64,000 nucleotides of DNA. Origin: Halorarum halophilum. GTDB taxonomy: Archaea; Halobacteriota; Halobacteria; Halobacteriales; Haloferacaceae. Both the position numbers and the translations under genes were made by a program. Under the pieces are notes generated by a model. That model ran no database searches. It was given only the letters and a program-made list of their open reading frames with translations, and was not told the origin of the DNA. The stretch is from positions 248,001-312,000 of the forward strand of contig NZ_CP058529.1 of NCBI RefSeq assembly GCF_013401515.1, written 5' to 3'. Shown piece after piece: positions 1-64,000 of this stretch (the stretch's first letter is position 1; the number at the start of each line of letters is the position of its first letter).

Positions 1-1002
1 GACGTGCCGGGGATCGGTTACAGCATCTGCGACCGCGAGGGGTTCCTCCCGAACGTCCTCGACCGGCTCCTCCGTGACCGCGCGGGCTTCAAGGAGGACG
101 CGGCCGGGGGCGACGAGGCGGCCGCCGCAAGGTCGGACGCCATCAAGTGGGTGCTCGTCTCGTGTTTCGGCTACCAGGGCTATCGGAACGCGAAGTTCGG
201 CCGCATCGAGTGCCACGAGGCCATCAACGCCATCGCGCGTGACACCCTGCTCGACGCCAAGGAGGCGTTGGGGACCGGCGGCTGGGAGGTGCTTCACGCC
301 ATCGTCGACAGCGTCTGGGTGCGGGAGCGGGCCGCCGACTCGACGCCGCCCGAGGAGCTGGCCGCGGACGTGACCGCGATCGCGGACATCCCGCTGGAAC
401 TGGAGGCGACGTACGACTGGGTGTGTTTCGTCCCGAAGCGCGACTCGAACGCCGGCGCGCTGACGAAGTACTTCGGGCGGCGGCGGGACGGCTCGTACAA
501 GTTCCGCGGCATCGAGTGCCGCCAGCGGAGCACGCCCGCGTTCGTCGCGGACGCCCAGCGCGACCTGATCGAGGCGTTCGACGCCGACCGGTCGCCCGAG
601 ACCGTCCGCGACCGCCTCGCCGGGCACCTCCGGCGACTCGAACGGGGGGACGTGGACCCCGCGGACCTCGTCGTCACGACGCGCGCCACGAAGGCGCCCG
701 GGGAGTACCGGCGGGACACCCTCACCGCCGCCGCGCTCGACCGCTCTTCGGCTGCCGGCGTGGAGCGTTCGGCCGGCCAGTCGGTCCAGTACGTCGTGGT
801 CGACGACGCCGCGCGCGGGCGCGGTCGGGTTCGACTGCCGTTCGAGGAGTTCGACGGCTACGACGAGGGGTACTACCGCGACCTGCTGGTCCGGGCGGCC
901 GTGAGCGTGGTCTCCCCGCTCGGCTGGGACCGGTCTCGACTGGAACGTGAGCTCTCCGCCGAACGGGACGCGAGGCTCGGATCGTTCGGCGTTCGCGGGT
1001 AG
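1..1002 (+). CDS. Family-B DNA polymerase-like protein, C-terminal part (PolB2-like, probably inactive)
   Basis: The reading frame is open to the first base of the window, so the 5' end (exonuclease part and motif A) is missing; the GTG at base 4 is not believed to be the start. The palm and thumb are visible. Motif B is present in the form K-W-V-L-V-S-C-F-G followed by YQGYRNAKFG, and the usual tail with GYY and LLVRAA is near the end. Motif C, normally YGDTDS, reads H-A-I-V-D-S-V (near base 300), so the first catalytic aspartate is lost. An archaeal PolB2 group with disrupted catalytic motifs is known, and I infer membership. The replicative polymerase is a separate gene at 28761-31499. Confidence 0.8.
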   Translation, partial: DVPGIGYSICDREGFLPNVLDRLLRDRAGFKEDAAGGDEAAAARSDAIKWVLVSCFGYQGYRNAKFGRIECHEAINAIARDTLLDAKEALGTGGWEVLHAIVDSVWVRERAADSTPPEELAADVTAIADIPLELEATYDWVCFVPKRDSNAGALTKYFGRRRDGSYKFRGIECRQRSTPAFVADAQRDLIEAFDADRSPETVRDRLAGHLRRLERGDVDPADLVVTTRATKAPGEYRRDTLTAAALDRSSAAGVERSAGQSVQYVVVDDAARGRGRVRLPFEEFDGYDEGYYRDLLVRAAVSVVSPLGWDRSRLERELSAERDARLGSFGVRG

Positions 1003-1127
1003 AGTACAGCTACTATCGCGAACGCTCCCCTCGTTGTCGAACTCGGGGGGACGTCCGACAGCAAGTTATCGTGTCCCCCCGTCCGGCGGTGTCGGAAGCT
1101 AACCGGAAACCTCGATTCACCAAGTGC

Positions 1128-1134
1128 TTATTAT
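1128..1134 (+). promoter_or_regulatory. TATA box of the histidine kinase gene
   Basis: TTATTAT lies 23-29 nt before the ATG at 1157. This is the archaeal TATA distance from a transcription start, and it supports a leaderless message starting at 1157 rather than at the in-frame GTG 1124 or ATG 1145. Confidence 0.5.
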
Positions 1135-1156
1135 CCCTCGCTTTATGGGAAGGCCA

Positions 1157-3601
1157 ATGGGAACCTCGGATTCGCCTTCAGGTGTAACTATCGACGATCT
1201 TCGGGGGTTCTTCGGCCGATTGGAGCAGCCGACGAAGCCGGTGGCGATCACGGACGTCACGGAGTTCCTGAACTGTCCGCCGCAGACGGCGCACCGTTAC
1301 CTGGAAGAGCTCACCGAGCGGGGTGAACTTCGAACCAGACAGATCGACGGGTCGACGCGGGTCTGGTGGGCTACTGGGGGAGGTAGTACTGATCGTCAGG
1401 GCACGGACGACGAACAGTTCGCGGCCTTCGTGAGCGCGGTCAAGGACTACGCCATCTTCATGCTCGATCCCGAGGGCCGGGTCGTCAGCTGGAACGACGG
1501 CGCCGAGCGGATCAAGGGCTACGACAAGGCGGAGATCGTCGGCGAACACTTCTCGACGTTCTACACCGACGACGACGTCGACGACGGCGTCCCCGTTCGA
1601 AACCTCGAAACCGCCGCGACCGAGGGCCGCATCGAGGACGAAGGGTGGCGGGTCAGGGAGGACGGCTCGCGTTTCTGGGCGAACGTCACGATCACCGCCA
1701 TCCGGGACGACGGGGCGCTCCAGGGGTTCACCAAAGTCACCCGGGACATGACCGAGCGGCGCGAGTACGAGCAGCGGCTCGAAGGACAGGCGGAACGGCT
1801 CGAACGCCAGCGGGACGAGCTCGAACGGGAACTCGACGACGTGTTCGAGCGGATCGACGACGCGTTCTACGCGCTCGACGACGAGTTCCGGTACGAGTAC
1901 GTGAACGATCACGCCGAGGCGCACCTCGGCGAGCCGGAACGGACCCTCATCGGGCGGAGGCCGTGGGAGGTGTTCGACGTCGACGAATCGGCCCCGCTCT
2001 TCGACCGGTTCGAGGAGGCGTTCGCGACGCAGGAACCGATGAGGTTCGAGCACTACTCGGAGGAGCTCGAGATCTGGGCGATGGTCCGGATCTACCCCTC
2101 CGAGTCCGGCCTCTCCGTGTACTTCGAGGACATCACCCAGCGCAGGGAGCGCGAGCGGGAGCTCGAACGGGTGTACGACCTCCTGGAGCGGGCGGAACGC
2201 ATCGCGGACATCGGCGGTTGGGAGATCGATCCGGACACGCGTGACGTGTTCTGGACCGAACACCTCTTCGATATCCTGGAGGTCTCCTCCGACGAGGAGC
2301 CGCCGCTGGACGAGGCGCTCGACGTCTACCACGACGAGGACCGACCGATCGTCGAACGCGCGGTCGAGGAGGCGCTTCGATCCGGCGAACCCTTCGACAT
2401 CGAGAGTCGGTTCCAGGCGCCCAGTGACGAGGTGCGCTGGCTCCGGATCATCGGCGAGCCGGACGTCGAGGACGGGGAGGTCGTTTCGCTCCGCGGGGCC
2501 GTCCAGGACGTCACCGAGCGGAAAGGGCGCGAACAGGAACTCCAGCGCGTCCGGGATCGGATGGAGTTCGCCCTCAACGCCACGGACGCGATCGTCTGGG
2601 ACTGGAACGTCGACGAGGACCGGACGTCGTTCTATCCCTCAGCGGAGTCGTTGTACGGGACCCCCGTCGAGAACTGGGACGACTTCATCGGGATCGTCCA
2701 CCCCGACGACCGAGAGCAGGTCGAGGAGGGGATCAGGGAGGCGCTCGAAACCGGCGAGCCGAAGTCCGACGAGATCCGCATCGATCGGGACGGGGAGGAG
2801 CGGTGGATCGAAGCCCCGGGCCGGCCCATTCAGGACGAGGACGGCTCGACGCGGATGGTCGGCGTGGCGCGGGACATCACCGAACGGAAGACGTTCGAGC
2901 GCCAGTTGCGGGAGTCGAACGAGCGGCTCGAGCAGTTCGCGTACGCCGCCTCCCACGACCTGCAAGAACCCCTCCGGATGGTGTCGAGCTATCTACAGCT
3001 GCTCGAGGATCGCTATGGCGACGAACTCGACGAGGACGGCCGGGAGTTCCTCGAGTTCGCCGTGGACGGCGCCGACCGGATGCGCGAGATGATCGCTGCC
3101 CTGCTCGAATACTCTCGGGTCGATACGCAGGGGAAACCGTTCGAGCCGGTCGACCTCGAATCGGTCCTCGCGGACGTCCTGGCCGATCTCCAGTTTCGGA
3201 TCGAGGAGCACGCCGCCGAGATCACGGACGAGGAGTTGCCGACGGTCGAGGGCGACGACAGCCAGCTCCGGCAGGTGCTCCAGAACCTGCTGAGCAACGC
3301 GCTCGAGTACAGCGACGATGCGCCACCCCGGGTCCACGTCTCGACCGAACGGGCTGGCGGGGAGTGGATCCTGTCGGTCAGCGACGAGGGGATCGGCGTC
3401 GACCCCGACGACCACGAGCGCATCTTCGAGGTGTTCGAGCGCCTTCACACTCGTGAAGAGCACGCCGGAACGGGTATCGGGCTCGCACTGTGCAAGCGGA
3501 TCGTCGAGCGACACGGCGGCGAGATCTGGGTCGACTCCGAACCCGGCGAGGGCGCGACGTTCTCCTTTACGCTGCCGGCCGCGGACGACGCGGCCGGGTG
3601 A
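1157..3601 (+). CDS. PAS-domain sensor histidine kinase with N-terminal winged helix
   Basis: This 814-residue protein has no membrane segment, so it is a cytosolic sensor. In order it has a winged-helix segment (about residues 8-62, with FLNCPPQTAHRYLEEL as the recognition-helix region), a PAS domain starting near FVSAVKDYAIFML, a coiled coil, three more PAS-like domains (near DDAFYALDDEF, ADIGGWEID and TDAIVWDWNVDED), a HisKA dimerisation helix with phospho-acceptor His600 in ASHDLQEP, and a HATPase domain with N box (NLLSNALEY), G1 (DEGIG), F box (FERLHTREEHA) and G2 (GTGIGLAL). No response regulator is adjacent, so the target is unknown. The helix-turn-helix in front of PAS domains is unusual for a kinase. 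Start chosen from the TATA box at 1128-1134. Confidence 0.9.
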   Translation: MGTSDSPSGVTIDDLRGFFGRLEQPTKPVAITDVTEFLNCPPQTAHRYLEELTERGELRTRQIDGSTRVWWATGGGSTDRQGTDDEQFAAFVSAVKDYAIFMLDPEGRVVSWNDGAERIKGYDKAEIVGEHFSTFYTDDDVDDGVPVRNLETAATEGRIEDEGWRVREDGSRFWANVTITAIRDDGALQGFTKVTRDMTERREYEQRLEGQAERLERQRDELERELDDVFERIDDAFYALDDEFRYEYVNDHAEAHLGEPERTLIGRRPWEVFDVDESAPLFDRFEEAFATQEPMRFEHYSEELEIWAMVRIYPSESGLSVYFEDITQRRERERELERVYDLLERAERIADIGGWEIDPDTRDVFWTEHLFDILEVSSDEEPPLDEALDVYHDEDRPIVERAVEEALRSGEPFDIESRFQAPSDEVRWLRIIGEPDVEDGEVVSLRGAVQDVTERKGREQELQRVRDRMEFALNATDAIVWDWNVDEDRTSFYPSAESLYGTPVENWDDFIGIVHPDDREQVEEGIREALETGEPKSDEIRIDRDGEERWIEAPGRPIQDEDGSTRMVGVARDITERKTFERQLRESNERLEQFAYAASHDLQEPLRMVSSYLQLLEDRYGDELDEDGREFLEFAVDGADRMREMIAALLEYSRVDTQGKPFEPVDLESVLADVLADLQFRIEEHAAEITDEELPTVEGDDSQLRQVLQNLLSNALEYSDDAPPRVHVSTERAGGEWILSVSDEGIGVDPDDHERIFEVFERLHTREEHAGTGIGLALCKRIVERHGGEIWVDSEPGEGATFSFTLPAADDAAG

Positions 3602-3630
3602 GCCGGCCCTGGGGTATGTGAACGGCCCGC

Positions 3631-3645
3631 TTGCGAAATTCGCAA
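3631..3645. promoter_or_regulatory. Perfect 7-1-7 palindrome upstream of carB
   Basis: TTGCGAA-A-TTCGCAA lies 64-78 nt before the carB start and about 35 nt before its TATA box. The one-base spacer suits a dimeric regulator binding DNA better than an RNA hairpin. The regulator is unknown. Confidence 0.5.
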
Positions 3646-3668
3646 ACTCGCTACGAATATCGCTGCGA

Positions 3669-3695
3669 TTCGCGGAACTTATTACGATACGCGAA
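3669..3695 (+). promoter_or_regulatory. carB core promoter flanked by inverted repeat
   Basis: A TATA-like TTATTA (3679-3684) lies 25-30 nt before the carB ATG. It is bracketed by TTCGCG (3669-3674) and CGCGAA (3690-3695), an inverted repeat sharing the TTCGC core with the palindrome at 3631-3645. A factor bound here would block the promoter. Confidence 0.45.
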
Positions 3696-3708
3696 CTGGC
3701 TCACGACA

Positions 3709-6700
3709 ATGAGTGGAGACGGCCGCACCATCCTTCTCATCGGCAGCGGACCGATTCAGATTGGGCAGGCCGCGGAGTTCGACTACTCCGGGGCGCAGGC
3801 CTGCCGCGCACTTCGCGAGGAGGGAGCTCGAGTCGTGCTCGTCAACTCCAACCCCGCGACGATCATGACCGATCCCGAGATGGCCGACCGGGTGTACATC
3901 GAACCCATCACGACGGAGGCGATCACGGAGGTCATCCGGAAGGAACGCCCCGACGGCGTCATCGCGGGGTTGGGCGGGCAGACCGGGCTGAACGTCACCG
4001 CCGAACTGGCCGAGGAGGGCGTGCTCGAGGAGTACGACGTCGACATCATGGGCACGCCGCTCGACACCATCTACGCGACCGAGGACCGCGACCTGTTCCG
4101 CCAGCGGATGGAGGACATCGGTCAGCCGGTTCCGAAGTCGACGACCATCTCGCTCGACGAGGGCGAGGTGGTCACGGAACTGGACGGGGAGGCGCTCCGC
4201 GAGCGGGTCGAGGCCGCCGCCGACGAGGTGGGTGGCCTGCCGGTCATCGCCCGCACGACGTACACCCTCGGCGGCTCCGGGTCGGGTGTCGTCGGTGAGA
4301 TGGACGAACTCATCGACCGCGTCCGGACCGGACTGCGCCTCTCGCGCAACAGCGAGGTGCTCGTCACCGAGTCCATCTCCGGCTGGGTCGAGCTGGAGTA
4401 CGAAGTGATGCGCGACGCCGACGACTCCTGCATCATCATCTGCAACATGGAGAATCTCGACCCGATGGGCATCCACACCGGCGAGTCGACGGTCGTCACG
4501 CCCTCGCAGGTCATCCCCGACGACGGCCACCAGGAGATGCGCGACGCGGCCCTGGGGGTCATCCGCGAACTCGGCATCCAGGGCGGCTGTAACATCCAGT
4601 TTGCCTGGCGCGACGACGGCACCCCCGGCGGGGAGTACCGCGTCGTCGAGGTGAACCCCCGCGTCTCCCGCTCCTCGGCGCTCGCCTCGAAGGCGACCGG
4701 CTACCCCATCGCCCGCGTGACCGCGAAGGTCGCGCTCGGCAAGCGCCTCCACGAGATCGACAACGAGATCACCGGCGAGACGACCGCCGCGTTCGAACCG
4801 GCGATCGACTACGTGGTGACGAAGGTGCCGCGCTGGCCCAAGGACAAGTTCGAGGACACGGACTTCACGCTCGGCACGGCGATGAAGTCCACGGGCGAGG
4901 CGATGGCCATCGGCCGCACGTTCGAGGAGAGCCTCCTGAAGGCGCTGCGCTCCTCGGAGTACGACCCGGCCGAGGACTTCGGGGACCTCGAGGACGACGA
5001 GCTCACCGCCGAGTACCTCGAACGCCCGAGCCCCGACCGCCCGTACGCGATGTTCGAGGCGTTCGAGCGCGGCTTCTCCGTCGAGGAGGTCGTCGAGGCC
5101 ACGGGCATCTACGAGTGGTACGTCGAGCGCTTCTCGCGCATCGTGGAGGCGAGCAAGGAGGTCGTCGAGGGCGAGTTCACCCCGGCTGCCATCGCGGGCT
5201 TCACGAACGCGGAGATCTCCGCACTCGCGGGCAACGTCTTCGAGGACAGCAGCCTCACGTGGCTCCCGGAGACGCGCGGCGCGTGGCGGACCGCGGAGGC
5301 GACCGAAACGGTCGCGGGCGACGCCGGGGCCGAGGCGGCGGACGAGGACATCCCCGTCTCCGCCGCGCGCGCCGGCGTCGGCGAGGTCGAGCAGGCGGTT
5401 CCCGGCCGGACGTACAAGCAGGTGGACACCTGCGCCGGCGAGTTCGCGGCCTCCACGCCGTACTACTACTCCTCGCGCCAGCCGGAGTGGTTCTCCGGCC
5501 CCTACGAGGGCGACGCAGCCGCGGGCGAACTCCGCGTGGACATGGACGCCGAGAGCGTCGTCGTCGTGGGCGGCGGCCCCATCCGCATCGGGCAGGGCGT
5601 CGAGTTCGACTACTGCTCGGTCCACGCGGTCCGCGCGCTGCGCGAGCAGGGGATCGAGGCGCACGTCGTCAACAACAACCCCGAGACGGTGTCGACCGAC
5701 TACGACACCTCCGACGGGCTGTTCTTCGAACCCATCACCGCCGAGGAGGTCGCCGACGTCATCGAGGCGACCGACGCCGACGGCGTGATGATCCAGTTCG
5801 GCGGGCAGACCTCCGTCGACATCGGCGAGCCCCTGGCTGCGGAACTCGACCGCCGGGGCGTCGACTGCGAGATCATGGGAACGTCCGTCGAGGCGATGGA
5901 CCTCGCGGAGGACCGCGACCGGTTCAACCGCCTGATGGACGACGTCGGGGTCGACCAGCCGGAGGGGGGCTCCGCGACGAGCGAGGCCGAGGCGCTCGAA
6001 CTCGCCAACGACATCGGCTACCCCGTGCTCGTCCGCCCGAGCTACGTGCTCGGCGGGCGCGCGATGCGGGTCGTTCACGACGACGACGAACTGAGGGAGT
6101 ACATCACCGAGGCGGTCCGCGTCTCGCCGGACAAGCCCATCCTCGTCGACGAGTTCCTCGCGGGCGCTGTGGAACTCGACGTGGACGCCGTCTCGGACGG
6201 CGAGGACGTGCTCATCGGCGGCGTGATGGAGCACGTCGAGAGCGCGGGCGTCCACTCGGGCGACTCCGCCTGCGTCATCCCGCCGCGCTCGCTGAGCGAG
6301 GAGACGCTGGCCCGCGTGCGCGAGGTCACCGAGAACATCGCCCGCGCGCTCGAGACGGTCGGCCTGCTGAACGTCCAGCTGGCCGTGCAGGGGGAGGACG
6401 TGTACGTCCTCGAAGCGAACCCGCGCTCCTCGCGCACCGTCCCGTTCGTCTCGAAGGCGACGGGCGTCCCCATCGCGAAGCTCGCGGCGCAGGTGATGGC
6501 CGGGCACTCGCTCGAGGAACTGGGGGCGACCGAGGCGATCCCGGAGCACTACAACGTGAAGGAGGTCGTGCTCCCGTTCGACCGCCTGCCGGACTCGGAC
6601 CCGCGGCTCGGCCCGGAGATGAAGTCGACCGGCGAGGTGATGGGCACGGCGAGCACCTTCGGCAAGGCGTACGGCAAGGCGCTCGACGCCGCCGGCCAGG

Positions 6701-7038
6701 GGCTCCCCGAGTCGGGGACGGTCGTCTTCCAGTTCGTCGGCGACGCGCTGCCCGAACCGGGGAGCGAGGCGGCCACCGAGCTGATGGCCGGCTTCGGCGA
6801 GTACTACGACGCGGCGGAGGTCGAGGACGTGGCGACGGCACTCCGTGAGGGCGCCGTCGACCTGCTCGTCACCGACGACCGCGACGCGCTCCGGGCCGCG
6901 GTGGACGAGGACGTGGCGTACGTCTCGACCGAGGCGGCCGCCCGGGCCTCGCTCGAAGCGCTCGCCCACCGCGAGGAGGACCTCGACGTGCTGGCGGTCT
7001 CGGACCGCCCGCGCCGCCAGGCGGAGTGGGGCCGCTGA
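3709..7038 (+). CDS. carB: Carbamoyl-phosphate synthase large subunit
   Basis: This 1109-residue ATP-grasp enzyme makes carbamoyl phosphate from bicarbonate, ammonia (from CarA) and two ATP, feeding arginine and pyrimidine synthesis. The two homologous halves are plain: the first begins ILLIGSGPIQIGQAAEFDYSG and the second VVVVGGGPIRIGQGVEFDY (about residue 620). Each has a GGQT motif and a glycine-rich ATP-grasp loop (YTLGGSGSG and YVLGGRAMRV). The allosteric MGS-like domain follows at the C terminus. At 1109 residues it is slightly longer than the usual ~1070 because of an acidic linker near residues 530-590. Start chosen at ATG 3709, which gives MSGDGRTI and follows a TATA box; the open frame extends upstream to 3631. 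carA is not adjacent and does not occur in the window. Confidence 0.97.
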   Translation: MSGDGRTILLIGSGPIQIGQAAEFDYSGAQACRALREEGARVVLVNSNPATIMTDPEMADRVYIEPITTEAITEVIRKERPDGVIAGLGGQTGLNVTAELAEEGVLEEYDVDIMGTPLDTIYATEDRDLFRQRMEDIGQPVPKSTTISLDEGEVVTELDGEALRERVEAAADEVGGLPVIARTTYTLGGSGSGVVGEMDELIDRVRTGLRLSRNSEVLVTESISGWVELEYEVMRDADDSCIIICNMENLDPMGIHTGESTVVTPSQVIPDDGHQEMRDAALGVIRELGIQGGCNIQFAWRDDGTPGGEYRVVEVNPRVSRSSALASKATGYPIARVTAKVALGKRLHEIDNEITGETTAAFEPAIDYVVTKVPRWPKDKFEDTDFTLGTAMKSTGEAMAIGRTFEESLLKALRSSEYDPAEDFGDLEDDELTAEYLERPSPDRPYAMFEAFERGFSVEEVVEATGIYEWYVERFSRIVEASKEVVEGEFTPAAIAGFTNAEISALAGNVFEDSSLTWLPETRGAWRTAEATETVAGDAGAEAADEDIPVSAARAGVGEVEQAVPGRTYKQVDTCAGEFAASTPYYYSSRQPEWFSGPYEGDAAAGELRVDMDAESVVVVGGGPIRIGQGVEFDYCSVHAVRALREQGIEAHVVNNNPETVSTDYDTSDGLFFEPITAEEVADVIEATDADGVMIQFGGQTSVDIGEPLAAELDRRGVDCEIMGTSVEAMDLAEDRDRFNRLMDDVGVDQPEGGSATSEAEALELANDIGYPVLVRPSYVLGGRAMRVVHDDDELREYITEAVRVSPDKPILVDEFLAGAVELDVDAVSDGEDVLIGGVMEHVESAGVHSGDSACVIPPRSLSEETLARVREVTENIARALETVGLLNVQLAVQGEDVYVLEANPRSSRTVPFVSKATGVPIAKLAAQVMAGHSLEELGATEAIPEHYNVKEVVLPFDRLPDSDPRLGPEMKSTGEVMGTASTFGKAYGKALDAAGQGLPESGTVVFQFVGDALPEPGSEAATELMAGFGEYYDAAEVEDVATALREGAVDLLVTDDRDALRAAVDEDVAYVSTEAAARASLEALAHREEDLDVLAVSDRPRRQAEWGR

Positions 7039-7197
7039 ACCGGATGCGCTGACTGCTTCTTTCCCGCGGCGCCGACCACCTGGACGTCGACCGGCGCGGT
7101 TCGATCAACCACTGACTGCAGGGGCTTTCGTAGTCGTCTCCGTCTTCCTGTCGACAACGAACCCCGAACCGCTAGACGGGCACGCCCCGTCGACCGC

Positions 7198-8019
7198 TCA
7201 CTCCAGTTTCTTCAGCGCCTCGAAGAAGTCCGAGGACGGCCCCGCGACCCGCACGGGTGGCCCGGTCCGCTCGACGACGATCTCGGTCGGGACGTCGACC
7301 GGGTGCGGTTCGCGGCCGTCGCTGATGACGACCGCCTCCTCGGAGTCGGTCAGCGTCACGCTCACCGTCGCGTCCGGCGCGATCAGGAGCGGCGGCATGC
7401 CGCCCGTCGCGCACATCTCGTTCACGACGAGGCCGTCGACGCTCGGGTGGACGAGCGGGCCGCGCTCGGAGAGGTTGTAGGCGGTCGACCCGGTCGGCGT
7501 GGCGACGAGGACGCCGTCGGCGTGGCCGCCCGAGTAGAGCGAGCCGTCGACCCGGACCTCGACGCACACCCCGCCGCCGTGACCGCGGCGGGCGCCCTGG
7601 ACGACGATCTCGTTCGTGGCGTGCGCGCTCTCCCAGCCGTCGCAGGTCGCGGCGAGTCGGGGGGCCTCCCGGACGGTCATCTCGTCGTCCTGGAACGCCT
7701 CGACCTCCTTCAGTACCGCTTCGACGGCCTCGTCAGGCGGGACGGCGTTGAGGAAGCCGACCTCGCCGAGGTTCACCCCGAGCACGGGCGTCCCGCCCGC
7801 GCCCCGGGCGGCGAAGAGGAAGGTGCCGTCGCCGCCGATGGAGACCACGAGGTCGGTCGTGTCCATCGCGTCGACGGGCCGACCCTCCTCGGAGAGCGTC
7901 GCGGCCGTCGCCTCGTCGAGGTGGACCCGGGCGTCGGCCTCGCACAGCCGGTCGCGGACGTCCGCGGCGAGGTAGGCGGCCCGGTTGTTCCCCTTCTGGG
8001 CGACGATACCAACGTCCAT
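7198..8019 (-). CDS. nadK: NAD kinase
   Basis: This 273-residue enzyme phosphorylates NAD to NADP. The signature GGDGT motif (SIGGDGTFLFAA), the NE pair (HATNEIVV) and the glycine-rich PTGSTAYNLS motif are all present in the correct order. Start at ATG 8019 gives MDVGIVAQKG, the normal N terminus; the open frame upstream is G+C-driven. It converges with carB and is divergent from the KaiC-like gene, with about 170 nt between the starts. Confidence 0.93.
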   Translation of the reverse strand: MDVGIVAQKGNNRAAYLAADVRDRLCEADARVHLDEATAATLSEEGRPVDAMDTTDLVVSIGGDGTFLFAARGAGGTPVLGVNLGEVGFLNAVPPDEAVEAVLKEVEAFQDDEMTVREAPRLAATCDGWESAHATNEIVVQGARRGHGGGVCVEVRVDGSLYSGGHADGVLVATPTGSTAYNLSERGPLVHPSVDGLVVNEMCATGGMPPLLIAPDATVSVTLTDSEEAVVISDGREPHPVDVPTEIVVERTGPPVRVAGPSSDFFEALKKLE

Positions 8020-8188
8020 GGCGCGACTTCGCCGGGCCCGGACAAAAATCCCGCCGACCCCGCGCCGCTGGGGAACATTCATGCCCCCCCGGCCGGTTGT
8101 CACCGGCCATGAACGCGCGTCCGGGCCGTCAGTCTTCCCTCCGCCGAACGACCCACGGGTCGGGAGAACGCCCCCGGAGGTGGCTCGC

Positions 8189-9385
8189 GTGAGCGAGGAG
8201 GGGGACGAGGACTGGTTCGAGAAGGCCCTCGACGAGGACGGGGAGGGCGACGACGAGTCCACCGTGGCGGACGACGGGACCGAAGGGATGTCGGCCGACG
8301 CGGACGAGTCCGGCGACGGAAGCGAATCGAGCGAAGCGGACGGACCGAACGACGTGCATCGGCCCAACGACGCGGTCGACGACGCAGGCTTCGCCGACGC
8401 GCAAGCGGGCGACGAGTTCGACGTCGGGGATTTCGGCGGTGAAGACGTGCCCGGAGCGGGCGACTTCGACGGGGACGACCCCTTCGGTCAGGACTTCGCG
8501 GACGCGATGCAGGGCGCGCCGTCACCCGGCGGGACGAGCGACGGGGACGCCGGGTTCGGCGGCTTCGACGCGGGAGGCGGCGGCGAGTTCGACGGGTTCG
8601 GCGGGGGGGACGACTTCGGTATGGGCGAGGGTGGGTTCGGTGACTTCGGCGGGAGCGGCGGGTTCGACGAGGAGGAGTTCGAGTCCGACATCGAGCGCAT
8701 CGACATCGGCATCGAGGGCCTCGACGAGATGATCCTCGGCGGGGTCCCACACCGGTCGCTGATGACCGTCATCGGGAGCGCCGGCACCGGGAAGACCACG
8801 TTCGGCCTCCAGTTCCTGAACGAGACACTCACGAACGATGGGAAGGCCGTCTACATCACACTCGAGGAGTCCCGCGAAGCGGTGCTCTCGACGGCCGAGG
8901 AGAAGGGCTGGCCCTACCGCGAGTACGAGGCGGAGGACCGCCTCGCGGTCGTCTCGATGGACCCGATCGAGATGGCGAACTCGCTCGACTCCATCCGGGA
9001 CGACATCTCGCGGCTCATCAACGAGTTCGGGGCGGATCGGCTCGTCCTCGACTCCGTCTCGCTCCTGGAGATGATGTACGACCACCCCTCGAAGCGTCGC
9101 TCGGAGGTGTTCGACTTCACCCGGTCGCTGAAGGAGGCCGGCGTGACGACGATGCTGACCTCGGAGGCGAGCGAGGAGAACTCCTACGCCTCCCGCCACG
9201 GCATCGTCGAGTACCTCACCGACGCCGTGTTCGTCCTCCAGTACGTCCGTCCGTCAGACTTCCGCGAGACGCGCCTGGCAGTCGAGATCCAGAAGATCCG
9301 CGACGCGAACCACTCCCGCGAGACGAAGCCGTACGAGATCACGGCCGACGGCATCTCGGTGTACCGGCAGGCGAACATCTTCTGA
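8189..9385 (+). CDS. KaiC/RAD55-like RecA-superfamily ATPase with acidic FG-rich N-terminal tail
   Basis: This 398-residue cytosolic protein has two parts. Residues 1-165 are low-complexity, first Asp/Glu/Ser-rich, then a Gly/Phe-rich stretch with repeated FGG, GFG and DFG units (about residues 78-160). Residues 168-398 are a single KaiC-type RecA fold: Walker A GSAGTGKTTF (about 195), an EE pair in ITLEESRE, Walker B RLVLDSVSLLEM, and an R-fingers region near SDFRETRLAVEIQKI. Haloarchaea have many such single-domain KaiC-like proteins of unknown role; this is not a circadian KaiC, which has two domains. GTG 8189 was chosen because GGAGG at 8176-8180 is spaced 8 nt from it. Confidence 0.85.
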   Translation: MSEEGDEDWFEKALDEDGEGDDESTVADDGTEGMSADADESGDGSESSEADGPNDVHRPNDAVDDAGFADAQAGDEFDVGDFGGEDVPGAGDFDGDDPFGQDFADAMQGAPSPGGTSDGDAGFGGFDAGGGGEFDGFGGGDDFGMGEGGFGDFGGSGGFDEEEFESDIERIDIGIEGLDEMILGGVPHRSLMTVIGSAGTGKTTFGLQFLNETLTNDGKAVYITLEESREAVLSTAEEKGWPYREYEAEDRLAVVSMDPIEMANSLDSIRDDISRLINEFGADRLVLDSVSLLEMMYDHPSKRRSEVFDFTRSLKEAGVTTMLTSEASEENSYASRHGIVEYLTDAVFVLQYVRPSDFRETRLAVEIQKIRDANHSRETKPYEITADGISVYRQANIF

Positions 9386-9398
9386 GGAACCTCTTTTG

Positions 9399-9515
9399 TC
9401 CGGGGTCCTCCTCGCTCGCTCACTTCGTTCGCTTGTTCGTCGAACCCCGGAAAAACCCGTTCATGTTGTGGGATTCCGGAGGAATCCCACTACTAACGGG
9501 AAATCTTCGATTTCC
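9399..9515. repeat. Composite intergenic inverted repeats (three nested/stacked hairpins)
   Basis: Three inverted repeats follow the KaiC-like gene. TCCGGGGT at 9399-9406 pairs with ACCCCGGA at 9444-9451 around CGCTCGCTCACTTCGTTCG-type simple sequence. A perfect 10-bp stem GTGGGATTCC / GGAATCCCAC (9468-9490) has a GGA loop. A perfect 7-bp stem GGAAATC / GATTTCC (9499-9515) has a TTC loop. A second CGCTCG-rich run follows to about 9575. It could be terminator, processed RNA structure or a dispersed repeat element. Confidence 0.6.
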
Positions 9516-9628
9516 TGCGATGCCAAAACCCCGCTCGCTCGATCGCTCACTGCGTTCGCTCCCTCGCTCGCGGTAGAAAACGGAGTACATCGTCGGAAAC
9601 CCGAACGTCGATGCACGCCGACGGCGAT

Positions 9629-10165
9629 TCAGTTGTTCCGGTACACGACGACCCCGAGCACCGACAGCGACCCGAGCAGCGCGAGGAGCGCGTACTCCGG
9701 CGCGTCGATTGGACCGCCGAGGCCGGCGGACCGCTCCTCGACCTCCAGCGTCCTCACCTCGGAGGCGTCGTACCGGTGGGTCATCGCGCCGTCGTTCAGT
9801 ACGACCTGCAGGCCGTGCGTCCCGGGGGTGCTCGCGTCAAGGCGCTGTGTGACCTCGACCTCCTCGCCGGGTTCGAGGCGGTCCTCGCTGAGGGCGTAGG
9901 TGTCGGTCCCGTTGACCGGACCGGCGACCTTCAGCACGACCGTCCCGTTCGCGGCCACGTCGCCCGCGTTTCGCACGGTGACGGAGAGCGTCGCCGACTC
10001 GCCGACGACGATCCGCTCGGTGGAGACGCTCACGTCCTCCAGACAGAGCTTCCGTTCCCCGTTCGCCGAACACGTTCCCTCGTCCGCTCCCGCGACCCCG
10101 CCCGCCGCGACCGCGGCCGCGACGAGCACGACCAGTACCGCCAGCGTCCCGTTTCTCGCTCCCAT
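9629..10165 (-). CDS. Exported, C-terminally anchored CARDB-like beta-sandwich protein
   Basis: This 178-residue protein has a Sec-type signal (LAVLVVLVAAAVAAGG, residues 8-23), an extracellular domain, and a C-terminal membrane helix (about residues 157-174) ending in YRNN. The middle (SVSTERIVVGESATLSVTV, then RNAGDVAANGTVVLKV) has the pattern of CARDB/NEW3 adhesion-type domains. One Cys pair (CSANGERKLC) may form a disulfide. The role is unknown; a cell-surface binding or structural function is inferred. It lies alone between the KaiC-like gene and the stress protein gene. Confidence 0.65.
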   Translation of the reverse strand: MGARNGTLAVLVVLVAAAVAAGGVAGADEGTCSANGERKLCLEDVSVSTERIVVGESATLSVTVRNAGDVAANGTVVLKVAGPVNGTDTYALSEDRLEPGEEVEVTQRLDASTPGTHGLQVVLNDGAMTHRYDASEVRTLEVEERSAGLGGPIDAPEYALLALLGSLSVLGVVVYRNN

Positions 10166-10271
10166 ACACCTCCGGGACCGTCGGTCCCACCTAAACGCTC
10201 GGTCCCGCGTATCGGCGTTGAAAACGACCGCGCCCGCCGGGTTCGACCGCGGCCGGACGTCCCCCCGACCT

Positions 10272-10691
10272 TCAGCGCACGACGGTGACCGGGACGGGGG
10301 CGGTGCGGACCACCCCCTCGGCGACGCTTCCGAGCACGATACGCGAGAATCCCTGCCGGCCGTGGCTCCCGACCACGATGTGGTCGACGTGGTCCGCCTC
10401 GGCGTACTCCACGATGGCCTCCCGGGGTTTTCCCACCTCGGTCACGGTCTCGACCTCGCGATCGACGAGCGCCGCGCCGTCGGCGAGGGTCCCCTCGGCC
10501 TTGGCCTTCATCGTCTCGTACCACTCCTCGGCGCCGCTGGGGACGCCCCGACCCGCGCTGAAGCCGGCCTCGGACGGGTCGATGACTGTCAGGAGGACCA
10601 GTTCCGCGTCGGGCCACTCGGACGCGGCGTACTCGAGTGCGTCGACGGACTGGTCCGTGCCGTCGAAGGCGACGAGGATCCGCTTTACCAT
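10272..10691 (-). CDS. Universal stress protein (UspA family)
   Basis: This 139-residue protein is a single UspA domain. It starts MVKRILVAFDGTDQS, has the ATP-binding signature VVGSHGRQGFSRIVLGSVAE near the C terminus (G-2x-G-9x-G-S pattern) and ends PVPVTVV. Family members bind ATP or act in stress tolerance; the specific role is unknown. ATG 10691 was preferred over the longer open frame to 10766. Confidence 0.9.
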   Translation of the reverse strand: MVKRILVAFDGTDQSVDALEYAASEWPDAELVLLTVIDPSEAGFSAGRGVPSGAEEWYETMKAKAEGTLADGAALVDREVETVTEVGKPREAIVEYAEADHVDHIVVGSHGRQGFSRIVLGSVAEGVVRTAPVPVTVVR

Positions 10692-10817
10692 GCGGGTCGA
10701 TAGCACATCAGGTATCAAAACGTTGATGGCGAGGGGCCGGTCGGGTGGGTTGGCCCCCGTTGGCATACGCCTTCACACGATCCGTCTCGATGGGTCGGGG
10801 AGTCAGTTGGTCACATA

Positions 10818-10881
10818 CAGGCACGGCGTTCAGTCGCCGTGCCTGGTCACACATCGCCACGGCGCTCAATCGCCGTGGCGA
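10818..10881. repeat. Two tandem 11-bp hairpins from a 36-nt repeat
   Basis: Stem 1 is CAGGCACGGCG (10818-10828) with CGCCGTGCCTG (10835-10845), loop TTCAGT. Stem 2 is TCGCCACGGCG (10854-10864) with CGCCGTGGCGA (10871-10881), loop CTCAAT. The units are 36 nt apart and share flanking GTCACA. Stem 2 overlaps the last herA codons and its stop. Where the stems differ, both sides change together, so pairing is kept. It is probably the herA 3' processing or termination structure. Confidence 0.65.
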
Positions 10882-12812
10882 GTCACACACACCGGCAGGC
10901 CGGTGACCTCCACCGGCTCCGAGTTGTCGGGCGAGTACACCACCATCTGTCCCTTCTCCATGTACGGCACCTTCCCGGCCAGCGACGGCGGGATGTTCAC
11001 GCTCCTGATGGCGTCCTCGTCGCCCAGGTTGAGAACGAGCCGCGTGTTCACCTGCTTGAACACCGGGTCCGCGACGTCCTGAGGGTCCTGCGTGATGAGG
11101 AACAACCCGAGCCGCTCCTTGCGGCCCTGTTTGGCCGCCTCAGTGAACTTCTGGACCACCTTCCGCGCCTGCACGTTCTCGGCGTCCGCGAGGAAGTTGT
11201 GCGCCTCGTCCATCCCGAGCACCAGCGGCGTCTCGTCCACCCGCGCGCTGTTCGGGTCGTTCGAGAGCTTGTCGTCCACGAGCAGCGCCGAGACGGCGAG
11301 CACGAACATCTCCTTGGCGCGCGCCGAGGAGAGGTGGTACGTCGGGATGACCGTCAGCCCGCCCGACCTGACCAGCGTCGTGTCCAGCTCCGTGATCGGC
11401 TTCGCGTCCTGGTCGAACACCCCAGAGGGGATCCCCCGAACCCGCCGCTTCACCGCGTCGTAGGTCGCCTCGTGGACGCGCCCGGACTCGTCGAGTTCCT
11501 CCTTCAGCGCCAGGTCGTCGAGGAACGAGAGGAACTGCTCGTAGGTGCCCGCGGAGTGGTTCCGGAAGAAGCGGTTGAGCAGCGTGAGGAGGGCGGGGTA
11601 CTGGTTGTCGTTCAGCGCCGCGCCGGCGACGAGCCACGGCATGTCGTACTCGTCCACGATGCTGAACGGGATCGTGAACTCGACCTGTTCCGCCCGGTGC
11701 CCCTCGCCGGGGTAGCTCGTGCCGACCTCCTTGGGAACCAGCGCGACGGTATCGTCGTGGCCGCCATGGTCGATGCCCTCGCGGTCGAGGCGCCGGCCCC
11801 AGTCGCCATCGAACGCGGGGTTGTCGTCGTGCATCTGGGCGTACTCGTCCTGCGGGTCGAACATGACGACGGCGGCCTTCGCGTCGCGCCCGTCGTCCAT
11901 CTCGTAGGTGCGCCCGAGGTACTGCCGGAGGACGTTCTTCGCCGCGTGGGTCTTCCCCGATCCGGTCCCCCCGGCGACGAGCGTGTGGCGGAACACAAGC
12001 GGGTCGCCGTCGGCGTAGTCGTCCTTCAGCCGGTAGTCCACCGTGGGCGGCTCTGCCGCCGTCCGCACCTTCTCGCCACCGACCGAGAGGTGGCCGAGGA
12101 AGACGCCCTCGTCGGGGATGGCGAGTCCGGTCTTGATCTGCTCGGCGTCGGTCGCCTGTCGGACGGGCGCGCCGGGCTTCGGTACCCGGTCGACCATCCG
12201 TCGCTTGAGCTCGCCGGCTCCGTCGGCTCCGTCGCCTCCGTCCGAGGCGCTCCGCGCCTCGTTGTCCTCGAACAGCACGGCAGTGGGGTCGAGCTCGGCG
12301 ACGAACTTGTAGTCGGCCTCCGTGAACGACTGGGTGCCCTGGAGGCGCCGTCGGGCGGTGAGTTCGGTCGCGTCGTCGGTGTGGAACTCCTGTTCGTACT
12401 CCAGAGCGGCGATGCGCGAGAACAGCGTCTCGCCGTCGGGGTACGGCACGAGCAGGTACGTCCCGAGCCGCACGTCCTCGCGGTTGCCCGCGGTGACGAA
12501 CGCCTTGATGCACGTCTCCTCGCCGTCCTCCGAGACGCGGAGCCCCTGCGCGACCGAGAGCGTCCCGATGCCGGCGGCGGTCGGCCCGGCGGCGGCGTCC
12601 ATCGCGTACCGGGCGAATCCGTCCTGTCCCTCGGCTCCGGCGTCGTCGCTCTCGATCTCGACCTCCCCGTTACCGGCGCCGGGTCCGCGACCCCTCGTCG
12701 CGCCGCCCGCGGTCGCGTCTTCCCCCCGCTCGTCGTTCGAACTCGAACCCGCGTCCGCGGACGAGCCCACGTCCTCGAAGTCCCCGAGTTCGGAGTCGCC
12801 GGAGTCGGCCAT
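10866..12812 (-). CDS. herA: HerA-type hexameric DNA translocase
   Basis: This 648-residue FtsK/HerA-superfamily ATPase pumps DNA and works with the NurA nuclease in resecting double-strand-break ends together with Mre11-Rad50. An acidic disordered N terminus (about 75 residues) precedes a beta-barrel HAS-like region. The ATPase has Walker A GGTGSGKTH, the VVMFDPQDEYAQ segment, Walker B LVLGMDEAHNFL and sensor LFLITQDPQDV. The C terminus ends VCVTRHGD. Start ATG 12812 lies 25-31 nt after a TTTTTG box (12837-12843, minus strand). nurA lies on the same strand 1.7 kb upstream, separated by one opposite-strand gene. Its last codons lie in a strong hairpin (10854-10881). Confidence 0.9.
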   Translation of the reverse strand: MADSGDSELGDFEDVGSSADAGSSSNDERGEDATAGGATRGRGPGAGNGEVEIESDDAGAEGQDGFARYAMDAAAGPTAAGIGTLSVAQGLRVSEDGEETCIKAFVTAGNREDVRLGTYLLVPYPDGETLFSRIAALEYEQEFHTDDATELTARRRLQGTQSFTEADYKFVAELDPTAVLFEDNEARSASDGGDGADGAGELKRRMVDRVPKPGAPVRQATDAEQIKTGLAIPDEGVFLGHLSVGGEKVRTAAEPPTVDYRLKDDYADGDPLVFRHTLVAGGTGSGKTHAAKNVLRQYLGRTYEMDDGRDAKAAVVMFDPQDEYAQMHDDNPAFDGDWGRRLDREGIDHGGHDDTVALVPKEVGTSYPGEGHRAEQVEFTIPFSIVDEYDMPWLVAGAALNDNQYPALLTLLNRFFRNHSAGTYEQFLSFLDDLALKEELDESGRVHEATYDAVKRRVRGIPSGVFDQDAKPITELDTTLVRSGGLTVIPTYHLSSARAKEMFVLAVSALLVDDKLSNDPNSARVDETPLVLGMDEAHNFLADAENVQARKVVQKFTEAAKQGRKERLGLFLITQDPQDVADPVFKQVNTRLVLNLGDEDAIRSVNIPPSLAGKVPYMEKGQMVVYSPDNSEPVEVTGLPVCVTRHGD

Positions 12813-12966
12813 GTGGCGGGCCACGGCGTCATCACCCAAAAAGCCCGTTCACCCGGCGGCGCGGAAATCGGCTCCCGGGTTACTCCCGAACCGATCCCCG
12901 GATCGGTGCCGGGGCTCGGAGACGAACGGGGAGGCGATTTTTCAGAGTCGGCGTTCAACCTCCGGT

Positions 12967-13302
12967 ATGTTGCTCATTCGCGGTGTGGTCGGGGAGACGG
13001 AGCTCACGGGTACGGTGTATGAGCGGGGGGAGGAGGCGCCGACGTTCAAGGGGGCGCCCGACGAGGACGCGCCGTACGTCTGGGTGTGCGACGAGTTCTA
13101 CGAGGTCGAGAGCGGCGGGTCCAGCCTCGACCTCGACGGGCGGGCCATCCGGGTCGCGTTCGAGTCGCCGATGCCGCGGGGATTCGACACGCGCGACCAG
13201 GCGGTGGACGCGGGGAAGGAACACGTCAGGACGCAGTTCGCGCGGGTCGGCATCCCGCCCGAGGAGGTGACGCTCGACGTCGAGAAGGTGCAACAGCCCT
13301 GA
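12967..13302 (+). CDS. Small conserved-looking haloarchaeal protein between herA and nurA
   Basis: This 111-residue soluble acidic protein has no family I can name with certainty. It begins MLLIRGVVGETELTG, has a central segment with aromatic residues (YVWVCDEFYEVESGG) and an end rich in beta-forming and charged residues (PPEEVTLDVEKVQQP). No catalytic motif is evident. It is divergent from herA (154 nt between starts) and its stop is 12 nt from the nurA stop (convergent). Its place in the herA-nurA interval suggests, but does not show, a link to DNA-end processing. Confidence 0.75.
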   Translation: MLLIRGVVGETELTGTVYERGEEAPTFKGAPDEDAPYVWVCDEFYEVESGGSSLDLDGRAIRVAFESPMPRGFDTRDQAVDAGKEHVRTQFARVGIPPEEVTLDVEKVQQP

Positions 13303-13314
13303 GCGCGGCGGTAC

Positions 13315-14553
13315 CTACCCCTCGTCGGCCCAGCGGACGTCGTCGTACGTCCGGAGGAACTCGCTGTCGAACCGCTCCTCGAACTTCCGGCGGAGCGACT
13401 CCTTCTCGCCGATCCCGATGCGCGCGAGTTCGTCGGCCTTGTCCACGGCCGTCGGCGGGCCGCGCTCGGCCGCGACCTCCGAGACGACCTGGTTCGTCAG
13501 CGCCGCACGCATCTCGTCGTCCCGCGTGAACGCCGCCGGCGCCTCCACCTTGAACAGCAGGTCGCCGCGCGGGTCGTACACGAACATGAACGTCACCTCG
13601 TAGAGTTCCGGGTCGAGGTCCCGCTCCACGCCGAGCGCGTCCCCGGTCGCCGACAGCGGTTCGTCCGAGCCGCCGCGCGAGTAGAGCCACGTCGTGAACG
13701 TCAGTTCGTCGGTCACCCGTTCGTCGTCATCGTATCGCTCCAGCAGCCGCGTGAACATCGCGGCGTCGTCGGGCCACGGCGCCTCCACGCCCTTCGAGTC
13801 GAGCGTCCGGGTCAGGTACCCCGACGTCGTGTTCTTCACGAAGCCGACCAGCGGGACGCCCCGCTCGACGTGGCGCTCGACGAGGCGGACGTAGTTCTCG
13901 ACGGCCTCCGTCACCGCGTCGCCGTAGGCGAGGTCACGGAGTTCCCGGTCCCGAGTCGCCCAGTTGAGCAGGCGCTTCGGGTACAGCGGGCCGTCGAGCA
14001 CCAGGAGGTCGTCGACGACGTGGGCGTGCTGGAGCGCGTGGTGTGACTCGGCGAGCGAGAGCGCGAGTTCGTGGACGGTCTCGTCGGCGAACCGGCGCGT
14101 CCGGGGAACCGTCAGCACGCGCCGCTCGCTGTTGCTCTCGTCGTACCGGCTCCAGCCGTCCGGCAGGTGGACGGTCGCGTCGTTCGCGTGGACCGTGACG
14201 ACGACCGAACGACACTGGTGGACGTCGAGGTCCGTCGGGTCGGTCCCCATCGCCGCGTGCGCGACGTCGAGCACGAGACCGTTCTTGAACGCCGTCGGGT
14301 TCAGCGTCCCCGAGTCGACGCCGTGGGTCGTGGCGAACGGGCGCTCCGCGAGTGCTGCGTCCTCGACGTTCGCTCGCCGGAGTTCGTGGTCCCCGACCGG
14401 TTCGACCACCGGCCGGCCGTCCTCGCGGAGCGGTTCGAGCCACTCGGCCCACACCGTCCCCGCGAGGTCGTCGTGGTCCCCGTCGTCCACCCCGTTCGCG
14501 ATGGCGGACGCGAGGTACGCGATGGTGTCGACGTGGATCGGGTCGAGCGTCAC
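13315..14553 (-). CDS. nurA: NurA 5'-3' nuclease
   Basis: This 412-residue protein is the nuclease partner of HerA in DNA-end resection. NurA hallmarks are visible: the first acidic metal site in GVDSGTLNP, a second in VDDLLVLDGPLYPKRLLN, and a C-terminal region with FYVRFEW-like segments near the YEVTFMFVYDPRGD strand. Start GTG 14553 (MTLDPIHVDTIAYLA) is preferred over TTG 14580 because a TTTTTG box on the minus strand (14578-14584) lies 25-31 nt upstream, as for herA. Family assignment rests on the motifs and the herA neighbourhood. Confidence 0.85.
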   Translation of the reverse strand: MTLDPIHVDTIAYLASAIANGVDDGDHDDLAGTVWAEWLEPLREDGRPVVEPVGDHELRRANVEDAALAERPFATTHGVDSGTLNPTAFKNGLVLDVAHAAMGTDPTDLDVHQCRSVVVTVHANDATVHLPDGWSRYDESNSERRVLTVPRTRRFADETVHELALSLAESHHALQHAHVVDDLLVLDGPLYPKRLLNWATRDRELRDLAYGDAVTEAVENYVRLVERHVERGVPLVGFVKNTTSGYLTRTLDSKGVEAPWPDDAAMFTRLLERYDDDERVTDELTFTTWLYSRGGSDEPLSATGDALGVERDLDPELYEVTFMFVYDPRGDLLFKVEAPAAFTRDDEMRAALTNQVVSEVAAERGPPTAVDKADELARIGIGEKESLRRKFEERFDSEFLRTYDDVRWADEG

Positions 14554-14666
14554 TATGGGGTCACTACGCGGGCGGAGCAAAAACGGTACGGTCCCGCATC
14601 GGTCGGTCCGCGCGAGTCGTCGGAGTCGTCGAGGGCCGACGAAGCCCGGAGGACTTCCGGGCCGAG

Positions 14667-15101
14667 TTACTCGTCGCCGTCCCCGTCGCGGCCGGTGCTA
14701 CCGTCGTGAACAGCGCGAACCGCCGTCTCGAAAACCGGGAGCACGCGCTTGACCTCCGCGCCGTCCTCGACGAAGACGATGGTCCGCGGGGGCCTGACGG
14801 CCTTCGGTCGGACTCGGAGGCCAGCCTCGGCCCCGGCGTCGGCGGCGGCGTCCGGGGCGACGCGGAACTCGGCGCGGACTCTGTCCGGGTGGACGTACAC
14901 CTCGGCGACGTAGTCGGGTTCGCCTCTGCCGTCCGCCCCCGCGACGGCGACCCCGTAGGCCAGCGCGCCGTCGGTCGTCGGCTCGACGTCGGGGGCGGAG
15001 TCCGTGACGGTCACGTCGGCCAGGCGGCCGCCGCCCCCGGTCAGTTCGGAGGCGAGCAACTGGGCGATGCGGACGCCGTCCGCGGTCCTGTCCTCGACCA
15101 T
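14667..15101 (-). CDS. Haloarchaeal hypothetical protein, operon with the DUF2240-like gene
   Basis: This 144-residue soluble protein is not recognised. The N terminus MVEDRTADGVRIAQLLASEL looks like an amphipathic helix; the rest (VTVTDSAP, AYGVAVAG, AEVYVHPDRVRAEFRV, TIVFVEDGAEVKRVLPVFETA) predicts alternating strands. There is no cysteine, signal or membrane helix. It starts 33 nt after the DUF2240-like gene on the same strand, so they are probably co-transcribed. Confidence 0.7.
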   Translation of the reverse strand: MVEDRTADGVRIAQLLASELTGGGGRLADVTVTDSAPDVEPTTDGALAYGVAVAGADGRGEPDYVAEVYVHPDRVRAEFRVAPDAAADAGAEAGLRVRPKAVRPPRTIVFVEDGAEVKRVLPVFETAVRAVHDGSTGRDGDGDE

Positions 15102-15133
15102 CGTCAGAGCACCTCCGCTGTCGTCATCGGTCG

Positions 15134-15592
15134 TCAGTCCTCCCCGCCCGCGAGGAGGTCCGCCCGGGCGTCGGCGGCGGGGCCGTCCACGTCGATGCCG
15201 CGCTCGCGGGCGACGAGGACGGCCGCGGCTTCGAGCGTCACGCCCAGGTCGCGCTGGCGCTCGTTCGAGGCGGCGACCGCCTCGCGCTTCTCCACGCCGC
15301 CGGCGACGAGCGCGTCGACGACCCGCTCGAAGGTCGACTGCTCGCGTAGCACGGACTCGTCCGGGACGAAATCGACCGGAACCGTCACCTCCGACGGGTC
15401 GAACTGCGCGACGAGGTCGCCGTCCTCCTGCGCGATGAGGCCGCGTCCGGCCGCGACGTCGACGAGGCGCTTCGCCTGGTCGGGCGAGAACCAGTCGCGG
15501 TCCAGCGAGAGCGCGACGACGAACTCGCCCTCGCCCATCCGGTTAGCGCCCGCGCCCCGGAACGGGACGGCGACTGCGGCCTCGAGGCTCAT
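15134..15592 (-). CDS. DUF2240-like archaeal protein
   Basis: This 152-residue protein begins MSLEAAVAVPFRGAG and continues with FVVALSLDRDWFSPDQAKRL and GRGLI, which I recognise as the archaeal DUF2240 pattern. The function is unknown. The first half resembles a helix-turn-helix/WHEP-like helical unit; the tail is alanine- and acid-rich. ATG 15592 was chosen because the homologous start begins here; a TTTTTGG box (15616-15622, minus strand) lies 24-30 nt upstream. First gene of a likely two-gene operon with 14667-15101. Confidence 0.75.
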   Translation of the reverse strand: MSLEAAVAVPFRGAGANRMGEGEFVVALSLDRDWFSPDQAKRLVDVAAGRGLIAQEDGDLVAQFDPSEVTVPVDFVPDESVLREQSTFERVVDALVAGGVEKREAVAASNERQRDLGVTLEAAAVLVARERGIDVDGPAADARADLLAGGED

Positions 15593-15794
15593 GGTTCCAG
15601 CGTCCACGGCCGGCACCAAAAACGCGGCTATCCGGTCCGCCCTCGGTGGGGTGTGGCGGGCATGGACGGCCCCCAACTGGTACACACTTCGTGGTAACCA
15701 CTAACGCGCGCCGGGCTGTCGTCGTGAACAGGGCTCCTTCCGAAGCCGACCCGGAGACGACGAGGGTCGGCGCGGGCGCCCGGAGGAGAACATC

Positions 15795-16226
15795 GTGACC
15801 ACACCGACGACGAAGGAACACAGACGACTCGCACGCCGCGTTCCCGAGGAGATCGCGACGGAGCGGAACCTCGACCTGATCGACGAGGTGTACGCGGAGG
15901 GCGCGGTGGAACACGGCCCGATGGGGGAGCGGGAAGGCAGGGAGGCGATTCGGGAGCAGTTCGACCAGTTCCTCTCCGCGTTCCCGGACTTCACCGCGAC
16001 CGTCCGCGACGTCGTGGCGGAGGACGACACCGTCGCGATGCGCGTCACGCTCCGCGGAACGCACGAGGGGCCGTTCCTGGGCTACGAACCGACCGGCCAG
16101 ACGTTCGAGGTCGGAACCATGGTGTTCACGCGCACCGAGGACGGGATGATCGCCGAACGGTGGATCCAGCTGGACATGCTCGGCCTCCTGCGACAGCTCG
16201 GGATCGCCGACCCGTCCACGAGATAG
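15795..16226 (+). CDS. SnoaL-like (NTF2-fold) ester cyclase family protein
   Basis: This 143-residue single-domain protein has the SnoaL/NTF2 pattern: a helix with DLIDEVYAEGAVEHGP, then GREAIREQFDQFLSAFPDFTATVRDVVAEDDTVAMRVTL and a C-terminal EVGTMVFTRTEDGMIAERW. Family members bind or cyclise small molecules; the substrate cannot be told. GTG 15795 is the only start giving a complete N-terminal helix. It lies alone and divergent from the DUF2240-like gene. Confidence 0.85.
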   Translation: MTTPTTKEHRRLARRVPEEIATERNLDLIDEVYAEGAVEHGPMGEREGREAIREQFDQFLSAFPDFTATVRDVVAEDDTVAMRVTLRGTHEGPFLGYEPTGQTFEVGTMVFTRTEDGMIAERWIQLDMLGLLRQLGIADPSTR

Positions 16227-16336
16227 GCGGACAGCACCCACGGGGTCGTCGCGGTCGGTGGCCGACCTCCGGGGTCGAAGGACCCGCGTCCGACGGAGAA
16301 CTCATACAGGAGCGCCGTCTACGTCCCCTCGTTGAT

Positions 16337-16990
16337 ATGTTCGTCTCCGTGACCGTCGACGACCGGGAACCGCCAGCGGTCGCGGCGGCGCTCCGGGCCC
16401 ACGCCGACGTCGAGGCGGTCGAGGTGCACCGCCTCCTCGCGGCCGACATCGTCATCGGGAGGGTTGGCTTCGAGCGGAAATCCGGCGAGGACTACCTCCG
16501 GTCGGCGCTCGGCCGCCTCGGCTCGGATCTGGAGGCACAGGTCAGGAAGATGACCGATGCCTACGACCACTCGTACGTCCTCCTCGAGGGCGACATCGCG
16601 GACGTCGAGGCCTGCTGGCCGGGCACGCCCGACGCGTCGGTCCGGGGGTCGCTCGCGTCGATCACCGCGCGGTTCGGCGTGCCGGTGATCCCGTGTGGCA
16701 GCGCCGAACGGCTCGTCGACATGGCGGTCCGGCTCGCCCGCAAGCACGTCGATGACCCGTCCGTCCGTCAGCTTCCGGTCGGCGCGGTGACGGGTCGAAC
16801 CGAACCGATCGCGAAGCGGATGTACGGCTGCATCGAGGGGATCGGTCCCGACACCGCGGCGGCGCTGTACGACGCCTTCCCGACCATCGAGTCGGCGCTC
16901 GCCGCCGGGGAGGATCAGCTACGGGCGATCGACGGTGTCGGGCAGAAACGGGCCGAGGCCGTCTACACGGCGCTCCGGAGCGAGGAGTGA
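16337..16990 (+). CDS. Stand-alone XPF/ERCC4-type structure-specific nuclease
   Basis: This 217-residue protein has an ERCC4 nuclease domain and a tandem helix-hairpin-helix domain with no helicase part. Catalytic residues are visible: D8/D9 in VTVDDREPP, D37, and the ERKxxxD signature E46-R47-K48-S-G-E-D52. The (HhH)2 module runs about residues 163-212 with hairpins IEGIGPDTA and IDGVGQKRA. Family members cut flaps, forks and other branched DNA, usually with PCNA. Euryarchaea more often carry the helicase-fused form Hef, so the short form is notable. ATG 16337 gives MFVSVTVDD, the normal N terminus. Confidence 0.9.
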   Translation: MFVSVTVDDREPPAVAAALRAHADVEAVEVHRLLAADIVIGRVGFERKSGEDYLRSALGRLGSDLEAQVRKMTDAYDHSYVLLEGDIADVEACWPGTPDASVRGSLASITARFGVPVIPCGSAERLVDMAVRLARKHVDDPSVRQLPVGAVTGRTEPIAKRMYGCIEGIGPDTAAALYDAFPTIESALAAGEDQLRAIDGVGQKRAEAVYTALRSEE

Positions 16991-17058
16991 CCGGCGGGCG
17001 GTTCGGCGAAAAGAGAAGGGAGATAAGGGCCCGGCTCCCACTGGGCCAACGAGACCTC

Positions 17059-18687
17059 ATGGCCCGAAGTGACCGGATGGGTGCGCTGCTCATCGGCATC
17101 GACGCGGGGTGTCTCTCGGTCTTCGACCGCCTCGCGGAGGAGGGGGTCGTGCCGAACCTGAGCGCGCTGGTCGACGCGTCCGTCGCTGCGCCGCTGCGGT
17201 CCCAGATCCCTCCCTGGACGCCGAGCGCCTGGCCGTCGATGTACACCGGCGTCAACCCCGGAAAACACGGCGTCTTCGGGTTCACCGGCTTCGACGGCTA
17301 CGACTTCCACGTCGTGACCGGCGGCGACGTCCGCGCCCACCGCCTCTGGACGATGCTCGACCGGCACGGCCTCTCGAGCGTCGTCGTGAACGTCCCCGTG
17401 ACCCACCCGCCCGACGAGATCGACGGCGCGATCATCCCCGGCTTCCTCGCCCCGGAGGACCCGCCGTGCCACCCCGACGGAATCCTCGAGGAGGTACGCG
17501 ACGCCATCGGCGAGTACCGCATCTACCCCCGATACACGCGGGGGGACGACTCGCTGTCCGACGCCGAGAAGATGGAGGAGTACTGCTCGCTCGTGGATAT
17601 GCGTGGCGAGGCGTTCCGCTACCTCGCCGGCCGCTTCGACCCCGATTTCGGCTTCCTGGAGTTCCAGAAGACCGACACCGTCTTCCACGAGTTCGACGGC
17701 GAGTGGGAGAAGGTCAAACGGGTGTACGGGGCGGCGGACGAACAGATCGGCCGCGTCCTCGAGGAGTGCGACCCGGAGCGCGTGTTCGTCGCCAGCGACC
17801 ACGGGATCGGCCGGTACGAGAAACCCGAGTTCCGCGTCAACGCCCTCCTCGAGGACGCCGGGTACGTCGAGACGACGATGGGCGGGAAGGGGATGCCGAC
17901 GTGGAACCTCATGCGCGAGGACCTGCGGGAGGGCAAACAGGCCGAGGAGTGGGAGCCCGGCGCCGTCGAACGCCTCGCCGCGAGGCTCGCGTCGGTCGGG
18001 CTCACCACGCGCCGGGTCGGGCTCGTCCTCGAACGGCTCGGGATCGCCGATCGGACGAGGCAGTACGCGCCGAACGGCGTCGTCAAAACCGGCAACGAGC
18101 AGGTCGACTTTCCGAACTCGACGGCCTACATGCGTGCGCGCACTGAACTCGGCGTTCGGATGAACGTCGAGGGGCGCGACCCGGCGGGGAAGGTCCCGGC
18201 CGACGAGTACGACGACGTCCGCGCGGACCTCGTTCGCGAGCTCGAATCGGTGACCGACCCGGACGGCGAGCCGGTGTTCGAGGAGGTCGCCCCGCGGGAG
18301 CGGTACTTCCACGGACCGTACGCCGACCGCGCGGTCGACGTGGTCACGATTCCGAACGACTTCCAGCACTTCCTCTCCGCACAGCCGAGCGAGGAGTACT
18401 TCGCCGAGACCACGGAGCCCTGGAATCACAAGATCGACGGGGTGTTCCTCGCGAGCGGCGACGGGATCGACACGTCCCGATCGATCGAGGGCGCCCACCT
18501 GTTCGACGTCGCGCCGACGATCCTCTCCGCGCTCGGCGTCCCCCGAAACGATCGGATGGACGGGCGCCCGCTCCCGATCGTCGAGGCGACCGACGCGAGG
18601 TCGTACCCCGAGTACGCGCCTGCGGTACGGGAGGCGATCGACGCGTCGGTCGAGGGACGGCTGGAGGACCTCGGATACGTCGAGTGA
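17059..18687 (+). CDS. Alkaline-phosphatase-superfamily phosphodiesterase/nucleotide pyrophosphatase-like hydrolase
   Basis: This 542-residue soluble protein has the superfamily metal-site order: GIDAG (first Asp), TPSAWPSMYTG with the likely nucleophile Thr/Ser, KTDTVFHEF, ASDHG (Asp-His pair), and a distal His in PWNHKIDGVF. Members hydrolyse phosphodiesters, sulfates or pyrophosphates, and haloarchaeal relatives often sit near glycan genes. No such genes are nearby, so the substrate is open. ATG 17059 chosen; ATG 17077 would also keep the first motif. No signal peptide, so it is cytosolic. Confidence 0.85.
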   Translation: MARSDRMGALLIGIDAGCLSVFDRLAEEGVVPNLSALVDASVAAPLRSQIPPWTPSAWPSMYTGVNPGKHGVFGFTGFDGYDFHVVTGGDVRAHRLWTMLDRHGLSSVVVNVPVTHPPDEIDGAIIPGFLAPEDPPCHPDGILEEVRDAIGEYRIYPRYTRGDDSLSDAEKMEEYCSLVDMRGEAFRYLAGRFDPDFGFLEFQKTDTVFHEFDGEWEKVKRVYGAADEQIGRVLEECDPERVFVASDHGIGRYEKPEFRVNALLEDAGYVETTMGGKGMPTWNLMREDLREGKQAEEWEPGAVERLAARLASVGLTTRRVGLVLERLGIADRTRQYAPNGVVKTGNEQVDFPNSTAYMRARTELGVRMNVEGRDPAGKVPADEYDDVRADLVRELESVTDPDGEPVFEEVAPRERYFHGPYADRAVDVVTIPNDFQHFLSAQPSEEYFAETTEPWNHKIDGVFLASGDGIDTSRSIEGAHLFDVAPTILSALGVPRNDRMDGRPLPIVEATDARSYPEYAPAVREAIDASVEGRLEDLGYVE

Positions 18688-18927
18688 GTCTGACGGACGG
18701 GACCGGCCCATTTGGTCAGTAGAAGCGACGTGACGCCCGGTTTTCGGGACGAGTAGTCCGATGCCGGAGCCGACGACTGACCGATACTGGGCAGTAGTGA
18801 CTTACACGTCGGGGGTGGAACTCGACGTCGAAAGTGGACGGTCGAGAGGGTCCGTTCGGGAGATGGACGCCGAGCGACCCTCGGTCGGGATTCCGCGTCG
18901 GCCGAATCGCGGAAACGGATCAGTTCC

Positions 18928-19623
18928 TCACCGGTTCAGGTAGTCCGGCCGTTCCGCGTACTCGATCGGATCGTGTACCCCCGCCCGCTGGAACGCCTGC
19001 AGCCGGAACGCGCAGGCGTCACACGTTCCGCAGGCGGGCGACTCGTCGCGATAGCAGGACCACGTGTGCTCGAACGGAACGCCGAGTTCCGCGCCGTGTT
19101 CGGCGATGTCGGTCTTCGACCACTCCGCGAACGGTGCCTCGATGGCGATGTCGGTCCCGGGCTTCGTCCCGACGTCAACCATCGTCTCGAACGCCTCGAA
19201 GAACTCGGGACGGCAGTCGGGGTACCCCGAGAAGTCCTCGGAGTGAGCGCCCATGAAGACCGCGCCGCAGTCGTTCGCCTCGGCGAACGAGACGGCCATC
19301 GACAGCAGGTTCGCGTTCCTGAACGGGACGTACGAGGACGGGATCTCATCCGAGTCCAGGTCAGCGTCCTCGACGTCGATCCCGTCGTCGGTGAGGCTCG
19401 ACCCGCCGATCTTCGAGAGGTGGTCCGTGGTCAGGTGGAGGAACTCGGCCGCGTCGTAGTACTCGGCCTGTGCGGTCGCGCACGCGAACTCCCTGGACTC
19501 GGTCCGCTGCCCGTAGGAACTGTGGAGCATGAACAGGTCGAAGCCCCGCTCCTGTGCGACCGCCGCGGCGGTCGCGCTGTCCATCCCACCGGAGGCCAGG
19601 ACGACCGCCCGTCGGGCACTCAT
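18928..19623 (-). CDS. queC: 7-cyano-7-deazaguanine synthase
   Basis: This 231-residue enzyme converts 7-carboxy-7-deazaguanine (from QueE) to preQ0, the precursor that is inserted at G15 of archaeal tRNAs to give archaeosine. The PP-loop SGGMDSATA is at residues 11-19. The C-terminal zinc site has four Cys in SCYRDESPACGTCDAC. It is the last gene of queD-queE-queC, with a 120-nt gap after queE. A hairpin over its Shine-Dalgarno (19631-19656) may control translation. Confidence 0.96.
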   Translation of the reverse strand: MSARRAVVLASGGMDSATAAAVAQERGFDLFMLHSSYGQRTESREFACATAQAEYYDAAEFLHLTTDHLSKIGGSSLTDDGIDVEDADLDSDEIPSSYVPFRNANLLSMAVSFAEANDCGAVFMGAHSEDFSGYPDCRPEFFEAFETMVDVGTKPGTDIAIEAPFAEWSKTDIAEHGAELGVPFEHTWSCYRDESPACGTCDACAFRLQAFQRAGVHDPIEYAERPDYLNR

Positions 19624-19630
19624 CGCGCGT

Positions 19631-19656
19631 CCTCCGCTCCTGCCTTCAGGAGGAGG
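19631..19656 (-). promoter_or_regulatory. Hairpin sequestering the queC Shine-Dalgarno
   Basis: On the minus strand, CCTCC (19656-19652) and TCCTG (19651-19647) face CAGGA (19642-19638) and GGAGG (19635-19631), with loop AAGG and a two-base bulge GC. The GGAGG is the Shine-Dalgarno, ending 7 nt before the queC ATG. All five of its bases are paired in this 10-bp fold. Confidence 0.5.
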
Positions 19657-19743
19657 CGAACGCCGCGCCGCTCCCTCTCGTGGTCGATCGTTTCGTCCGG
19701 TTCCGTCGTTTGTCGGGTCGATTGTGAATAGGTACTCGTCATC

Positions 19744-20520
19744 TCAGGTTCCGGGTGCGTCGTTCCAGAGGTCGACGTGTAACCGCGGCGTGTACCGGTA
19801 GCCGTTACGCATCGCCAGTTCGGCGACGTCGGCTCGTCGCCCGTCGAGTGCGTCTCTCGTCGTCCCTTCCGGCATGAGGAGGACGTCCGAGTCGCGAACG
19901 GTCGTCGTCGCCTCGGTCCGTATCCGCTCGACGATCCGCTCGATCTCCGGGAGGTCGTCCGCGTCCGTCACGACGAACTTCAGTTGTGCGTCGTAGGAGT
20001 CGACCAGTCGGGCCAGCGCGTCCACGTCGATGCGGTTCCCCTCGTGACGCGCTTCCCACTCGCCCTCGCCCTTCGGGTCCTTCGCCGGCGTGGGCGTACT
20101 GGACGCCAGTTTGGGGCTGACGCTCGCCAGGTCGATCGGCGCGTCGCGGTAGATGGTCCCGTTCGTCTCGACGGTCGTGTGGTAGCCCAACTCGTGCAGT
20201 CGCTCCAGGAGCGACACCGACGCTTCGTGGATGAGGGGCTCGCCCCCGGTGAGGACTACGTGGTCGGCCTCCTCGTACGACAGCACGTCCTCGACGACGT
20301 CGTCGACCGTCATCCGGGCGTGCGTCGGCTCCCAGGAGGTGTGGTACGAATCGCAGAACCAGCACCGGAGGTTACACCCGCTCGTTCGGACGAACACGGA
20401 CGGGACGCCGGCCAGTTCGCCTTCCCCCTGGATCGAGTGGAAGAGTTCGTTGATCGGGAGTCCGTCCGCGTCCGGATCTGGCTGCTCGTCGAGCGCGTCG
20501 GCGTTCGAGTTCACCGGCAT
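19744..20520 (-). CDS. queE: 7-carboxy-7-deazaguanine synthase (radical SAM)
   Basis: This 258-residue radical-SAM enzyme makes the 7-deazaguanine ring from the QueD product. The Fe-S motif is C-N-L-R-C-W-F-C (CxxxCxxC), preceded by the substrate-binding FHSIQGEGELAGVPSVFVR. The GGEPL motif (VVLTGGEPLIHE) follows. Start ATG 20520 gives MPVNSNADA and is 5 nt from the queD stop, showing one operon with queD. Confidence 0.95.
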   Translation of the reverse strand: MPVNSNADALDEQPDPDADGLPINELFHSIQGEGELAGVPSVFVRTSGCNLRCWFCDSYHTSWEPTHARMTVDDVVEDVLSYEEADHVVLTGGEPLIHEASVSLLERLHELGYHTTVETNGTIYRDAPIDLASVSPKLASSTPTPAKDPKGEGEWEARHEGNRIDVDALARLVDSYDAQLKFVVTDADDLPEIERIVERIRTEATTTVRDSDVLLMPEGTTRDALDGRRADVAELAMRNGYRYTPRLHVDLWNDAPGT

Positions 20521-20524
20521 GGTG

Positions 20525-20995
20525 TCACTCCAGCATCCCGCCGCCGCACAGTTCGGCGGTCTCACGGACGTCGACGGCGATGGACGAGACCGTCTCCGGG
20601 AGTTCCGCACGGAGTCGCTCCTCGAGGAGGACGCTCATCATCTCGGCCGTCGGCGGAACGTCGAGGACGACGAGCGAGTCGGCGTCACCGCTCGCCTCGA
20701 ACGCCTCGACGAGGGGGTCGCCCTCCTCCACGAGGAATCGATGATCCCAGCCGTCGATGACGTCCGTAACGTCCCCCTTGTCGGCGATCCACCCCTCCTC
20801 GGTGAGCGTTCCCCGAAGTCGGACCTCTATCTCGTAGTTGTGTCCGTGCGGTCGACTGCACTTGCCGTCGTGGTGGAGAAGCCGGTGCCCAGCCGAGATT
20901 CGAATCGGACGGTCCCTCCCCACGTGGAGCGTCCGAGTGACCGACTCTCCTCGATGAATATGCCCTGGGCCTTCTTCGGGTATGTTCTGAGACAT
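20525..20995 (-). CDS. queD: 6-carboxytetrahydropterin synthase
   Basis: This 156-residue PTPS-family enzyme converts dihydroneopterin triphosphate to 6-carboxytetrahydropterin, the first committed deazaguanine step. It shows the catalytic Cys and zinc histidines in HHDGKCSRPHGHNYEIEV, the WIADKGDVTDVI segment and the catalytic Asp/His in GWDHRFLVEEGDP. The extra ~25 N-terminal residues are acidic. First gene of queD-queE-queC. tRNA-Gln lies 77 nt upstream on the same strand. Confidence 0.95.
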   Translation of the reverse strand: MSQNIPEEGPGHIHRGESVTRTLHVGRDRPIRISAGHRLLHHDGKCSRPHGHNYEIEVRLRGTLTEEGWIADKGDVTDVIDGWDHRFLVEEGDPLVEAFEASGDADSLVVLDVPPTAEMMSVLLEERLRAELPETVSSIAVDVRETAELCGGGMLE

Positions 20996-21071
20996 ACTCG
21001 GGTATTACCAGTCTTGGGCTTAGTTCCACTGGTCGGTGCCGTTGCTCCGGAGTCATCGGGCCGGAACGGGA

Positions 21072-21144
21072 TAGTCCCGGGCGGATTCGAACCGCCGTCA
21101 ACGGCTCCAAAGGCCGTTATGATTGGCCACTACACCACGGGACT
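21072..21144 (-). tRNA. tRNA-Gln (anticodon UUG)
   Basis: Acceptor AGTCCCG pairs with CGGGACT (7 bp). The anticodon stem ACGGC/GCCGT encloses loop CTTTGGA, giving anticodon TTG, which reads CAA. The T arm is GGCGG-TTCGAAT-CCGCC. Base 15 is G next to A14, the archaeosine site. Discriminator A is at 21072. CCA is not encoded and there is no intron. Confidence 0.95.
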
Positions 21145-21262
21145 GCTCACGTCGTCCGTAGCCCCGTTCGACTCGTAAACGCTTCGCGTTCACGGACCAC
21201 TACGGGGCGACCGCTGCGGACGTCACTACCTCCGGACGAAACTAAGCGGTTCCGGAACGCGG

Positions 21263-21415
21263 TCAGGCCCGGCGGATGTCGAACCCGTCGCACTCCGGAC
21301 ACTGCTGTCTGTTCATCTGGAACCCCTCTCCACACCCCTGACATTCGAATGCGGCCGGCTGTTCGCCCTCGAGGCCCACGAACCGTCGCAGCCGGCTTGC
21401 AACGCTCCCACCCAT
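21263..21415 (-). CDS. 50-residue zinc-ribbon microprotein
   Basis: The frame runs from ATG 21415 to TGA 21263. A short basic N-terminal helix (SVASRLRRFVGLEG) is followed by a zinc ribbon with two CxxC knuckles, ECQGCGE and QQCPECDG. The ending FDIRRA is typical of haloarchaeal zinc-ribbon microproteins. The function is unknown. It lies between tRNA-Gln and the DtxR-family gene on the same strand. Codon use is normal for the window, which argues against chance. Confidence 0.75.
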   Translation of the reverse strand: MGGSVASRLRRFVGLEGEQPAAFECQGCGEGFQMNRQQCPECDGFDIRRA

Positions 21416-21472
21416 AGAACTTGATGGCCACACTCGGTCCCACCCCTTAACTCCCGCGGGTCGGTCCGTGAC

Positions 21473-21907
21473 TCAGTCCGCGGGGTTCTCCTGTTCGACC
21501 TCGAGATACCGACACGCGTCGGTCTTCGCGTCGAAGCAGTCGGGACACTCCGAGGAGCGGTCGATGATCGTGTCGAGGCGTTCCGCGACCGTGTCGTCGA
21601 TTACCGCCTCGAGCGAGCGGGCCTCCGCGCGGAACTCCTCGACCTCGAGGACGTTCGCGAGGAACCGCTCGATGATGCAGTAGTTCTGGATGGCGTCCCG
21701 CGCGCGGAGGATGCCGTCGTCCGTGAGGCTCACCCCCTTGTACTTCTCGTGTTCCGCGAGGCCGCGGCCCTCCAGTTTCCCGATCATCTCGTTCGCGCTC
21801 GCGGGGCTGACGTCCAGCGCGTCCGCGACCGCGCCGGTCGACGCCGGGCCGTCGTCCATCTCCTGAACCAGGTAGATCGCCTTGAGGTACTGATCTGCAG
21901 TGTTCAT
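21473..21907 (-). CDS. DtxR/SirR-family metal-dependent transcriptional regulator
   Basis: This 144-residue protein has an N-terminal wHTH (MNTADQYLKAIYLVQEM, then VADALDVSPASANEMIGKL) and the DtxR dimerisation/metal domain (AEHEKYKGVSLTDDGILRARD, NYCIIERFLANVLEV). The C terminus has an unusual three-cysteine cluster, ECPDCFDAKTDAC, in place of the common CPHG-type site. There is no FeoA/SH3 domain. Family members repress iron or manganese uptake in the presence of metal. Its ATG overlaps the stop of the ferritin-like gene (ATGA), so they are co-transcribed. Confidence 0.9.
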   Translation of the reverse strand: MNTADQYLKAIYLVQEMDDGPASTGAVADALDVSPASANEMIGKLEGRGLAEHEKYKGVSLTDDGILRARDAIQNYCIIERFLANVLEVEEFRAEARSLEAVIDDTVAERLDTIIDRSSECPDCFDAKTDACRYLEVEQENPAD

Positions 21908-22392
21908 ACTCGTCGCTCCATGATGTCGGTCACTTCCTCGACGCCCTCCGCCTCCTCCTCGCGGATCTCCCGAAGCGTCGCGAGCAGGCGGTCCCGGTCG
22001 ACCGAGAACCGCGAGTCGCTCCCCTCGACCGCCCCGATGAGGTCGTCGTAGAACTTGTACGCCGTCTCCTCGTTGCACAGCTGGTCGTAGAGCAGGCCGT
22101 CGAAGTCTTCCGGTTTGGTCTGCCCGTACTGCGCCTCGACCAGCGCCTCGATCTCCTCGTAGGACACCGACTCCGCGTCGAGTTCCTCGATGATGTCCTC
22201 GAGGCGTTCGCGGTGTTCGGCGGACTCCTCCGCCGCGTGTTCGAGCAGCGCCTCGATCTCGTCGTCGAAGTCCCCGTCCAGTTCCCGGTAGTGGTGGGTG
22301 GACCGTGCCTCGACCACCTCCTCCAGCACCACGCCGATCTGGAGCAGCCTGGCGAGCTGGTGGTCGGAGGTGACCTGCTGGCCGACGCTCAT
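21904..22392 (-). CDS. Ferritin-like diiron-type protein
   Basis: This 162-residue helical protein looks like a four-helix ferritin-like bundle. Acidic and His ligands are in EVVEARSTHHYREL, EEIEALLEHAAEESAEHRERL (ExxH) and a late EEVTDIMERRV. It probably stores or senses iron, but that is inferred from the fold and the co-transcribed DtxR regulator; no ferroxidase set could be confirmed by eye. Start ATG 22392 gives MSVGQQVTSDHQ; divergent from the MFS gene with 139 nt between. Confidence 0.75.
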   Translation of the reverse strand: MSVGQQVTSDHQLARLLQIGVVLEEVVEARSTHHYRELDGDFDDEIEALLEHAAEESAEHRERLEDIIEELDAESVSYEEIEALVEAQYGQTKPEDFDGLLYDQLCNEETAYKFYDDLIGAVEGSDSRFSVDRDRLLATLREIREEEAEGVEEVTDIMERRV

Positions 22393-22531
22393 CGGCGGAT
22401 CGCTCCCGTCGCGCGCTCGGCGAACGATACGGAACTCATTGACCGCATCTCGGGTGACGGGAGACTTAAACGGTTCCCTCGCCGTGTCGATTCGCCAACG
22501 CTCAAGCCCCGGCCCCCCCAACGCCGAACCG

Positions 22532-23734
22532 ATGACGGACCGACGGGACCGGGTCGCGCTCGCGACGGTGGTGTTCGCCGTCATGCTGGCCCAGACGCTC
22601 GTCTACCCGGGCGTCGATCTCCTCGCGGTCGAACTCGGGGGGACGGGCGTCGCGGCCCCCACGCTGTTCCTCTCGGTGGAGTTCGCCGCGTTCGTCCTCT
22701 TCGCGGGCGGGTGGGGCGCATTGAGCGACGCGACGTCCCGCCGCCGGCCGCTCGTCGTCGCGGGGGCGTTCGGCGGCGCCGCGGGCTATCTCGGGCTGGC
22801 GGTGCTTCCCGCCGCCACGGGCCTTCCGTTCGTCGGCGCGCTCCTCCTGCGCGGCCTGCAGGGCGCGCTCACGGTCGGCGCCTTCTCGCTCGCGATGAGC
22901 GCGCTCGCCGACCTGGGCGGCGGAAACGGCCGGAACATGGGCGCCGCGGGCATCGCCATAGGTCTGGGAACCGCGATCGGCGCGCCGCTCGGCGGACAAC
23001 TGTACGAGGTCTCCGTCTTCTGGCCGCTGTACGCCGCCGCCGGCCTCCTCGCCATCGCCGGTCTGCTCGCGCTCCCCGTTCCCGACAGGGCGCCCTCCGG
23101 CGGAAGCGAGCGCGGCCTGGGCGCGCTCGTCCGCGGGCTCCGCGAACGCGGCGATCTGGTCGTCCCGTACGCGTTCGCGTTCGTCGACAGGCTCACGGCC
23201 GGCTTCTTCGCCCTCGTCGGGACGCTGTACTTCCGCGAGGAGTTCGGCCTCGGTCCCGCCGAGACCGGCCTCCTGCTCGCGGCGTTCTTCGCCCCGTTCG
23301 CGCTCCTCCAGTACCCGTTCGGCGTGCTCTCCGACCGGGTCGGACGCGTCGTCCCGGTCGCGGTCGGTTCGGCGACGTTCGGCCTCGCAGTGATCGCCGT
23401 CGGGTTCGCCCCGACGCCGACGCTCGCCGCGGTCGGGATGGTGGCCGTCGGCGTGCTCGGCGCGCTCATGGCCCCTGCCACGCTCGCACTCGTCGTCGAC
23501 CTCGCCGGCGACGACGAGCGGGGCGTGGCGGTCGCGGGGTTCAACGCCGCCGGCAGCCTGGGGTTCCTCGCAGGGTCGCTCGTCGGCGGCGGCGTCGCCG
23601 CGACGTTCGGCTACCTCGCGGCGTTCGGCGTCGCAGGCGGGCTGGAGGTGCTCGTCGCGCTGGCGACGCTGCCGGCGCTGCTCAGGCTGGGACGGCGGAC
23701 CGGGCGGACCGCGGTGTTCGGATCGGGCGACTGA
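22532..23734 (+). CDS. MFS transporter (drug-exporter-like)
   Basis: This 400-residue membrane protein has 12 predicted hydrophobic segments in two halves. The first half has the loop motif GGWGALSDATSRRRPL between TM2 and TM3 (MFS motif A, G-x-L-S-D-x-x-x-R-R). The second half has FGVLSDRVGRVVPV, the same motif. The substrate cannot be told from sequence. ATG 22532 gives MTDRRDRVALATVV. It is divergent from the ferritin-like gene and unrelated to it as far as can be seen. Confidence 0.9.
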   Translation: MTDRRDRVALATVVFAVMLAQTLVYPGVDLLAVELGGTGVAAPTLFLSVEFAAFVLFAGGWGALSDATSRRRPLVVAGAFGGAAGYLGLAVLPAATGLPFVGALLLRGLQGALTVGAFSLAMSALADLGGGNGRNMGAAGIAIGLGTAIGAPLGGQLYEVSVFWPLYAAAGLLAIAGLLALPVPDRAPSGGSERGLGALVRGLRERGDLVVPYAFAFVDRLTAGFFALVGTLYFREEFGLGPAETGLLLAAFFAPFALLQYPFGVLSDRVGRVVPVAVGSATFGLAVIAVGFAPTPTLAAVGMVAVGVLGALMAPATLALVVDLAGDDERGVAVAGFNAAGSLGFLAGSLVGGGVAATFGYLAAFGVAGGLEVLVALATLPALLRLGRRTGRTAVFGSGD

Positions 23735-23838
23735 CGGTTCGCTCGACATCCGCGGCGGTGGCGCGTGGCGGCGCTGGTGATGCGGGCGTGTGTATCGTGC
23801 CACCCAAATGATAACGTATCGCATACACGAGTACGGAT

Positions 23839-24852
23839 ATGGGACCCGAATCGTTCGTAGTCGACTCGGTGCTCCTCTCCGCGCTCGTCTTCCTCGTCGG
23901 GGTCGGGGTGGTACTCGTGAGCGTCGAGAAGTTCATCGAGTACGTCGCCGAGGCTGCGCTCCACTTCGGTGTGTCCGCCTTCCTTCTCACGGTTCTGTTC
24001 GCCGGTGCGGATATCGAAAACGCGGCGCTCGCGCTCGCCGCGATGGGCGGGGATCTCCCCGATGTCGCCCTCGGGGTGGTGCTCGGCGTTGGTGTGTTCG
24101 TGCTCACGTTCACCGTTGGTCTCGCGGGCGTGCTAACGCCGTTCGAGGTTTCCACCCCCCGGCCGTATCTCGCCATCACGTTGGCGTCCCCCACCCTCGT
24201 TCTCGTCTTGTCACTGGATGGAACGCTCTCACGAATGGATGGTGCGGTTCTCTTCGTCGCATACCTGCCGATACTGTTGCTTCTGTATCGATGGGAGACG
24301 AGCGGCGAGACACGGTACTTCGACGACGAGGGACTCGAAGCGGAGTTTAGAGCGGACCGCGAAACGGGTGAGACAGCGAGCACGAACCCGCGATCATCGA
24401 CGCTCCGGGCGAAACTGCTCGCGTTGGTACTGGTGTTTGCGACGGTGGTGGGCATGACGATCGGGGCGGAGGCCACAGTCATCGGTGCGCGGGGGCTGCT
24501 TGCAGCCTCCGGTCTCTCGGGGTTGGCGTTCGGTGCGACGATACTGGCGGTCATCGCCAGTCTCGAAGAGATCCTGCTCACTGTCGAACCCGTGCGTCGC
24601 AATCGGCCGGAGATCGGCGTGGGAAACGTGATAGGGAGCGTCCTGTTCTTCGTCACAGCGAACGTGGGCGTTATCGCGCTTGTCCGCCCGATCACCGTCA
24701 CGCAGGCGGTGTTTTCGATTCACTGGCCGTTTCTCGTCGGCTCCTTGCTGGTGGTGCTCGCACTCTTCTATCGAGGCGAAGTGACGCGAGCGGGCGGGAC
24801 GTTGTTACTTCTCCTGTACGGTGCGTACTGGCTAGCGATCTACGTGCTCTGA
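23839..24852 (+). CDS. CaCA-family cation (Na+/Ca2+ antiporter-like) membrane protein
   Basis: This 337-residue protein has about 10 hydrophobic segments and two alpha-repeat-like regions: FLLTVLFAGADIENAAL (near residue 50) and LAFGATILAVIASLEEILLTVEP (about 230), the latter followed by GVGNVIGSVLFFVTANVG. The canonical GTSLPE and GNxxGS/N motifs are degraded in the first half (AGADIE) and partly kept in the second. It may transport a different cation. A cytosolic loop (about residues 155-195) is acidic. The codons are more A+T-rich than in neighbours, so it may be a recent arrival. Confidence 0.8.
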   Translation: MGPESFVVDSVLLSALVFLVGVGVVLVSVEKFIEYVAEAALHFGVSAFLLTVLFAGADIENAALALAAMGGDLPDVALGVVLGVGVFVLTFTVGLAGVLTPFEVSTPRPYLAITLASPTLVLVLSLDGTLSRMDGAVLFVAYLPILLLLYRWETSGETRYFDDEGLEAEFRADRETGETASTNPRSSTLRAKLLALVLVFATVVGMTIGAEATVIGARGLLAASGLSGLAFGATILAVIASLEEILLTVEPVRRNRPEIGVGNVIGSVLFFVTANVGVIALVRPITVTQAVFSIHWPFLVGSLLVVLALFYRGEVTRAGGTLLLLLYGAYWLAIYVL

Positions 24853-25022
24853 TCCCGGGGTGCGTTTACCCCTCGAAATGGGGGACAAGTATCCGCTGGA
24901 GTGCCCGGTTCCTACCCTGTACGTAGCAATCGGTAGCTCGACTGCGTTGAGCGATTCGAAAGAAACTTACCACAACTCGGGATTTCGACGGAAGCGAACG
25001 AATCGAAAAACGAAGCGACCGT

Positions 25023-26240
25023 TCAGTCCAGCCGCTGCCGGATGAGCTCCTCAATGTCGTCGCGGAGCTCGTCGACCTCGACCTCCTCGAGGACGGGCAC
25101 GAAGAAGCCCTTCACGAGCATGTTCCGGGCGGTCCGCTCGGGGATCGAGCGGGACGTCATGTAGAAGAGGTCCTCCCGGTCGACCTGCCCGACCGTGGCG
25201 GAGTGGGACGCCTCGGTGTCGTGGTTGTGGATGATGAGCTTCGGGGAGGCGTCCGCCTCCGACTCGTCGCTCAGCATCAGGGTGTTCTCGCGCTGGTAAC
25301 TCGAGGTGTCCCAGGCGTCGCGGCCGACGTCCTGGACGCCCTCGTACACCGAGCGGGCCCGCTCGTCGAGCACGCCGCGCGTGACGAGGTCGGCGGTCGT
25401 GTGCTCGGCGTTGTGCCAGACGCGGGCGTTCACGTCGAAGTGCTGGTCGCCGTGGCCGAAGAACGCCCCGACGATCTTCGTCTCTGAGGAGTCGCCGTTC
25501 AGCTCGGTCTCGATGTCCGAGCGGGTGAGCCGGGAGCCGAGGTTCCCCTCGATCCAGCTCACCGTCGCGTAGCGGTCGGCGTCGCCGCGCTTCAGCGAGT
25601 ACGTGTACACGTCCTCGTCGAGGTCCTGGAGCGAACCGTACTGGACGTACGCGTTCTCGCCGGTGACGATCTCGACGACGTTACTGAAGTAGCGCTCGCC
25701 GTCGGCCGGCGGCTCGCTCTCCCCGTTCGAGATCCGTTCGAGGATCGTCGCGGAGGCGTTCTCCTCGGCGACGACGAGCGTGTGGCTGAACAGCGACTGG
25801 CTGTTCATCTCGGCACGGACCTTCACGTCCTCGGCGTCGACGCCCTTCGGTACGTGGATGACCGTGCCGGTGGTGAACAGCGCCGCCGAGAGCGCCGTCA
25901 GGTAGTTGCTCTCCGGGTCGACGACCGAGCCCAAGTGCTCCTCGATGAGGTCGCCGTGCTCGTCGAGTGCCTCGGCGAACGAGAGCACGGTCGCGCCCTC
26001 GGCGCTGACGCGCTCGGTCTCGTCGCTCTGGTTCAGCGGGTCGACGAGGTTCTCGAACTCGAGGTTCTCGAGGTTCGTCCACCGCCGGCCGGGCGTCTGG
26101 ATGACGTCCGGCAGGTCCAGTTCGTCGAGCGCGCGGAACGCTTCGAGGCGGCGTTCGAGCAGCCACTCGGGCTCCCCTCGTTCCTCCGAGATGGTGTGGA
26201 TGGTGTCCTCGGAGATGCTCAGTGGCACCTGCGTGCTCAT
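25023..26240 (-). CDS. sufD: Fe-S cluster assembly protein SufD
   Basis: This 405-residue scaffold-complex protein has the SufB/SufD parallel beta-helix. It starts with the Suf N-terminal region (TISEERGEPEWLLERRLEAFRAL), and the core includes VPKGVDAEDVKVRAEM and IVGAFFGHGDQHFDVNARVWH. The C terminus has the family signature EASHSATVGQVDREDLFYMTSRSI in the last 60 residues. It overlaps sufB by 4 nt (ATGA). Last gene of sufC-sufB-sufD. Confidence 0.95.
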   Translation of the reverse strand: MSTQVPLSISEDTIHTISEERGEPEWLLERRLEAFRALDELDLPDVIQTPGRRWTNLENLEFENLVDPLNQSDETERVSAEGATVLSFAEALDEHGDLIEEHLGSVVDPESNYLTALSAALFTTGTVIHVPKGVDAEDVKVRAEMNSQSLFSHTLVVAEENASATILERISNGESEPPADGERYFSNVVEIVTGENAYVQYGSLQDLDEDVYTYSLKRGDADRYATVSWIEGNLGSRLTRSDIETELNGDSSETKIVGAFFGHGDQHFDVNARVWHNAEHTTADLVTRGVLDERARSVYEGVQDVGRDAWDTSSYQRENTLMLSDESEADASPKLIIHNHDTEASHSATVGQVDREDLFYMTSRSIPERTARNMLVKGFFVPVLEEVEVDELRDDIEELIRQRLD

Positions 26241-27667
26241 CCGAGCGACCCCTCCATCTCGAGTTCCACGAGGCGGTTGAGCTCGACCGCGTACTCTATG
26301 GGCAGTTCCTCCGTGATCGGCTCGATGAAGCCCGAGACGATCATCTGCTTCGCGTCGTCGTCGTCGAGACCGCGCGACTGGAGGTAGAACACGTCCTCGT
26401 CGCCGATCTTGCCGACGGTCGCCTCGTGGGCGACGTCGACCTTCGACTCGTTGATCTCCATGTACGGCATCGTGTCGGAGGTCGACTCGTTGTCGAACAT
26501 CAGCGCGTCACACTCGACCGCGGTCGAGGAGTTCTCCGCGCCGTCGGCGATGTGGACGAGGCCGCGGTAGTTCGTCCGGCCGCCGTCCTTCGAGATGGAC
26601 TTCGACTCGATGGTCGACTTCGTGTTCGGGGCGTTGTGGTACACCTTCGCGCCGGTGTCGATGTTCTGGCCCTCGCCGGCGAACGCGATGGTGATGTGGT
26701 TGTCGCTCGCGCCGCGGCCCTTCAGGATGGAGGAGGGGTACAGCATCGTCGCCTTCGAGCCCATGGAGCCCGAGATCCACTCCATGCGGCCGCCCTTCTC
26801 CACGATGGCACGCTTGGTGTTGAGGTTGTACGTGTTCTTCGACCAGTTCTGGACGGTCGAGTACTGGACGTGCGCGTCGTCCTTCACGAACACCTCGACG
26901 CCGCCCGAGTGGAGGTTGAACGCCGAGTACTTCGGCGCCGAGCAGCCCTCGATGTAGTGGACCTCCGAGCCCGGCTCCGCGATGATGAGCGTGTGCTCGA
27001 ACTGGCCCATCCCCTCGGAGTTCATGCGGAAGTACGCCTGAACCGGCATGTCGACGGTCGTGTCCTCCGGGACGTAGACGAACGACCCGCCGGACCAGAC
27101 GGCGCCGTGGAGCGCGGCGAACTTGTTGTCGCTCGGCGGCACGCACGTCGTCATGAAGTGCTCGCGGACGAGCTCCTCGTGCTCCTGGACGGCCTCGTCC
27201 ATGTTGCAGAAGACGACGCCCTTGTCCTCCCAGCGCTCCTGCATGTTCTGGTAGACGACCTCGGACTCGTACTGGGCGCCGACGCCCGAGAGCGCGTTCT
27301 TCTCGGCCTCCGGGATGCCCAGTTTGTCGAACGTGTCCTTGATCTCGTCGGGGAGTTCGGTCCAGTCGTCGACGCCGCCGCGCGTGTCGACGTCCGGCCG
27401 GATGTACGGGACGATCTCGTCCACGTCGACCTCGCTGAGGTCGGGCTGGCCGGGCCAGTCGGTCGGCATCGGCATGGCGTGGAACTGCTTGAGCGCGCGC
27501 AGGCGGCGCTCGTACATCCACTCCGGCTCGTCCTTGTCCTCCGAGATCGCTCGGATGGTCTCCTCGTTGAGGCCCTTCTCGGTCTGGAACGCCGACTTCT
27601 CCTCCTTCTTGAAGTCGAAGCGGTCCTCCGTGTCGGTCTCCTTTAGATGGTCTTGATCTGAACTCAT
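26237..27667 (-). CDS. sufB: Fe-S cluster scaffold protein SufB
   Basis: This 476-residue protein is the scaffold on which SufBCD builds Fe-S clusters. Suf N-terminal helix (ISEDKDEPEWMYERRLRAL), then DTTVDMPVQAYFRMN and PGSEVHYIEGCSAPKYSAFNLHSG, which holds the conserved cluster Cys. The tail has HEATVGKIGDEDVFYLQSRG. It precedes sufD with a 4-nt overlap. A TAATAA box (27696-27701) suggests its own promoter in addition to that of sufC. Confidence 0.97.
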   Translation of the reverse strand: MSSDQDHLKETDTEDRFDFKKEEKSAFQTEKGLNEETIRAISEDKDEPEWMYERRLRALKQFHAMPMPTDWPGQPDLSEVDVDEIVPYIRPDVDTRGGVDDWTELPDEIKDTFDKLGIPEAEKNALSGVGAQYESEVVYQNMQERWEDKGVVFCNMDEAVQEHEELVREHFMTTCVPPSDNKFAALHGAVWSGGSFVYVPEDTTVDMPVQAYFRMNSEGMGQFEHTLIIAEPGSEVHYIEGCSAPKYSAFNLHSGGVEVFVKDDAHVQYSTVQNWSKNTYNLNTKRAIVEKGGRMEWISGSMGSKATMLYPSSILKGRGASDNHITIAFAGEGQNIDTGAKVYHNAPNTKSTIESKSISKDGGRTNYRGLVHIADGAENSSTAVECDALMFDNESTSDTMPYMEINESKVDVAHEATVGKIGDEDVFYLQSRGLDDDDAKQMIVSGFIEPITEELPIEYAVELNRLVELEMEGSLG

Positions 27668-27695
27668 GTCTTGTCTCTGATTTACGTCCGAACGG

Positions 27696-27701
27696 TTATT
27701 A
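27696..27701 (-). promoter_or_regulatory. TATA box of sufB
   Basis: On the minus strand TAATAA lies 29-34 nt before the sufB ATG at 27667, within the 57-nt gap between sufC and sufB. A second promoter inside the suf cluster would set sufBD apart from sufC. Confidence 0.4.
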
Positions 27702-27724
27702 GACTGTTTAGTACCCGAATCCGA

Positions 27725-28636
27725 TTACGCGGTGCCGTACACCTCGTCGCGGACCCAGTCGTACCCCTCGTCCTCGAGATCCTGCGCGAGCGATGCGTCG
27801 CCGCTCTTGGCGATCTTCCCGTCGAGCATGATGTGCACGTGGTCCGGCTCGACGTAGTCGAGGATGCGCTGGTAGTGGGTGATCTGCAGGATGCCGGTGC
27901 CCTGCTCGTCGCGCAGGGCGTTGATGCCCTTGGAGACGTCCTGCAGGCGGTCGATGTCCAGCCCGGAGTCGATCTCGTCGAGCACGGCGATGGTCGGCTC
28001 GAGGATGGCCGCCTGGAGCACCTCGTTCTGCTTCTTCTCCCCGCCGGAGAAGCCGGCGTTGAGGTAGCGCGAGGCGAACTTCTCGTCCATGTCGAGCAGC
28101 TCCATCTTCTCCTTCAGGAGCTGCTGGAACTCGGCGACGCCGATCTCGCCCTCGTCGATGTCCCCCTCCATCGGGGAGGTGTCGTAGCCCGCTTCCTCCT
28201 CTTCCTCGTCGGTCTCGTCCTCGTCCTCGAACAGCTCCTCGCGCTCCTCGAGCTTCGCGTTGAGCGCCTGGCGGAGGAAGTTCGTCATCGTGACGCCCTC
28301 GATCTCCGCGGGGTACTGGAAGGCGAGGAAGATGCCGAGCGCGGCGCGCTCGTTCGGCTCCAGTTCGAGCAGGTTCCAGGTGTAGTCGTCCTCGTCCAGC
28401 TCTACGTCCAGGTCCGACACGTCCTCGTCCTCGAGGTGGAGCAGGACCTCCCCGTCCGTGACCTCGTAGGCCGGGTGGCCCGCGATGACCTTCGCCGTCG
28501 TGGACTTCCCGGAGCCGTTCGGGCCCATCAGCGCGTGGATCTCTCCGCTGTTCACCTCGAGGTCGACGCCCCGGAGGATCTCCTCCCCCGTCTCGGCGAC
28601 TTCCGCCTGCAGGTTGCTCAGTTCGAGTGTTGCCAT
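27725..28636 (-). CDS. sufC: SufC Fe-S assembly ABC-type ATPase
   Basis: This 303-residue ATPase powers the SufBCD complex. Walker A GPNGSGKST, Q-loop in FLAFQYPAEIEGVT, signature SGGEKKQNE, Walker B AVLDEIDSGLD, and a switch His in QITHYQRIL are all present. It has a long acidic insertion (EELFEDEDETDEEEEEAG, about residues 130-155) that bacterial SufC lacks; this looks like halophilic adaptation. First gene of sufC-sufB-sufD. Confidence 0.97.
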   Translation of the reverse strand: MATLELSNLQAEVAETGEEILRGVDLEVNSGEIHALMGPNGSGKSTTAKVIAGHPAYEVTDGEVLLHLEDEDVSDLDVELDEDDYTWNLLELEPNERAALGIFLAFQYPAEIEGVTMTNFLRQALNAKLEEREELFEDEDETDEEEEEAGYDTSPMEGDIDEGEIGVAEFQQLLKEKMELLDMDEKFASRYLNAGFSGGEKKQNEVLQAAILEPTIAVLDEIDSGLDIDRLQDVSKGINALRDEQGTGILQITHYQRILDYVEPDHVHIMLDGKIAKSGDASLAQDLEDEGYDWVRDEVYGTA

Positions 28637-28698
28637 GTGGTGAATTCCCTCGTACGCGGAGATGGGGCTCTTCGGGGGTTAATGGTTTCGCATCCGCG

Positions 28699-28719
28699 CG
28701 TGTGAAATCCTCTCACACG
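28699..28719. promoter_or_regulatory. Inverted repeat upstream of sufC
   Basis: CGTGTGA (28699-28705) and TCACACG (28713-28719) form a perfect 7-bp inverted repeat with a 7-nt spacer. It lies 63-83 nt before the sufC start and just upstream of a possible TATA element (28678-28685). The spacing suits a dimeric activator or repressor. Confidence 0.4.
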
Positions 28720-28727
28720 AACTTTCT

Positions 28728-28742
28728 TTTCCGAATCGGAAA
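28728..28742. promoter_or_regulatory. Perfect 7-1-7 palindrome between polB and sufC
   Basis: TTTCCGA-A-TCGGAAA lies 19-33 nt past the polB stop and 92-106 nt before sufC. It has the same 7-1-7 geometry as the carB palindrome but a different sequence. It could be an operator for suf; the one-base spacer rules out a normal RNA hairpin loop. Confidence 0.35.
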
Positions 28743-28760
28743 TTGAAAGGCCGCGTCCGA

Positions 28761-31499
28761 TTACACGAACGAGCCGAGCCCCGTCTGCTCCTGGCCGGTC
28801 TTGACCTCGTCCCAGGACATCCCGAGCGCCTCGATGACGCGGGCGATGGGGCCCTTCAGGGTCTTGTCGAGCATCTTGTCCCAGTCGACCTCGAACTCGT
28901 CGGGCACCTCGTCGGCGTACTCGAAGCAGATGACGTCCGGGTTCCGCTTGAACTCCCCGTACAGCGGGTCGGCCTGCGGGTCCAGTCCCCGCACCGACTC
29001 CATGCGGCGGAAGAACTCGGGGTGGACCTTCTCGATGTAGAGCCGCTTCGGTTTCGACCCGCGCTGGAAGTTGGTGCCGAGCAGCAGGTTCGCGTACTTC
29101 GCCCCGCGGACCTGCGCCGTGTCGGTGTCGTAGTTCTCCAGCCGTTTCCCGATGCCGCCGGGGATGCCGATCTCCTCGAGGTCGACGTCGCCCTCGCTGA
29201 ACCGGGCGATCTCGTCGTGGACGTACTCCTTCACCTTCCCGTGATCCTCCCCGTAGACGATCATCTCGATGACCTCGCGCTGGACCCGCTTCGTGATGGG
29301 GGCGATGTCCGAGCGCTTGTACTCAAACCCCGTGATGTCGACGTCGTCGACGTCCTTCCCCTCCTTCCAGACGATGTGGCCGGCGTAGCGCTTCTTCTTG
29401 CCCGCCTGGAAGAAGCGCCGATAGAGCTTCTCGAACTCGATCTGGAAGCGGTGCTCCTCGGCGTCGAGTTCCTCCAGCGCGAAGTCGTCGTAGCGGCCGT
29501 TGATGTGCGCCTCGATGTCGAACGACTGCTCGATGGCCTCCTCTGTGGAGACGTCGGGGCCGAGTTCCAGCATGACGGAGTCGGTGTCCCCGTACGCCAC
29601 CTCGTGGCCAATCTCGTTGGCGGCCTCCTCGGTGAACTCGATGACGCGGCGGCCCATCGCGGTGATCGCTGCCGCGTTCTCCTTGTCGTACAGCCGGAAC
29701 CGCTCCCAGCCGGAGACGCCGTACAGCGAGTTCATGATGACCTTCACCGCGGCCTGCTGCCGGTCGAACTGCTGGTAGGCGTCCGAGCCCGGTTCGTGGT
29801 CGTCCCGGGCGGCCTTCTTCTGGTCGCGCTCGGCCAGCAGTTCGTCGACCATCTCGCGCATCATCCCGTCCGGCTCCTTCCGGAACCGGGTGCCGTTGGG
29901 CGCCCGGTACGTCTCGCCGTCGTACGCCTCGGGGTCCTCGACGATGGTCTCGGGCGAGGCGTTGATGGTCACCATGCACATCGGGTACAGCGACTTCAGG
30001 TCGAGCACGGTGACGTTCTCGCGGACACCGGTGATGGGCTCGAAGACGGCGCCGCCCTCGAACTCCTCGCCCTCCTGCTGGCCCTTCGTCGGGAGCACGA
30101 ACTCGCCGAACGCCTTGTGGAGGACGTACATGTCCACCGCGTCGCCGGGCGTCGTCGCGTCCTCGAGCTGGCAGCCGACGAGCTTCCGGGACTCGTTCCA
30201 GAACGTGATGACGTCGCCCTTTTTGTCGATCTCGACGCAGAGCTCCACGTCGCGAACGTTGTACTCGAGGAGCCGCTCGGGGTCCTGTTCCCAGAGGTCG
30301 CCGATGTCGCCCGTGTAGCGTTCCTTCCCGACGTCGAGTTCGACCTCGCCGACGGCGTCGAGCCGGTAGGAGTCGAGTTCCGAACGCTGGGTCCGCTGGT
30401 AGGCGTACAGCAGGTCGAAGACGACCCGCCCCTTCACGTCCGGGCCGCCCCACCCGGAGCGCCACGTCTCGTTCACGCGGGAGAGCCGGTCGGGCGAGAG
30501 GTCGTGCTCGCTCGCCCCGTCGAGCACCTCGCACCTGTCGAGGAAGTACGGCGCGTCGAAGTCCTCGAAGTTCCAGCCGGTGAGCACGTCCGGGTCCGTC
30601 TCGGTCACGTACTCGATGAACGCGTCGAGCATCGCGTCTTCTTCCGCGAACGTCCGGATCTCGATCTCGGTTTCATCCCGATACGGCTCGTACGTCCCCA
30701 GTTCCTCGGGAGCGAGCGCCGTGCCGTCGGGCGCGTCGTACAGCCACGCCACGTACTCGTCGCGGTACGAGTCGTGGCTCGTGAGACAGACGATGGGCTC
30801 CTCGCCGTCCTCAGGGAAGCCGTTGCGGTCGTCGACCTCGATGTCGAACGTGTTCACGCGGATGTCGGCGTCCACCTCGGCGGGTTCGAGGTGCCCCGGG
30901 AACACCTGGAGCCGGCCGTCGTCGAGGCGGCGCTCCTCGACTCGGATGCCCGAACTGACGCCGTTGTCGATGAGGAAGCGGTTCGGGAACAGGATGTCCG
31001 CCTCGTACGTCCGCCCGAAGTCCTCGCGGATCTGCCCGACGTCGCGCGGGGTCTTCGCGATCACCTTCGTCACGCGCTCGCCCCGGATGCTCTCGAAGGG
31101 GTCCTCGCCGTCGTCGCCGCGCGTGCGCTCGCGGGTGGCGACGACGACGTCGTACTCCTCGGTAAGGTCCCGGCCCTCGATGTCGGCCGTCGGGACGTAG
31201 AAGTACGGTTCCGTCCCGAGCACTCGGACGTGCTCGACCGTGTTGTCGCGGGTTCGTCCGAACACGTTGACGACCGGATACTCCGTCGCGCCGCTCCCCT
31301 CGACGGTGTAGTCCACCGCGGTCACCATCAGTTCGAGCGTCCCTTCCGATTCCGGCACCCGGATGTCCTGCGCGTCGACGACCTCGTTGACGTGCCCCGC
31401 CCCGTCGCCCGCCACGAAGGCGGCCTCCTCGTCGGGTCGCTCGCCGCCGCCCCCGTCCGCGTCGGGCGGGGCGAAGTCCGTGAGGCTCGCGTTCGTCAT
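28761..31499 (-). CDS. polB: Family-B DNA polymerase I (replicative type)
   Basis: This 912-residue protein carries a 3'-5' exonuclease (FDIEVDDRNG and the GWNFEDFDAPYF segment) and polymerase domain. Motif A DLKSLYP (about residue 500), motif B KVIMNSLYG (about 585) and motif C YGDTDSV (about 635) are all intact. The length fits the family without an intein. ATG 31499 follows a CTTTTTAG box 24-31 nt upstream. Unlike the 5'-truncated PolB-like protein at the window start, all catalytic Asp residues are present, so this is the active enzyme. Confidence 0.96.
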   Translation of the reverse strand: MTNASLTDFAPPDADGGGGERPDEEAAFVAGDGAGHVNEVVDAQDIRVPESEGTLELMVTAVDYTVEGSGATEYPVVNVFGRTRDNTVEHVRVLGTEPYFYVPTADIEGRDLTEEYDVVVATRERTRGDDGEDPFESIRGERVTKVIAKTPRDVGQIREDFGRTYEADILFPNRFLIDNGVSSGIRVEERRLDDGRLQVFPGHLEPAEVDADIRVNTFDIEVDDRNGFPEDGEEPIVCLTSHDSYRDEYVAWLYDAPDGTALAPEELGTYEPYRDETEIEIRTFAEEDAMLDAFIEYVTETDPDVLTGWNFEDFDAPYFLDRCEVLDGASEHDLSPDRLSRVNETWRSGWGGPDVKGRVVFDLLYAYQRTQRSELDSYRLDAVGEVELDVGKERYTGDIGDLWEQDPERLLEYNVRDVELCVEIDKKGDVITFWNESRKLVGCQLEDATTPGDAVDMYVLHKAFGEFVLPTKGQQEGEEFEGGAVFEPITGVRENVTVLDLKSLYPMCMVTINASPETIVEDPEAYDGETYRAPNGTRFRKEPDGMMREMVDELLAERDQKKAARDDHEPGSDAYQQFDRQQAAVKVIMNSLYGVSGWERFRLYDKENAAAITAMGRRVIEFTEEAANEIGHEVAYGDTDSVMLELGPDVSTEEAIEQSFDIEAHINGRYDDFALEELDAEEHRFQIEFEKLYRRFFQAGKKKRYAGHIVWKEGKDVDDVDITGFEYKRSDIAPITKRVQREVIEMIVYGEDHGKVKEYVHDEIARFSEGDVDLEEIGIPGGIGKRLENYDTDTAQVRGAKYANLLLGTNFQRGSKPKRLYIEKVHPEFFRRMESVRGLDPQADPLYGEFKRNPDVICFEYADEVPDEFEVDWDKMLDKTLKGPIARVIEALGMSWDEVKTGQEQTGLGSFV

Positions 31500-31629
31500 G
31501 TCCGCGGCTTCGTCGCACCCGGCTAAAAAGCCCGCCCTTCGCCCCGCGTTCGGCCCCGATCACCGCCGGGGTCGCCGGCTGTTCGTACGGAAAGCATTTA
31601 CCGTGCCACCGTATACCACGGGATACCCA

Positions 31630-31806
31630 ATGAGCGACCCAACTGACTCTACGCGGGATAGCACGGGCGCGGACGAGCGCCCGGACGAGGCCGTCGAGAC
31701 GGTCGAGGCGTACGAGGACGACGGTCGGGTCGTGCTCTACGACGCGGCGAACCCACTCGCCTGGGTCGAAGCGAGCCTCGCCGTCTCGCTCAGCGAACTC
31801 GCCTGA
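31630..31806 (+). CDS. 58-residue acidic haloarchaeal microprotein
   Basis: The frame runs from ATG 31630 to TGA 31806. Residues 1-28 are acidic and disordered. The second half (VEAYEDDGRVVLYDAANPLAWVEASLAVSLSELA) is compact and looks conserved. I recall a family of small haloarchaeal proteins with NPLAWI/V in the same place, but cannot name it firmly. A TTTA element at 31597-31600 lies about 30 nt upstream. Divergent from polB. No motif for catalysis or metal binding. Confidence 0.75.
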   Translation: MSDPTDSTRDSTGADERPDEAVETVEAYEDDGRVVLYDAANPLAWVEASLAVSLSELA

Positions 31807-31850
31807 GCGCGGAACGAACCCTTTTCACCGGCATCGCCGTAGCGGCAGTC

Positions 31851-32231
31851 GTGTTCGACGAGGACGACGACGAGGAGTTCCCCTTCGCGGAACCCGACCC
31901 CGAGGAGCGGTGGGGGAACCCCGAGGAGGACCTCGTCTCGATCCCGAAGCAGGAGGTCCCGGAGGTCGAGAACCCCGCCGACCGCCTTCCCGACGCGAGC
32001 GAGGCGGACCCCGAGGTCCAACTGGCGTTCTGGACCGCGGTGGTCTACGCCAACGTGGCCCTCTTCGGCGTCTCGTTCGGCCTGATGCTGATCGGGTTCC
32101 GCGGGCAGTGGCGGTGGGGCGGCGGGGCCGTGCTCGTCGGCCTGCTCGCCGGTATCCGGGTGTACCAGACGTATCGGTCGTTCCGGAATCGCGACCGCGA
32201 CGGGGACGACTCAGACCTCGACTCCTCCTGA
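31851..32231 (+). CDS. Small membrane protein with acidic N-terminal tail
   Basis: This 126-residue protein begins at GTG 31851 (MFDEDDDEEF). The first 55 residues are acidic; two membrane helices follow (about residues 59-79 and 87-102), and the tail is charged (NRDRDGDDSD). The function is unknown. The start is 45 nt after the stop of the preceding microprotein gene and it may share a message with the next gene. Confidence 0.75.
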   Translation: MFDEDDDEEFPFAEPDPEERWGNPEEDLVSIPKQEVPEVENPADRLPDASEADPEVQLAFWTAVVYANVALFGVSFGLMLIGFRGQWRWGGGAVLVGLLAGIRVYQTYRSFRNRDRDGDDSDLDSS

Positions 32232-32269
32232 CCGACACGGCTTTCGGTCGCCGCCCCCTCCCACCGTCC

Positions 32270-32689
32270 GTGCAGTCAGTCCGCGACGAGGACGGAACCC
32301 GCTACATCCTGCTCAAGCGGTCCGCGGAGTCGAGCCGCGTCCGCGACCCGGAGACGGGCGAGGAGCGGTACGTCCCGAACGAGCGACTCACGTCGGGGGA
32401 GGAGTCCCCGCTGGCGATCGCCGCGACTGGCGTTCCCGAGGAGGTTCGCCGTGCGGTGCTGGCGTGCCGGGACGACCGCGCGCTCGGCCTGCTCGTCGAG
32501 TTCGTCGACCGCGGGCCGCTCGCGGTGCGGACGCTCCTCGACGGATACGACCTCTGCGAGTCGGACCTCCACGGCCTCGTCGCCGAGTTCCGGGCGGCCG
32601 GACTGCTCGACGAGACCACGGTCGCCGGCGAACGCGGCTACGAGCCGACTGACGCCGCCCGCGATGCGGTCCGTCGATTTCGGGAGTAA
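32270..32689 (+). CDS. Haloarchaeal wHTH-like hypothetical protein
   Basis: This 139-residue protein starts at GTG 32270 (MQSVRDEDGTRYILLKRS). The first part predicts a small beta unit with DPETGEERYVPNERL. The second half (LLVEFVDRGPLAVRTLLDGYDLCESDLHGLVAEFRAAGLLDE) has winged-helix character, ending with a beta-wing (GERGYEPTDAARDAVRRF). This pattern suggests DNA binding, but no targets can be inferred. It converges on rad50, with 20 nt between stops. Confidence 0.7.
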   Translation: MQSVRDEDGTRYILLKRSAESSRVRDPETGEERYVPNERLTSGEESPLAIAATGVPEEVRRAVLACRDDRALGLLVEFVDRGPLAVRTLLDGYDLCESDLHGLVAEFRAAGLLDETTVAGERGYEPTDAARDAVRRFRE

Positions 32690-32709
32690 CGGTTCCCGGA
32701 CGGATAGTC

Positions 32710-35400
32710 TCAGTCGTCGGCGACGGCGTCGAGGTCCGCGAGCGACGCCTCGTCGGTTCGCTCGACGGACGATCGGTTCGTCGTCGGGTTCTTCTCCACC
32801 CGCACGAGGTCGTCGGCCGCGCCGACGAGTTCGTCGTCGTGGCTCACGATGAGGATCTGCCGGACGCCGAAGCCACGCATCTCGTCGACCAGGTCGACCA
32901 GCCGGGAGACGTGGCCCGAGTCGAGGAACACGGTCGGCTCGTCGAGGATGAGCGGCGGCGTCGGCGCCGCACCCTCGATTCCCTCCGCGAGGAGGCGGTA
33001 GATGGCACACCTGAGCGAGAGGTTGAACAGCGCGCGTTCCCCGCCCGAGAGCTGTTCGGGGTCGAGCGGCTCGCCGTCCTTCTGGTAGACGGTGAGCGCG
33101 TACTCGCCGTCCAGTTCGATGTGCGAGTAGGCGTCGTTGGCGTACACGAGGTCGAACGTCTCGTTGAGCATCCGTTCGAGGCTCTCGACGTTCCGGCGGC
33201 GGAGCTCCGCCCGGAGGTCGCCGTACATCGCCTCGAGCTCCTCCGACTCCTCGTGGACCGATTCGAGCGCGGCGACCCGCTCGGCCAGATCGTCGTGGCG
33301 CTCCCGGAGCTCCTCCAGTTCGTCCAGTTCGCGCTCGACGGCGCCGATGGCGCTCGTGAGTTCGTCCCGACGCTCGGCGAGTTGCTCCAGCGTCCCCGAC
33401 ACCTGCTCGATGTACGACTCGGCGTTCGAGAGACGCTCGCGCGCCGTCTCGACCTGGTCCTCGTCGAACCCCTCCCGGAGTTCGTCGCGCCGGTCGCGCT
33501 TCCCCGCGAGGAACTCCCGCCGCTCGCCGTTCCGGTCCGCGAGGTCCGACCGGCGCTCCTCCAGGCGTTCGATCTCGGTCTCCGCGTCGGCGATGGCCTC
33601 GCGCGTCGATTCGACACCGTCGATCCGGTCGCGGTCGGCGTCGAGCTCCTCCAGCTCTTCGTCGATTTCGGCGACCCGATCGCGGGCCGCCTCGGCCTGC
33701 TCGGCCTTCCGTTCCGCGATCTCGCGTTTCTCCTCGGCCCGGTCGTCGAGTTCCCCGGCCTCCTCGCGGAGCGTCTCGGCGCGGTCCCGCTTCTCCTCGA
33801 TCTCGGCGCGCTTCTCCTCGATGCCGTCCTCGACGAGCCGGCGCGTGCTCTCCAGTTCGCCGATGCGGTTCCCGGCCTCGACGAGCTCTTCCGCGCGGGC
33901 GAGTTCGGACTCGAGTTCGGACTCGCGTTCCCGCAGGTCCGCCAGCTCGTCCTCCAGGTCGCTCACGCGTTCGCGATCCTCGGCGAGCGTGTCCACGTGC
34001 GGGGAGTCGTCTACTGGCTGGCCGCACTCGGGGCACTTCCCCTCCTCGAGGAGCGCCTCGGCCTCCTCGACGCTGGCTCGCGCGGTCGAGAGCGACGCCG
34101 TGACCTCGGTGACGTCGTCCCTGAGGTCGTCGAGTTCCTCGCGGACGCCGTCGCGGTGTGACTCGGCCTCGCCCGGTCCGACGGGCGCATCCTCGAACGT
34201 CGCCTCCAGCTCCTCGCGTTCGGCGTCGAGCTCGGAGAGGGAGTCCTCCCGCTCCGAGAGCGTCTCCCGTGCCGACTCCACGTCGTCGTCGAGCGTCCCC
34301 GCCTCGTCGCGCTTCTCGTCGGCGCGCTTCGCGTCGTCGTCGGCGCGCTCGGCGAGGTTTGTCGACTGGTTCTCGAACGCCGTGGCCTCGTTCCGGGCCT
34401 CGTCACGGTCGGCGCGGAGGTCGGCTTCGCGTTCATCCAGCTCGGCCCGCCGTTCCTCGATCGCCGCTTCGGACGCCTCGTCGAGCTGGGTCTCCGCGAC
34501 CCGCTCAGAGAGCTTCTCCCGCAGTGTCGCCAGCCGGTCGCGTGTCTCACCTACCGTCGAGGCGAGTTCCTCGCGCTCGGCCTCTCCCTCGCGGATCGCG
34601 GACTCGAGCTCCTCGATGTCCGCCTCGACCGACTCGAGCTCCTCCCGTTTCTCCTCGTACCGGTCGAGGACGTCGCGAGCCTCCTCTCGGGTCGACTCCG
34701 CCTTCGAACGCTGTTCCTCGTAGCGCTCGACGTTCGCGTCCAGTTCCTTCAGGTCGGACTGGAGCCCGTTCAGTCGGTCGTGGAGGTCGGCCTCCTCCTT
34801 CTCCTCGAGCTGGTCGGCCACCGTCGAGAGCGCGCCGCGCTTCTCGCCGAGCACGTCCTCGACGCCGAGCCTCGCGTCGGCCGCCCGCTCGCGGTACTCC
34901 TCGAGCTTCCCGAGCTGGAGCAGGTCGTCGATCATGTCCTGACGCCCGCTCGGCGTCGCATTGATGAGCTTGTTCACCTCGCCCTGCCGGACGTACGCGC
35001 AGTTGACGAACGCCTCCGCGTCCATGCGGAGCAGGTCGACCACGAACGACCGGACCTCGGTCGCGCCGTCCCGTGTTACCGTGCCGTCGTTCCCCTCCAG
35101 GGTGCACGTCGTCGTCTGGATCTGATCGCCGTACCGCTTCACTTCGCGGTGGATGTGGTAGGACTCGCCCTCGTGGGTGAACCAGAGTTCGACCTCGGTC
35201 TCGTCGGCACCGTTGGTCACGACGTCCTCGAGCGTTCCGTCGAGTCCAGCCGATCCGTAGAGGGCGAAGAAACACGCCTCCAGCAGCGAGGACTTCCCGC
35301 TCCCGTTCAGCCCGTGGATGACCGTCACGCCCTCGGAGAGCCGGAGGTCGGTGTCGGCGTACGGCTTGAAGTTCCGCAGGCGCACGCGGTCGAACCTCAT
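32710..35400 (-). CDS. rad50: DNA double-strand-break repair ATPase Rad50
   Basis: This 896-residue SMC-like ATPase forms the Mre11-Rad50 complex that processes broken DNA ends. Walker A is [10 protein letters not shown] (about residue 30), followed by Q-loop [11 protein letters not shown] long coiled coil (about 180-730) is interrupted by the zinc hook CPECG (about 456). The signature LSGGERALF is near 785 and Walker [15 protein letters not shown] near 820, with the switch SHDDEL. The start overlaps the mre11 stop (ATGA), so translation is coupled. Confidence 0.97.
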
Positions 35401-36803
35401 TCGAAGTCCTCCATCGTGACCTGTCCGTCCGCCGCCCGGTTGGGTTCGTGCCGCCCGGACGGGTCGGCTCCCTCCTCCGCCGCGTCCGATTCGGTTTCAG
35501 GGGCGGGTTCGGTCTCCGTGGTGTCGGCCGGGCCGTCGGCGGCCTCCGATGCTGGCTCGTCCCCTCCGTCGAGGGGGTCCGTCGAACCGGGTTCGTCCGC
35601 TACGGGCTCGTCGCTTCCCTCGTCAGGTCCATCGACCTCTACGGCTCCCTCGACTTCCTCGGTTTCCTCGTCCACTTCCGGTCGCTCGGCGCGCTCGACC
35701 GCGACCCGGAACTCCTCGCCCTCGAAGCGCTCCTCGACCCGCCGTTTCACGTCCCGGCGGACGTTCGTGTCGGCCGCCTCGCCGCGAACGACGTCGTCGA
35801 TGTCGTGGGCGACCGTCGAGAGCCCGAGTTCACCGACGCGCTCGCGGACGGCGGCGTCCGGGTCGGCGAAGTTCACCGACACCTCCGCTTCGGTGTCGAC
35901 CTCGCGGCGATCCGTCACGCGGGCGATGAGCGCGCCGCGCTCGGCTGCGAACTCCTCGACTGCCGCCGGGGCGATTGGCTCACCGTCGCCGGTGACCTCC
36001 ACGACTACCACCGCGTCGGAAACGTCGTGCTCTCGGATCCGGTCACGGACCCTACTGACCCCCTCGGCGGGCCCGAGTTCGGCCTCGACGAACACGAACG
36101 AGCGCGTCTCGAGCGCGCGCCGGCGGATGTCGACCTCACCGTCGGCGAACTGGACGATGTTGTACCCGCGCCCGTCGCGTTCGCTCGCGCTCGCGCGCTC
36201 GGTCGAGCCACAGTAGGTGACCCAGGTGTCGAGTACCTCCGCAGTATCCGGTGTGTGGTTGTCCCCGAGCAGTATCGCGTCGAAGTCGACGGTCGCCTCC
36301 TCGAGCACCGTTTCCGTGTCCCAGTTCCCGTGCGTGAACGGCTCGAACAGCCCGTGTCCGACGAGCGTGGCGTGATTCGTGTCGTGGGGTGCGAACTCGT
36401 AGTCGAGGCGGTCGCGCCGCGACTCCGGAACGTGGTCGAGTCCGTAGAAGGCGGTGTCCCCGACCGTCACCGGTTCGGCGCCGAGCCGCGTCGCCAGCCC
36501 GAGCGACTCATAGAGGTCGAGCCACTGGCCCACGCGGGTGGACTCGTGGTTTCCGACGATCGCGAGGAACGGGATGTCGGCGTCGTCGAGTTCGCGGAGC
36601 GCCGACAGGGTCCCGAGGAGGTCCGGCAACTCCGGCCGTCGGTCGTGGAACAGGTCGCCAGCGTGAACGACGGCGTCGACTCCCTCGTCGATCGCGTCCG
36701 CGACGACCTGCTCGAACGCGGCGAGGAAGTCCCGGCGACGATCCGGCGAGTGGTACTGCCGGTAGCCGATGTGGGTGTCGCCGGTGTGGATGACCCGCGT
36801 CAT
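35397..36803 (-). CDS. mre11: DNA double-strand-break repair nuclease Mre11
   Basis: This 468-residue protein has the calcineurin-like phosphoesterase domain (about 1-230): D9-T-H11 (GDTHIGY), GDLFHD (D50), GNHES (N85-H86), VGH150 and LLGDNH (D181, H183). The family's usual GHxH is here GDNH, so one His ligand is replaced by Asp. The capping region follows, then a highly acidic disordered tail (about 370-468) that ends GQVTMEDFE. Second gene in an operon: its start overlaps the stop of the 114-residue gene by 4 nt and its stop overlaps rad50 by 4 nt. Confidence 0.96.
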
Positions 36804-37144
36804 GTAGTCTCCTCGGGGAGTACTGGCTCGCTCGACATAAGCCCCTCGTGACCGTGGCGGAAGTGGTCCGACGCGGCCGCCCGGTATGCGTCGACGGCAT
36901 CCAGAACGGTGTTACCCCGAGCCACGACGTCCGGGCGTCCGTGGCGCTCGGCGGCGCCGACGGCGCGTTCGAGTTCGGCGAACCCGTCGGCGTCGGCGAA
37001 CCGGGCCGCCTCGCGTACGTCCTCGACTGCGGCCTCCCCCCGTCGAACCGTAGCCTCCGACCGGTCGACCGTGGCCGATGCTCGCGGGTCGACGACGAGT
37101 TGACGGAGGGCGTGCTTTACGGACTCGACTCGTTCCTCGCTCAC
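36800..37144 (-). CDS. Unknown helical protein, first gene of the mre11-rad50 operon
   Basis: This 114-residue protein, starting at GTG 37144 (MSEERVESVKHALRQLV), is not recognised. It is rich in Ala, Glu, Arg and Val, and predicts mostly helices, including AAVEDVREAARFADADGFAE and VLDAVDAYRAAASDHF. There is no Cys, signal or membrane segment. The stop overlaps the mre11 ATG by 4 nt. This makes a three-gene translationally coupled operon with mre11 and rad50, and hence a possible accessory role in DNA-end processing. Confidence 0.75.
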   Translation of the reverse strand: MSEERVESVKHALRQLVVDPRASATVDRSEATVRRGEAAVEDVREAARFADADGFAELERAVGAAERHGRPDVVARGNTVLDAVDAYRAAASDHFRHGHEGLMSSEPVLPEETT

Positions 37145-37214
37145 GAGTGGACTGGTCCCGCCATCGCTGAAAAACGTTCGGCGGCCCGGGGGACGCGTAG
37201 CCGGGCCGGGTCGG

Positions 37215-37484
37215 TTAGATCGAAAGCGTGTAGAGTCGTTTTCGCGCGTCCGAGAAGGAGAATCGGGAATCGACGGCTCCGACCTCCTCGAGCCGCGAGA
37301 GCGCGTATCGTACCGTGCGCGGCGGCAGCAGCGTCTCCTCCGCGAGCTGGCTCTGCGTCAGCGTGTCCTCGTACTCGAGTACCTTGGCGACCAGTTTTGC
37401 GCTCGGGGGGAGGTCCTCCACGGCCTCCCAGCTGGTCGCGTCCCCCTCGCCCGTCGTTACGGCCTCCGTGTCGGAAACTCCCAT
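37215..37484 (-). CDS. Small MarR/TrmB-like winged-helix regulator
   Basis: This 89-residue protein is a single wHTH. After an acidic tail it has LPPSAKLVAKVLEYEDTLT, the recognition unit QLAEETLLPPRTVRYALSRL and the wing VDSRFSFSDARKRLYTL. It lacks a ligand domain, so a simple DNA-binding switch or adaptor is likely. ATG 37484 chosen; the open frame goes to 37526, but its extra residues are weakly coded. It is divergent from pan, sharing a 125-nt A+T-rich promoter region, which makes pan a candidate target. Confidence 0.85.
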   Translation of the reverse strand: MGVSDTEAVTTGEGDATSWEAVEDLPPSAKLVAKVLEYEDTLTQSQLAEETLLPPRTVRYALSRLEEVGAVDSRFSFSDARKRLYTLSI

Positions 37485-37582
37485 CGTGTACTGTGCAAGG
37501 GAATGCCGGAAGATAATACTTACCATCTATTCTGATTACTACTGGGAATTTACCCTCGAACTCCGTCCCCACCCGAAGCCTC

Positions 37583-37588
37583 TTATTA
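37583..37588 (+). promoter_or_regulatory. TATA box of pan
   Basis: TTATTA lies 22-27 nt before the pan ATG at 37610. It suggests a leaderless transcript beginning at or very near the ATG and supports this start over the in-frame GTG at 37589. Confidence 0.5.
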
Positions 37589-37609
37589 GTGTCCGCCCTA
37601 ATCCCTCCG

Positions 37610-38827
37610 ATGACCGATACGGTCGACGACGTCGACATGCCATACGACGAGGAGTCGACGTCGCGTCAGGAGCGGATCGAGGCCCTGGAGGAACGGCTGG
37701 AGGTCCTCGAGTCCCAGAACGAAGAGATGCGTGACAAGCTCCTGGATGCGAACGCCGAGAACAACAAGTACCAGCAGAAGCTGGAGCGGCTGACTCACGA
37801 GAACAAGAAGCTCAAGCAGTCGCCGTTGTTCGTGGCGACGGTCCAGGAACTCAACGACGAAGGCGTCGTAATCAAACAGCACGGGAACAACCAGGAGGCG
37901 CTCACCGAGGTCACCGACGAGATGCGCGACGACCTCGAGCCGGACGACCGCGTCGCGGTCAACAACTCCCTCTCGGTCGTGAAGAAGCTCGAGAAGGAGA
38001 CCGACGTCCGCGCCCGCGTGATGCAGGTCGAGCACTCGCCGGACGTGACCTACGAGGACATCGGCGGCCTCGAGGAGCAGATGAACGAGGTCCGCGAGAC
38101 GGTAGAGATGCCGCTGAAGAGCCCGGAGATGTTCACCGACGTGGGCATCCAGCCGCCGAGCGGCGTCCTGCTGCACGGCCCGCCGGGCACCGGCAAGACG
38201 CTGCTCGCGAAGGCCGTCGCGAACCAGACGGACGCGACGTTCATCAAGATGGCCGGCTCCGAACTCGTCCACAAGTTCATCGGCGAGGGCGCGAAGCTGG
38301 TCCGCGACCTGTTCGAGGTCGCGCGCGAGAACGAGCCCGCGGTGCTGTTCATCGACGAGATCGACGCCATCGCCTCGAAGCGGACTGACTCGAAGACCTC
38401 GGGCGACGCGGAGGTCCAGCGGACGATGATGCAGCTGCTCGCGGAGATGGACGGCTTCGACGAGCGCGGCGAGATCCGCATCATCGCCGCCACCAACCGC
38501 TTCGACATGCTCGACCCCGCAATCCTCCGGCCGGGCCGCTTCGACCGCCTCATCGAGGTGCCCAAGCCGAACGACGAGGGTCGGGAGATCATCTTCCGCA
38601 TCCACACCCGCGACATGAACGTCGCGGACGACGTCGACTTCGGCAAGCTCGCGGAGATGGCCTCGGACGCCTCGGGTGCGGACGTGAAGGCCATGTGCAC
38701 CGAGGCGGGGATGTTCGCCATCCGCGAGGACCGGACCGAGGTCCGGATGGCCGACTTCCGCGAAGCGTGGGAGAAGATCTCGCGGACCGAGGACACCTCG
38801 GGCGGCGACTCGCTCGCGTTCGCGTAA
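37610..38827 (+). CDS. pan: Proteasome-activating nucleotidase (PAN)
   Basis: This 405-residue hexameric AAA+ ATPase unfolds proteins and feeds them to the 20S proteasome. An N-terminal coiled coil (about residues 15-70) is followed by an OB domain (QSPLFVATVQELNDEGVVIK). The AAA module has Walker A GPPGTGKT, Walker B VLFIDEIDA, the SRH (RIIAATNRFDMLDPAILRPGRFDR) and a helical lid. The C terminus is SLAFA and lacks a visible HbYX motif used by many PANs for docking to the 20S ring. Start from the TATA box at 37583-37588. Confidence 0.96.
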   Translation: MTDTVDDVDMPYDEESTSRQERIEALEERLEVLESQNEEMRDKLLDANAENNKYQQKLERLTHENKKLKQSPLFVATVQELNDEGVVIKQHGNNQEALTEVTDEMRDDLEPDDRVAVNNSLSVVKKLEKETDVRARVMQVEHSPDVTYEDIGGLEEQMNEVRETVEMPLKSPEMFTDVGIQPPSGVLLHGPPGTGKTLLAKAVANQTDATFIKMAGSELVHKFIGEGAKLVRDLFEVARENEPAVLFIDEIDAIASKRTDSKTSGDAEVQRTMMQLLAEMDGFDERGEIRIIAATNRFDMLDPAILRPGRFDRLIEVPKPNDEGREIIFRIHTRDMNVADDVDFGKLAEMASDASGADVKAMCTEAGMFAIREDRTEVRMADFREAWEKISRTEDTSGGDSLAFA

Positions 38828-38913
38828 CCCGGGCGCCGACCACTTTTTCCGGACGCTCGCTGCGGTCCTTCGGTTTACACTCGACGCCAGCGTGAGCGTC
38901 GTGACTTCGCCGG

Positions 38914-39027
38914 TCAGAACAGGAGGTACGGGAGTCCGAAGAGCAGCAGCGTCATGACCGCGAGGATGAGCCCGTAGCCCGCCACCGCGCCGAGCGCCGC
39001 GCGAAACGATTCGTGGCTGTAGTCCAT
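38914..39027 (-). CDS. 37-residue single-span membrane microprotein
   Basis: The frame runs from ATG 39027 to TGA 38914. It starts MDYSHESFRAALGAVAGYG, then a strongly hydrophobic helix (LILAVMTLLLFGLPYLLF) to the end. The short charged N terminus and single C-terminal helix look like a real microprotein and not a chance frame. It lies between pan and nth on the opposite strand. The function is unknown. Confidence 0.7.
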   Translation of the reverse strand: MDYSHESFRAALGAVAGYGLILAVMTLLLFGLPYLLF

Positions 39028-39113
39028 ACGTCGCGGTTCGCGCGCCCTCACAAAACCCTTCCCCCAGGGGCGGAATCGGACCACTCAACACCCGCCACGC
39101 CGTGCGCGGGTTC

Positions 39114-39797
39114 ATGGGAACGCCGCTCGATTCGCGGGACGAACAGGTCCGCGAGGTACTCGACAGGCTCTACGACGAGTACCCGGACACGGACATCTCG
39201 CTCGACTTCTCCACGCGACTGGAACTGCTCGTCGCGGTCGTCCTCTCGGCCCAGTGCACCGACGAGCGCGTCAACCAGGTGACCGAGGAACTGTTCGAGA
39301 AGTACCGAACTGCGAGCGACTACGCCGGCGCCAGCGAGGAGGAGTTGGCCGACGACATCTACGGCATCACCTTCCACAACAGCAAGGCCGGCTACCTGAA
39401 GGGCATCGGCGAGATCCTGGTTGACGAGCACGACGGCGAGGTGCCGGATACGATGACCGCGCTCACCGACCTCCCGGGCGTCGGCCGCAAGACGGCGAAC
39501 GTCGTGCTCCAGCACGCCCACGACGTCGTCGAGGGGATCGTCGTCGACACGCACGTCCAGCGGCTCTCCAGGCGACTCGGCCTCACCGAGGAGGAACGAC
39601 CCGGGGCGATCGAGGAGGACCTGATCGGGGTCGTCCCGAAGGAGGACTGGCGGATGTTCACCCACCTCCTCATCAGCCACGGGCGCGCGACGTGCACGGC
39701 CAGGAATCCGGACTGCGACGACTGCGTGCTCGCGGACGTCTGTCCGTCGGAACGGGGGGATTCGGAGATCGACCTGGCCAGCGGCGAGCCCTGGTAG
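39114..39797 (+). CDS. nth: Endonuclease III (DNA glycosylase/AP lyase)
   Basis: This 227-residue base-excision-repair enzyme removes oxidised pyrimidines. The HhH motif is LPGVGRKTANVV with the catalytic Lys, and the catalytic Asp is in VDTHVQRLSRRLG. The C-terminal [4Fe-4S] loop is C-x6-C-x2-C-x5-C (CTARNPDCDDCVLADVC). ATG 39114 was chosen over GTG 39102. The family of this length is usual. Confidence 0.97.
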   Translation: MGTPLDSRDEQVREVLDRLYDEYPDTDISLDFSTRLELLVAVVLSAQCTDERVNQVTEELFEKYRTASDYAGASEEELADDIYGITFHNSKAGYLKGIGEILVDEHDGEVPDTMTALTDLPGVGRKTANVVLQHAHDVVEGIVVDTHVQRLSRRLGLTEEERPGAIEEDLIGVVPKEDWRMFTHLLISHGRATCTARNPDCDDCVLADVCPSERGDSEIDLASGEPW

Positions 39798-39938
39798 CTC
39801 GGAACGAACCGCCACTCGACTCCATGCCGATAACGTTCGACCCGACATCCGGCGAGTAACACCTGCAGTTGGTCGGTTACCGTCGCCGACCCCTCTTCGA
39901 CCATCGGGCTTACCCGGTCGGAGTCCCAACCCCCGCAC

Positions 39939-40151
39939 ATGGCACGGGACGATGACGATGAGCACGGCATCGACATCGACGAGGACACGGACCTCGACAC
40001 CGTCGACGACGGTCCGGAACCCGAGGAGGACGACCCAACGTCCGAGGGGGAGGTCGGTCGGGAGGATGCCGACGACGAGGTGCGCGAGGAACAGGCCGCG
40101 GATCAGGAGAACCCGGACGCCCACCGCGACGAGGAACCGTACCAGTCGTAA
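39939..40151 (+). CDS. 70-residue very acidic hypothetical protein
   Basis: The frame runs from ATG 39939 to TAA 40151. Nearly half the residues are Asp or Glu; it is probably disordered. There is no motif. An ATG start, position in a gap between two genes, and acidic codon usage typical of haloarchaeal proteins support it, but a low-complexity frame of this type could be spurious. Confidence 0.5.
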   Translation: MARDDDDEHGIDIDEDTDLDTVDDGPEPEEDDPTSEGEVGREDADDEVREEQAADQENPDAHRDEEPYQS

Positions 40152-40205
40152 CCCCGTCCGGTCGGCGGGGTTCTTCCCTCGCAGTTCGGCCGTCCGGGGA
40201 CGTCG

Positions 40206-40691
40206 TCAGGCGACGTACCGGATGTAGAAGCGGAAGACCCCGACGAGGTACGCGAGCAGCCAGAAGAAGGTGTAGCCGAACACCCCGATACGGAGCCGAC
40301 CGCGCCAGGCGCCCATGTTCTCGTGGAGGTCGTTCAGATCCACGTCGGGACCCGGATCGCTGTAGAGGTCCGCCGAGCGCTTCACCTGGAAGATGCGAAC
40401 GATCCCGGTGAGCCCGAACGCGAGCAGCGCGTACGCCTGGAGGCCGAGGAACGCGTGAACCGCCGAGAGCCCGCTGAGCTGGGTGAAGATCCGGGGGGCC
40501 ATCCAGAGGACGACCGGGACGGTGGTGAGCACCAGCCCCGGGAGGATGAACGAGAGGTGGTGGGTCAGCAGGTCCCAGGTCACGTTGTCCTGCTCCCGGT
40601 CGAGGAGTATCCACGCCCCGTAGAGGTAAAACGGGAAACTCGCCGTCACCATGAGCAACGCGACCGTGGCGACGGTCCAGTCTGCGACCAT
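40206..40691 (-). CDS. Four-helix membrane protein near the cytochrome bc cluster
   Basis: This 161-residue protein predicts four membrane helices (about 6-27, 44-66, 80-102 and 135-156). His residues lie in or near helices (THHLSFILPG, VHAFLGLQ), so heme binding is possible but not shown. I believe homologues belong to a haloarchaeal DUF associated with the bc-type complex (I recall the DUF7321 label). It is divergent from the next gene, which begins the cluster. Confidence 0.75.
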   Translation of the reverse strand: MVADWTVATVALLMVTASFPFYLYGAWILLDREQDNVTWDLLTHHLSFILPGLVLTTVPVVLWMAPRIFTQLSGLSAVHAFLGLQAYALLAFGLTGIVRIFQVKRSADLYSDPGPDVDLNDLHENMGAWRGRLRIGVFGYTFFWLLAYLVGVFRFYIRYVA

Positions 40692-40777
40692 CGTCGGCCG
40701 CTACGACCGGTCCGGGGTAAAGCCCGCCGGTACGGAGGTCGCAACGCATATCCCGCCGCGAGGGCTAGCGTCGGACG

Positions 40778-41722
40778 ATGAGCGACCCCGCCGAAGCACC
40801 CCCCGAGGACGGCCGAGACGAGGGGGAGTCCCCGACAGCACGGGACGGGGCAGACGCGGGAGCGGACCCGAACCCCGAGGAGGAGTCCGGTACTCCGGAT
40901 CTCGACGCCCTGCGGGCGGAGGTCGAGGAGAAGTACGACTTCGATGACTTCCGCCCGGCGGACATGGCCGAGATGACCGACGCCGAGTGGGAGGCGGCGT
41001 TCGACCCGGACTCGTGGATCACGGGCCGGGACCTCCTCGACCGGGTCGAGAAGGACCTCCGGATGCGAATCGCCGATAGGACGGTGTTCGCGGTGCTCGA
41101 GCGCCGACACGACCCGGAGTCTGTCGTCGCCTACTCGGACGAGGGGTACGCCATCGTCTACGCGGACGGGAGCGTCGAGGGCGAGGGGACGGTGATGCGG
41201 GACGTCAAGCCGACGGTCGCGCTCTGCTCGATGGACTCCTACGAGGTCCGCGAACCCCCCGAGGAGTACGAACTGCCGACGCCGTCCGAGGTCGAGTCGG
41301 GGACGGGCGAGTTCGGGAACACGATGCTGCAGGCGGTGGCCGGGGCGCAGATCCTCGCCGGCCTGGGCCTGGGGGGTGCGTGGCTCCTCAGCCTCCTGCC
41401 CGGCGACCCGCTCGCGGGCGTCCCCTTCCTCCCGGAGTTCACCCTCACCTCGATCGTCGCCCCGGTGATGGCGACGTTCTTCCTGCTGTTCGGGGTGTTC
41501 CTGTTCGCCATCGTCGCGAACGCGCGGCTCTCGGATCGGTTCCGGGCCGAGGAGTACCGGGACCGCCTCCGGGCGGCCGGCATCACCGAGGGGGACGCGC
41601 CGGAGTTCGCGTCCTTCGAGGAGGTCGCGAACGAGGCGCTCACCGCGGCGCGTGAACGGGACGCACGGACGACTGGACGCCGGGATGCTGGGGGACACGA
41701 GACCGGCGAAACCGACGGATAG
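40778..41722 (+). CDS. Membrane protein with long acidic N-terminal domain, bc-cluster accessory
   Basis: This 314-residue protein has about 190 soluble residues (disordered acidic region, then a small fold around DRVEKDLRMRIADRTVFAVLERRHDP) and two membrane helices (about 190-215 and 228-252), ending in a helical tail. No cofactor motif is seen. The neighbouring halocyanin and cytochrome b genes on the same strand suggest an accessory or assembly role; I recall such proteins as DUF7319. Confidence 0.75.
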   Translation: MSDPAEAPPEDGRDEGESPTARDGADAGADPNPEEESGTPDLDALRAEVEEKYDFDDFRPADMAEMTDAEWEAAFDPDSWITGRDLLDRVEKDLRMRIADRTVFAVLERRHDPESVVAYSDEGYAIVYADGSVEGEGTVMRDVKPTVALCSMDSYEVREPPEEYELPTPSEVESGTGEFGNTMLQAVAGAQILAGLGLGGAWLLSLLPGDPLAGVPFLPEFTLTSIVAPVMATFFLLFGVFLFAIVANARLSDRFRAEEYRDRLRAAGITEGDAPEFASFEEVANEALTAARERDARTTGRRDAGGHETGETDG

Positions 41723-41800
41723 CGCACCGCCTCGCCCCGTTCGGGTCGGCGGGAAAGGTCGGTGGGTTTAAGCGCGGCGACTCCCGACACTCGAACACAG

Positions 41801-42445
41801 ATGAAGAGGCGGGACTTTATCAGGAACGCCGGCGGAGCGACCGCCGCCCTCGGAGCCGGCGCGTCCGCGACCGCCGGCACCGCTGCCGCCCAGGAAGATG
41901 GCGGCGGGGGCGGCGGCCAGCAACCCGATTTCGGCGGCTACACCGACGACGCCCAAGGGGGGTCCTACGAGGACCTCCGCGGCCAGGGCGAGGTGACCAT
42001 CGACGTCGGTGGCGGGGACGGCCTCGCGTTTCTGCCGACCGGGGTATGGATCGACAGCGGGACGACGGTGACGTTCGAGTGGAGCTCGGGTGGACACAAC
42101 GTCCTGTTCGAGGAGGCCCCCGAAGGTGCCGGCGTGAGCGGTCACGAGGCCCTCGAGAACGAGGGGTTCTCCTTCGACATCACCTTCGACACCGGGGGCA
42201 TCTACAAGTACTACTGCGAGCCCCACCGGCAGTCCGGGATGCAGGGCGCCATCGCCGTCGGCGAGGACGTCCCCACGGTGGCCGCCGGCGGCGGCGGCCC
42301 GAAGGAGCTCCACGATCTGGGCGTGCCCATCCAGGCGCACTGGGTCGGCTCGGCCACCGTGCTCGGCATCATCGTCAGCATCGTGTTCACGTTCTACGTG
42401 CTCAAGTACGGCGAGTCGGCCAACACCGGCACGGGGAGGCGCTGA
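41801..42445 (+). CDS. Membrane-anchored halocyanin (blue copper protein)
   Basis: This 214-residue protein has a Tat signal (MKRRDFIRNAGG, then an Ala-rich stretch to AQED), a plastocyanin-like domain and a C-terminal membrane helix (about residues 178-203). Type-1 copper ligands are visible: His in SGGHNVLF, then Cys-x2-His-x4-Met in CEPHRQSGM. It should carry electrons from the bc complex on the outer face. ATG 41801 matches the Tat start. It lies 3 nt upstream of the next gene and leads the cytochrome b genes. Confidence 0.9.
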   Translation: MKRRDFIRNAGGATAALGAGASATAGTAAAQEDGGGGGGQQPDFGGYTDDAQGGSYEDLRGQGEVTIDVGGGDGLAFLPTGVWIDSGTTVTFEWSSGGHNVLFEEAPEGAGVSGHEALENEGFSFDITFDTGGIYKYYCEPHRQSGMQGAIAVGEDVPTVAAGGGGPKELHDLGVPIQAHWVGSATVLGIIVSIVFTFYVLKYGESANTGTGRR

Positions 42446-42448
42446 CCG

Positions 42449-42835
42449 ATGTCCAGTTCCGGCTCCACCTACGGGGACATCCACCGGTACGAACCGGCCC
42501 GGGAGAGCACCGCGGCGACCCTCGCCATCGTGCTGCTCACGGTCGTCGAGGTCGTATTCGTGTTCATGTTCACCTACGGCCTCGTCGAGGGCTGGGCGCT
42601 CTCGGACACGGGGAACATGTTCCTCGGCGGGATCCTCGCGGTGGTGTTCATCGACCTCGCGTTCATCCTCGTCCTGTACCGCAAGGAGTTCCTCCCCGAC
42701 GTGATCATCGTGAAGAAGCGGCGGCGCAAGTGGGAGGACCTCTACGTCCGCGAGGAGGACGCCGACGGCGCGGATATCGGCGTCGACGCGTGGGAACAGG
42801 TCAAGCGCGCCGTCTACCCCTACTACAAGCGATAG
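42449..42835 (+). CDS. Small two-helix bc-complex-associated membrane protein
   Basis: This 128-residue protein has two membrane helices (about 24-46 and 58-78), followed by a basic RRRK patch and an aromatic tail VKRAVYPYYKR. It starts 3 nt after halocyanin and stops one base before the petB-like ATG, so it is tightly coupled to the complex. I recall it as a DUF7318-type protein of this cluster. There is no redox motif. Confidence 0.75.
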   Translation: MSSSGSTYGDIHRYEPARESTAATLAIVLLTVVEVVFVFMFTYGLVEGWALSDTGNMFLGGILAVVFIDLAFILVLYRKEFLPDVIIVKKRRRKWEDLYVREEDADGADIGVDAWEQVKRAVYPYYKR

Positions 42836-42836
42836 T

Positions 42837-43643
42837 ATGAGTCTCCAAAAACAAGACGAACACGACCACAAGGCCTGGCTCGAGAACAAGGACCTGAGCC
42901 CCGTCGAGCGCGGGTTCCTCGTCTCGCTCATCTGGATGGACCAGCGGTTCCGCATCGTCGACTACCTGGAACTGCTGGAGACCCTCTACTACCGGGTCAA
43001 CCTCCAGATGCCGAAGTCCCACACCGAACAGTACGATCTGGACAACAAGTTCTGGTACTGGTACCCGCTGTACACGCTGGGCTTCTTCAGCACGCTCGCG
43101 TACATCGTCGCGGCCATCTCCGGCGCACTTCTGGGGTTCTACTACAGCCCGGCGATCGGCGGAGCGGCTGGCGGGGAAGCCTCGGTCGCGTACAGCCAGA
43201 TCGCGTTCATCATGCAGGACCTGCAGTTCGGCTTCATGCTGCGCTCGATCCACCGCTGGTCGGCGCAGGTGATGACCGCCGCGGTGTTCCTGCACATGCT
43301 CCGCGTCTACTTCACCGGCGGCTACAAGGAGCCGCGCGAACTGAACTGGCTGCTCGGCATCGTGCTCATCTCGCTCACGATGGTGTTCGGGTACACCGGC
43401 TACCTCCTGCCGTGGGACCAGCTCGCCTTCTGGGCCGGCCAGATCGGCGTGGAGATGGCACTGTCCATCCCGCTCGCCGGCGAGTGGGTCGCCCAGCTCC
43501 TCTTCGGCGGCTTCTCGCTGAGCCAGTCGACGCTGATGAGGATGTACATCCTGCACGTGTTCCTGCTCCCGTTCGTGGTGACGGCGCTCATCGCGCTCCA
43601 CATCGGCATCGTCTGGGTGCAGGGCATCGCGGAACCCCACTAA
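42837..43643 (+). CDS. petB: Cytochrome b, N-terminal (b6-type) subunit
   Basis: This 268-residue protein is the heme-bearing half of the split cytochrome b. Heme ligands are H139/H153 (RSIHRW to FLHML) and H240/H255 (ILHVF to ALHIG). The spacings are H-x13-H in the first pair and H-x14-H in the second, the pattern of cytochrome b6 and not mitochondrial b. Also visible: LPWDQLAFWA. It needs a C-terminal subunit, encoded next. Confidence 0.93.
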   Translation: MSLQKQDEHDHKAWLENKDLSPVERGFLVSLIWMDQRFRIVDYLELLETLYYRVNLQMPKSHTEQYDLDNKFWYWYPLYTLGFFSTLAYIVAAISGALLGFYYSPAIGGAAGGEASVAYSQIAFIMQDLQFGFMLRSIHRWSAQVMTAAVFLHMLRVYFTGGYKEPRELNWLLGIVLISLTMVFGYTGYLLPWDQLAFWAGQIGVEMALSIPLAGEWVAQLLFGGFSLSQSTLMRMYILHVFLLPFVVTALIALHIGIVWVQGIAEPH

Positions 43644-43647
43644 ACCA

Positions 43648-44406
43648 ATGACCGACGACAACACCCCAGAGACGGACGGCGGCGGTACCGGAATCGTCGC
43701 GCCCGACGACGAGACGCCGACGTGGCGCGAGCGCAAGGAGCGCACGACTGGGCTCTCCAGGCTCACCTACGAGTACTTCGAGCGCGCCCGTCGGGAGGAC
43801 GAGGACCTCCGACGCGAGTCGGACTACGTCGAGCGCGACGTGCTCGCGTTCCCGACGTGGCCCCACGAGATCGTGCGGAACCTCGCGATCAGCTCGTTCT
43901 TCGTAGGGATGATCATCTTCCTCTCGGCGACGCTCCCGCCCCACATCGGCGACCCCGCGAACCCGAACGTCACGCCCTCGATCATCCTGCCCGACTGGTA
44001 CCTCTACTGGTCGTTCGGGCTGCTGAAGCTGGGTTACCTCAACCCGGAGCTGTCCATTCTGGGTGGGCAGAAACTGATGGCGGACCGGACGTACGGCGTG
44101 CTCGCGAACGTGGTCGTGGTCGGCTTCATCGCCATCGTCCCGTTCCTCAACAAGGGGAGCGCGCGACGCCCCGTCGAGCAGCCGCTCTGGGGCGCCATCG
44201 GCATCGCCGGCGTCACGTTCGCGCTCACCATCTCGGCGCTGTCGGTGCAGAACCTCATGCCGATGGACCTCCGCGTGCTGCAGGACCTGACGTTCCTCGC
44301 GCCGTTCGTCACCGGCTGCATCGCCTACGCCGTGCTCAAGACGATGCGCGAGGGGTACATGTACGACCTCAACCGGCGCTACTACCGGCTCCGTCCGCCG
44401 AAGTAA
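43648..44406 (+). CDS. Cytochrome b, C-terminal (subunit IV/PetD-type)
   Basis: This 252-residue protein has three or four membrane helices after an acidic N terminus of about 70 residues. It forms the quinol-oxidation site with the PDWY motif (residues 115-118), in place of the usual PEWY. It starts 4 nt after petB. C-terminal half extends beyond subunit IV with an extra helical pair ending MYDLNRRYYRL. Confidence 0.9.
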   Translation: MTDDNTPETDGGGTGIVAPDDETPTWRERKERTTGLSRLTYEYFERARREDEDLRRESDYVERDVLAFPTWPHEIVRNLAISSFFVGMIIFLSATLPPHIGDPANPNVTPSIILPDWYLYWSFGLLKLGYLNPELSILGGQKLMADRTYGVLANVVVVGFIAIVPFLNKGSARRPVEQPLWGAIGIAGVTFALTISALSVQNLMPMDLRVLQDLTFLAPFVTGCIAYAVLKTMREGYMYDLNRRYYRLRPPK

Positions 44407-44536
44407 CCGGGCGAAGGTTGTTCTCCCCCGTCGAATACCGTTCCACTCCCGTTTTCCGACCGTCGGTCCACCCGTTGGACGACCTCGCTCCCACCACTTC
44501 GCAGGACAGTTGTAGGTCCGGCCCCTTCCCACGCCA

Positions 44537-44953
44537 ATGAGCGGCGATTCCGCCGGCGGCGACGGCTCGGGTGGTCGGGACGAGGGAGCGGGACGGGAGG
44601 GAATCCGCGTCAACACCGATCAGCGGGGGAGCCGAGACATCGTCGTCCCGCTCCGCCTGTACAAGACCGTCACCGTCTTCTCGACGCTCATCGCCGTCGG
44701 GTGCGTCGTGATCGGGTTCGCGCTCCTCGACGCGGCGACGCTCCAGGTGTCGCTCGTTCGGACGTTCCTCGTGGACTTGCTCGGCTTCGTCGGCCTCTCC
44801 CCCGCCTCGGACGTCCTCACCGGCATCTTCGCCGTGCTGGGGCTCGCGATCATCGCATTCGGCGCCGGCGTGTATGTCGTCGGGACGCGGTTCAGGGCCG
44901 AGGGAATGGGAAACGCTCAAGACGACGACGCCGAAGAGTCAACCAATGGCTGA
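44537..44953 (+). CDS. Two-helix accessory membrane protein of the bc cluster
   Basis: This 138-residue protein has an acidic/Gly-rich N terminus, then membrane helices (about 42-66 and 92-115) and an acidic tail. There is no redox motif. The stop overlaps the next gene start by 8 nt, so the pair is coupled. I recall it as a DUF7315-type protein. Confidence 0.75.
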   Translation: MSGDSAGGDGSGGRDEGAGREGIRVNTDQRGSRDIVVPLRLYKTVTVFSTLIAVGCVVIGFALLDAATLQVSLVRTFLVDLLGFVGLSPASDVLTGIFAVLGLAIIAFGAGVYVVGTRFRAEGMGNAQDDDAEESTNG

Positions 44954-45218
44954 CGAGTTCATCAAGGGACTCGGGCTCTTCACCGGCGGGGGGCTCGCGT
45001 GGATGGTGCTGGCGAGCTGGTACCGAACCGAGTCGTTCGAGAGCAGTCACCAGCTCATCGCTGCACCGCCGGAGCCGGCGAACATGTTCGACGCGATTGG
45101 CATCTTCCTCAACGACGTGTTCTTCTGGACGGCCATCCTCGGCGCGCTCACGTTCTGGGTGCTCATCCCGGCCGCGAGGGAGTTGCGGGTGGCCTACGGC
45201 GAGCGCCGGAGCTCGTAA
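44946..45218 (+). CDS. Small two-helix membrane protein at the end of the bc cluster
   Basis: This 90-residue protein predicts two membrane helices (about 8-26 and 52-75) joined by an extracytoplasmic loop SSHQLIAAPPEPANMF. It starts inside the preceding gene (overlap 8 nt), which favours co-translation. I recall it as DUF7314-like. The function is unknown. Confidence 0.75.
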   Translation: MADEFIKGLGLFTGGGLAWMVLASWYRTESFESSHQLIAAPPEPANMFDAIGIFLNDVFFWTAILGALTFWVLIPAARELRVAYGERRSS

Positions 45219-45262
45219 CCCGAAGCCGACACGCCTTTCCCGGTACTCCGCACACGACCGCC

Positions 45263-46189
45263 ATGAGCCGTCGGACCGCCGTGCGCCGCGTCGGCGCGCT
45301 CCTCCTCCTCGCGAACCTCCTGCTCGTGCTCGGGAAGGCGGCCGTCTGGCGGACGACGGGGAGCCTCGCGGTGGGCTCGGAGGCCGTCAACTCGCTGGCC
45401 GACACGGTCTACTCGGCGGTCGTCCTGGCGGGACTCTACCTCACGACCCAGCCCCCGGACTTCGAACACCCGCACGGCCACGAGCGCATCGAGCCGTTCG
45501 TCTCGCTGTTCGTCGCAGCCGGCGTGTTCGCCGCTGGCGGCGCGGTCATCTACAGCGCCACGGCGTCAGTGCTCGCACCCGGACCGATCGAGCCATCGGC
45601 GGACGGGACGCTCTCAGTGGCCGTGCTCGCCGCGGCCGCGGCGCTCAAGTACCTCCTGTACCGCTACTGCCTCCGCGTCGGCAGGAGGCGGAACTCCCCC
45701 GCGCTGGTCGCGACGGCGCTGGACAACAGGAACGACGTGCTGACGGCGCTCGCGGCCCTCGCCGGCGTGCTCGGCGCCGCCGCCGGCTACCCGATACTCG
45801 ACCCCGTCGCGGCAGGCGTCGTCGGGGTCGGCATCCTCTACACGGGCGTCGAGATCGTCCGGGACAACGTCGCGTACCTCGTCGGCTCCGCGCCGCCCGA
45901 GGACCTCCGACGGGAGATCCTCCGCCGCGCGCTCGAACACCCCGACGTGCGCGCCGCACACGACGTCGTCGCCCACTACGTCGGCCCCGAGGTCGACGTG
46001 AGCATCCACATCGAGGTGGAGGGGGAGATGTCGCTGAACCGCGCACACGACATCGAGACCGACGTGGTCGGGGCGATCCGCGAACTCCCCGCCGTCGACG
46101 ACGTGTTCGTCCACGTCGATCCGAAGGAGCTCGGCGAGTGGAAGCCCGACGAGGAGCGCGTCACCGACCCGGACAAGCCGCCCGAGTAG
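45263..46189 (+). CDS. CDF cation exporter, manganese-type signature
   Basis: This 308-residue protein has six membrane helices and a cytosolic ferredoxin-like C-terminal domain. The TM2 metal site is N43-x3-D47 (VNSLAD) and TM5 has D154-x3-D158 (LDNRND). Zinc exporters usually have HxxxD in TM5; the NxxxD/DxxxD pair is the known pattern of Mn2+ CDFs such as MntE. I infer Mn2+ export. The His-rich loop (FEHPHGHERIE) lies between TM2 and TM3. Confidence 0.9.
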   Translation: MSRRTAVRRVGALLLLANLLLVLGKAAVWRTTGSLAVGSEAVNSLADTVYSAVVLAGLYLTTQPPDFEHPHGHERIEPFVSLFVAAGVFAAGGAVIYSATASVLAPGPIEPSADGTLSVAVLAAAAALKYLLYRYCLRVGRRRNSPALVATALDNRNDVLTALAALAGVLGAAAGYPILDPVAAGVVGVGILYTGVEIVRDNVAYLVGSAPPEDLRREILRRALEHPDVRAAHDVVAHYVGPEVDVSIHIEVEGEMSLNRAHDIETDVVGAIRELPAVDDVFVHVDPKELGEWKPDEERVTDPDKPPE

Positions 46190-46267
46190 CGGGACGGATC
46201 CGCCCGTTCGTCGCGTCCTCCTCCCAGATTCCTGCGAATCGGACCCCGTCGGACCGGAGTTCGCCGT

Positions 46268-46759
46268 TCAGTAGAACTCGAACCTGCGGCGTATCCCGTC
46301 GACGACGGCCCCGAGCGTCGCCGCAGAGTCCCTCGTCTCCACGGTCGGTTCGCCGGGCGCTCCCGACTCGATCCTGGCCGCGTGACGGGCCGCGGCCTCG
46401 AGCCCCGCGCAGACGGCCTCGGCGTCGTCCTCCCTTCCCGGAACGCTTGCGACCGCGAGGCGGCGGCCGAGCTGCCGGTCGCGTTCGTACACCGCGAGAC
46501 CCGACCCGTCGGTGCCGGCCGTCGTGACGAGTAGCTCGCGGTCGTGCGCGGGGTGGGAGACGGTCGCGGCGTCGGCCGGCGGTTCGTTCGGGAAGGAGAC
46601 GACCTCGGTCCCGGCCCGCCATCCGTCGGGGACGATCCCGTCGACCGGCAGCTCCCGGAGTCGATCCCGGAGCGTCGTGGCCGTCGCCACGTCGGCGAGG
46701 TCGACTCGATCGTCCCGGCGGAGGGTCACCATGGACTCGTCGACGGGGGGACCGACCAT
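46268..46759 (-). CDS. Haloarchaeal hypothetical protein (acidic, soluble)
   Basis: This protein of about 163 residues is not recognised. It has a regular pattern of short strands (TEVVSFPNEPPADAATVS, ELLVTTAGTDGSGLAVY) ending in a helix (LGAVVDGIRRRFEFY). There is no signal, metal or membrane motif. The start could be ATG 46759 or ATG 46732 (MVTLRRDDRV). It is convergent with the CDF gene. Confidence 0.65.
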   Translation of the reverse strand: MVGPPVDESMVTLRRDDRVDLADVATATTLRDRLRELPVDGIVPDGWRAGTEVVSFPNEPPADAATVSHPAHDRELLVTTAGTDGSGLAVYERDRQLGRRLAVASVPGREDDAEAVCAGLEAAARHAARIESGAPGEPTVETRDSAATLGAVVDGIRRRFEFY

Positions 46760-46908
46760 CAAACGGGGAGAGCGTTTCGGCGGTTTCAGCCGGTTACACG
46801 CCGACTAAATGGGGTCCTTCGTTCGCTAAACGGTCGCGGAACGCCCGGCCGTCCGGTTCGGAACCGGCCTGCCGGGCGCCCCGGAACCGACCGCTGAACC
46901 GCTCCCGA

Positions 46909-48159
46909 TCAGACCGGGTCGCCGAACGCGTACATCGTGTTCTGTCCGGATACCTCCACCTCGAGGAAGTCGCCGGGTTCGACGCCGCGTTCGGATGCCT
47001 GCTGGACGATGATCTGTCGGTACGCCCCGTCCCGGCACTTCACCGAGTCGCCGGTGCCCTCCTCCACGACGAGCACCTCGTGGCGCTCGCCGACCATCGA
47101 CTCGTAGGCCGCGCCGACGATCTCGCGCTTCGCCGCGCTCATCTCCTTCGACCGCTCCTTCTTCACGGTCCCACCGAGCCCCTTCATGTCGGCCGCGTCG
47201 GTGCCGGGCCGCTTCGAGAAGCGCGTCACGTTCACCTTCTCCGGGCGCACCTCGCGGAGCAGCGCCATCGACTGCGCGTGGTCGTGGTCCGTCTCGGTCG
47301 GGAAGCCGACGATGAAGTCAGTCGAGAGCGTCCAGTGGCCCAGCCGCTCGTCGAACGTCTCGACGATGTCCAGGAACTCGTCGACGCGATGCTGCCGGCG
47401 CATGTCCGACAGCACGTCGTCGCTGCCGGACTGGACCGGGAGGTGGATGAAGTTGTACAGCTCCTCGTTCCTCGCGAACGTCTCGGCCAGTTCCTCGCGG
47501 ATGCCGTGGACGCCGCCGGGGTTCGCCATCCCGACGCGGACCCGGAACTCGCCATCGATGTCGCAGACGCGGTCGAGCAGTTCGGGGAGCTTCCGGTCGC
47601 CGGTGTCCCAGCCGTAGACGCCGGTGTCCTGGCCGGTGATCCGGATCTCGCTCGCGCCGGCGTGGACGAGCGCCCTCGCCTTCTCGACGTTCTCCGCGAC
47701 GGGCGGCGAGTCGATTCGCCCGGTCGCGAACTTCGTGATGCAGTACGAGCAGTTGCTCATGCAGCCGCGCGCGATGGGGAGGATGCCGACCTCGCCGTCG
47801 AGAATCGGCTCGGTGTCGGCGGCGGGCGTCGGACACTCGCCGTTCAGCACCGCGGTCGGCACGTCCTCCCAGTGGAGGACCCGCGCGTCCAGGCCGGCCT
47901 CGCGGAATTGCTCGCCCTGCGCGAGCGCCATGCAGCCGGTGACGATGAGGTCGGCGGTCCCGTCCGCCAGCTCCTCGGCGCGGCGGAGCATGTTCCGCTC
48001 GGTCTTCTCGACGACCGTGCAGGTGTTGAGGATGGCCACGTCCGCCTCGGTCGGCCCGTCGGCGGGGCGGTGGCCGCCGTCGCGCAGGCGTCGCTCGATC
48101 TCGCGGCTTTCACCCCGGTTCGACGTGCAGCCGTAGGTCTCGATGTGGTACGTCGCCAT
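46909..48159 (-). CDS. tRNA t6A37 methylthiotransferase (archaeal CDKAL1/MtaB type)
   Basis: This 416-residue radical-SAM enzyme adds a methylthio group to t6A37 of tRNAs reading ANN codons. The N-terminal Fe-S Cys are in ETYGCTSN, NTCTVV and VTGCMA. The radical SAM triad is CMSNCSYC. The TRAM domain (HEVLVVEEGTGDSVKCRDGAYRQIIV) ends the protein. ATG 48159 gives MATYHIETYGC. Confidence 0.93.
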   Translation of the reverse strand: MATYHIETYGCTSNRGESREIERRLRDGGHRPADGPTEADVAILNTCTVVEKTERNMLRRAEELADGTADLIVTGCMALAQGEQFREAGLDARVLHWEDVPTAVLNGECPTPAADTEPILDGEVGILPIARGCMSNCSYCITKFATGRIDSPPVAENVEKARALVHAGASEIRITGQDTGVYGWDTGDRKLPELLDRVCDIDGEFRVRVGMANPGGVHGIREELAETFARNEELYNFIHLPVQSGSDDVLSDMRRQHRVDEFLDIVETFDERLGHWTLSTDFIVGFPTETDHDHAQSMALLREVRPEKVNVTRFSKRPGTDAADMKGLGGTVKKERSKEMSAAKREIVGAAYESMVGERHEVLVVEEGTGDSVKCRDGAYRQIIVQQASERGVEPGDFLEVEVSGQNTMYAFGDPV

Positions 48160-48327
48160 TCCGTTGGTCGTGGTTCTGCCCAGGAGCGGATAAGGGGTAC
48201 GGTCCGTAGCGAGTCCCAGGGTCTCGTGCGGGTGGGAAGAGGTTCGACCGGAAAGGGGGCCGACGACGTTCGGACGCAGGAGCCGGAGGTAGGGCAACGT
48301 TCACGTCCGACTCCCCCGGCGGGCGAC

Positions 48328-48957
48328 TCAGTTGCAGTCGTCCCCGTCCTCGTACGCGCTGCGCCACCTGGCGGTCTCGCTGCTCGTGAGCTCCATCCCG
48401 TACCACTGACGGGGCGCCATCAACGCCCCGCTGTCCGTTCGATGGTTGAGACCGTGTGCGTGGCCGAGTTCGTGGTACCAGTACTTCACCGACGCGTCGC
48501 TCGTCGCACAGCGTTTCTCGTTGATCATCCCGCAGTGGTTCTCGTAGTGGAACATGTTCCTGACGTCCAGCGCGCAGTCCCCCGCCAGCATGACCTGACG
48601 GTCCTCCCCGAGTTCCGAGGAGCCGTTTCCCCGGTCCACGTAGTGGTCGAACTTCTCCAGGACGGTGTCGTTCCCGACTCGGTTCACGTCGCCCACGCGT
48701 AACTTCACGTTCCCGTCCCACTCGGGGCGGGTGAAGGACACCGTACTGTTCTCCCAGCTGGACATCGTCTCGAATATCTGATCGTGCTGGGACGCGAAGT
48801 TGATGAAACAGTCGAGCACCGCGCCGTCCGCCCAGTGAGCGCCACAGTCCCTGTGGCCGCTGGCAGTTCCCGCGGCTCCAGCGAGTCCCAGGACGCCCGC
48901 GACGCCGAGACGTTTGAGTGCTCCTCGCCTGTCGACCGTGAGTGGGATATCCGACAT
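48328..48957 (-). CDS. Tat-exported metzincin-like metalloprotease
   Basis: This 209-residue protein has a Tat signal (VDRRGALKRLG, then a hydrophobic stretch and an Ala-rich end near SGH). The mature part has the zinc-binding motif HELGHAHGLNH (162-172, HExxHxxGxxH) and a downstream Met-turn (M180 in GALMAP), the two hallmarks of metzincins. Six cysteines (38, 50, 128, 142, 150, 208) could form three disulfides. Substrate unknown. The frame extends open upstream to beyond 50 kb, but the Tat start at 48957 is the plausible one. Confidence 0.8.
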   Translation of the reverse strand: MSDIPLTVDRRGALKRLGVAGVLGLAGAAGTASGHRDCGAHWADGAVLDCFINFASQHDQIFETMSSWENSTVSFTRPEWDGNVKLRVGDVNRVGNDTVLEKFDHYVDRGNGSSELGEDRQVMLAGDCALDVRNMFHYENHCGMINEKRCATSDASVKYWYHELGHAHGLNHRTDSGALMAPRQWYGMELTSSETARWRSAYEDGDDCN

Positions 48958-49356
48958 GGCTGGCTTCCGACAGCCCGATATCCCCCCTGAACTCCACCGC
49001 TCGTTCGGGAACCGATTCCGGAGACCGCTCCCCGACGGTCGCGCCAACGGTTCGTCGTAACCGCCCCGATTCGACGGCGCCAGCTCCGATTCGAGGCGGC
49101 ACCTTCGGGTCTCGTCGAACGTAGGACGTATCCGAATAAACCCGTTCACCTTGCATTCTCTGAGCGGCCGTCTCCCGGTTCGTGTCGGCCGGTCGCCCTG
49201 GGGTTCGGTCGACGTTCCGGCGACCCCGCTGATTCGGTCGGTGCCATCGTCGCACCGGGGACGCGTCTCGTGGATACGGACGTCACGTCCACTCGGTCGG
49301 ATCCCCGTGATGGGCGGAGGGAAACGGCTAAACCCGGCCGGCTTCACCCTCCGGCG
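48958..49356. other. Intergenic region between metzincin-like and PQQ-propeller genes (no gene seen)
   Basis: These 399 nt separate two divergent genes. No convincing reading frame or RNA gene was found. A TTTATTCGGA element on the minus strand (49131-49140) resembles a TATA box, but it would give the protease gene a leader of about 150 nt. Confidence 0.5.
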
Positions 49357-50514
49357 ATGCGAACCCGACGCGACCTGCTCTCCGGGCTGGCGACCGTCGG
49401 GACCGCCGCGCTCGCCGGGTGTTCTGGCGGGGACTTCTCGCCGGGGAGCGACGGCGACACGGAGTGGCCAGCACCCGCCTGCGACGCCGCGGCGACGAGC
49501 TACGCCCCCGACGCGTCGGCGCCGCGGACGCCCCCCACCGAGCGCTGGCGCGCGCCCGTCGGCCCTGCGACGGGGCGCCCGGTCGTCGCGGACGACGTCG
49601 TCGCCGTTCCAAGCGCCGAGGGGGTCACCGGCCTCGACCTGCGGACGGGTGACGAACTCTGGCAGCACGGCGAGAGCACGTACGGCGTCTGCGTCCACGA
49701 CGGGACCGCGTACGCGACGCTCCGGGGCGAACCCGGAACGGTCGCGCTCTCGCTCGAAACGGGCGAGGAGGAGTGGCACGTTCCCAACGAGGCGCCGTTC
49801 GGGGCGGCCCCCCTGATTGGCCCGGCGGGCGACCGCGTGTTCGCGGGCGACACGTCCGGTCGGGTGCGAGCGTACGACCCACGCGACGGCACGGAACTGT
49901 GGCGGTTCGAGGCGTTCACCGGCGTCTACTCGCTCGCCGCGAGGCAGGACTCCCTCTTCGTCGGCACGACCGGCGGGGAGGCGTACCAGTTGCACGCGCC
50001 GGGGACGGAGGTGAACCCGCTCTGGCGACGAAAACTCCCGGGGACCGTCCGCGCGCTGGCGGTCGACGGCGACGCCGTCTACGCCTCGACGTTCGGCGGC
50101 GGCGTCTTCCGCCTCGTCGCCGGGGCGGCAACCGGCCGAACCATGTGGCACGCGGCGGGCGCGGCGACCGCGACGGAGTCGATCGTCGCGGCCCGGGGGT
50201 CGATCCTCTCCGCGGACGGCCAGCGCGCGACGTCGGTCGCCGTCGGGGACGGCCACACGAAGTGGTCCCGGCAGTTCGACACGTCCTCGCCGGCGTCAGC
50301 GCCCGCCGCGGCGGGCGACACGCTCTACGTCGGCGTCGGCGGCGCGCTCCGTGCCCTCGCGCTCGACGGCGGCATCGGCGTCGAGGGGCTCTCGTTCGGC
50401 GGCGAACGCTGGAGCTACGAGGCGACCGTGAGCGCGACCGCGGTGGCCGACGCGGCCGTCGTCGCGACCTGCGACGAACTGGAGGGGGAGCCCGCGGTCG
50501 TCGTGCTGGAGTGA
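49357..50514 (+). CDS. PQQ-type beta-propeller lipoprotein
   Basis: This 385-residue protein has a lipobox (MRTRRDLL... to LAGC) for anchoring on the outer face of the membrane, with a Tat-like RR. The rest is a seven- or eight-bladed WD/PQQ-like propeller; repeated blades have GRPVVADDVVAVPS, TGDELWQHG, TGEEEWHVP and DGTELWRFE. It is not expected to bind PQQ for catalysis without partner domains; assembly or ligand-binding roles are typical. ATG 49357 chosen from the signal. Confidence 0.85.
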   Translation: MRTRRDLLSGLATVGTAALAGCSGGDFSPGSDGDTEWPAPACDAAATSYAPDASAPRTPPTERWRAPVGPATGRPVVADDVVAVPSAEGVTGLDLRTGDELWQHGESTYGVCVHDGTAYATLRGEPGTVALSLETGEEEWHVPNEAPFGAAPLIGPAGDRVFAGDTSGRVRAYDPRDGTELWRFEAFTGVYSLAARQDSLFVGTTGGEAYQLHAPGTEVNPLWRRKLPGTVRALAVDGDAVYASTFGGGVFRLVAGAATGRTMWHAAGAATATESIVAARGSILSADGQRATSVAVGDGHTKWSRQFDTSSPASAPAAAGDTLYVGVGGALRALALDGGIGVEGLSFGGERWSYEATVSATAVADAAVVATCDELEGEPAVVVLE

Positions 50515-50551
50515 GGAACGAGGGGGTTTCGGCCGACGACCGGCTACCCAA

Positions 50552-51187
50552 CTACTCCGGCGCGCCCTCGACGATGGCGACGCCGGAGGACGCACCGATG
50601 CGCTCGGCGCCCGCGTCGAACATCGCGAGCGCCTCCTCGTAGCTCCCGACCCCGCCGCTCGCTTTCACGGGGAGGTACTCGGACATCAGTTCCACGTCGG
50701 CGACGGTCGCGCCGCCGTCGGCGAAGCCGGTCGAGGTCTTCACCATCGCCGCGTCCGCGTCGCGGGCGGCCTCGCAGGCCCGGTGTTTCTCGTCGTCGCT
50801 CAGCAGCGCCGTCTCGATGATGGCCTTCACGGGGACAGGGACGGCCGCGACGACCTCGGCGACGTCCTCCCTCACGGCGTCGGCCTCGTCGGCTTTCAGC
50901 CGGCCGACGTTGACGACCATGTCGATCTCGTCGGCGCCGTCGTCCCACGCGCGCTCCGCCTCGTCGCGCTTCGTGCCGGTCGCGTTCTGACCGTGCGGGA
51001 AGCCGACTACCGTCGCGAGGGTCACGTCGGGAGCGTGCTCGGCCGCCTCCGTGACGTAGCACGGCGGGATACATGCGTTCATCCCGTACTCGGCCGCCTC
51101 GTCGAGGACGCGCTCCACGTCGGCGAGCGTCGTCTCGGGGCCGAGGACGGTGTGGTCGATGCGGGCGGCGAGGTCGGCGCGGTCCAT
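50552..51187 (-). CDS. deoC: Deoxyribose-phosphate aldolase
   Basis: This 211-residue TIM-barrel enzyme cleaves deoxyribose 5-phosphate to glyceraldehyde 3-phosphate and acetaldehyde in nucleoside catabolism. Motifs: [11 protein letters not shown] at the start, the conserved [10 protein letters not shown], and the Schiff-base lysine in [10 protein letters not shown]. An upstream [11 protein letters not shown] also fits. ATG 51187; the open frame upstream is a shadow. Confidence 0.95.
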
Positions 51188-51298
51188 GCGTGGTCGCGCG
51201 GCCGCCATCGACAACACGCTTTCGACCGACGTGCGGTGCTCCCCGGGTCGGGACGACGCCATCGGTACACCTTTGCCCGAGACACAGGACTGCCGGAC

Positions 51299-52111
51299 AT
51301 GGCACTCCTCCCCGAGGGGTTCGCGCTCCCGCCGCTGCCCCACCTCCTCCTCCTGGCGCTGGCGCTCGGGGGCGTCGCGTACGCGCTCCGCGAGCGGGCT
51401 CCCAGCTTCCGGACCCGACACGTCATCGCCCTCGTCCCGTGGATGTGTGCGGGCGCCGCGGGGCACGTCCTGTTCGTCCTCGGCGAGTTCCCACCCGTCC
51501 TCGCGCCGCTGTTCGGCACGCCGTCGGCCTACCTCACGACCGCCGCGGTTGCCGGCGGCGTCTGGCTCGCGTCGCTGGCGAGCGACGCGGACGACGCCGT
51601 CGTCCTCGGCGCCGCCGGAACCCTCGCGTTCCTCGTCGTCGGCGGTCGAACGCTCGCCTACGGCGCGGCCGCGGGGAGCCTCACCCCGTGGCTCCCGGCG
51701 GCGGGGTTCGTCGGCGGCGCGCTCCTCGGCGTCGCCGTCGCGATGCTCCTGTACCGGGTCCACGATGCGGCGTCCGTCGCCGGCGTCGCGGGGGTGGTCG
51801 CGGTCGCGGCCCACGGCGTCGACGGCGTCACGACGGCAGTGGGCGTGGATCTGCTCGGGTTCGGTGAACGGACGCCGCTCTCGCGGCTCATCATCGAGTT
51901 TGCCCACACGCTCCCGACCGCGGGGGTGCTCGGCGGCGGTTGGCTGTTCGTGCTCGTGAAACTCGTCGTCGGCGCGGTCGTCGTCGCCGCCATCGCCCCG
52001 ACCGTCCGCGACGCCCCGACGGAGGGGAACGTCCTGCTCGCGCTGGTCACGGCCGTCGGTCTCGGCCCGGGCGTGCACAACGTCCTCCTGTTCGCCGTCG
52101 CCGCCCCCTGA
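51299..52111 (+). CDS. DUF63-type archaeal membrane protein
   Basis: This 270-residue protein predicts eight membrane helices with few charged residues. It resembles the archaeal DUF63 family, with a central [18 protein letters not shown], a [16 protein letters not shown] segment near the second half and conserved His (AHGVDG, AHTLPT). The function is unknown. ATG 51299; it is divergent from deoC. Confidence 0.8.
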
Positions 52112-52173
52112 CCGCCCGCCGCGCGCGCCGGCCGTCATCGGGCGGTCACGTGTGGCGGAACCGCGAACGACGA

Positions 52174-53025
52174 CTACTCGCTGCTCGCGGTGCTCGTCTG
52201 CATCCCCTCGGAGTTGAACGCCGAACCGGGACCGTCGTCGCCGAGGACGATGACCCCCGCCGAGGCCCCCGTCAACTCGCCGAACTCCTCGATGGCGCGG
52301 TCGGCGGCGGCCTGGGCGTCCGCCCCCGCCTCCAGGTACCGAACCGCACGGCGCGTGAGCGTCACCCGCGCGATGTCCTCGCCGGCGCCGGTCGCCGAGG
52401 CGCCGCCCGCTGGGGACGCGAAGAAGCCCGATCCGATCTGTGGCACGTCGCCGACGCGCCCCGCCAGCGCGAAGAACCGTCCCCCCGTGGACGTGCAGGC
52501 GGCGTATCGATCTCCATCGCCGGCGACCGCGCCGACCGTGTCGTGGCCGCCGAAGCGCTCCCGGAGCCAGTCGAGGTGCTCGCGGGGGCTCCCTCGCGGG
52601 GGGTTCTCGTCCTCGAATCGCTCGCGGTTGTCGGGGGTCAGGAGGTCGCGACCCGTCTCGACGCCGAAGTCGGCGGCGAGTTCGACGGCGTGGTCGCCGG
52701 TCACGAGGACGTGGGGCGTCTCCTCCATGACGACGCGGGCCGCCCGGGCGGCGCTGGCGACGCCCTCCATCGAGGCCACCGCGCCGGCCGCGCGCTCGTC
52801 GGTCATGAGTCCGGCGTCGGTGCGGACGACGCCGTCCGACTGGACCGCGCCCCCGAAGCCGGCGTTGAACCGGGGGGACTCCTCGAGGGTCGCGACGGCG
52901 TCGACGACGGCGTCGACGACGTCCGACTCGTTCGCGCCCGTCTCGGCGGCCTCGTCGAGGACCGCCTGTCGGGGTTCCGGTTCGTCGGGCTTACCGCCCG
53001 CGCCGCCGTGGCAGATGACGCGCAT
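52174..53025 (-). CDS. Ntn-hydrolase asparaginase/isoaspartyl peptidase (plant-type)
   Basis: This 283-residue enzyme cleaves asparagine or isoaspartyl peptides after self-processing. The N terminus [11 protein letters not shown] is the family mark. The nucleophile is predicted to be Thr163 in GHDTVGAVA, which becomes the new N terminus. Substrate-binding motif TSTGG follows. ATG 53025 chosen; the longer frame to 53073 lacks support. Confidence 0.93.
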
Positions 53026-53191
53026 GGTCGGCGGGTTCGCGGGTGTGATGAAAAGCGTCCGGGAACCGGTCACCCGGTACTCGACCGTTCGGTTGGCCCA
53101 TCGTCGCCGGTTTCCGCGGAAGATCAGCGAAACGAATTCGAAGGGCCACGCCCTCGGACGGGTGGACCCGTTTGGTGGATAACGGCAAGCA

Positions 53192-53197
53192 TTTTAC
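53192..53197 (+). promoter_or_regulatory. TATA-like element of icd
   Basis: TTTTAC lies 28-33 nt before the icd ATG at 53225. The position suits a transcription start about 3 nt before the start codon or leaderless transcription. Confidence 0.4.
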
Positions 53198-53224
53198 TGC
53201 GCCTCCGAAACGGCAGAGTAGCTT

Positions 53225-54487
53225 ATGAGCTACGACATCGCTGAGGTCCCCGAGGATGGGGAGCGGATCACGGTCGCCGACGAGGAGTCCGGCGAGCTCT
53301 CGGTACCCGAGACGCCGATCATCCCCATCATCCACGGGGACGGCATCGGGACGGACGTCGGTCCCGCCGCCCAGAAGGTGCTCGACGCGGCAGCCGACGC
53401 GACGGGCCGCTCGATCGCCTGGATGCGGCTCTACGCCGGCCAGAGCGCTCGCGACCGGTACGACGAGAACCTCCCCGAGGAGACGGTGCGGGCCATCCGC
53501 GAGCACCGCGTCGCCATCAAGGGGCCGCTCACGACGCCCGTCGGCTCCGGGTTCCGGTCGCTCAACGTCGCGCTGCGCAAGAAGCTCGACCTGTTCGCGA
53601 ACGTCCGGCCCACCTACTACCTCGACGGCGTCCCGTCGCCCGTGAAGGACCCCGAGGAGATGGACATGGTCACGTTCCGGGAGAACACCGAGGACGTGTA
53701 CGCGGGCATCGAGTGGGAGGCCGGCACGGAGGACGCCGAGCGCGCCCGCGAGTTCGTGGAGGAGGAGATGGGGTACGAGGGGACGATCCACGAGGGCCCC
53801 GTCGGCATCGGCGTCAAGCCGATCTCCGAGTTCGGCACCAAGCGGCTCGTCCGCGAGGCGATCGACTACGCGCTCGCGAACGACCGCGACTCGGTCACGT
53901 TCGTGCACAAGGGGAACATCATGAAGTTCACCGAGGCGGCCTTCCGCGACTGGGGCTACGAGGTCGCCGAGGAGGAGTACGGCGACGAGACGATCACCGA
54001 GGACGAGCTCTGGGACGAGTACGACGGCGAGGCGCCCGAGGACAAACTCGTCGTCAAGGACCGCATCGCGGACAACATGCTCCAGCAGCTCCTGACGCGG
54101 ACGAGCCAGTACGACGTGCTGGCGATGCCGAACCTCAACGGCGACTACCTGTCCGACTCCGCCGGCGCCCAGATCGGCGGGCTGGGCATCGCGCCCGGCG
54201 TCAACTTCGGCCAGGGGATGGCGCTGGCCGAGCCGGTTCACGGGTCCGCCCCGAAGTACGCCGGCGAGGACAAGGTGAACCCGACCGCGATGATCCTGTC
54301 TGGCCGCGAGATGCTGGACTACCTCGGCTGGAGCGACGCCGCGGACCTCGTCCGCGACGCGATCGAGGCGCAGATCGAATCCGGCCGCGTCACCTACGAC
54401 CTGGAGCGCCAGATCGAGGGCGGCGAGCGACTCGCAACCTCCGAGTTCGCCGAGGAGGTCGTCGAGCGCATCGACGACCTCGCGTAA
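53225..54487 (+). CDS. icd: Isocitrate dehydrogenase (NADP)
   Basis: This 420-residue citrate-cycle enzyme decarboxylates isocitrate to 2-oxoglutarate. Motifs: HGDGIGTDVG, isocitrate-binding GFRSLNVALRK, RENTEDVYAGIEW and KGNIMKFTEAAF, and the family signature NLNGDYLSDSAGAQIGGLG. The cofactor region VHGSAPKYAG suits NADP-type homologues but specificity is inferred. ATG 53225 follows a TATA-like element. Confidence 0.97.
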   Translation: MSYDIAEVPEDGERITVADEESGELSVPETPIIPIIHGDGIGTDVGPAAQKVLDAAADATGRSIAWMRLYAGQSARDRYDENLPEETVRAIREHRVAIKGPLTTPVGSGFRSLNVALRKKLDLFANVRPTYYLDGVPSPVKDPEEMDMVTFRENTEDVYAGIEWEAGTEDAERAREFVEEEMGYEGTIHEGPVGIGVKPISEFGTKRLVREAIDYALANDRDSVTFVHKGNIMKFTEAAFRDWGYEVAEEEYGDETITEDELWDEYDGEAPEDKLVVKDRIADNMLQQLLTRTSQYDVLAMPNLNGDYLSDSAGAQIGGLGIAPGVNFGQGMALAEPVHGSAPKYAGEDKVNPTAMILSGREMLDYLGWSDAADLVRDAIEAQIESGRVTYDLERQIEGGERLATSEFAEEVVERIDDLA

Positions 54488-54560
54488 GTCGCCCGCGACC
54501 GACGGACTCGTCCGGCCGAACACGCCTCGCATTTTTGCTCGTGGGGAACGTAGACCGACC

Positions 54561-54854
54561 GTGAGCGACGACGACCCGTTCGCAGACCTGCCGGACGACC
54601 CGACCGACGACCTCGCGCGCGCGGAGCAGCGGCTCTCCACTCGCGTCGAACGCCGAACCTACAACAAGCCCGTAACCATCGTGGAGGGGTTCGACGACGA
54701 CTCGGTCGACCTGGGGGACCTCGCCTCCGACCTGAAGTCCGCGCTCGGGACCGGTGGCACCGTGGACGACGACGCCATCGAACTGCAGGGCGATCACCAG
54801 GACCGGGTCGTGGGCCTGCTGCGCGACCGCGGGTTCGCCGTCGAGGACGCCTGA
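54561..54854 (+). CDS. SUI1/eIF1 family translation initiation factor
   Basis: This 97-residue protein is a SUI1-fold factor that helps start-codon selection. The core has VERRTYNKPVTIVEGFDDD, a glycine loop in LKSALGTGGT and the closing motif IELQGDHQDRVVGLLRDRG. The N-terminal 30 residues are acidic. GTG 54561 is the start. It follows icd by 73 nt. Confidence 0.93.
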   Translation: MSDDDPFADLPDDPTDDLARAEQRLSTRVERRTYNKPVTIVEGFDDDSVDLGDLASDLKSALGTGGTVDDDAIELQGDHQDRVVGLLRDRGFAVEDA

Positions 54855-54957
54855 TCCCCGCGGAGAACGCTCGATCGCCGACGTCGAACGCGGTTCGGGG
54901 TTTCACCTGCGAGAATCGCGGGCGAGCCTTGAAGCCCCGCTCTCCCCGCGCGTTCGT

Positions 54958-55500
54958 ATGCCATTTCGACTCGTCGGTACCGTGTTCACCGTCGCGACGT
55001 TCCCCGGTCTGGTCGTCGCGGCGGCGATCCAGGACGCGGTGGTCGACCGCGCCGGCGTCCCCACCTCGCTCGTCGGCGACGGCGCCGACGCCTACGAGGT
55101 CGACTACGACGCCGTCGGAAGTCCCCGGACCGCGCTCGTCGTCACCTTCCTCCCGGTGCTCGTCTGTTCGGCGGTGGCGGCGACGCTGCTCGCGGTCGCG
55201 GTTCGGCTGCTCCCGTTCTGGACGCTCGGCTGGTGGATATGCTCGTGGCTCGGCCTCGCCGTCGGCTCGCACGCCTTCCCCGACCCGGAGACGGCGAGCG
55301 CGATCCGCCGCGCGTTCACGGCGGCCGAGGGGCCGGCCAGGACGGTCGGCCGGACGCTCGTCGTGACCGTTCGCACCTCGGCGCTGCTCTCGCTGTTCCG
55401 GTTCGACGTGCTCTACGCCGCGGTCCTCTACTACGCCGTCGCGGCGCTGCTCCTGCCCGGGACACCGGATCTCGGGCTTCCCCTCTTGCCGTTCGGGTGA
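54958..55500 (+). CDS. Membrane protein of unknown function
   Basis: This 180-residue protein has three or four hydrophobic segments (about 6-24, 60-82, 86-104 and 150-170). There is no HExxH or other recognisable site. The first residues MPFRLVGTVFTVATFPG could serve as a signal anchor. ATG 54958 is the likely start. Confidence 0.75.
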   Translation: MPFRLVGTVFTVATFPGLVVAAAIQDAVVDRAGVPTSLVGDGADAYEVDYDAVGSPRTALVVTFLPVLVCSAVAATLLAVAVRLLPFWTLGWWICSWLGLAVGSHAFPDPETASAIRRAFTAAEGPARTVGRTLVVTVRTSALLSLFRFDVLYAAVLYYAVAALLLPGTPDLGLPLLPFG

Positions 55501-55565
55501 CCGGGCCGGCCCCTCCTCCATCCCCCGGTAGTCGTCGTCCGGTCGTCTACACGTCAGCCGGCGGC

Positions 55566-55910
55566 CTACTCCTCGGCCCAGTCGGGGTCGGTCCGGGGCG
55601 GCGAGAAGACGTCGACGCCCTGCACGGGGACGTCGCCGCGGTTGACGGCCCCGTGGGTCTCACCGCCGGCGAGGACGTACGAGTCGCCAGCCTCGCAGGT
55701 GACCTCCTCGCCGCCGTCGAGGAGGAACGTCAACTCGCCGGCCGTGATGTAGCCGGACTGCTCGTGCGGGTGGCTGTGTGCAGGCACCTCGGCGTCGACC
55801 TCGATGGTGAAGTGCTGGACGCTCATCTCGTCGCCCGCTGCCAGGTTCGCGAGGTGGACGCCCGAGATGGCCTCTACGTCGTCGTCCGGGTCGTGTGGAA
55901 CGCGCTCCAT
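55566..55910 (-). CDS. Cupin-domain protein
   Basis: This 114-residue protein is a single small cupin. Motif 1, with metal ligands, is PAHSHPHEQSGYITAGEL; motif 2 is GDSYVLAGGETHGAVN. Such proteins sense or bind metals and small molecules, or act as isomerases; the substrate is unknown. ATG 55910 gives MERVPHDPDDDVEA. It is convergent with the upstream membrane-protein gene. Confidence 0.9.
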   Translation of the reverse strand: MERVPHDPDDDVEAISGVHLANLAAGDEMSVQHFTIEVDAEVPAHSHPHEQSGYITAGELTFLLDGGEEVTCEAGDSYVLAGGETHGAVNRGDVPVQGVDVFSPPRTDPDWAEE

Positions 55911-56011
55911 GTGGAACGTGAGCGATGGCCTCGCACTTACATGTACGGGCTGCGGCGGTTGCGGCTTTCGGGAGGAGACAGCTTCAAGTTCGACAGCGCG
56001 GAAGCGTGCCC

Positions 56012-56536
56012 ATGTACGCGGTCGTCGGCTGTTCGGACTGCGGGACCTACTGGCTGCTCTCGGACCCGGACGGGCAGGACTCGGCGACCTGCGGGCGGTG
56101 CGGGAAGTCCCACCGGACGCGGAAACTCCGCCGTTTCTTCGAGTCGGAGGACCGGTCGGCGGCCGTGCAGGCGCGGGCCGAGTTACTCGCGAGGAAGCGC
56201 GGCGACGACGACGCGTTCGAGGCGGCCGGGACGGCGGCCGACCACGAGCGCGCCGTCGAGGAGGCGGGCCGGATGGTCGACGATCGCGAGTACCTCGAGG
56301 CGTCGGGGCTCGACGCCGACGAGATCGACGCCGCGGGCGACGTTTCGGGCGGCGGCTCCAGGTCGCGCGACGAGGTCGTCCGCGACGCGCTCCGGGAGGG
56401 GAACACGGCGGAGGCCGACGTCGTCGAGTACGCGATCGACCACGGGGTGCCGGCGGAGGCCGCGCGCGATCTCCTCGACCGGCTCCGTCAGCGCGGCGAG
56501 GTGACCGAGTCGCGCGGCGAGTACCGGATACTGTAG
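56012..56536 (+). CDS. Zinc-ribbon plus winged-helix-like haloarchaeal protein (DUF5817-like)
   Basis: This 174-residue protein has an N-terminal zinc ribbon (CSDCGTYWLL, then CGRCGKSH) and a C-terminal helix-turn-helix (VVRDALREGNTAEADVVEYAIDHGVPAEAARDLLDRLR) with a wing. A middle region is helical and acidic. I recall this architecture as DUF5817. A nucleic-acid-binding role is inferred. ATG 56012 gives MYAVVGCSDCG. Confidence 0.85.
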   Translation: MYAVVGCSDCGTYWLLSDPDGQDSATCGRCGKSHRTRKLRRFFESEDRSAAVQARAELLARKRGDDDAFEAAGTAADHERAVEEAGRMVDDREYLEASGLDADEIDAAGDVSGGGSRSRDEVVRDALREGNTAEADVVEYAIDHGVPAEAARDLLDRLRQRGEVTESRGEYRIL

Positions 56537-56635
56537 CTCGACGCGTCCGTTCGACCCGTTCCGCCTTGCGGGGCATCAGTTCCGACCGGTCCGCCGCCCG
56601 GAGCGTTTATCCCGGTTCGCGTGACACGTCCGCGC

Positions 56636-56995
56636 GTGACGTTCCAGGCAGTTGTCCTCACGACGACACTTCCGCTCGCCGCCGACGTGGTCGCGGGCGA
56701 CTACCGGGGGCTGCTGTTCGTCGCCACGTTCCTCGGCCTCGGCGGGTTCATCCTCGCGAACCACGGCGCCGCGGCCTACGCGCTCCTGCTGTGGGAGGGT
56801 GGGGCGGGCGTGCTGACGTGGGTGTACGTCGAGCCGGCGCTGGGCGCGTTCTTCTTCCTCGCGGTCGCGTTCCAGTTCCCACTGGCGGCGCACCTGTGGG
56901 GCGACCCGCTCCGGCTCCGGCGTCGAGTAGGGTGGCTGGCGAGCGTCTCCGCGGCCCGCATGCGGAGGAGGCTCAACGCCGAGAAACCGGAGTAG
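56636..56995 (+). CDS. Small membrane protein
   Basis: This 119-residue protein predicts three membrane helices (about 5-21, 26-48 and 56-85), then a basic tail (RLRRRVGW). No motif is known. GTG 56636 was chosen over GTG 56621, because a TTTAT element at 56606-56610 lies about 28 nt upstream and suits a leaderless start at 56636. Confidence 0.6.
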   Translation: MTFQAVVLTTTLPLAADVVAGDYRGLLFVATFLGLGGFILANHGAAAYALLLWEGGAGVLTWVYVEPALGAFFFLAVAFQFPLAAHLWGDPLRLRRRVGWLASVSAARMRRRLNAEKPE

Positions 56996-57041
56996 GGTCG
57001 ATTCGCAGCGTGGTGTGGGCTGGACGAACGGAGACGGACGA

Positions 57042-58295
57042 CTACCTGCCGAGGTCAGCGTGCGCCGAGGAGAGGTTCCGGGAAGCGAGCGCGGACAGTA
57101 GCGAGAGTTCGCCGGCGAGCGCCGCGACCGCGACGGCCTCCGCGAGCGCGTCCGCGTTGCTGCCGGCGGGGTCGCCGCCGCCGCGGACGCCGAGCACGTC
57201 GAGCGCCTCCGATTGCGTCGGGAGCTTCGTCCCGCCGCCGACCGTGCCGACCTCCAGCGAGGCGAGCGTGACCGAGACGTAGAGGTCGCCGTCCCGCTCC
57301 CCCGTGGAGTCGCCGCCCCCGCCTCGGGCGACGACTTCGGCAGTCGTGATGGCGTTCGCGCCCTCGACGACCTGCGCCGCGTCCTGGCCGGTCGCGAGGA
57401 ACATCGCGGCGACGGAGTTGGCGACGTGCGCGTTGAACCCCAGCCCGCCCGCCTTCGCGCTCCCGACGAGGTTCTTCCGGGTGTTCACCTCGGCGACCGC
57501 CTCGGGAGTCGTCTTCAGCGTCCTCTTGACCGTCTCGCGGGGGACGGTCACGTCGGCGGCGACGGTGCGCCCCCGACCCTCGACGGCGTTGATCGCGGCG
57601 GGCTTCTTGTCCGAGCAGAGGTTGCCCGAGAGCGCGACGAGGTGGGCCGACGTCTCGTCCTCGACGACCTCGCAGGCTGCCTCCGTCGCGATGGTGGCCA
57701 TGTTCATCCCCATCGCGTCCTTCGTGTCGTAGGCGAACCGGAGGTAGACGTTGTTGCCGACGACGTACGGCGTCACCTCGTGGAGTTCGCCGTGGCTCGT
57801 CGTCGACTCGGCGGCCTCCCGCAGAGAGTCGACGTTGTCCCGGACCCACGACGCGAGCGCCTCGGCCTCGGCGACGTCGGCGACGCGGAACGCGGGCGCG
57901 CGGGTCATCCGGTTCTTCAGGACGCGGGCGCCGGCGCCGCCGGCGGCGTCGAGCGCGGCACAGCCCCGGTTGACCGAGGCGAGCAGCGCACCCTCGGTCG
58001 TCGCCATCGGGAGGTAGCGCTCGCCGGAGATGGCGCCGCCGTCGATCTCGACGGGGCCGGCGACGCCGATCGGCACCTGCACCGCGCCGATCATGTTCTC
58101 GATGTTCGCCTCCGCGTCGGCCGCGGGGAAGGCGTACTCGCTCGTCGTCGCGAGATCCGCGTCGGACTCGGACTCGACCAGCAGGCGCCGGGCCGCGGCG
58201 GCTACGTCCGCGTCAGCGTGCTCCTCGAGTTCGTACAGGCGGAGGTCGCCCTCTCGAACCCGGTCGGCGAGGGTCTCGGGGTCCGTGTCGGTCAT
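57042..58295 (-). CDS. hmgA: HMG-CoA reductase (class I)
   Basis: This 417-residue enzyme reduces HMG-CoA to mevalonate, the rate-limiting step for archaeal isoprenoid lipids, and is the mevinolin/statin target in haloarchaea. Motifs: ENMIGAVQVPIG, the catalytic Glu in TEGALLASVNRG, DAMGMNMA, SDKKPAAINAVEGRG with the catalytic Lys, and GTVGGGTKLPTQ. The last His is in NLSSAHADLGR. A CTTAG box (58318-58327, minus strand) lies about 23-32 nt upstream. Confidence 0.97.
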   Translation of the reverse strand: MTDTDPETLADRVREGDLRLYELEEHADADVAAAARRLLVESESDADLATTSEYAFPAADAEANIENMIGAVQVPIGVAGPVEIDGGAISGERYLPMATTEGALLASVNRGCAALDAAGGAGARVLKNRMTRAPAFRVADVAEAEALASWVRDNVDSLREAAESTTSHGELHEVTPYVVGNNVYLRFAYDTKDAMGMNMATIATEAACEVVEDETSAHLVALSGNLCSDKKPAAINAVEGRGRTVAADVTVPRETVKRTLKTTPEAVAEVNTRKNLVGSAKAGGLGFNAHVANSVAAMFLATGQDAAQVVEGANAITTAEVVARGGGGDSTGERDGDLYVSVTLASLEVGTVGGGTKLPTQSEALDVLGVRGGGDPAGSNADALAEAVAVAALAGELSLLSALASRNLSSAHADLGR

Positions 58296-58659
58296 GGGTT
58301 CGGTTGGTGGTGGCGGCCGCTAAGTCGTATCGGTTCCGTTGATTCGCTGCGTCCGGTTCGTGTTCTGTTGCCGTCAGTACCCTGTGCACCCTATCGGGAA
58401 AATGAGTGGTGTTGAAAGCCCCCGCGCTGTCGGGTCGCGCGGCCGGTTGCGCTCCTCGCACCCTTGCTTTGCTCGGGTGCTGTGGTGCTTGACCGCCCGT
58501 GCTTCCCCGACAGCGCGGTCCCTTTCAGTCCCACCCTGCGAAGTTCCGCTAACCTCGTCCTCGGGGACTACTGCTCGCGCCCGCAGGGAGTAGTCGGCGT
58601 CGTCGCTGGGCGGGGCGAGTCGACGAGTGTCGAACCGGTTGGCACCTCGGCCCGGCCCC
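58296..58659. other. Intergenic region between the PQQ gene 3' end and hmgA 5' end
   Basis: This 364-nt stretch has no convincing gene. It holds the likely hmgA promoter (58318-58327) and the inverted-repeat element at 58407-58533. Bases 58540-58659 show nothing I recognise. Confidence 0.5.
58407..58533. repeat. 127-nt structured inverted-repeat element
   Basis: The left arm (58407-58436) and reversed right arm (58504-58533) match at 23 of 30 positions, including GTGG, TGAAAG and a perfect 13-bp block CCGCGCTGTCGGG. Inside, GCACCC (58458-58463) pairs with GGGTGC (58475-58480). No reading frame crosses it. The element could be a non-autonomous mobile remnant, a structured RNA or a regulatory structure upstream of hmgA. 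Confidence 0.65.
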
Positions 58660-59994
58660 TCACTCGGCGTCGAACGCCCAAAGCGTCGCGGTCGTATCCT
58701 GGCCGGAACCCACCGTGGACTGCTGACGCTCTTCCTCGGGCGTGGACTCGGTCGTGAACGTGTAGCTCCCCTCGGCGGGGACGACGCCGCGCGCCCTGGT
58801 CCCGGACCTCGTCAGCTCCCACGTCGTCGACCCGTCCTCGCGGTCGAGCGCGACCGCCCGAACCTCCCGGGCCTCGTCGTCGACGCGGAGCACGTGGACC
58901 GCGCGCTCGGTCACCGTCGCGACCGTCCCCTGCGCGAAGCGGTCGGGGGCGAGACGGACGTGCCACAGTCGCTCGCCCCCGTTCGAGAGGTCGTAGGCCG
59001 CGACGTGGCCGGTGAGCCCCGCGACGTACACCGTGTCGCCTGCGACGGCCGGTCGGAGCACCGCCTTGCCTGGCCAGTCCGCGAGCCAGCGCTGCGAGCC
59101 GTCGGTCCCGACCGCTTCGACACCGTCGAAGCCCACACGGACGAGGGTGTCGCCGGCCAGTACGACCGTTGAGGTCGACGGACCGTCGTCCTCGCGCCGC
59201 CAGCGCTCGGTCGCGTCGGACGGGTCCAGCTCGAGCAGCGCCTTTCCCATCGAGACGTACACCGCGTCATCGGTGACCGCCGCCACGCGAGGACTGCCGA
59301 ATGGATCGTTCATGTGGTCGTCGTCGGTCGCGGACTCGGGGAACGCCCACCGACGGCTCCCGTCGTGGTCGAACGCGACGAGTCCGAACGGGCCACCGGC
59401 GTACACGCCGCTCTCGGTGACGGTCGGCGGCTCGTTGAAGTGGACGTTCTCGACCGGGTCGGTCGTCCAGAGCTGTTCCGGTCCGGCGGGGTCGATGGCG
59501 GCGATCGACTGCCCGACGCTCGCGAACAGCCGACCACGGTAGTACACCGGTCGTCGGTTCGAGTTCGGCGCGGAGAACGCGAACTCGACTGGCTCGCCGT
59601 CCCGCGAGAGCGGGAGTGACCACCGACGTTCCCCAGTGTCGAGCGCGTACGCCTCAACCGTCGCACGCGGGGGGCCGTCCGTCGGCTTCCCGCGGGCGAC
59701 GTACACCGTCCCGTCGACGACCGTCGGCGTCGTCACCGGGCCGTCGACCTCGACGTGCCAGCGTTCGGTCGGCTCCGCGCCGGTCACGGCTGTGGTGGAG
59801 CCGACGTGGCCCGCGGTCCGGCCGAGCATCGGCCAGGACCCCTCGGATGCCCCGGAGCTGTTGGGGGTGCCGATGGTATCGTCTGTTTCGTTGGTATCGT
59901 CGAATCCACCGGGAACCCGAGCCAGACAGCCTGTCGTCAGTGCGCCGCCGGTGAGGGCGAGGGAGGCGCGCCGTGTCAATCGTTGGGGGACCAT
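58660..59994 (-). CDS. PQQ-type beta-propeller lipoprotein
   Basis: This 444-residue protein has a Tat/lipoprotein signal (LTRRASLALTGGALTTGC) with a lipidated Cys at about residue 23. An acidic/Ser/Thr linker precedes the propeller, with blades DGTVYVARG, TGERRWSLP, GPEQLWTTD, GGPFGLVAFDHDGSRRW and SDATERWRRED. It is related in design to the lipoprotein at 49357-50514. The role is unknown; exposed on the outer face. Confidence 0.85.
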   Translation of the reverse strand: MVPQRLTRRASLALTGGALTTGCLARVPGGFDDTNETDDTIGTPNSSGASEGSWPMLGRTAGHVGSTTAVTGAEPTERWHVEVDGPVTTPTVVDGTVYVARGKPTDGPPRATVEAYALDTGERRWSLPLSRDGEPVEFAFSAPNSNRRPVYYRGRLFASVGQSIAAIDPAGPEQLWTTDPVENVHFNEPPTVTESGVYAGGPFGLVAFDHDGSRRWAFPESATDDDHMNDPFGSPRVAAVTDDAVYVSMGKALLELDPSDATERWRREDDGPSTSTVVLAGDTLVRVGFDGVEAVGTDGSQRWLADWPGKAVLRPAVAGDTVYVAGLTGHVAAYDLSNGGERLWHVRLAPDRFAQGTVATVTERAVHVLRVDDEAREVRAVALDREDGSTTWELTRSGTRARGVVPAEGSYTFTTESTPEEERQQSTVGSGQDTTATLWAFDAE

Positions 59995-60119
59995 GGTTCG
60001 ACGTTCACGCTGGCTGTAAAGTAAGTTTTCCTGACCGTGATCCCGAGTTCACCCGCCCGTCGCCGGCGCCGCGTCCCGCTTTCCGAACCGTTTTCCCCCT
60101 CGCACACCCCGGGGAACCC

Positions 60120-61709
60120 ATGACAGGCGCGGCCGACCTCGTGGTGACGAACGCCGAGGTGCACACCCTCGGCGACCCCGACGAGACGTTCGAGGCGTTC
60201 GCCGTCCGCGGCGGCGAGGTCGTCCGCCTCGGCAGCGCGTACGACCTCGGATTCCTCGTCGGCACCGAGACCGACGTCCTCGACGCTGGCGGTCGGGTCG
60301 TCCTCCCCGGCTTCGTCGACGCGCACACGCACCTCCTCTCCGTCGGACGGTCCCTCGTCCACGCCGACCTCTCGGAGGCCGACGGACCCGACGAAGCCGT
60401 CGACCTGCTCCGCGAGCGCGCAGGGGAACTCGAAGAAGTCGGCGACGACGGCGACGGCAGCCACGGCGACCAAGCGGGCTGGATTCTCGGCTTCGGTTAC
60501 GACGAGTCAACCTGGGACGACTCACGCTACCTCACGGCCGACGCCCTCGCCGCGGTCTCCGAAACAACGCCCGTCGCGGCGTTCCGCGAGGACATGCACG
60601 TCGCCTCCGTGAACCGAGTCGTGCTCGACCGGTTCCGCGACGCGATGCCCGACGGGGACGTGCTGACCGAGGAGGGTAACGCGACCGACGGCGGCGAACC
60701 GACCGGCGTGCTCGTCGAGGAGGCGATCGATCCGGTGTACGACGCGATCGAACCCGACGCCGCGGAGGCGTGCGAACTCGCGGTCGCCGCACAGCAGCGG
60801 GCGAACCGCCTGGGCGTCACGATGGTCCACGACATGGTCCGGAAGTCGAAGGCGCCCCAGGTGTACCGCGAACTCGACCTGGCGGACGAACTCACGCTCC
60901 GGGTCCGGCTGAACTACTGGTCGGACCACCTCGACGAACTCGTCGACGCGGGCCTCCGGACGAACCACGGCAGCGACATGGTGCAGGTCGGAGCGATCAA
61001 GTCGTTCACCGACGGGAGCCTCGGCGGCCGCACCGCGAAGCTCTCGGAACCATACGCGGACGTCCCCGACGAGACCGGTCAGTGGGTCGTCCCGCCGGAG
61101 GACGTCCGCGACCTCGTCGAACGCGCCGACGACGCCGGCTTCCAGGTGACGCTCCACGCCATCGGCGATGCCGCCGTCGACGTTGCGCTCGACGCTTACG
61201 CCGAGACCGACGACCCGGCGGGGATGCGCCACCGCGTCGAGCACTGCGAACTCGCGAGCGACGAGGCGATACGGCGCTTCGCGGAGCTCGGCGTCGTCGC
61301 CTCCGTCCAGCCGAACTTCCACAAGTGGGGGTACGAAGGCGGCCTGTACGACTCCCGTCTCGACGACCGCCGGACCGAAGCGAACCGATTTCCCGCGTTC
61401 CTCAACGCCGGCGCGCACCTCGCGTTCGGCTCGGACTGCATGCCGCTCGACCCGCTGCTCGGCGTCCACTGCGCCGTGAACGCGCCGAGCGAGGGACAGT
61501 CCCTCGGCGTCACCGACGCCTTGCGGGCGTACACCAGCGGCGCTGCCTACGCCGGCTTCGACGAGGACCGGCTGGGTACCCTCGAACCCGGAAAGCTGGC
61601 GGACTTCGTCGCGCTCGACGCCTCGCCGTGGGAGCGTCCGGACGCGATCGGGGACATCGACGTCGCGTTCGCCGCGGTCGGCGGGGAACTCGTCTACGAC
61701 GGTCGGTAG
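60120..61709 (+). CDS. YtcJ-type amidohydrolase (amidohydrolase family 3)
   Basis: This 529-residue metal-dependent hydrolase has the amidohydrolase fold. Metal ligands: HxH in VDAHTHLL, His in TLHAIGDAAVDVAL, His in RHRVEHCELA and Asp in FGSDCMPLDP. The KSFTDGSLGGRT segment is typical for YtcJ. The exact amide substrate is unknown. ATG 60120 chosen because the family begins with DLVVTNAEVHT. Confidence 0.93.
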   Translation: MTGAADLVVTNAEVHTLGDPDETFEAFAVRGGEVVRLGSAYDLGFLVGTETDVLDAGGRVVLPGFVDAHTHLLSVGRSLVHADLSEADGPDEAVDLLRERAGELEEVGDDGDGSHGDQAGWILGFGYDESTWDDSRYLTADALAAVSETTPVAAFREDMHVASVNRVVLDRFRDAMPDGDVLTEEGNATDGGEPTGVLVEEAIDPVYDAIEPDAAEACELAVAAQQRANRLGVTMVHDMVRKSKAPQVYRELDLADELTLRVRLNYWSDHLDELVDAGLRTNHGSDMVQVGAIKSFTDGSLGGRTAKLSEPYADVPDETGQWVVPPEDVRDLVERADDAGFQVTLHAIGDAAVDVALDAYAETDDPAGMRHRVEHCELASDEAIRRFAELGVVASVQPNFHKWGYEGGLYDSRLDDRRTEANRFPAFLNAGAHLAFGSDCMPLDPLLGVHCAVNAPSEGQSLGVTDALRAYTSGAAYAGFDEDRLGTLEPGKLADFVALDASPWERPDAIGDIDVAFAAVGGELVYDGR

Positions 61710-61745
61710 GGACGAAGGGGAGAACTGACCCGGCGAGTCCCCGGA

Positions 61746-62642
61746 CTACGCCTCGCTGACGTCGAGCAGGGAGAGCGTCCCGTCGACCGTCACCGAGAGG
61801 ACCTCGTCGCCGGCGGGGAGGTCCAGCCGGATCTGCAGTGGGTCCTCCTGGAGCACGGTCGTCCGCGCGTCGCTCACGCACCAGTCGAACGTCCAGAACG
61901 GCTCGGTCGTCAGGTCGTGACCCCGCTCCGAGAAGAAGTTCAGCACCGGCGCGGTGTCGAGCAGGTTCAGCCCGACCGCCGAGTCGAGACGGTTGTCACA
62001 CCGGTCGCAGACGTGGTGGACCTCGAGGTCCCGCCCGGGGACGTTCGTCCCCGAGTCGAGCGTCGTCGTCATGCGGCCCATGCACTCCGGGCAGACGCCG
62101 TCCGCGGCGAGACAGTAGTGGTGCCGAACGTGGTGGTGGAAGGCGTCGAGGAACTCCTCGGGCGTGCGATCGTCGAGGCCGCCGGGCGGGAACGTGTAGT
62201 CGACCAGCGTCCGGCCACAGTCACCGCACGCGATGGTGAGCATCTCGTTCCGGTACGACGCCGCGAGGTCGCCGCCGCAGGCGTAGCACTCGCCCGGCGC
62301 GTCGAACGGCCCGACCTCCGCGCGGCCGGTGAACGTCCCCGCGAACACCGAGCGGACGACCTTCCAGCCGGCGGTGCGGAAGGTGTAGCCGCCGTCGGTC
62401 TTGCGGACGAAGTGCTCGAGCAGTTGCTTCAGGTGGTAGTTGAAGTGCGCGCTGTCGTCGAGGTCGATGCGCTCGTACAGGTCGGAGAACGGTACCGGCT
62501 CCTGGCCGCGCTCGACGGTGGCCTCGTGGAGCGCCTGGAGGATGTCGATGCGCGTCTCGTTGCCGAGCAGGGCGAACGCCTCCGCGGGCGTGAGACCGGC
62601 CTCCTCGACGGCCTCGGGGGCGTCTTCGGCGGGGGTACTCAT
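61746..62642 (-). CDS. ArsR-like winged-helix regulator with zinc-ribbon domains
   Basis: This 298-residue protein starts with an ArsR-type wHTH (EAFALLGNETRIDILQALHE, then HFNYHLKQLLEHFVRKTDGG). Two zinc-ribbon pairs follow: CYACGG and CGDCGR, then CPECMG and CDRCDN. The remaining C-terminal third is a beta-rich domain. I infer a transcription regulator sensing metal or redox state. ATG 62642 gives MSTPAEDAPE. Confidence 0.9.
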   Translation of the reverse strand: MSTPAEDAPEAVEEAGLTPAEAFALLGNETRIDILQALHEATVERGQEPVPFSDLYERIDLDDSAHFNYHLKQLLEHFVRKTDGGYTFRTAGWKVVRSVFAGTFTGRAEVGPFDAPGECYACGGDLAASYRNEMLTIACGDCGRTLVDYTFPPGGLDDRTPEEFLDAFHHHVRHHYCLAADGVCPECMGRMTTTLDSGTNVPGRDLEVHHVCDRCDNRLDSAVGLNLLDTAPVLNFFSERGHDLTTEPFWTFDWCVSDARTTVLQEDPLQIRLDLPAGDEVLSVTVDGTLSLLDVSEA

Positions 62643-62748
62643 ACGCGGGGGTTTCTCGTCGGAGGGTAAAACCGTTGGGCCGTTGACGAAGAGTCGTGCC
62701 GTCTCGGGCGCGTTTCCGCCTGGTTCCGGTCGTCGGGCACCGCGCCCG

Positions 62749-63297
62749 TCACTCGCCGACGAACCTGACGGCGTCGTCGTCGCCGTCGAGTCGAGCCCCG
62801 TCGAGTTCGGCGAACGCGTCCCTGACGCGCTCCCAGGTGTCGTCGAGCGCCTCGACGATGACCTTCGTGTCCGAGACAACCGGCATGAAGTTCGTGTCGC
62901 CGCCCCACCGCGGGACGACGTGCGTGTGGACGTGCTCGTCGATCGACCCGCCGGCCGCGGAGCCGCCGTGGTTCATCCCCGCGTTGAACCCGTCCGGGTC
63001 GAGCGCGCCCCGGAGCGCCTCGAACGTCCGCTGTTTCAGCCGCGCGTGGTCGAGCAGGTCGGCCTCCCCCAGCGCGGCGTAGTCGCCCTCGTGCTCCCGC
63101 GGGATGACCATGGCGTGGCCCGGGTTGTACGGGTAGTTGTTGAGGATGACGAACGAGCGGGGCGTGCGGGCGACGATGCGCGACTCGCGGTCGGCGTCGC
63201 GCTCGGGCAGGACGCAGAACGGGCACCCGTCGATGGTCTCGTCCCCGTCCTCGCGCTCGACCCAGTCGATGCGCCACGGGGCGAACACCTGATCCAT
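62749..63297 (-). CDS. HIT-family nucleotide hydrolase
   Basis: This 182-residue protein has the HIT motif H-V-H-T-H-V in IDEHVHTHVVPRWGGDTNFM, with the usual upstream FVILNNYPYNPGHAMVIP and an N-terminal zinc-type CPFC pair. Archaeal relatives hydrolyse Ap4A or AMP-type derivatives; the substrate is inferred. ATG 63297 gives MDQVFAPWRIDWV. Confidence 0.93.
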   Translation of the reverse strand: MDQVFAPWRIDWVEREDGDETIDGCPFCVLPERDADRESRIVARTPRSFVILNNYPYNPGHAMVIPREHEGDYAALGEADLLDHARLKQRTFEALRGALDPDGFNAGMNHGGSAAGGSIDEHVHTHVVPRWGGDTNFMPVVSDTKVIVEALDDTWERVRDAFAELDGARLDGDDDAVRFVGE

Positions 63298-63454
63298 ACC
63301 CCCGGCGAGGTGGTCGTGCGCCTTGAAGCCTCGCGCTTCGGAGACGCGAATCGGGTTCGACGGGAAGGTACTGCGGTCGAAGGGACCCGTCTACCCCCAC
63401 TTCGCCGATGCAAACGCTTATGCGGACCCTGAGATACAAGGGTCGAAACCTATC

Positions 63455-63460
63455 TTTATG
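63455..63460 (+). promoter_or_regulatory. TATA box of the 66-residue zinc-binding gene
   Basis: TTTATG lies 26-31 nt before the ATG at 63486. A 6-bp inverted repeat GACCCT/AGGGTC (63425-63430 and 63439-63444) lies just upstream of it and could bind a regulator. Confidence 0.45.
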
Positions 63461-63485
63461 CCCGTTTTCCCCGTAAGTAGGACCA

Positions 63486-63686
63486 ATGGCGACCCAACCC
63501 TCCGACCCCGACGACGTCCGCCAGTCGTGCGGCACCTGCGACGGGAAGACGCCCCACGAGGTGTGCGTGGAGATCCGCACGGAGAGCGAGAAGGAGGAGA
63601 ACGCGGAGTTCTCGCGGGAGCCCTACCGCGTCGTCACCTGCACCGAGTGCGGGACCGAGACGGCGATGCGGATGAACAACGCCTGA
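63486..63686 (+). CDS. 66-residue zinc-binding microprotein
   Basis: This small protein has a zinc ribbon with Cys pairs SCGTCDG and TCTECGTE, bracketing a Glu-rich middle (ESEKEENAEFSREPY). The last part TAMRMNNA is compact. Such zinc-finger microproteins are common in haloarchaea (I recall DUF7835). The function is unknown. ATG 63486 follows a TATA box. Confidence 0.85.
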   Translation: MATQPSDPDDVRQSCGTCDGKTPHEVCVEIRTESEKEENAEFSREPYRVVTCTECGTETAMRMNNA

Positions 63687-63719
63687 GTCTGCCGGCGGGG
63701 TCGGTCCGAAAATCGACCC

Positions 63720-64000
63720 TCACTCGAACAGGCCGGCCGTGGTCGCCTCGACGCCGTCCTCCGTCACGATCAGCGTGTGCTCGGCCTGGCTAACGAGCCG
63801 TCCGTCCTCCTCCTTGAGCACGGGGTACCCCTTCACGACGCCGTTCGACTTCAGGCGGCGCAGCGCCATCTCGGAGCGCGAGGACTCCAGCCAGCGCGCG
63901 GCGAAGGGGAGGCCGTCGAACTCACGGATCTCCTCCAGCGTCTGCCGGGCCGCACGGTTGCGGACGGAACGGTCGTTCGTCAACTCGAAGATCTCCTCGG
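63720..64000 (-). CDS. map: Methionine aminopeptidase, C-terminal part
   Basis: The window ends inside this gene, and the frame continues past base 64000. The visible 93 codons hold the late part of a type-II MetAP: EEIFELTNDRSVRN, then GLPFAARWLES, YPVLKEEDGRLVSQAEHTLIV and the closing TEDGVEATTAGLFE. The last Glu-rich metal ligand is in SQAEHT. The enzyme removes initiator Met. The 5' end and the other metal ligands lie outside the window. Confidence 0.88.
   Translation of the reverse strand, partial: EEIFELTNDRSVRNRAARQTLEEIREFDGLPFAARWLESSRSEMALRRLKSNGVVKGYPVLKEEDGRLVSQAEHTLIVTEDGVEATTAGLFE

Follow-up and report, generated by a model that had tools for sequence, protein, structure and literature searches.

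A hairpin repeat upstream of hmgA in Halorarum halophilum is likely a remnant of a REPIN/SMR-like mobile repeat of Halobacteria

The analyzed window, a stretch of 64,000 nucleotides of the Halorarum halophilum contig NZ_CP058529.1, carries two genes on the minus strand that frame the element described here: hmgA, encoding HMG-CoA reductase (57042..58295, start codon at 58295; Pfam PF00368, HMG-CoA_red, E = 7.6e-127), and a gene encoding a PQQ_2 beta-propeller protein (58660..59994; Pfam PF13360, E = 1.2e-23). Inspection of the sequence alone had pointed to an inverted repeat at 58407-58533, and this repeat proved to be real. Its arms of 29 nt (58406-58434 and 58506-58534) match at 23 positions (79% complementary), include a perfect 13-bp core (CCGCGCTGTCGGG / CCCGACAGCGCGG), and enclose an inner hairpin. 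The element is located between the two genes, as had been proposed; 118 nt separate it from the hmgA start, and the stop of the PQQ_2 gene is 123 nt away on the other side. No real gene runs across it; one spurious plus-strand open reading frame ends at 58415. From its location, an influence on hmgA expression had been suggested as possible. The haloarchaeal core promoter is expected closer to hmgA, and the hairpin copy is placed upstream of that region.

The limits of the conserved unit are 58414 and 58536 (123 nt), with the element read on the minus strand; the outer pairing of GTGGTGTT with CCCAC is mostly peculiar to the hmgA copy. Over this span, the main hairpin (P) gave a full-length match to the covariance model of the family (121 bits, E = 9.5e-23, model positions 1-125), the hmgA copy itself being among the 30 sequences used to build that model. 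The unit starts with an unpaired 5′ tag, GGGTGGGACT (58527..58536), which was near-invariant in alignment A1. In the adjoining basal helix 1, GAAAG on the 5′ side (58522..58526) pairs with CTTTC on the 3′ side (58414..58418); the helix was paired in 30/30 sequences, and one of its pairs covaries from AU to GC. A symmetric three-base internal loop separates this helix from the 13-bp variable stem (helix 2), formed by the 5′ arm CCGCGCTGTCGGG (58506..58518) and the complementary 3′ arm CCCGACAGCGCGG (58422..58434). Both arms showed covariation, with 95.6% of cells paired and double changes in 11 of the 13 pairs. Two conserved inner motifs follow, CAAGCACCACAG (58480..58491; family consensus CAAGCACCGCAG) and GAGGAGCGCA (58448..58457), and the conserved boxes CAAGCACCGCAG and GAGGAGCGCAGC flank a small terminal hairpin. 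Upstream of the tag on the element strand, an accessory hairpin (H; GACTACT..AGTAGTC, 58566..58595, minus strand, 'type A' flank) was detected, which recurs beside many copies, including six other loci compared, with a stem sequence that varies from copy to copy. The minus strand folded at -86.2 kcal/mol, compared with -51.9 ± 4.0 kcal/mol for dinucleotide shuffles, and 0 of 200 shuffles were as low (z approximately -8.6).

Searched at the DNA level, the window genome gave 43 matches. Exact occurrences of the motif GGGACTGAAAGG numbered 42, and 61 were counted when up to one mismatch was allowed (8 for the reversed control); the covariance model gave 74 hits at E ≤ 0.01 in the 4.28-Mb genome. 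Once hits on both strands had been merged, about 70 distinct places were left, only one of which, the hmgA hairpin, was a convincing copy within the window in the covariance-model search. A single copy lacking conservation was thus not what was found. The element does belong to a multi-copy, cross-species family. The sequence-only reading had suggested searching with the arm, but as a query CCGCGCTGTCGGG would miss most family members, because the arms are the least conserved part. The parts conserved across the family are GGGTGGGACTGAAAGGGGCC, CAAGCACCGCAG, GAGGAGCGCAGC, and GGGGGCTTTC. The family is apparently undescribed in the literature searched.

Copies facing each other head-to-head were overrepresented in the window genome (8 doublets vs 0.46 expected, P = 3e-8), and the tags faced each other in all of them. 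The ends in these doublets lay 140-279 nt apart, and no autonomous element was seen in a non-exhaustive look. As the hmgA copy has no partner hairpin, we read it as a singlet remnant.

Beyond this genome, the exact end motif GGGACTGAAAGGGGCC was found in 110 of 292 sampled Halobacteria genomes, representing 41 of 77 genera, with 0 matches for the reversed control; named carriers include Halobaculum, Haloarcula, Haladaptatus, Halorussus, and Haloglomus. Counts per genome ranged from 0 to 65, even inside one family. In a sample of 295 genomes from the whole phylum, every hit fell within Halobacteria, and matches on plasmids were in agreement. A virus-borne element was considered and rejected, as phage records held no match to the element and only four contigs in IMG/VR carried the exact motif.

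Pairing was maintained although the stems differ widely. In alignment A1, 96.5% of cells were paired (77.6% when shuffled), double changes occurred in 20 of 27 pairs, and the covariation score was 0.442, as against 0.124 for shuffled and at most 0.071 for slid alignments. Despite great differences in arm sequence, Watson-Crick pairs accounted for 93.5% of all pairs in a collection of 93 distinct stems taken from several genomes. The remaining mispairs were unevenly distributed. On the GGGACTGAAAG strand, G.T outnumbered A.C by 39 to 7 (p = 1.8e-6), and in a second set, comprising 90 stems gathered in a separate scan of named contigs, the ratio was 34 to 7 (p = 2.5e-5); each distinct stem was counted as independent, and some genomes may be represented in both sets. 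Unless one strand is under selection, both mispairs should be equally frequent in double-stranded DNA. The excess of G.T over A.C therefore points to selection on the GGGACTGAAAG strand to fold, and on this sequence evidence we take it to be the folding strand; the excess fits RNA and single-stranded DNA alike. It also bears on the idea that complementarity is kept only by template-switch correction of quasi-palindromic DNA, with no selection on a folded strand. Such correction would explain simultaneous changes of both arms, including those between Haloarcula orthologues, but predicts equal G.T and A.C by element orientation, and in view of the two observed ratios we regard it as distinctly improbable.

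A further alternative is that the copies are genes for structured non-coding RNAs or cis-acting RNA elements (3′UTR or attenuator hairpins), each working locally, so that covariation would reflect selection on RNA structure. Covariation of the kind seen in Rfam families and the preference for G.U-type mispairs on one strand are consistent with this, as is the orientation of the element among tandem genes in the window genome, where it shares their coding strand in 17 of 21 cases (p = 0.007). However, this coding-strand bias did not hold in other genomes (17 vs 12, p = 0.46), and we rejected it as proof of RNA function. Furthermore, Rfam 15 contained no family matching at gathering score (the best sub-threshold matches, at 12.7-16.9 bits, were far below the cut-offs), and the distribution is patchy, in that a single genome can have as many as 65 copies while relatives lack the element. 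Orthologous copies also speak against local RNA function, in that they carry pair-breaking changes and diverge like the adjoining intergenic DNA (see below). Taken together, we consider the RNA reading unlikely.

Full and empty sites were compared at two loci in genomes that were assigned to Haloarcula from matches to named Haloarcula contigs. At locus 1, a segment of approximately 199 nt was present in four species, and 31 nt stood in its place in a relative with 93% identity in both flanks. Remnants persisted in some further species, and loss therefore occurs as well, so that part of the presence/absence pattern reflects loss and not gain. The element at this locus differed between species at 1-6 of 155 positions, a rate similar to that of neighboring intergenic DNA, and some of the changes in orthologous copies were uncompensated and pair-breaking. 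This combination speaks against each copy having a function that is maintained and favors selection on moving lineages. At locus 2, five species had an empty site and at least six an occupied one. The unit inserted there is a doublet, in which two different hairpins face each other across approximately 24-30 nt, enclosed by the inverted ends ACAGCCAGAAAGCCCC / GGGGCTTTCTGGCTGT. Its orientation differed between Haloarcula species, being opposite in G184 to that in G126 and G552. The stems at locus 2 (GACTGCCTGAAC, GGCTGGCTGAAC, and GGCTGGCTGCAC, each with a matching arm) showed compensated differences; the compared stems are likely orthologous, and the changes could stem from selection in place or from arm-to-arm correction.

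No target-site duplication was found between full and empty sites at either locus, within an uncertainty of a few bases, and none of the empty sites compared was exact to the base. At hmgA, the copy was absent from both sampled congeners, whose intergenic DNA is too diverged for exact empty-site borders. On a Haloarcula rara plasmid (L211, 2886-3339), an element-bearing insertion parts two cobalamin genes that lie next to each other in Halorussus aquaticus; the borders of this insertion into the cobalamin operon are approximate only, as derived from the plasmid comparison.

These comparisons bear on the earlier suggestion that the hairpin is a miniature inverted-repeat transposable element (MITE) or a structured RNA. 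The description as a multi-copy, cross-species inverted repeat with a structured single strand stands, whereas the classical MITE does not. As in the MITEs of DDE transposons, the copies are small, non-coding, non-autonomous, and dispersed and have inverted ends. Unlike in MITEs, the target-site duplication is absent at the two orthologous loci examined, there is no known cognate transposase, the termini could not be linked to any transposon among those looked at, and the stems vary between copies. An origin as a classical MITE is accordingly highly improbable.

Several copies were altered in the interior. Bare 28-nt palindromes without interior, leaving CCGCGG, CCGG, or GC, were observed at seven loci of the window genome and at four further loci, and are probably deletion products. 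Conversely, elements of approximately 50-60 nt with two small hairpins were inserted inside the main hairpin in the window genome (L003/L068 and L082) and in Haloarcula (L134/L371 vs L372); G126 carries two such small inserts, absent at the same position in G552. Possibly, these inserts are terminal-only palindrome-associated transposable elements (PATEs). At two loci (L240 and L228), two or three successive occurrences of the 3′ end GAGCGGGCGGGGGCTTTC were seen 3′ of the element, with a spacing of approximately 50-70 nt, as if partial insertions had been repeated. The bare palindromes raise the question whether the element is itself a nested composite, i.e. a short outer palindrome, GAAAGGGGCCGCGGGGGCTTTC, with an inner hairpin element similar to SMR-A inserted at its center. 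SMR-A of Haloquadratum indeed inserts inside PATE/IS605 palindromes (PMC3119063), and GAAAGGGGCCGCGGGGGCTTTC was seen bare at several places, with interiors of 2-11 nt; from there up to 60 nt, no intermediate sizes were seen. However, bare cores of mostly CCGCGG, CCGG, and GC are what is expected from deletion between self-complementary arm feet, and a hairpin was lost on one side at orthologous Haloarcula loci. Moreover, the postulated inner element would be bounded by the variable arms and would thus be without constant ends. We thus give the nested composite as little likelihood as the RNA reading.

Regarding a mobilizing enzyme, profile searches of the window genome gave no match to the Y1 transposase (PF01797) or to the TnpB zinc ribbon (PF07282); PF01797 was likewise without a match in a second genome (G001). 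TnpB was present in 27 of the 30 genomes in a search of relatives, compared with none detectable in the window genome, and the family palindrome lay near TnpB at 1 of 30 sampled loci from relatives. Nor did the presence of Y1 follow copy number, as Y1 occurred in 9 of 16 genomes with many copies and in 201 of 292 overall (p = 0.28). An identity as a TnpB/IS605 end or omega-RNA was therefore rejected, given the lack of TnpB and Y1 matches in the genome and the single palindrome near 30 TnpB loci. A CRISPR-like ACTGAAAG handle was also dismissed as mere resemblance, a text search with the motif having led to one Desulforudis CRISPR repeat starting with CTTTCAGTCCC. A past or distant mobilizing enzyme is conceivable.

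In our view, the hmgA hairpin is likely a decayed half-unit of a transposase-free, REPIN/SMR-like mobile repeat that moved via a folded single strand. The complete unit would consist of two inverted hairpins whose GGGTGGGACT tags point toward one another, with a short core in between. By excision or exposure, the GGGACTGAAAG strand would become a folded single strand, either as single-stranded DNA or as RNA that is copied back, and a trans-acting enzyme may then recognize its shape together with the conserved boxes. If so, spreading lineages must keep pairing but not stem sequence. Once inserted, a copy would be free to decay and would often lose one hairpin, leaving singlets such as the hmgA copy, which is probably immobile now. 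More tentatively, and with rather doubtful standing, the family might represent a class-wide archaeal mobile repeat that is recognized mainly by shape, with conserved boxes on a covarying stem folded from one particular strand, and that is moved by a single-strand system (DNA or RNA-copied) of Halobacteria whose enzyme is neither Y1/RAYT nor TnpB-linked.

An abundant haloarchaeal repeat is hereby provided with a sequence, a structure model, a distribution, and orthologous full and empty sites. Since a folded strand is predicted, the movement of transposase-free small mobile repeats of haloarchaea becomes a testable question, and genomes with dozens of copies but no detectable IS200/IS605 genes narrow the search for the enzyme.

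Three known systems resemble the element in part. PATEs are related to IS605 and have no terminal inverted repeats (PMC3119063). The family shares with them its occurrence in haloarchaea, the non-coding nature, near-terminal palindromes, the lack of target duplication, and core deletions, but it has terminal inverted repeats, and ends related to PATE/IS605 were not evident (1 of 30 TnpB loci). SMR-A of Haloquadratum walsbyi (HqIRS42/43/55), the mobilization of which was called enigmatic by the authors (PMC3119063), is closer. It measures approximately 110 bp, belongs to the same archaeal class, and likewise displays prominent inverted repeats, no target duplication (here, at the two Haloarcula loci), tens of copies, and no transposase; this likeness rests on descriptions of HqIRS42/43/55 and not on their sequence. 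In addition, the doublet found in opposite orientation at one orthologous Haloarcula site resembles the same-site, opposite-orientation cases named 'SwitchRepeats' in Haloquadratum (PMC3119063). In contrast, SMR-A targets near-terminal IS605/PATE palindromes, whereas the copies described here lie between ordinary genes in a genome with no detectable IS200/IS605 gene, and 29 of 30 TnpB loci were without the family palindrome. SMR types are also commonly more than 95% identical (PMC3119063), while these copies differ by approximately 30%, with compensated stems. REPINs and REP elements, finally, comprise two inverted palindromes around a spacer, with singlets as remnants, and are tied to RAYTs (Bertels and Rainey, PMC3116915). 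The inverted doublet around a spacer, the extragenic position, the singlet remnants, and the compensatory changes in the predicted hairpin (PMC3116915) are shared with the present family, which differs in being archaeal, in having no match to a RAYT (Y1 transposase), and in the length of its hairpins (approximately 125 nt vs 20-40 nt), no sequence relationship having been shown. As it departs in one tested feature each from REPINs (RAYT association) and SMRs (IS605/PATE targeting), we do not place the element as a member of either group and describe it as REPIN/SMR-like.
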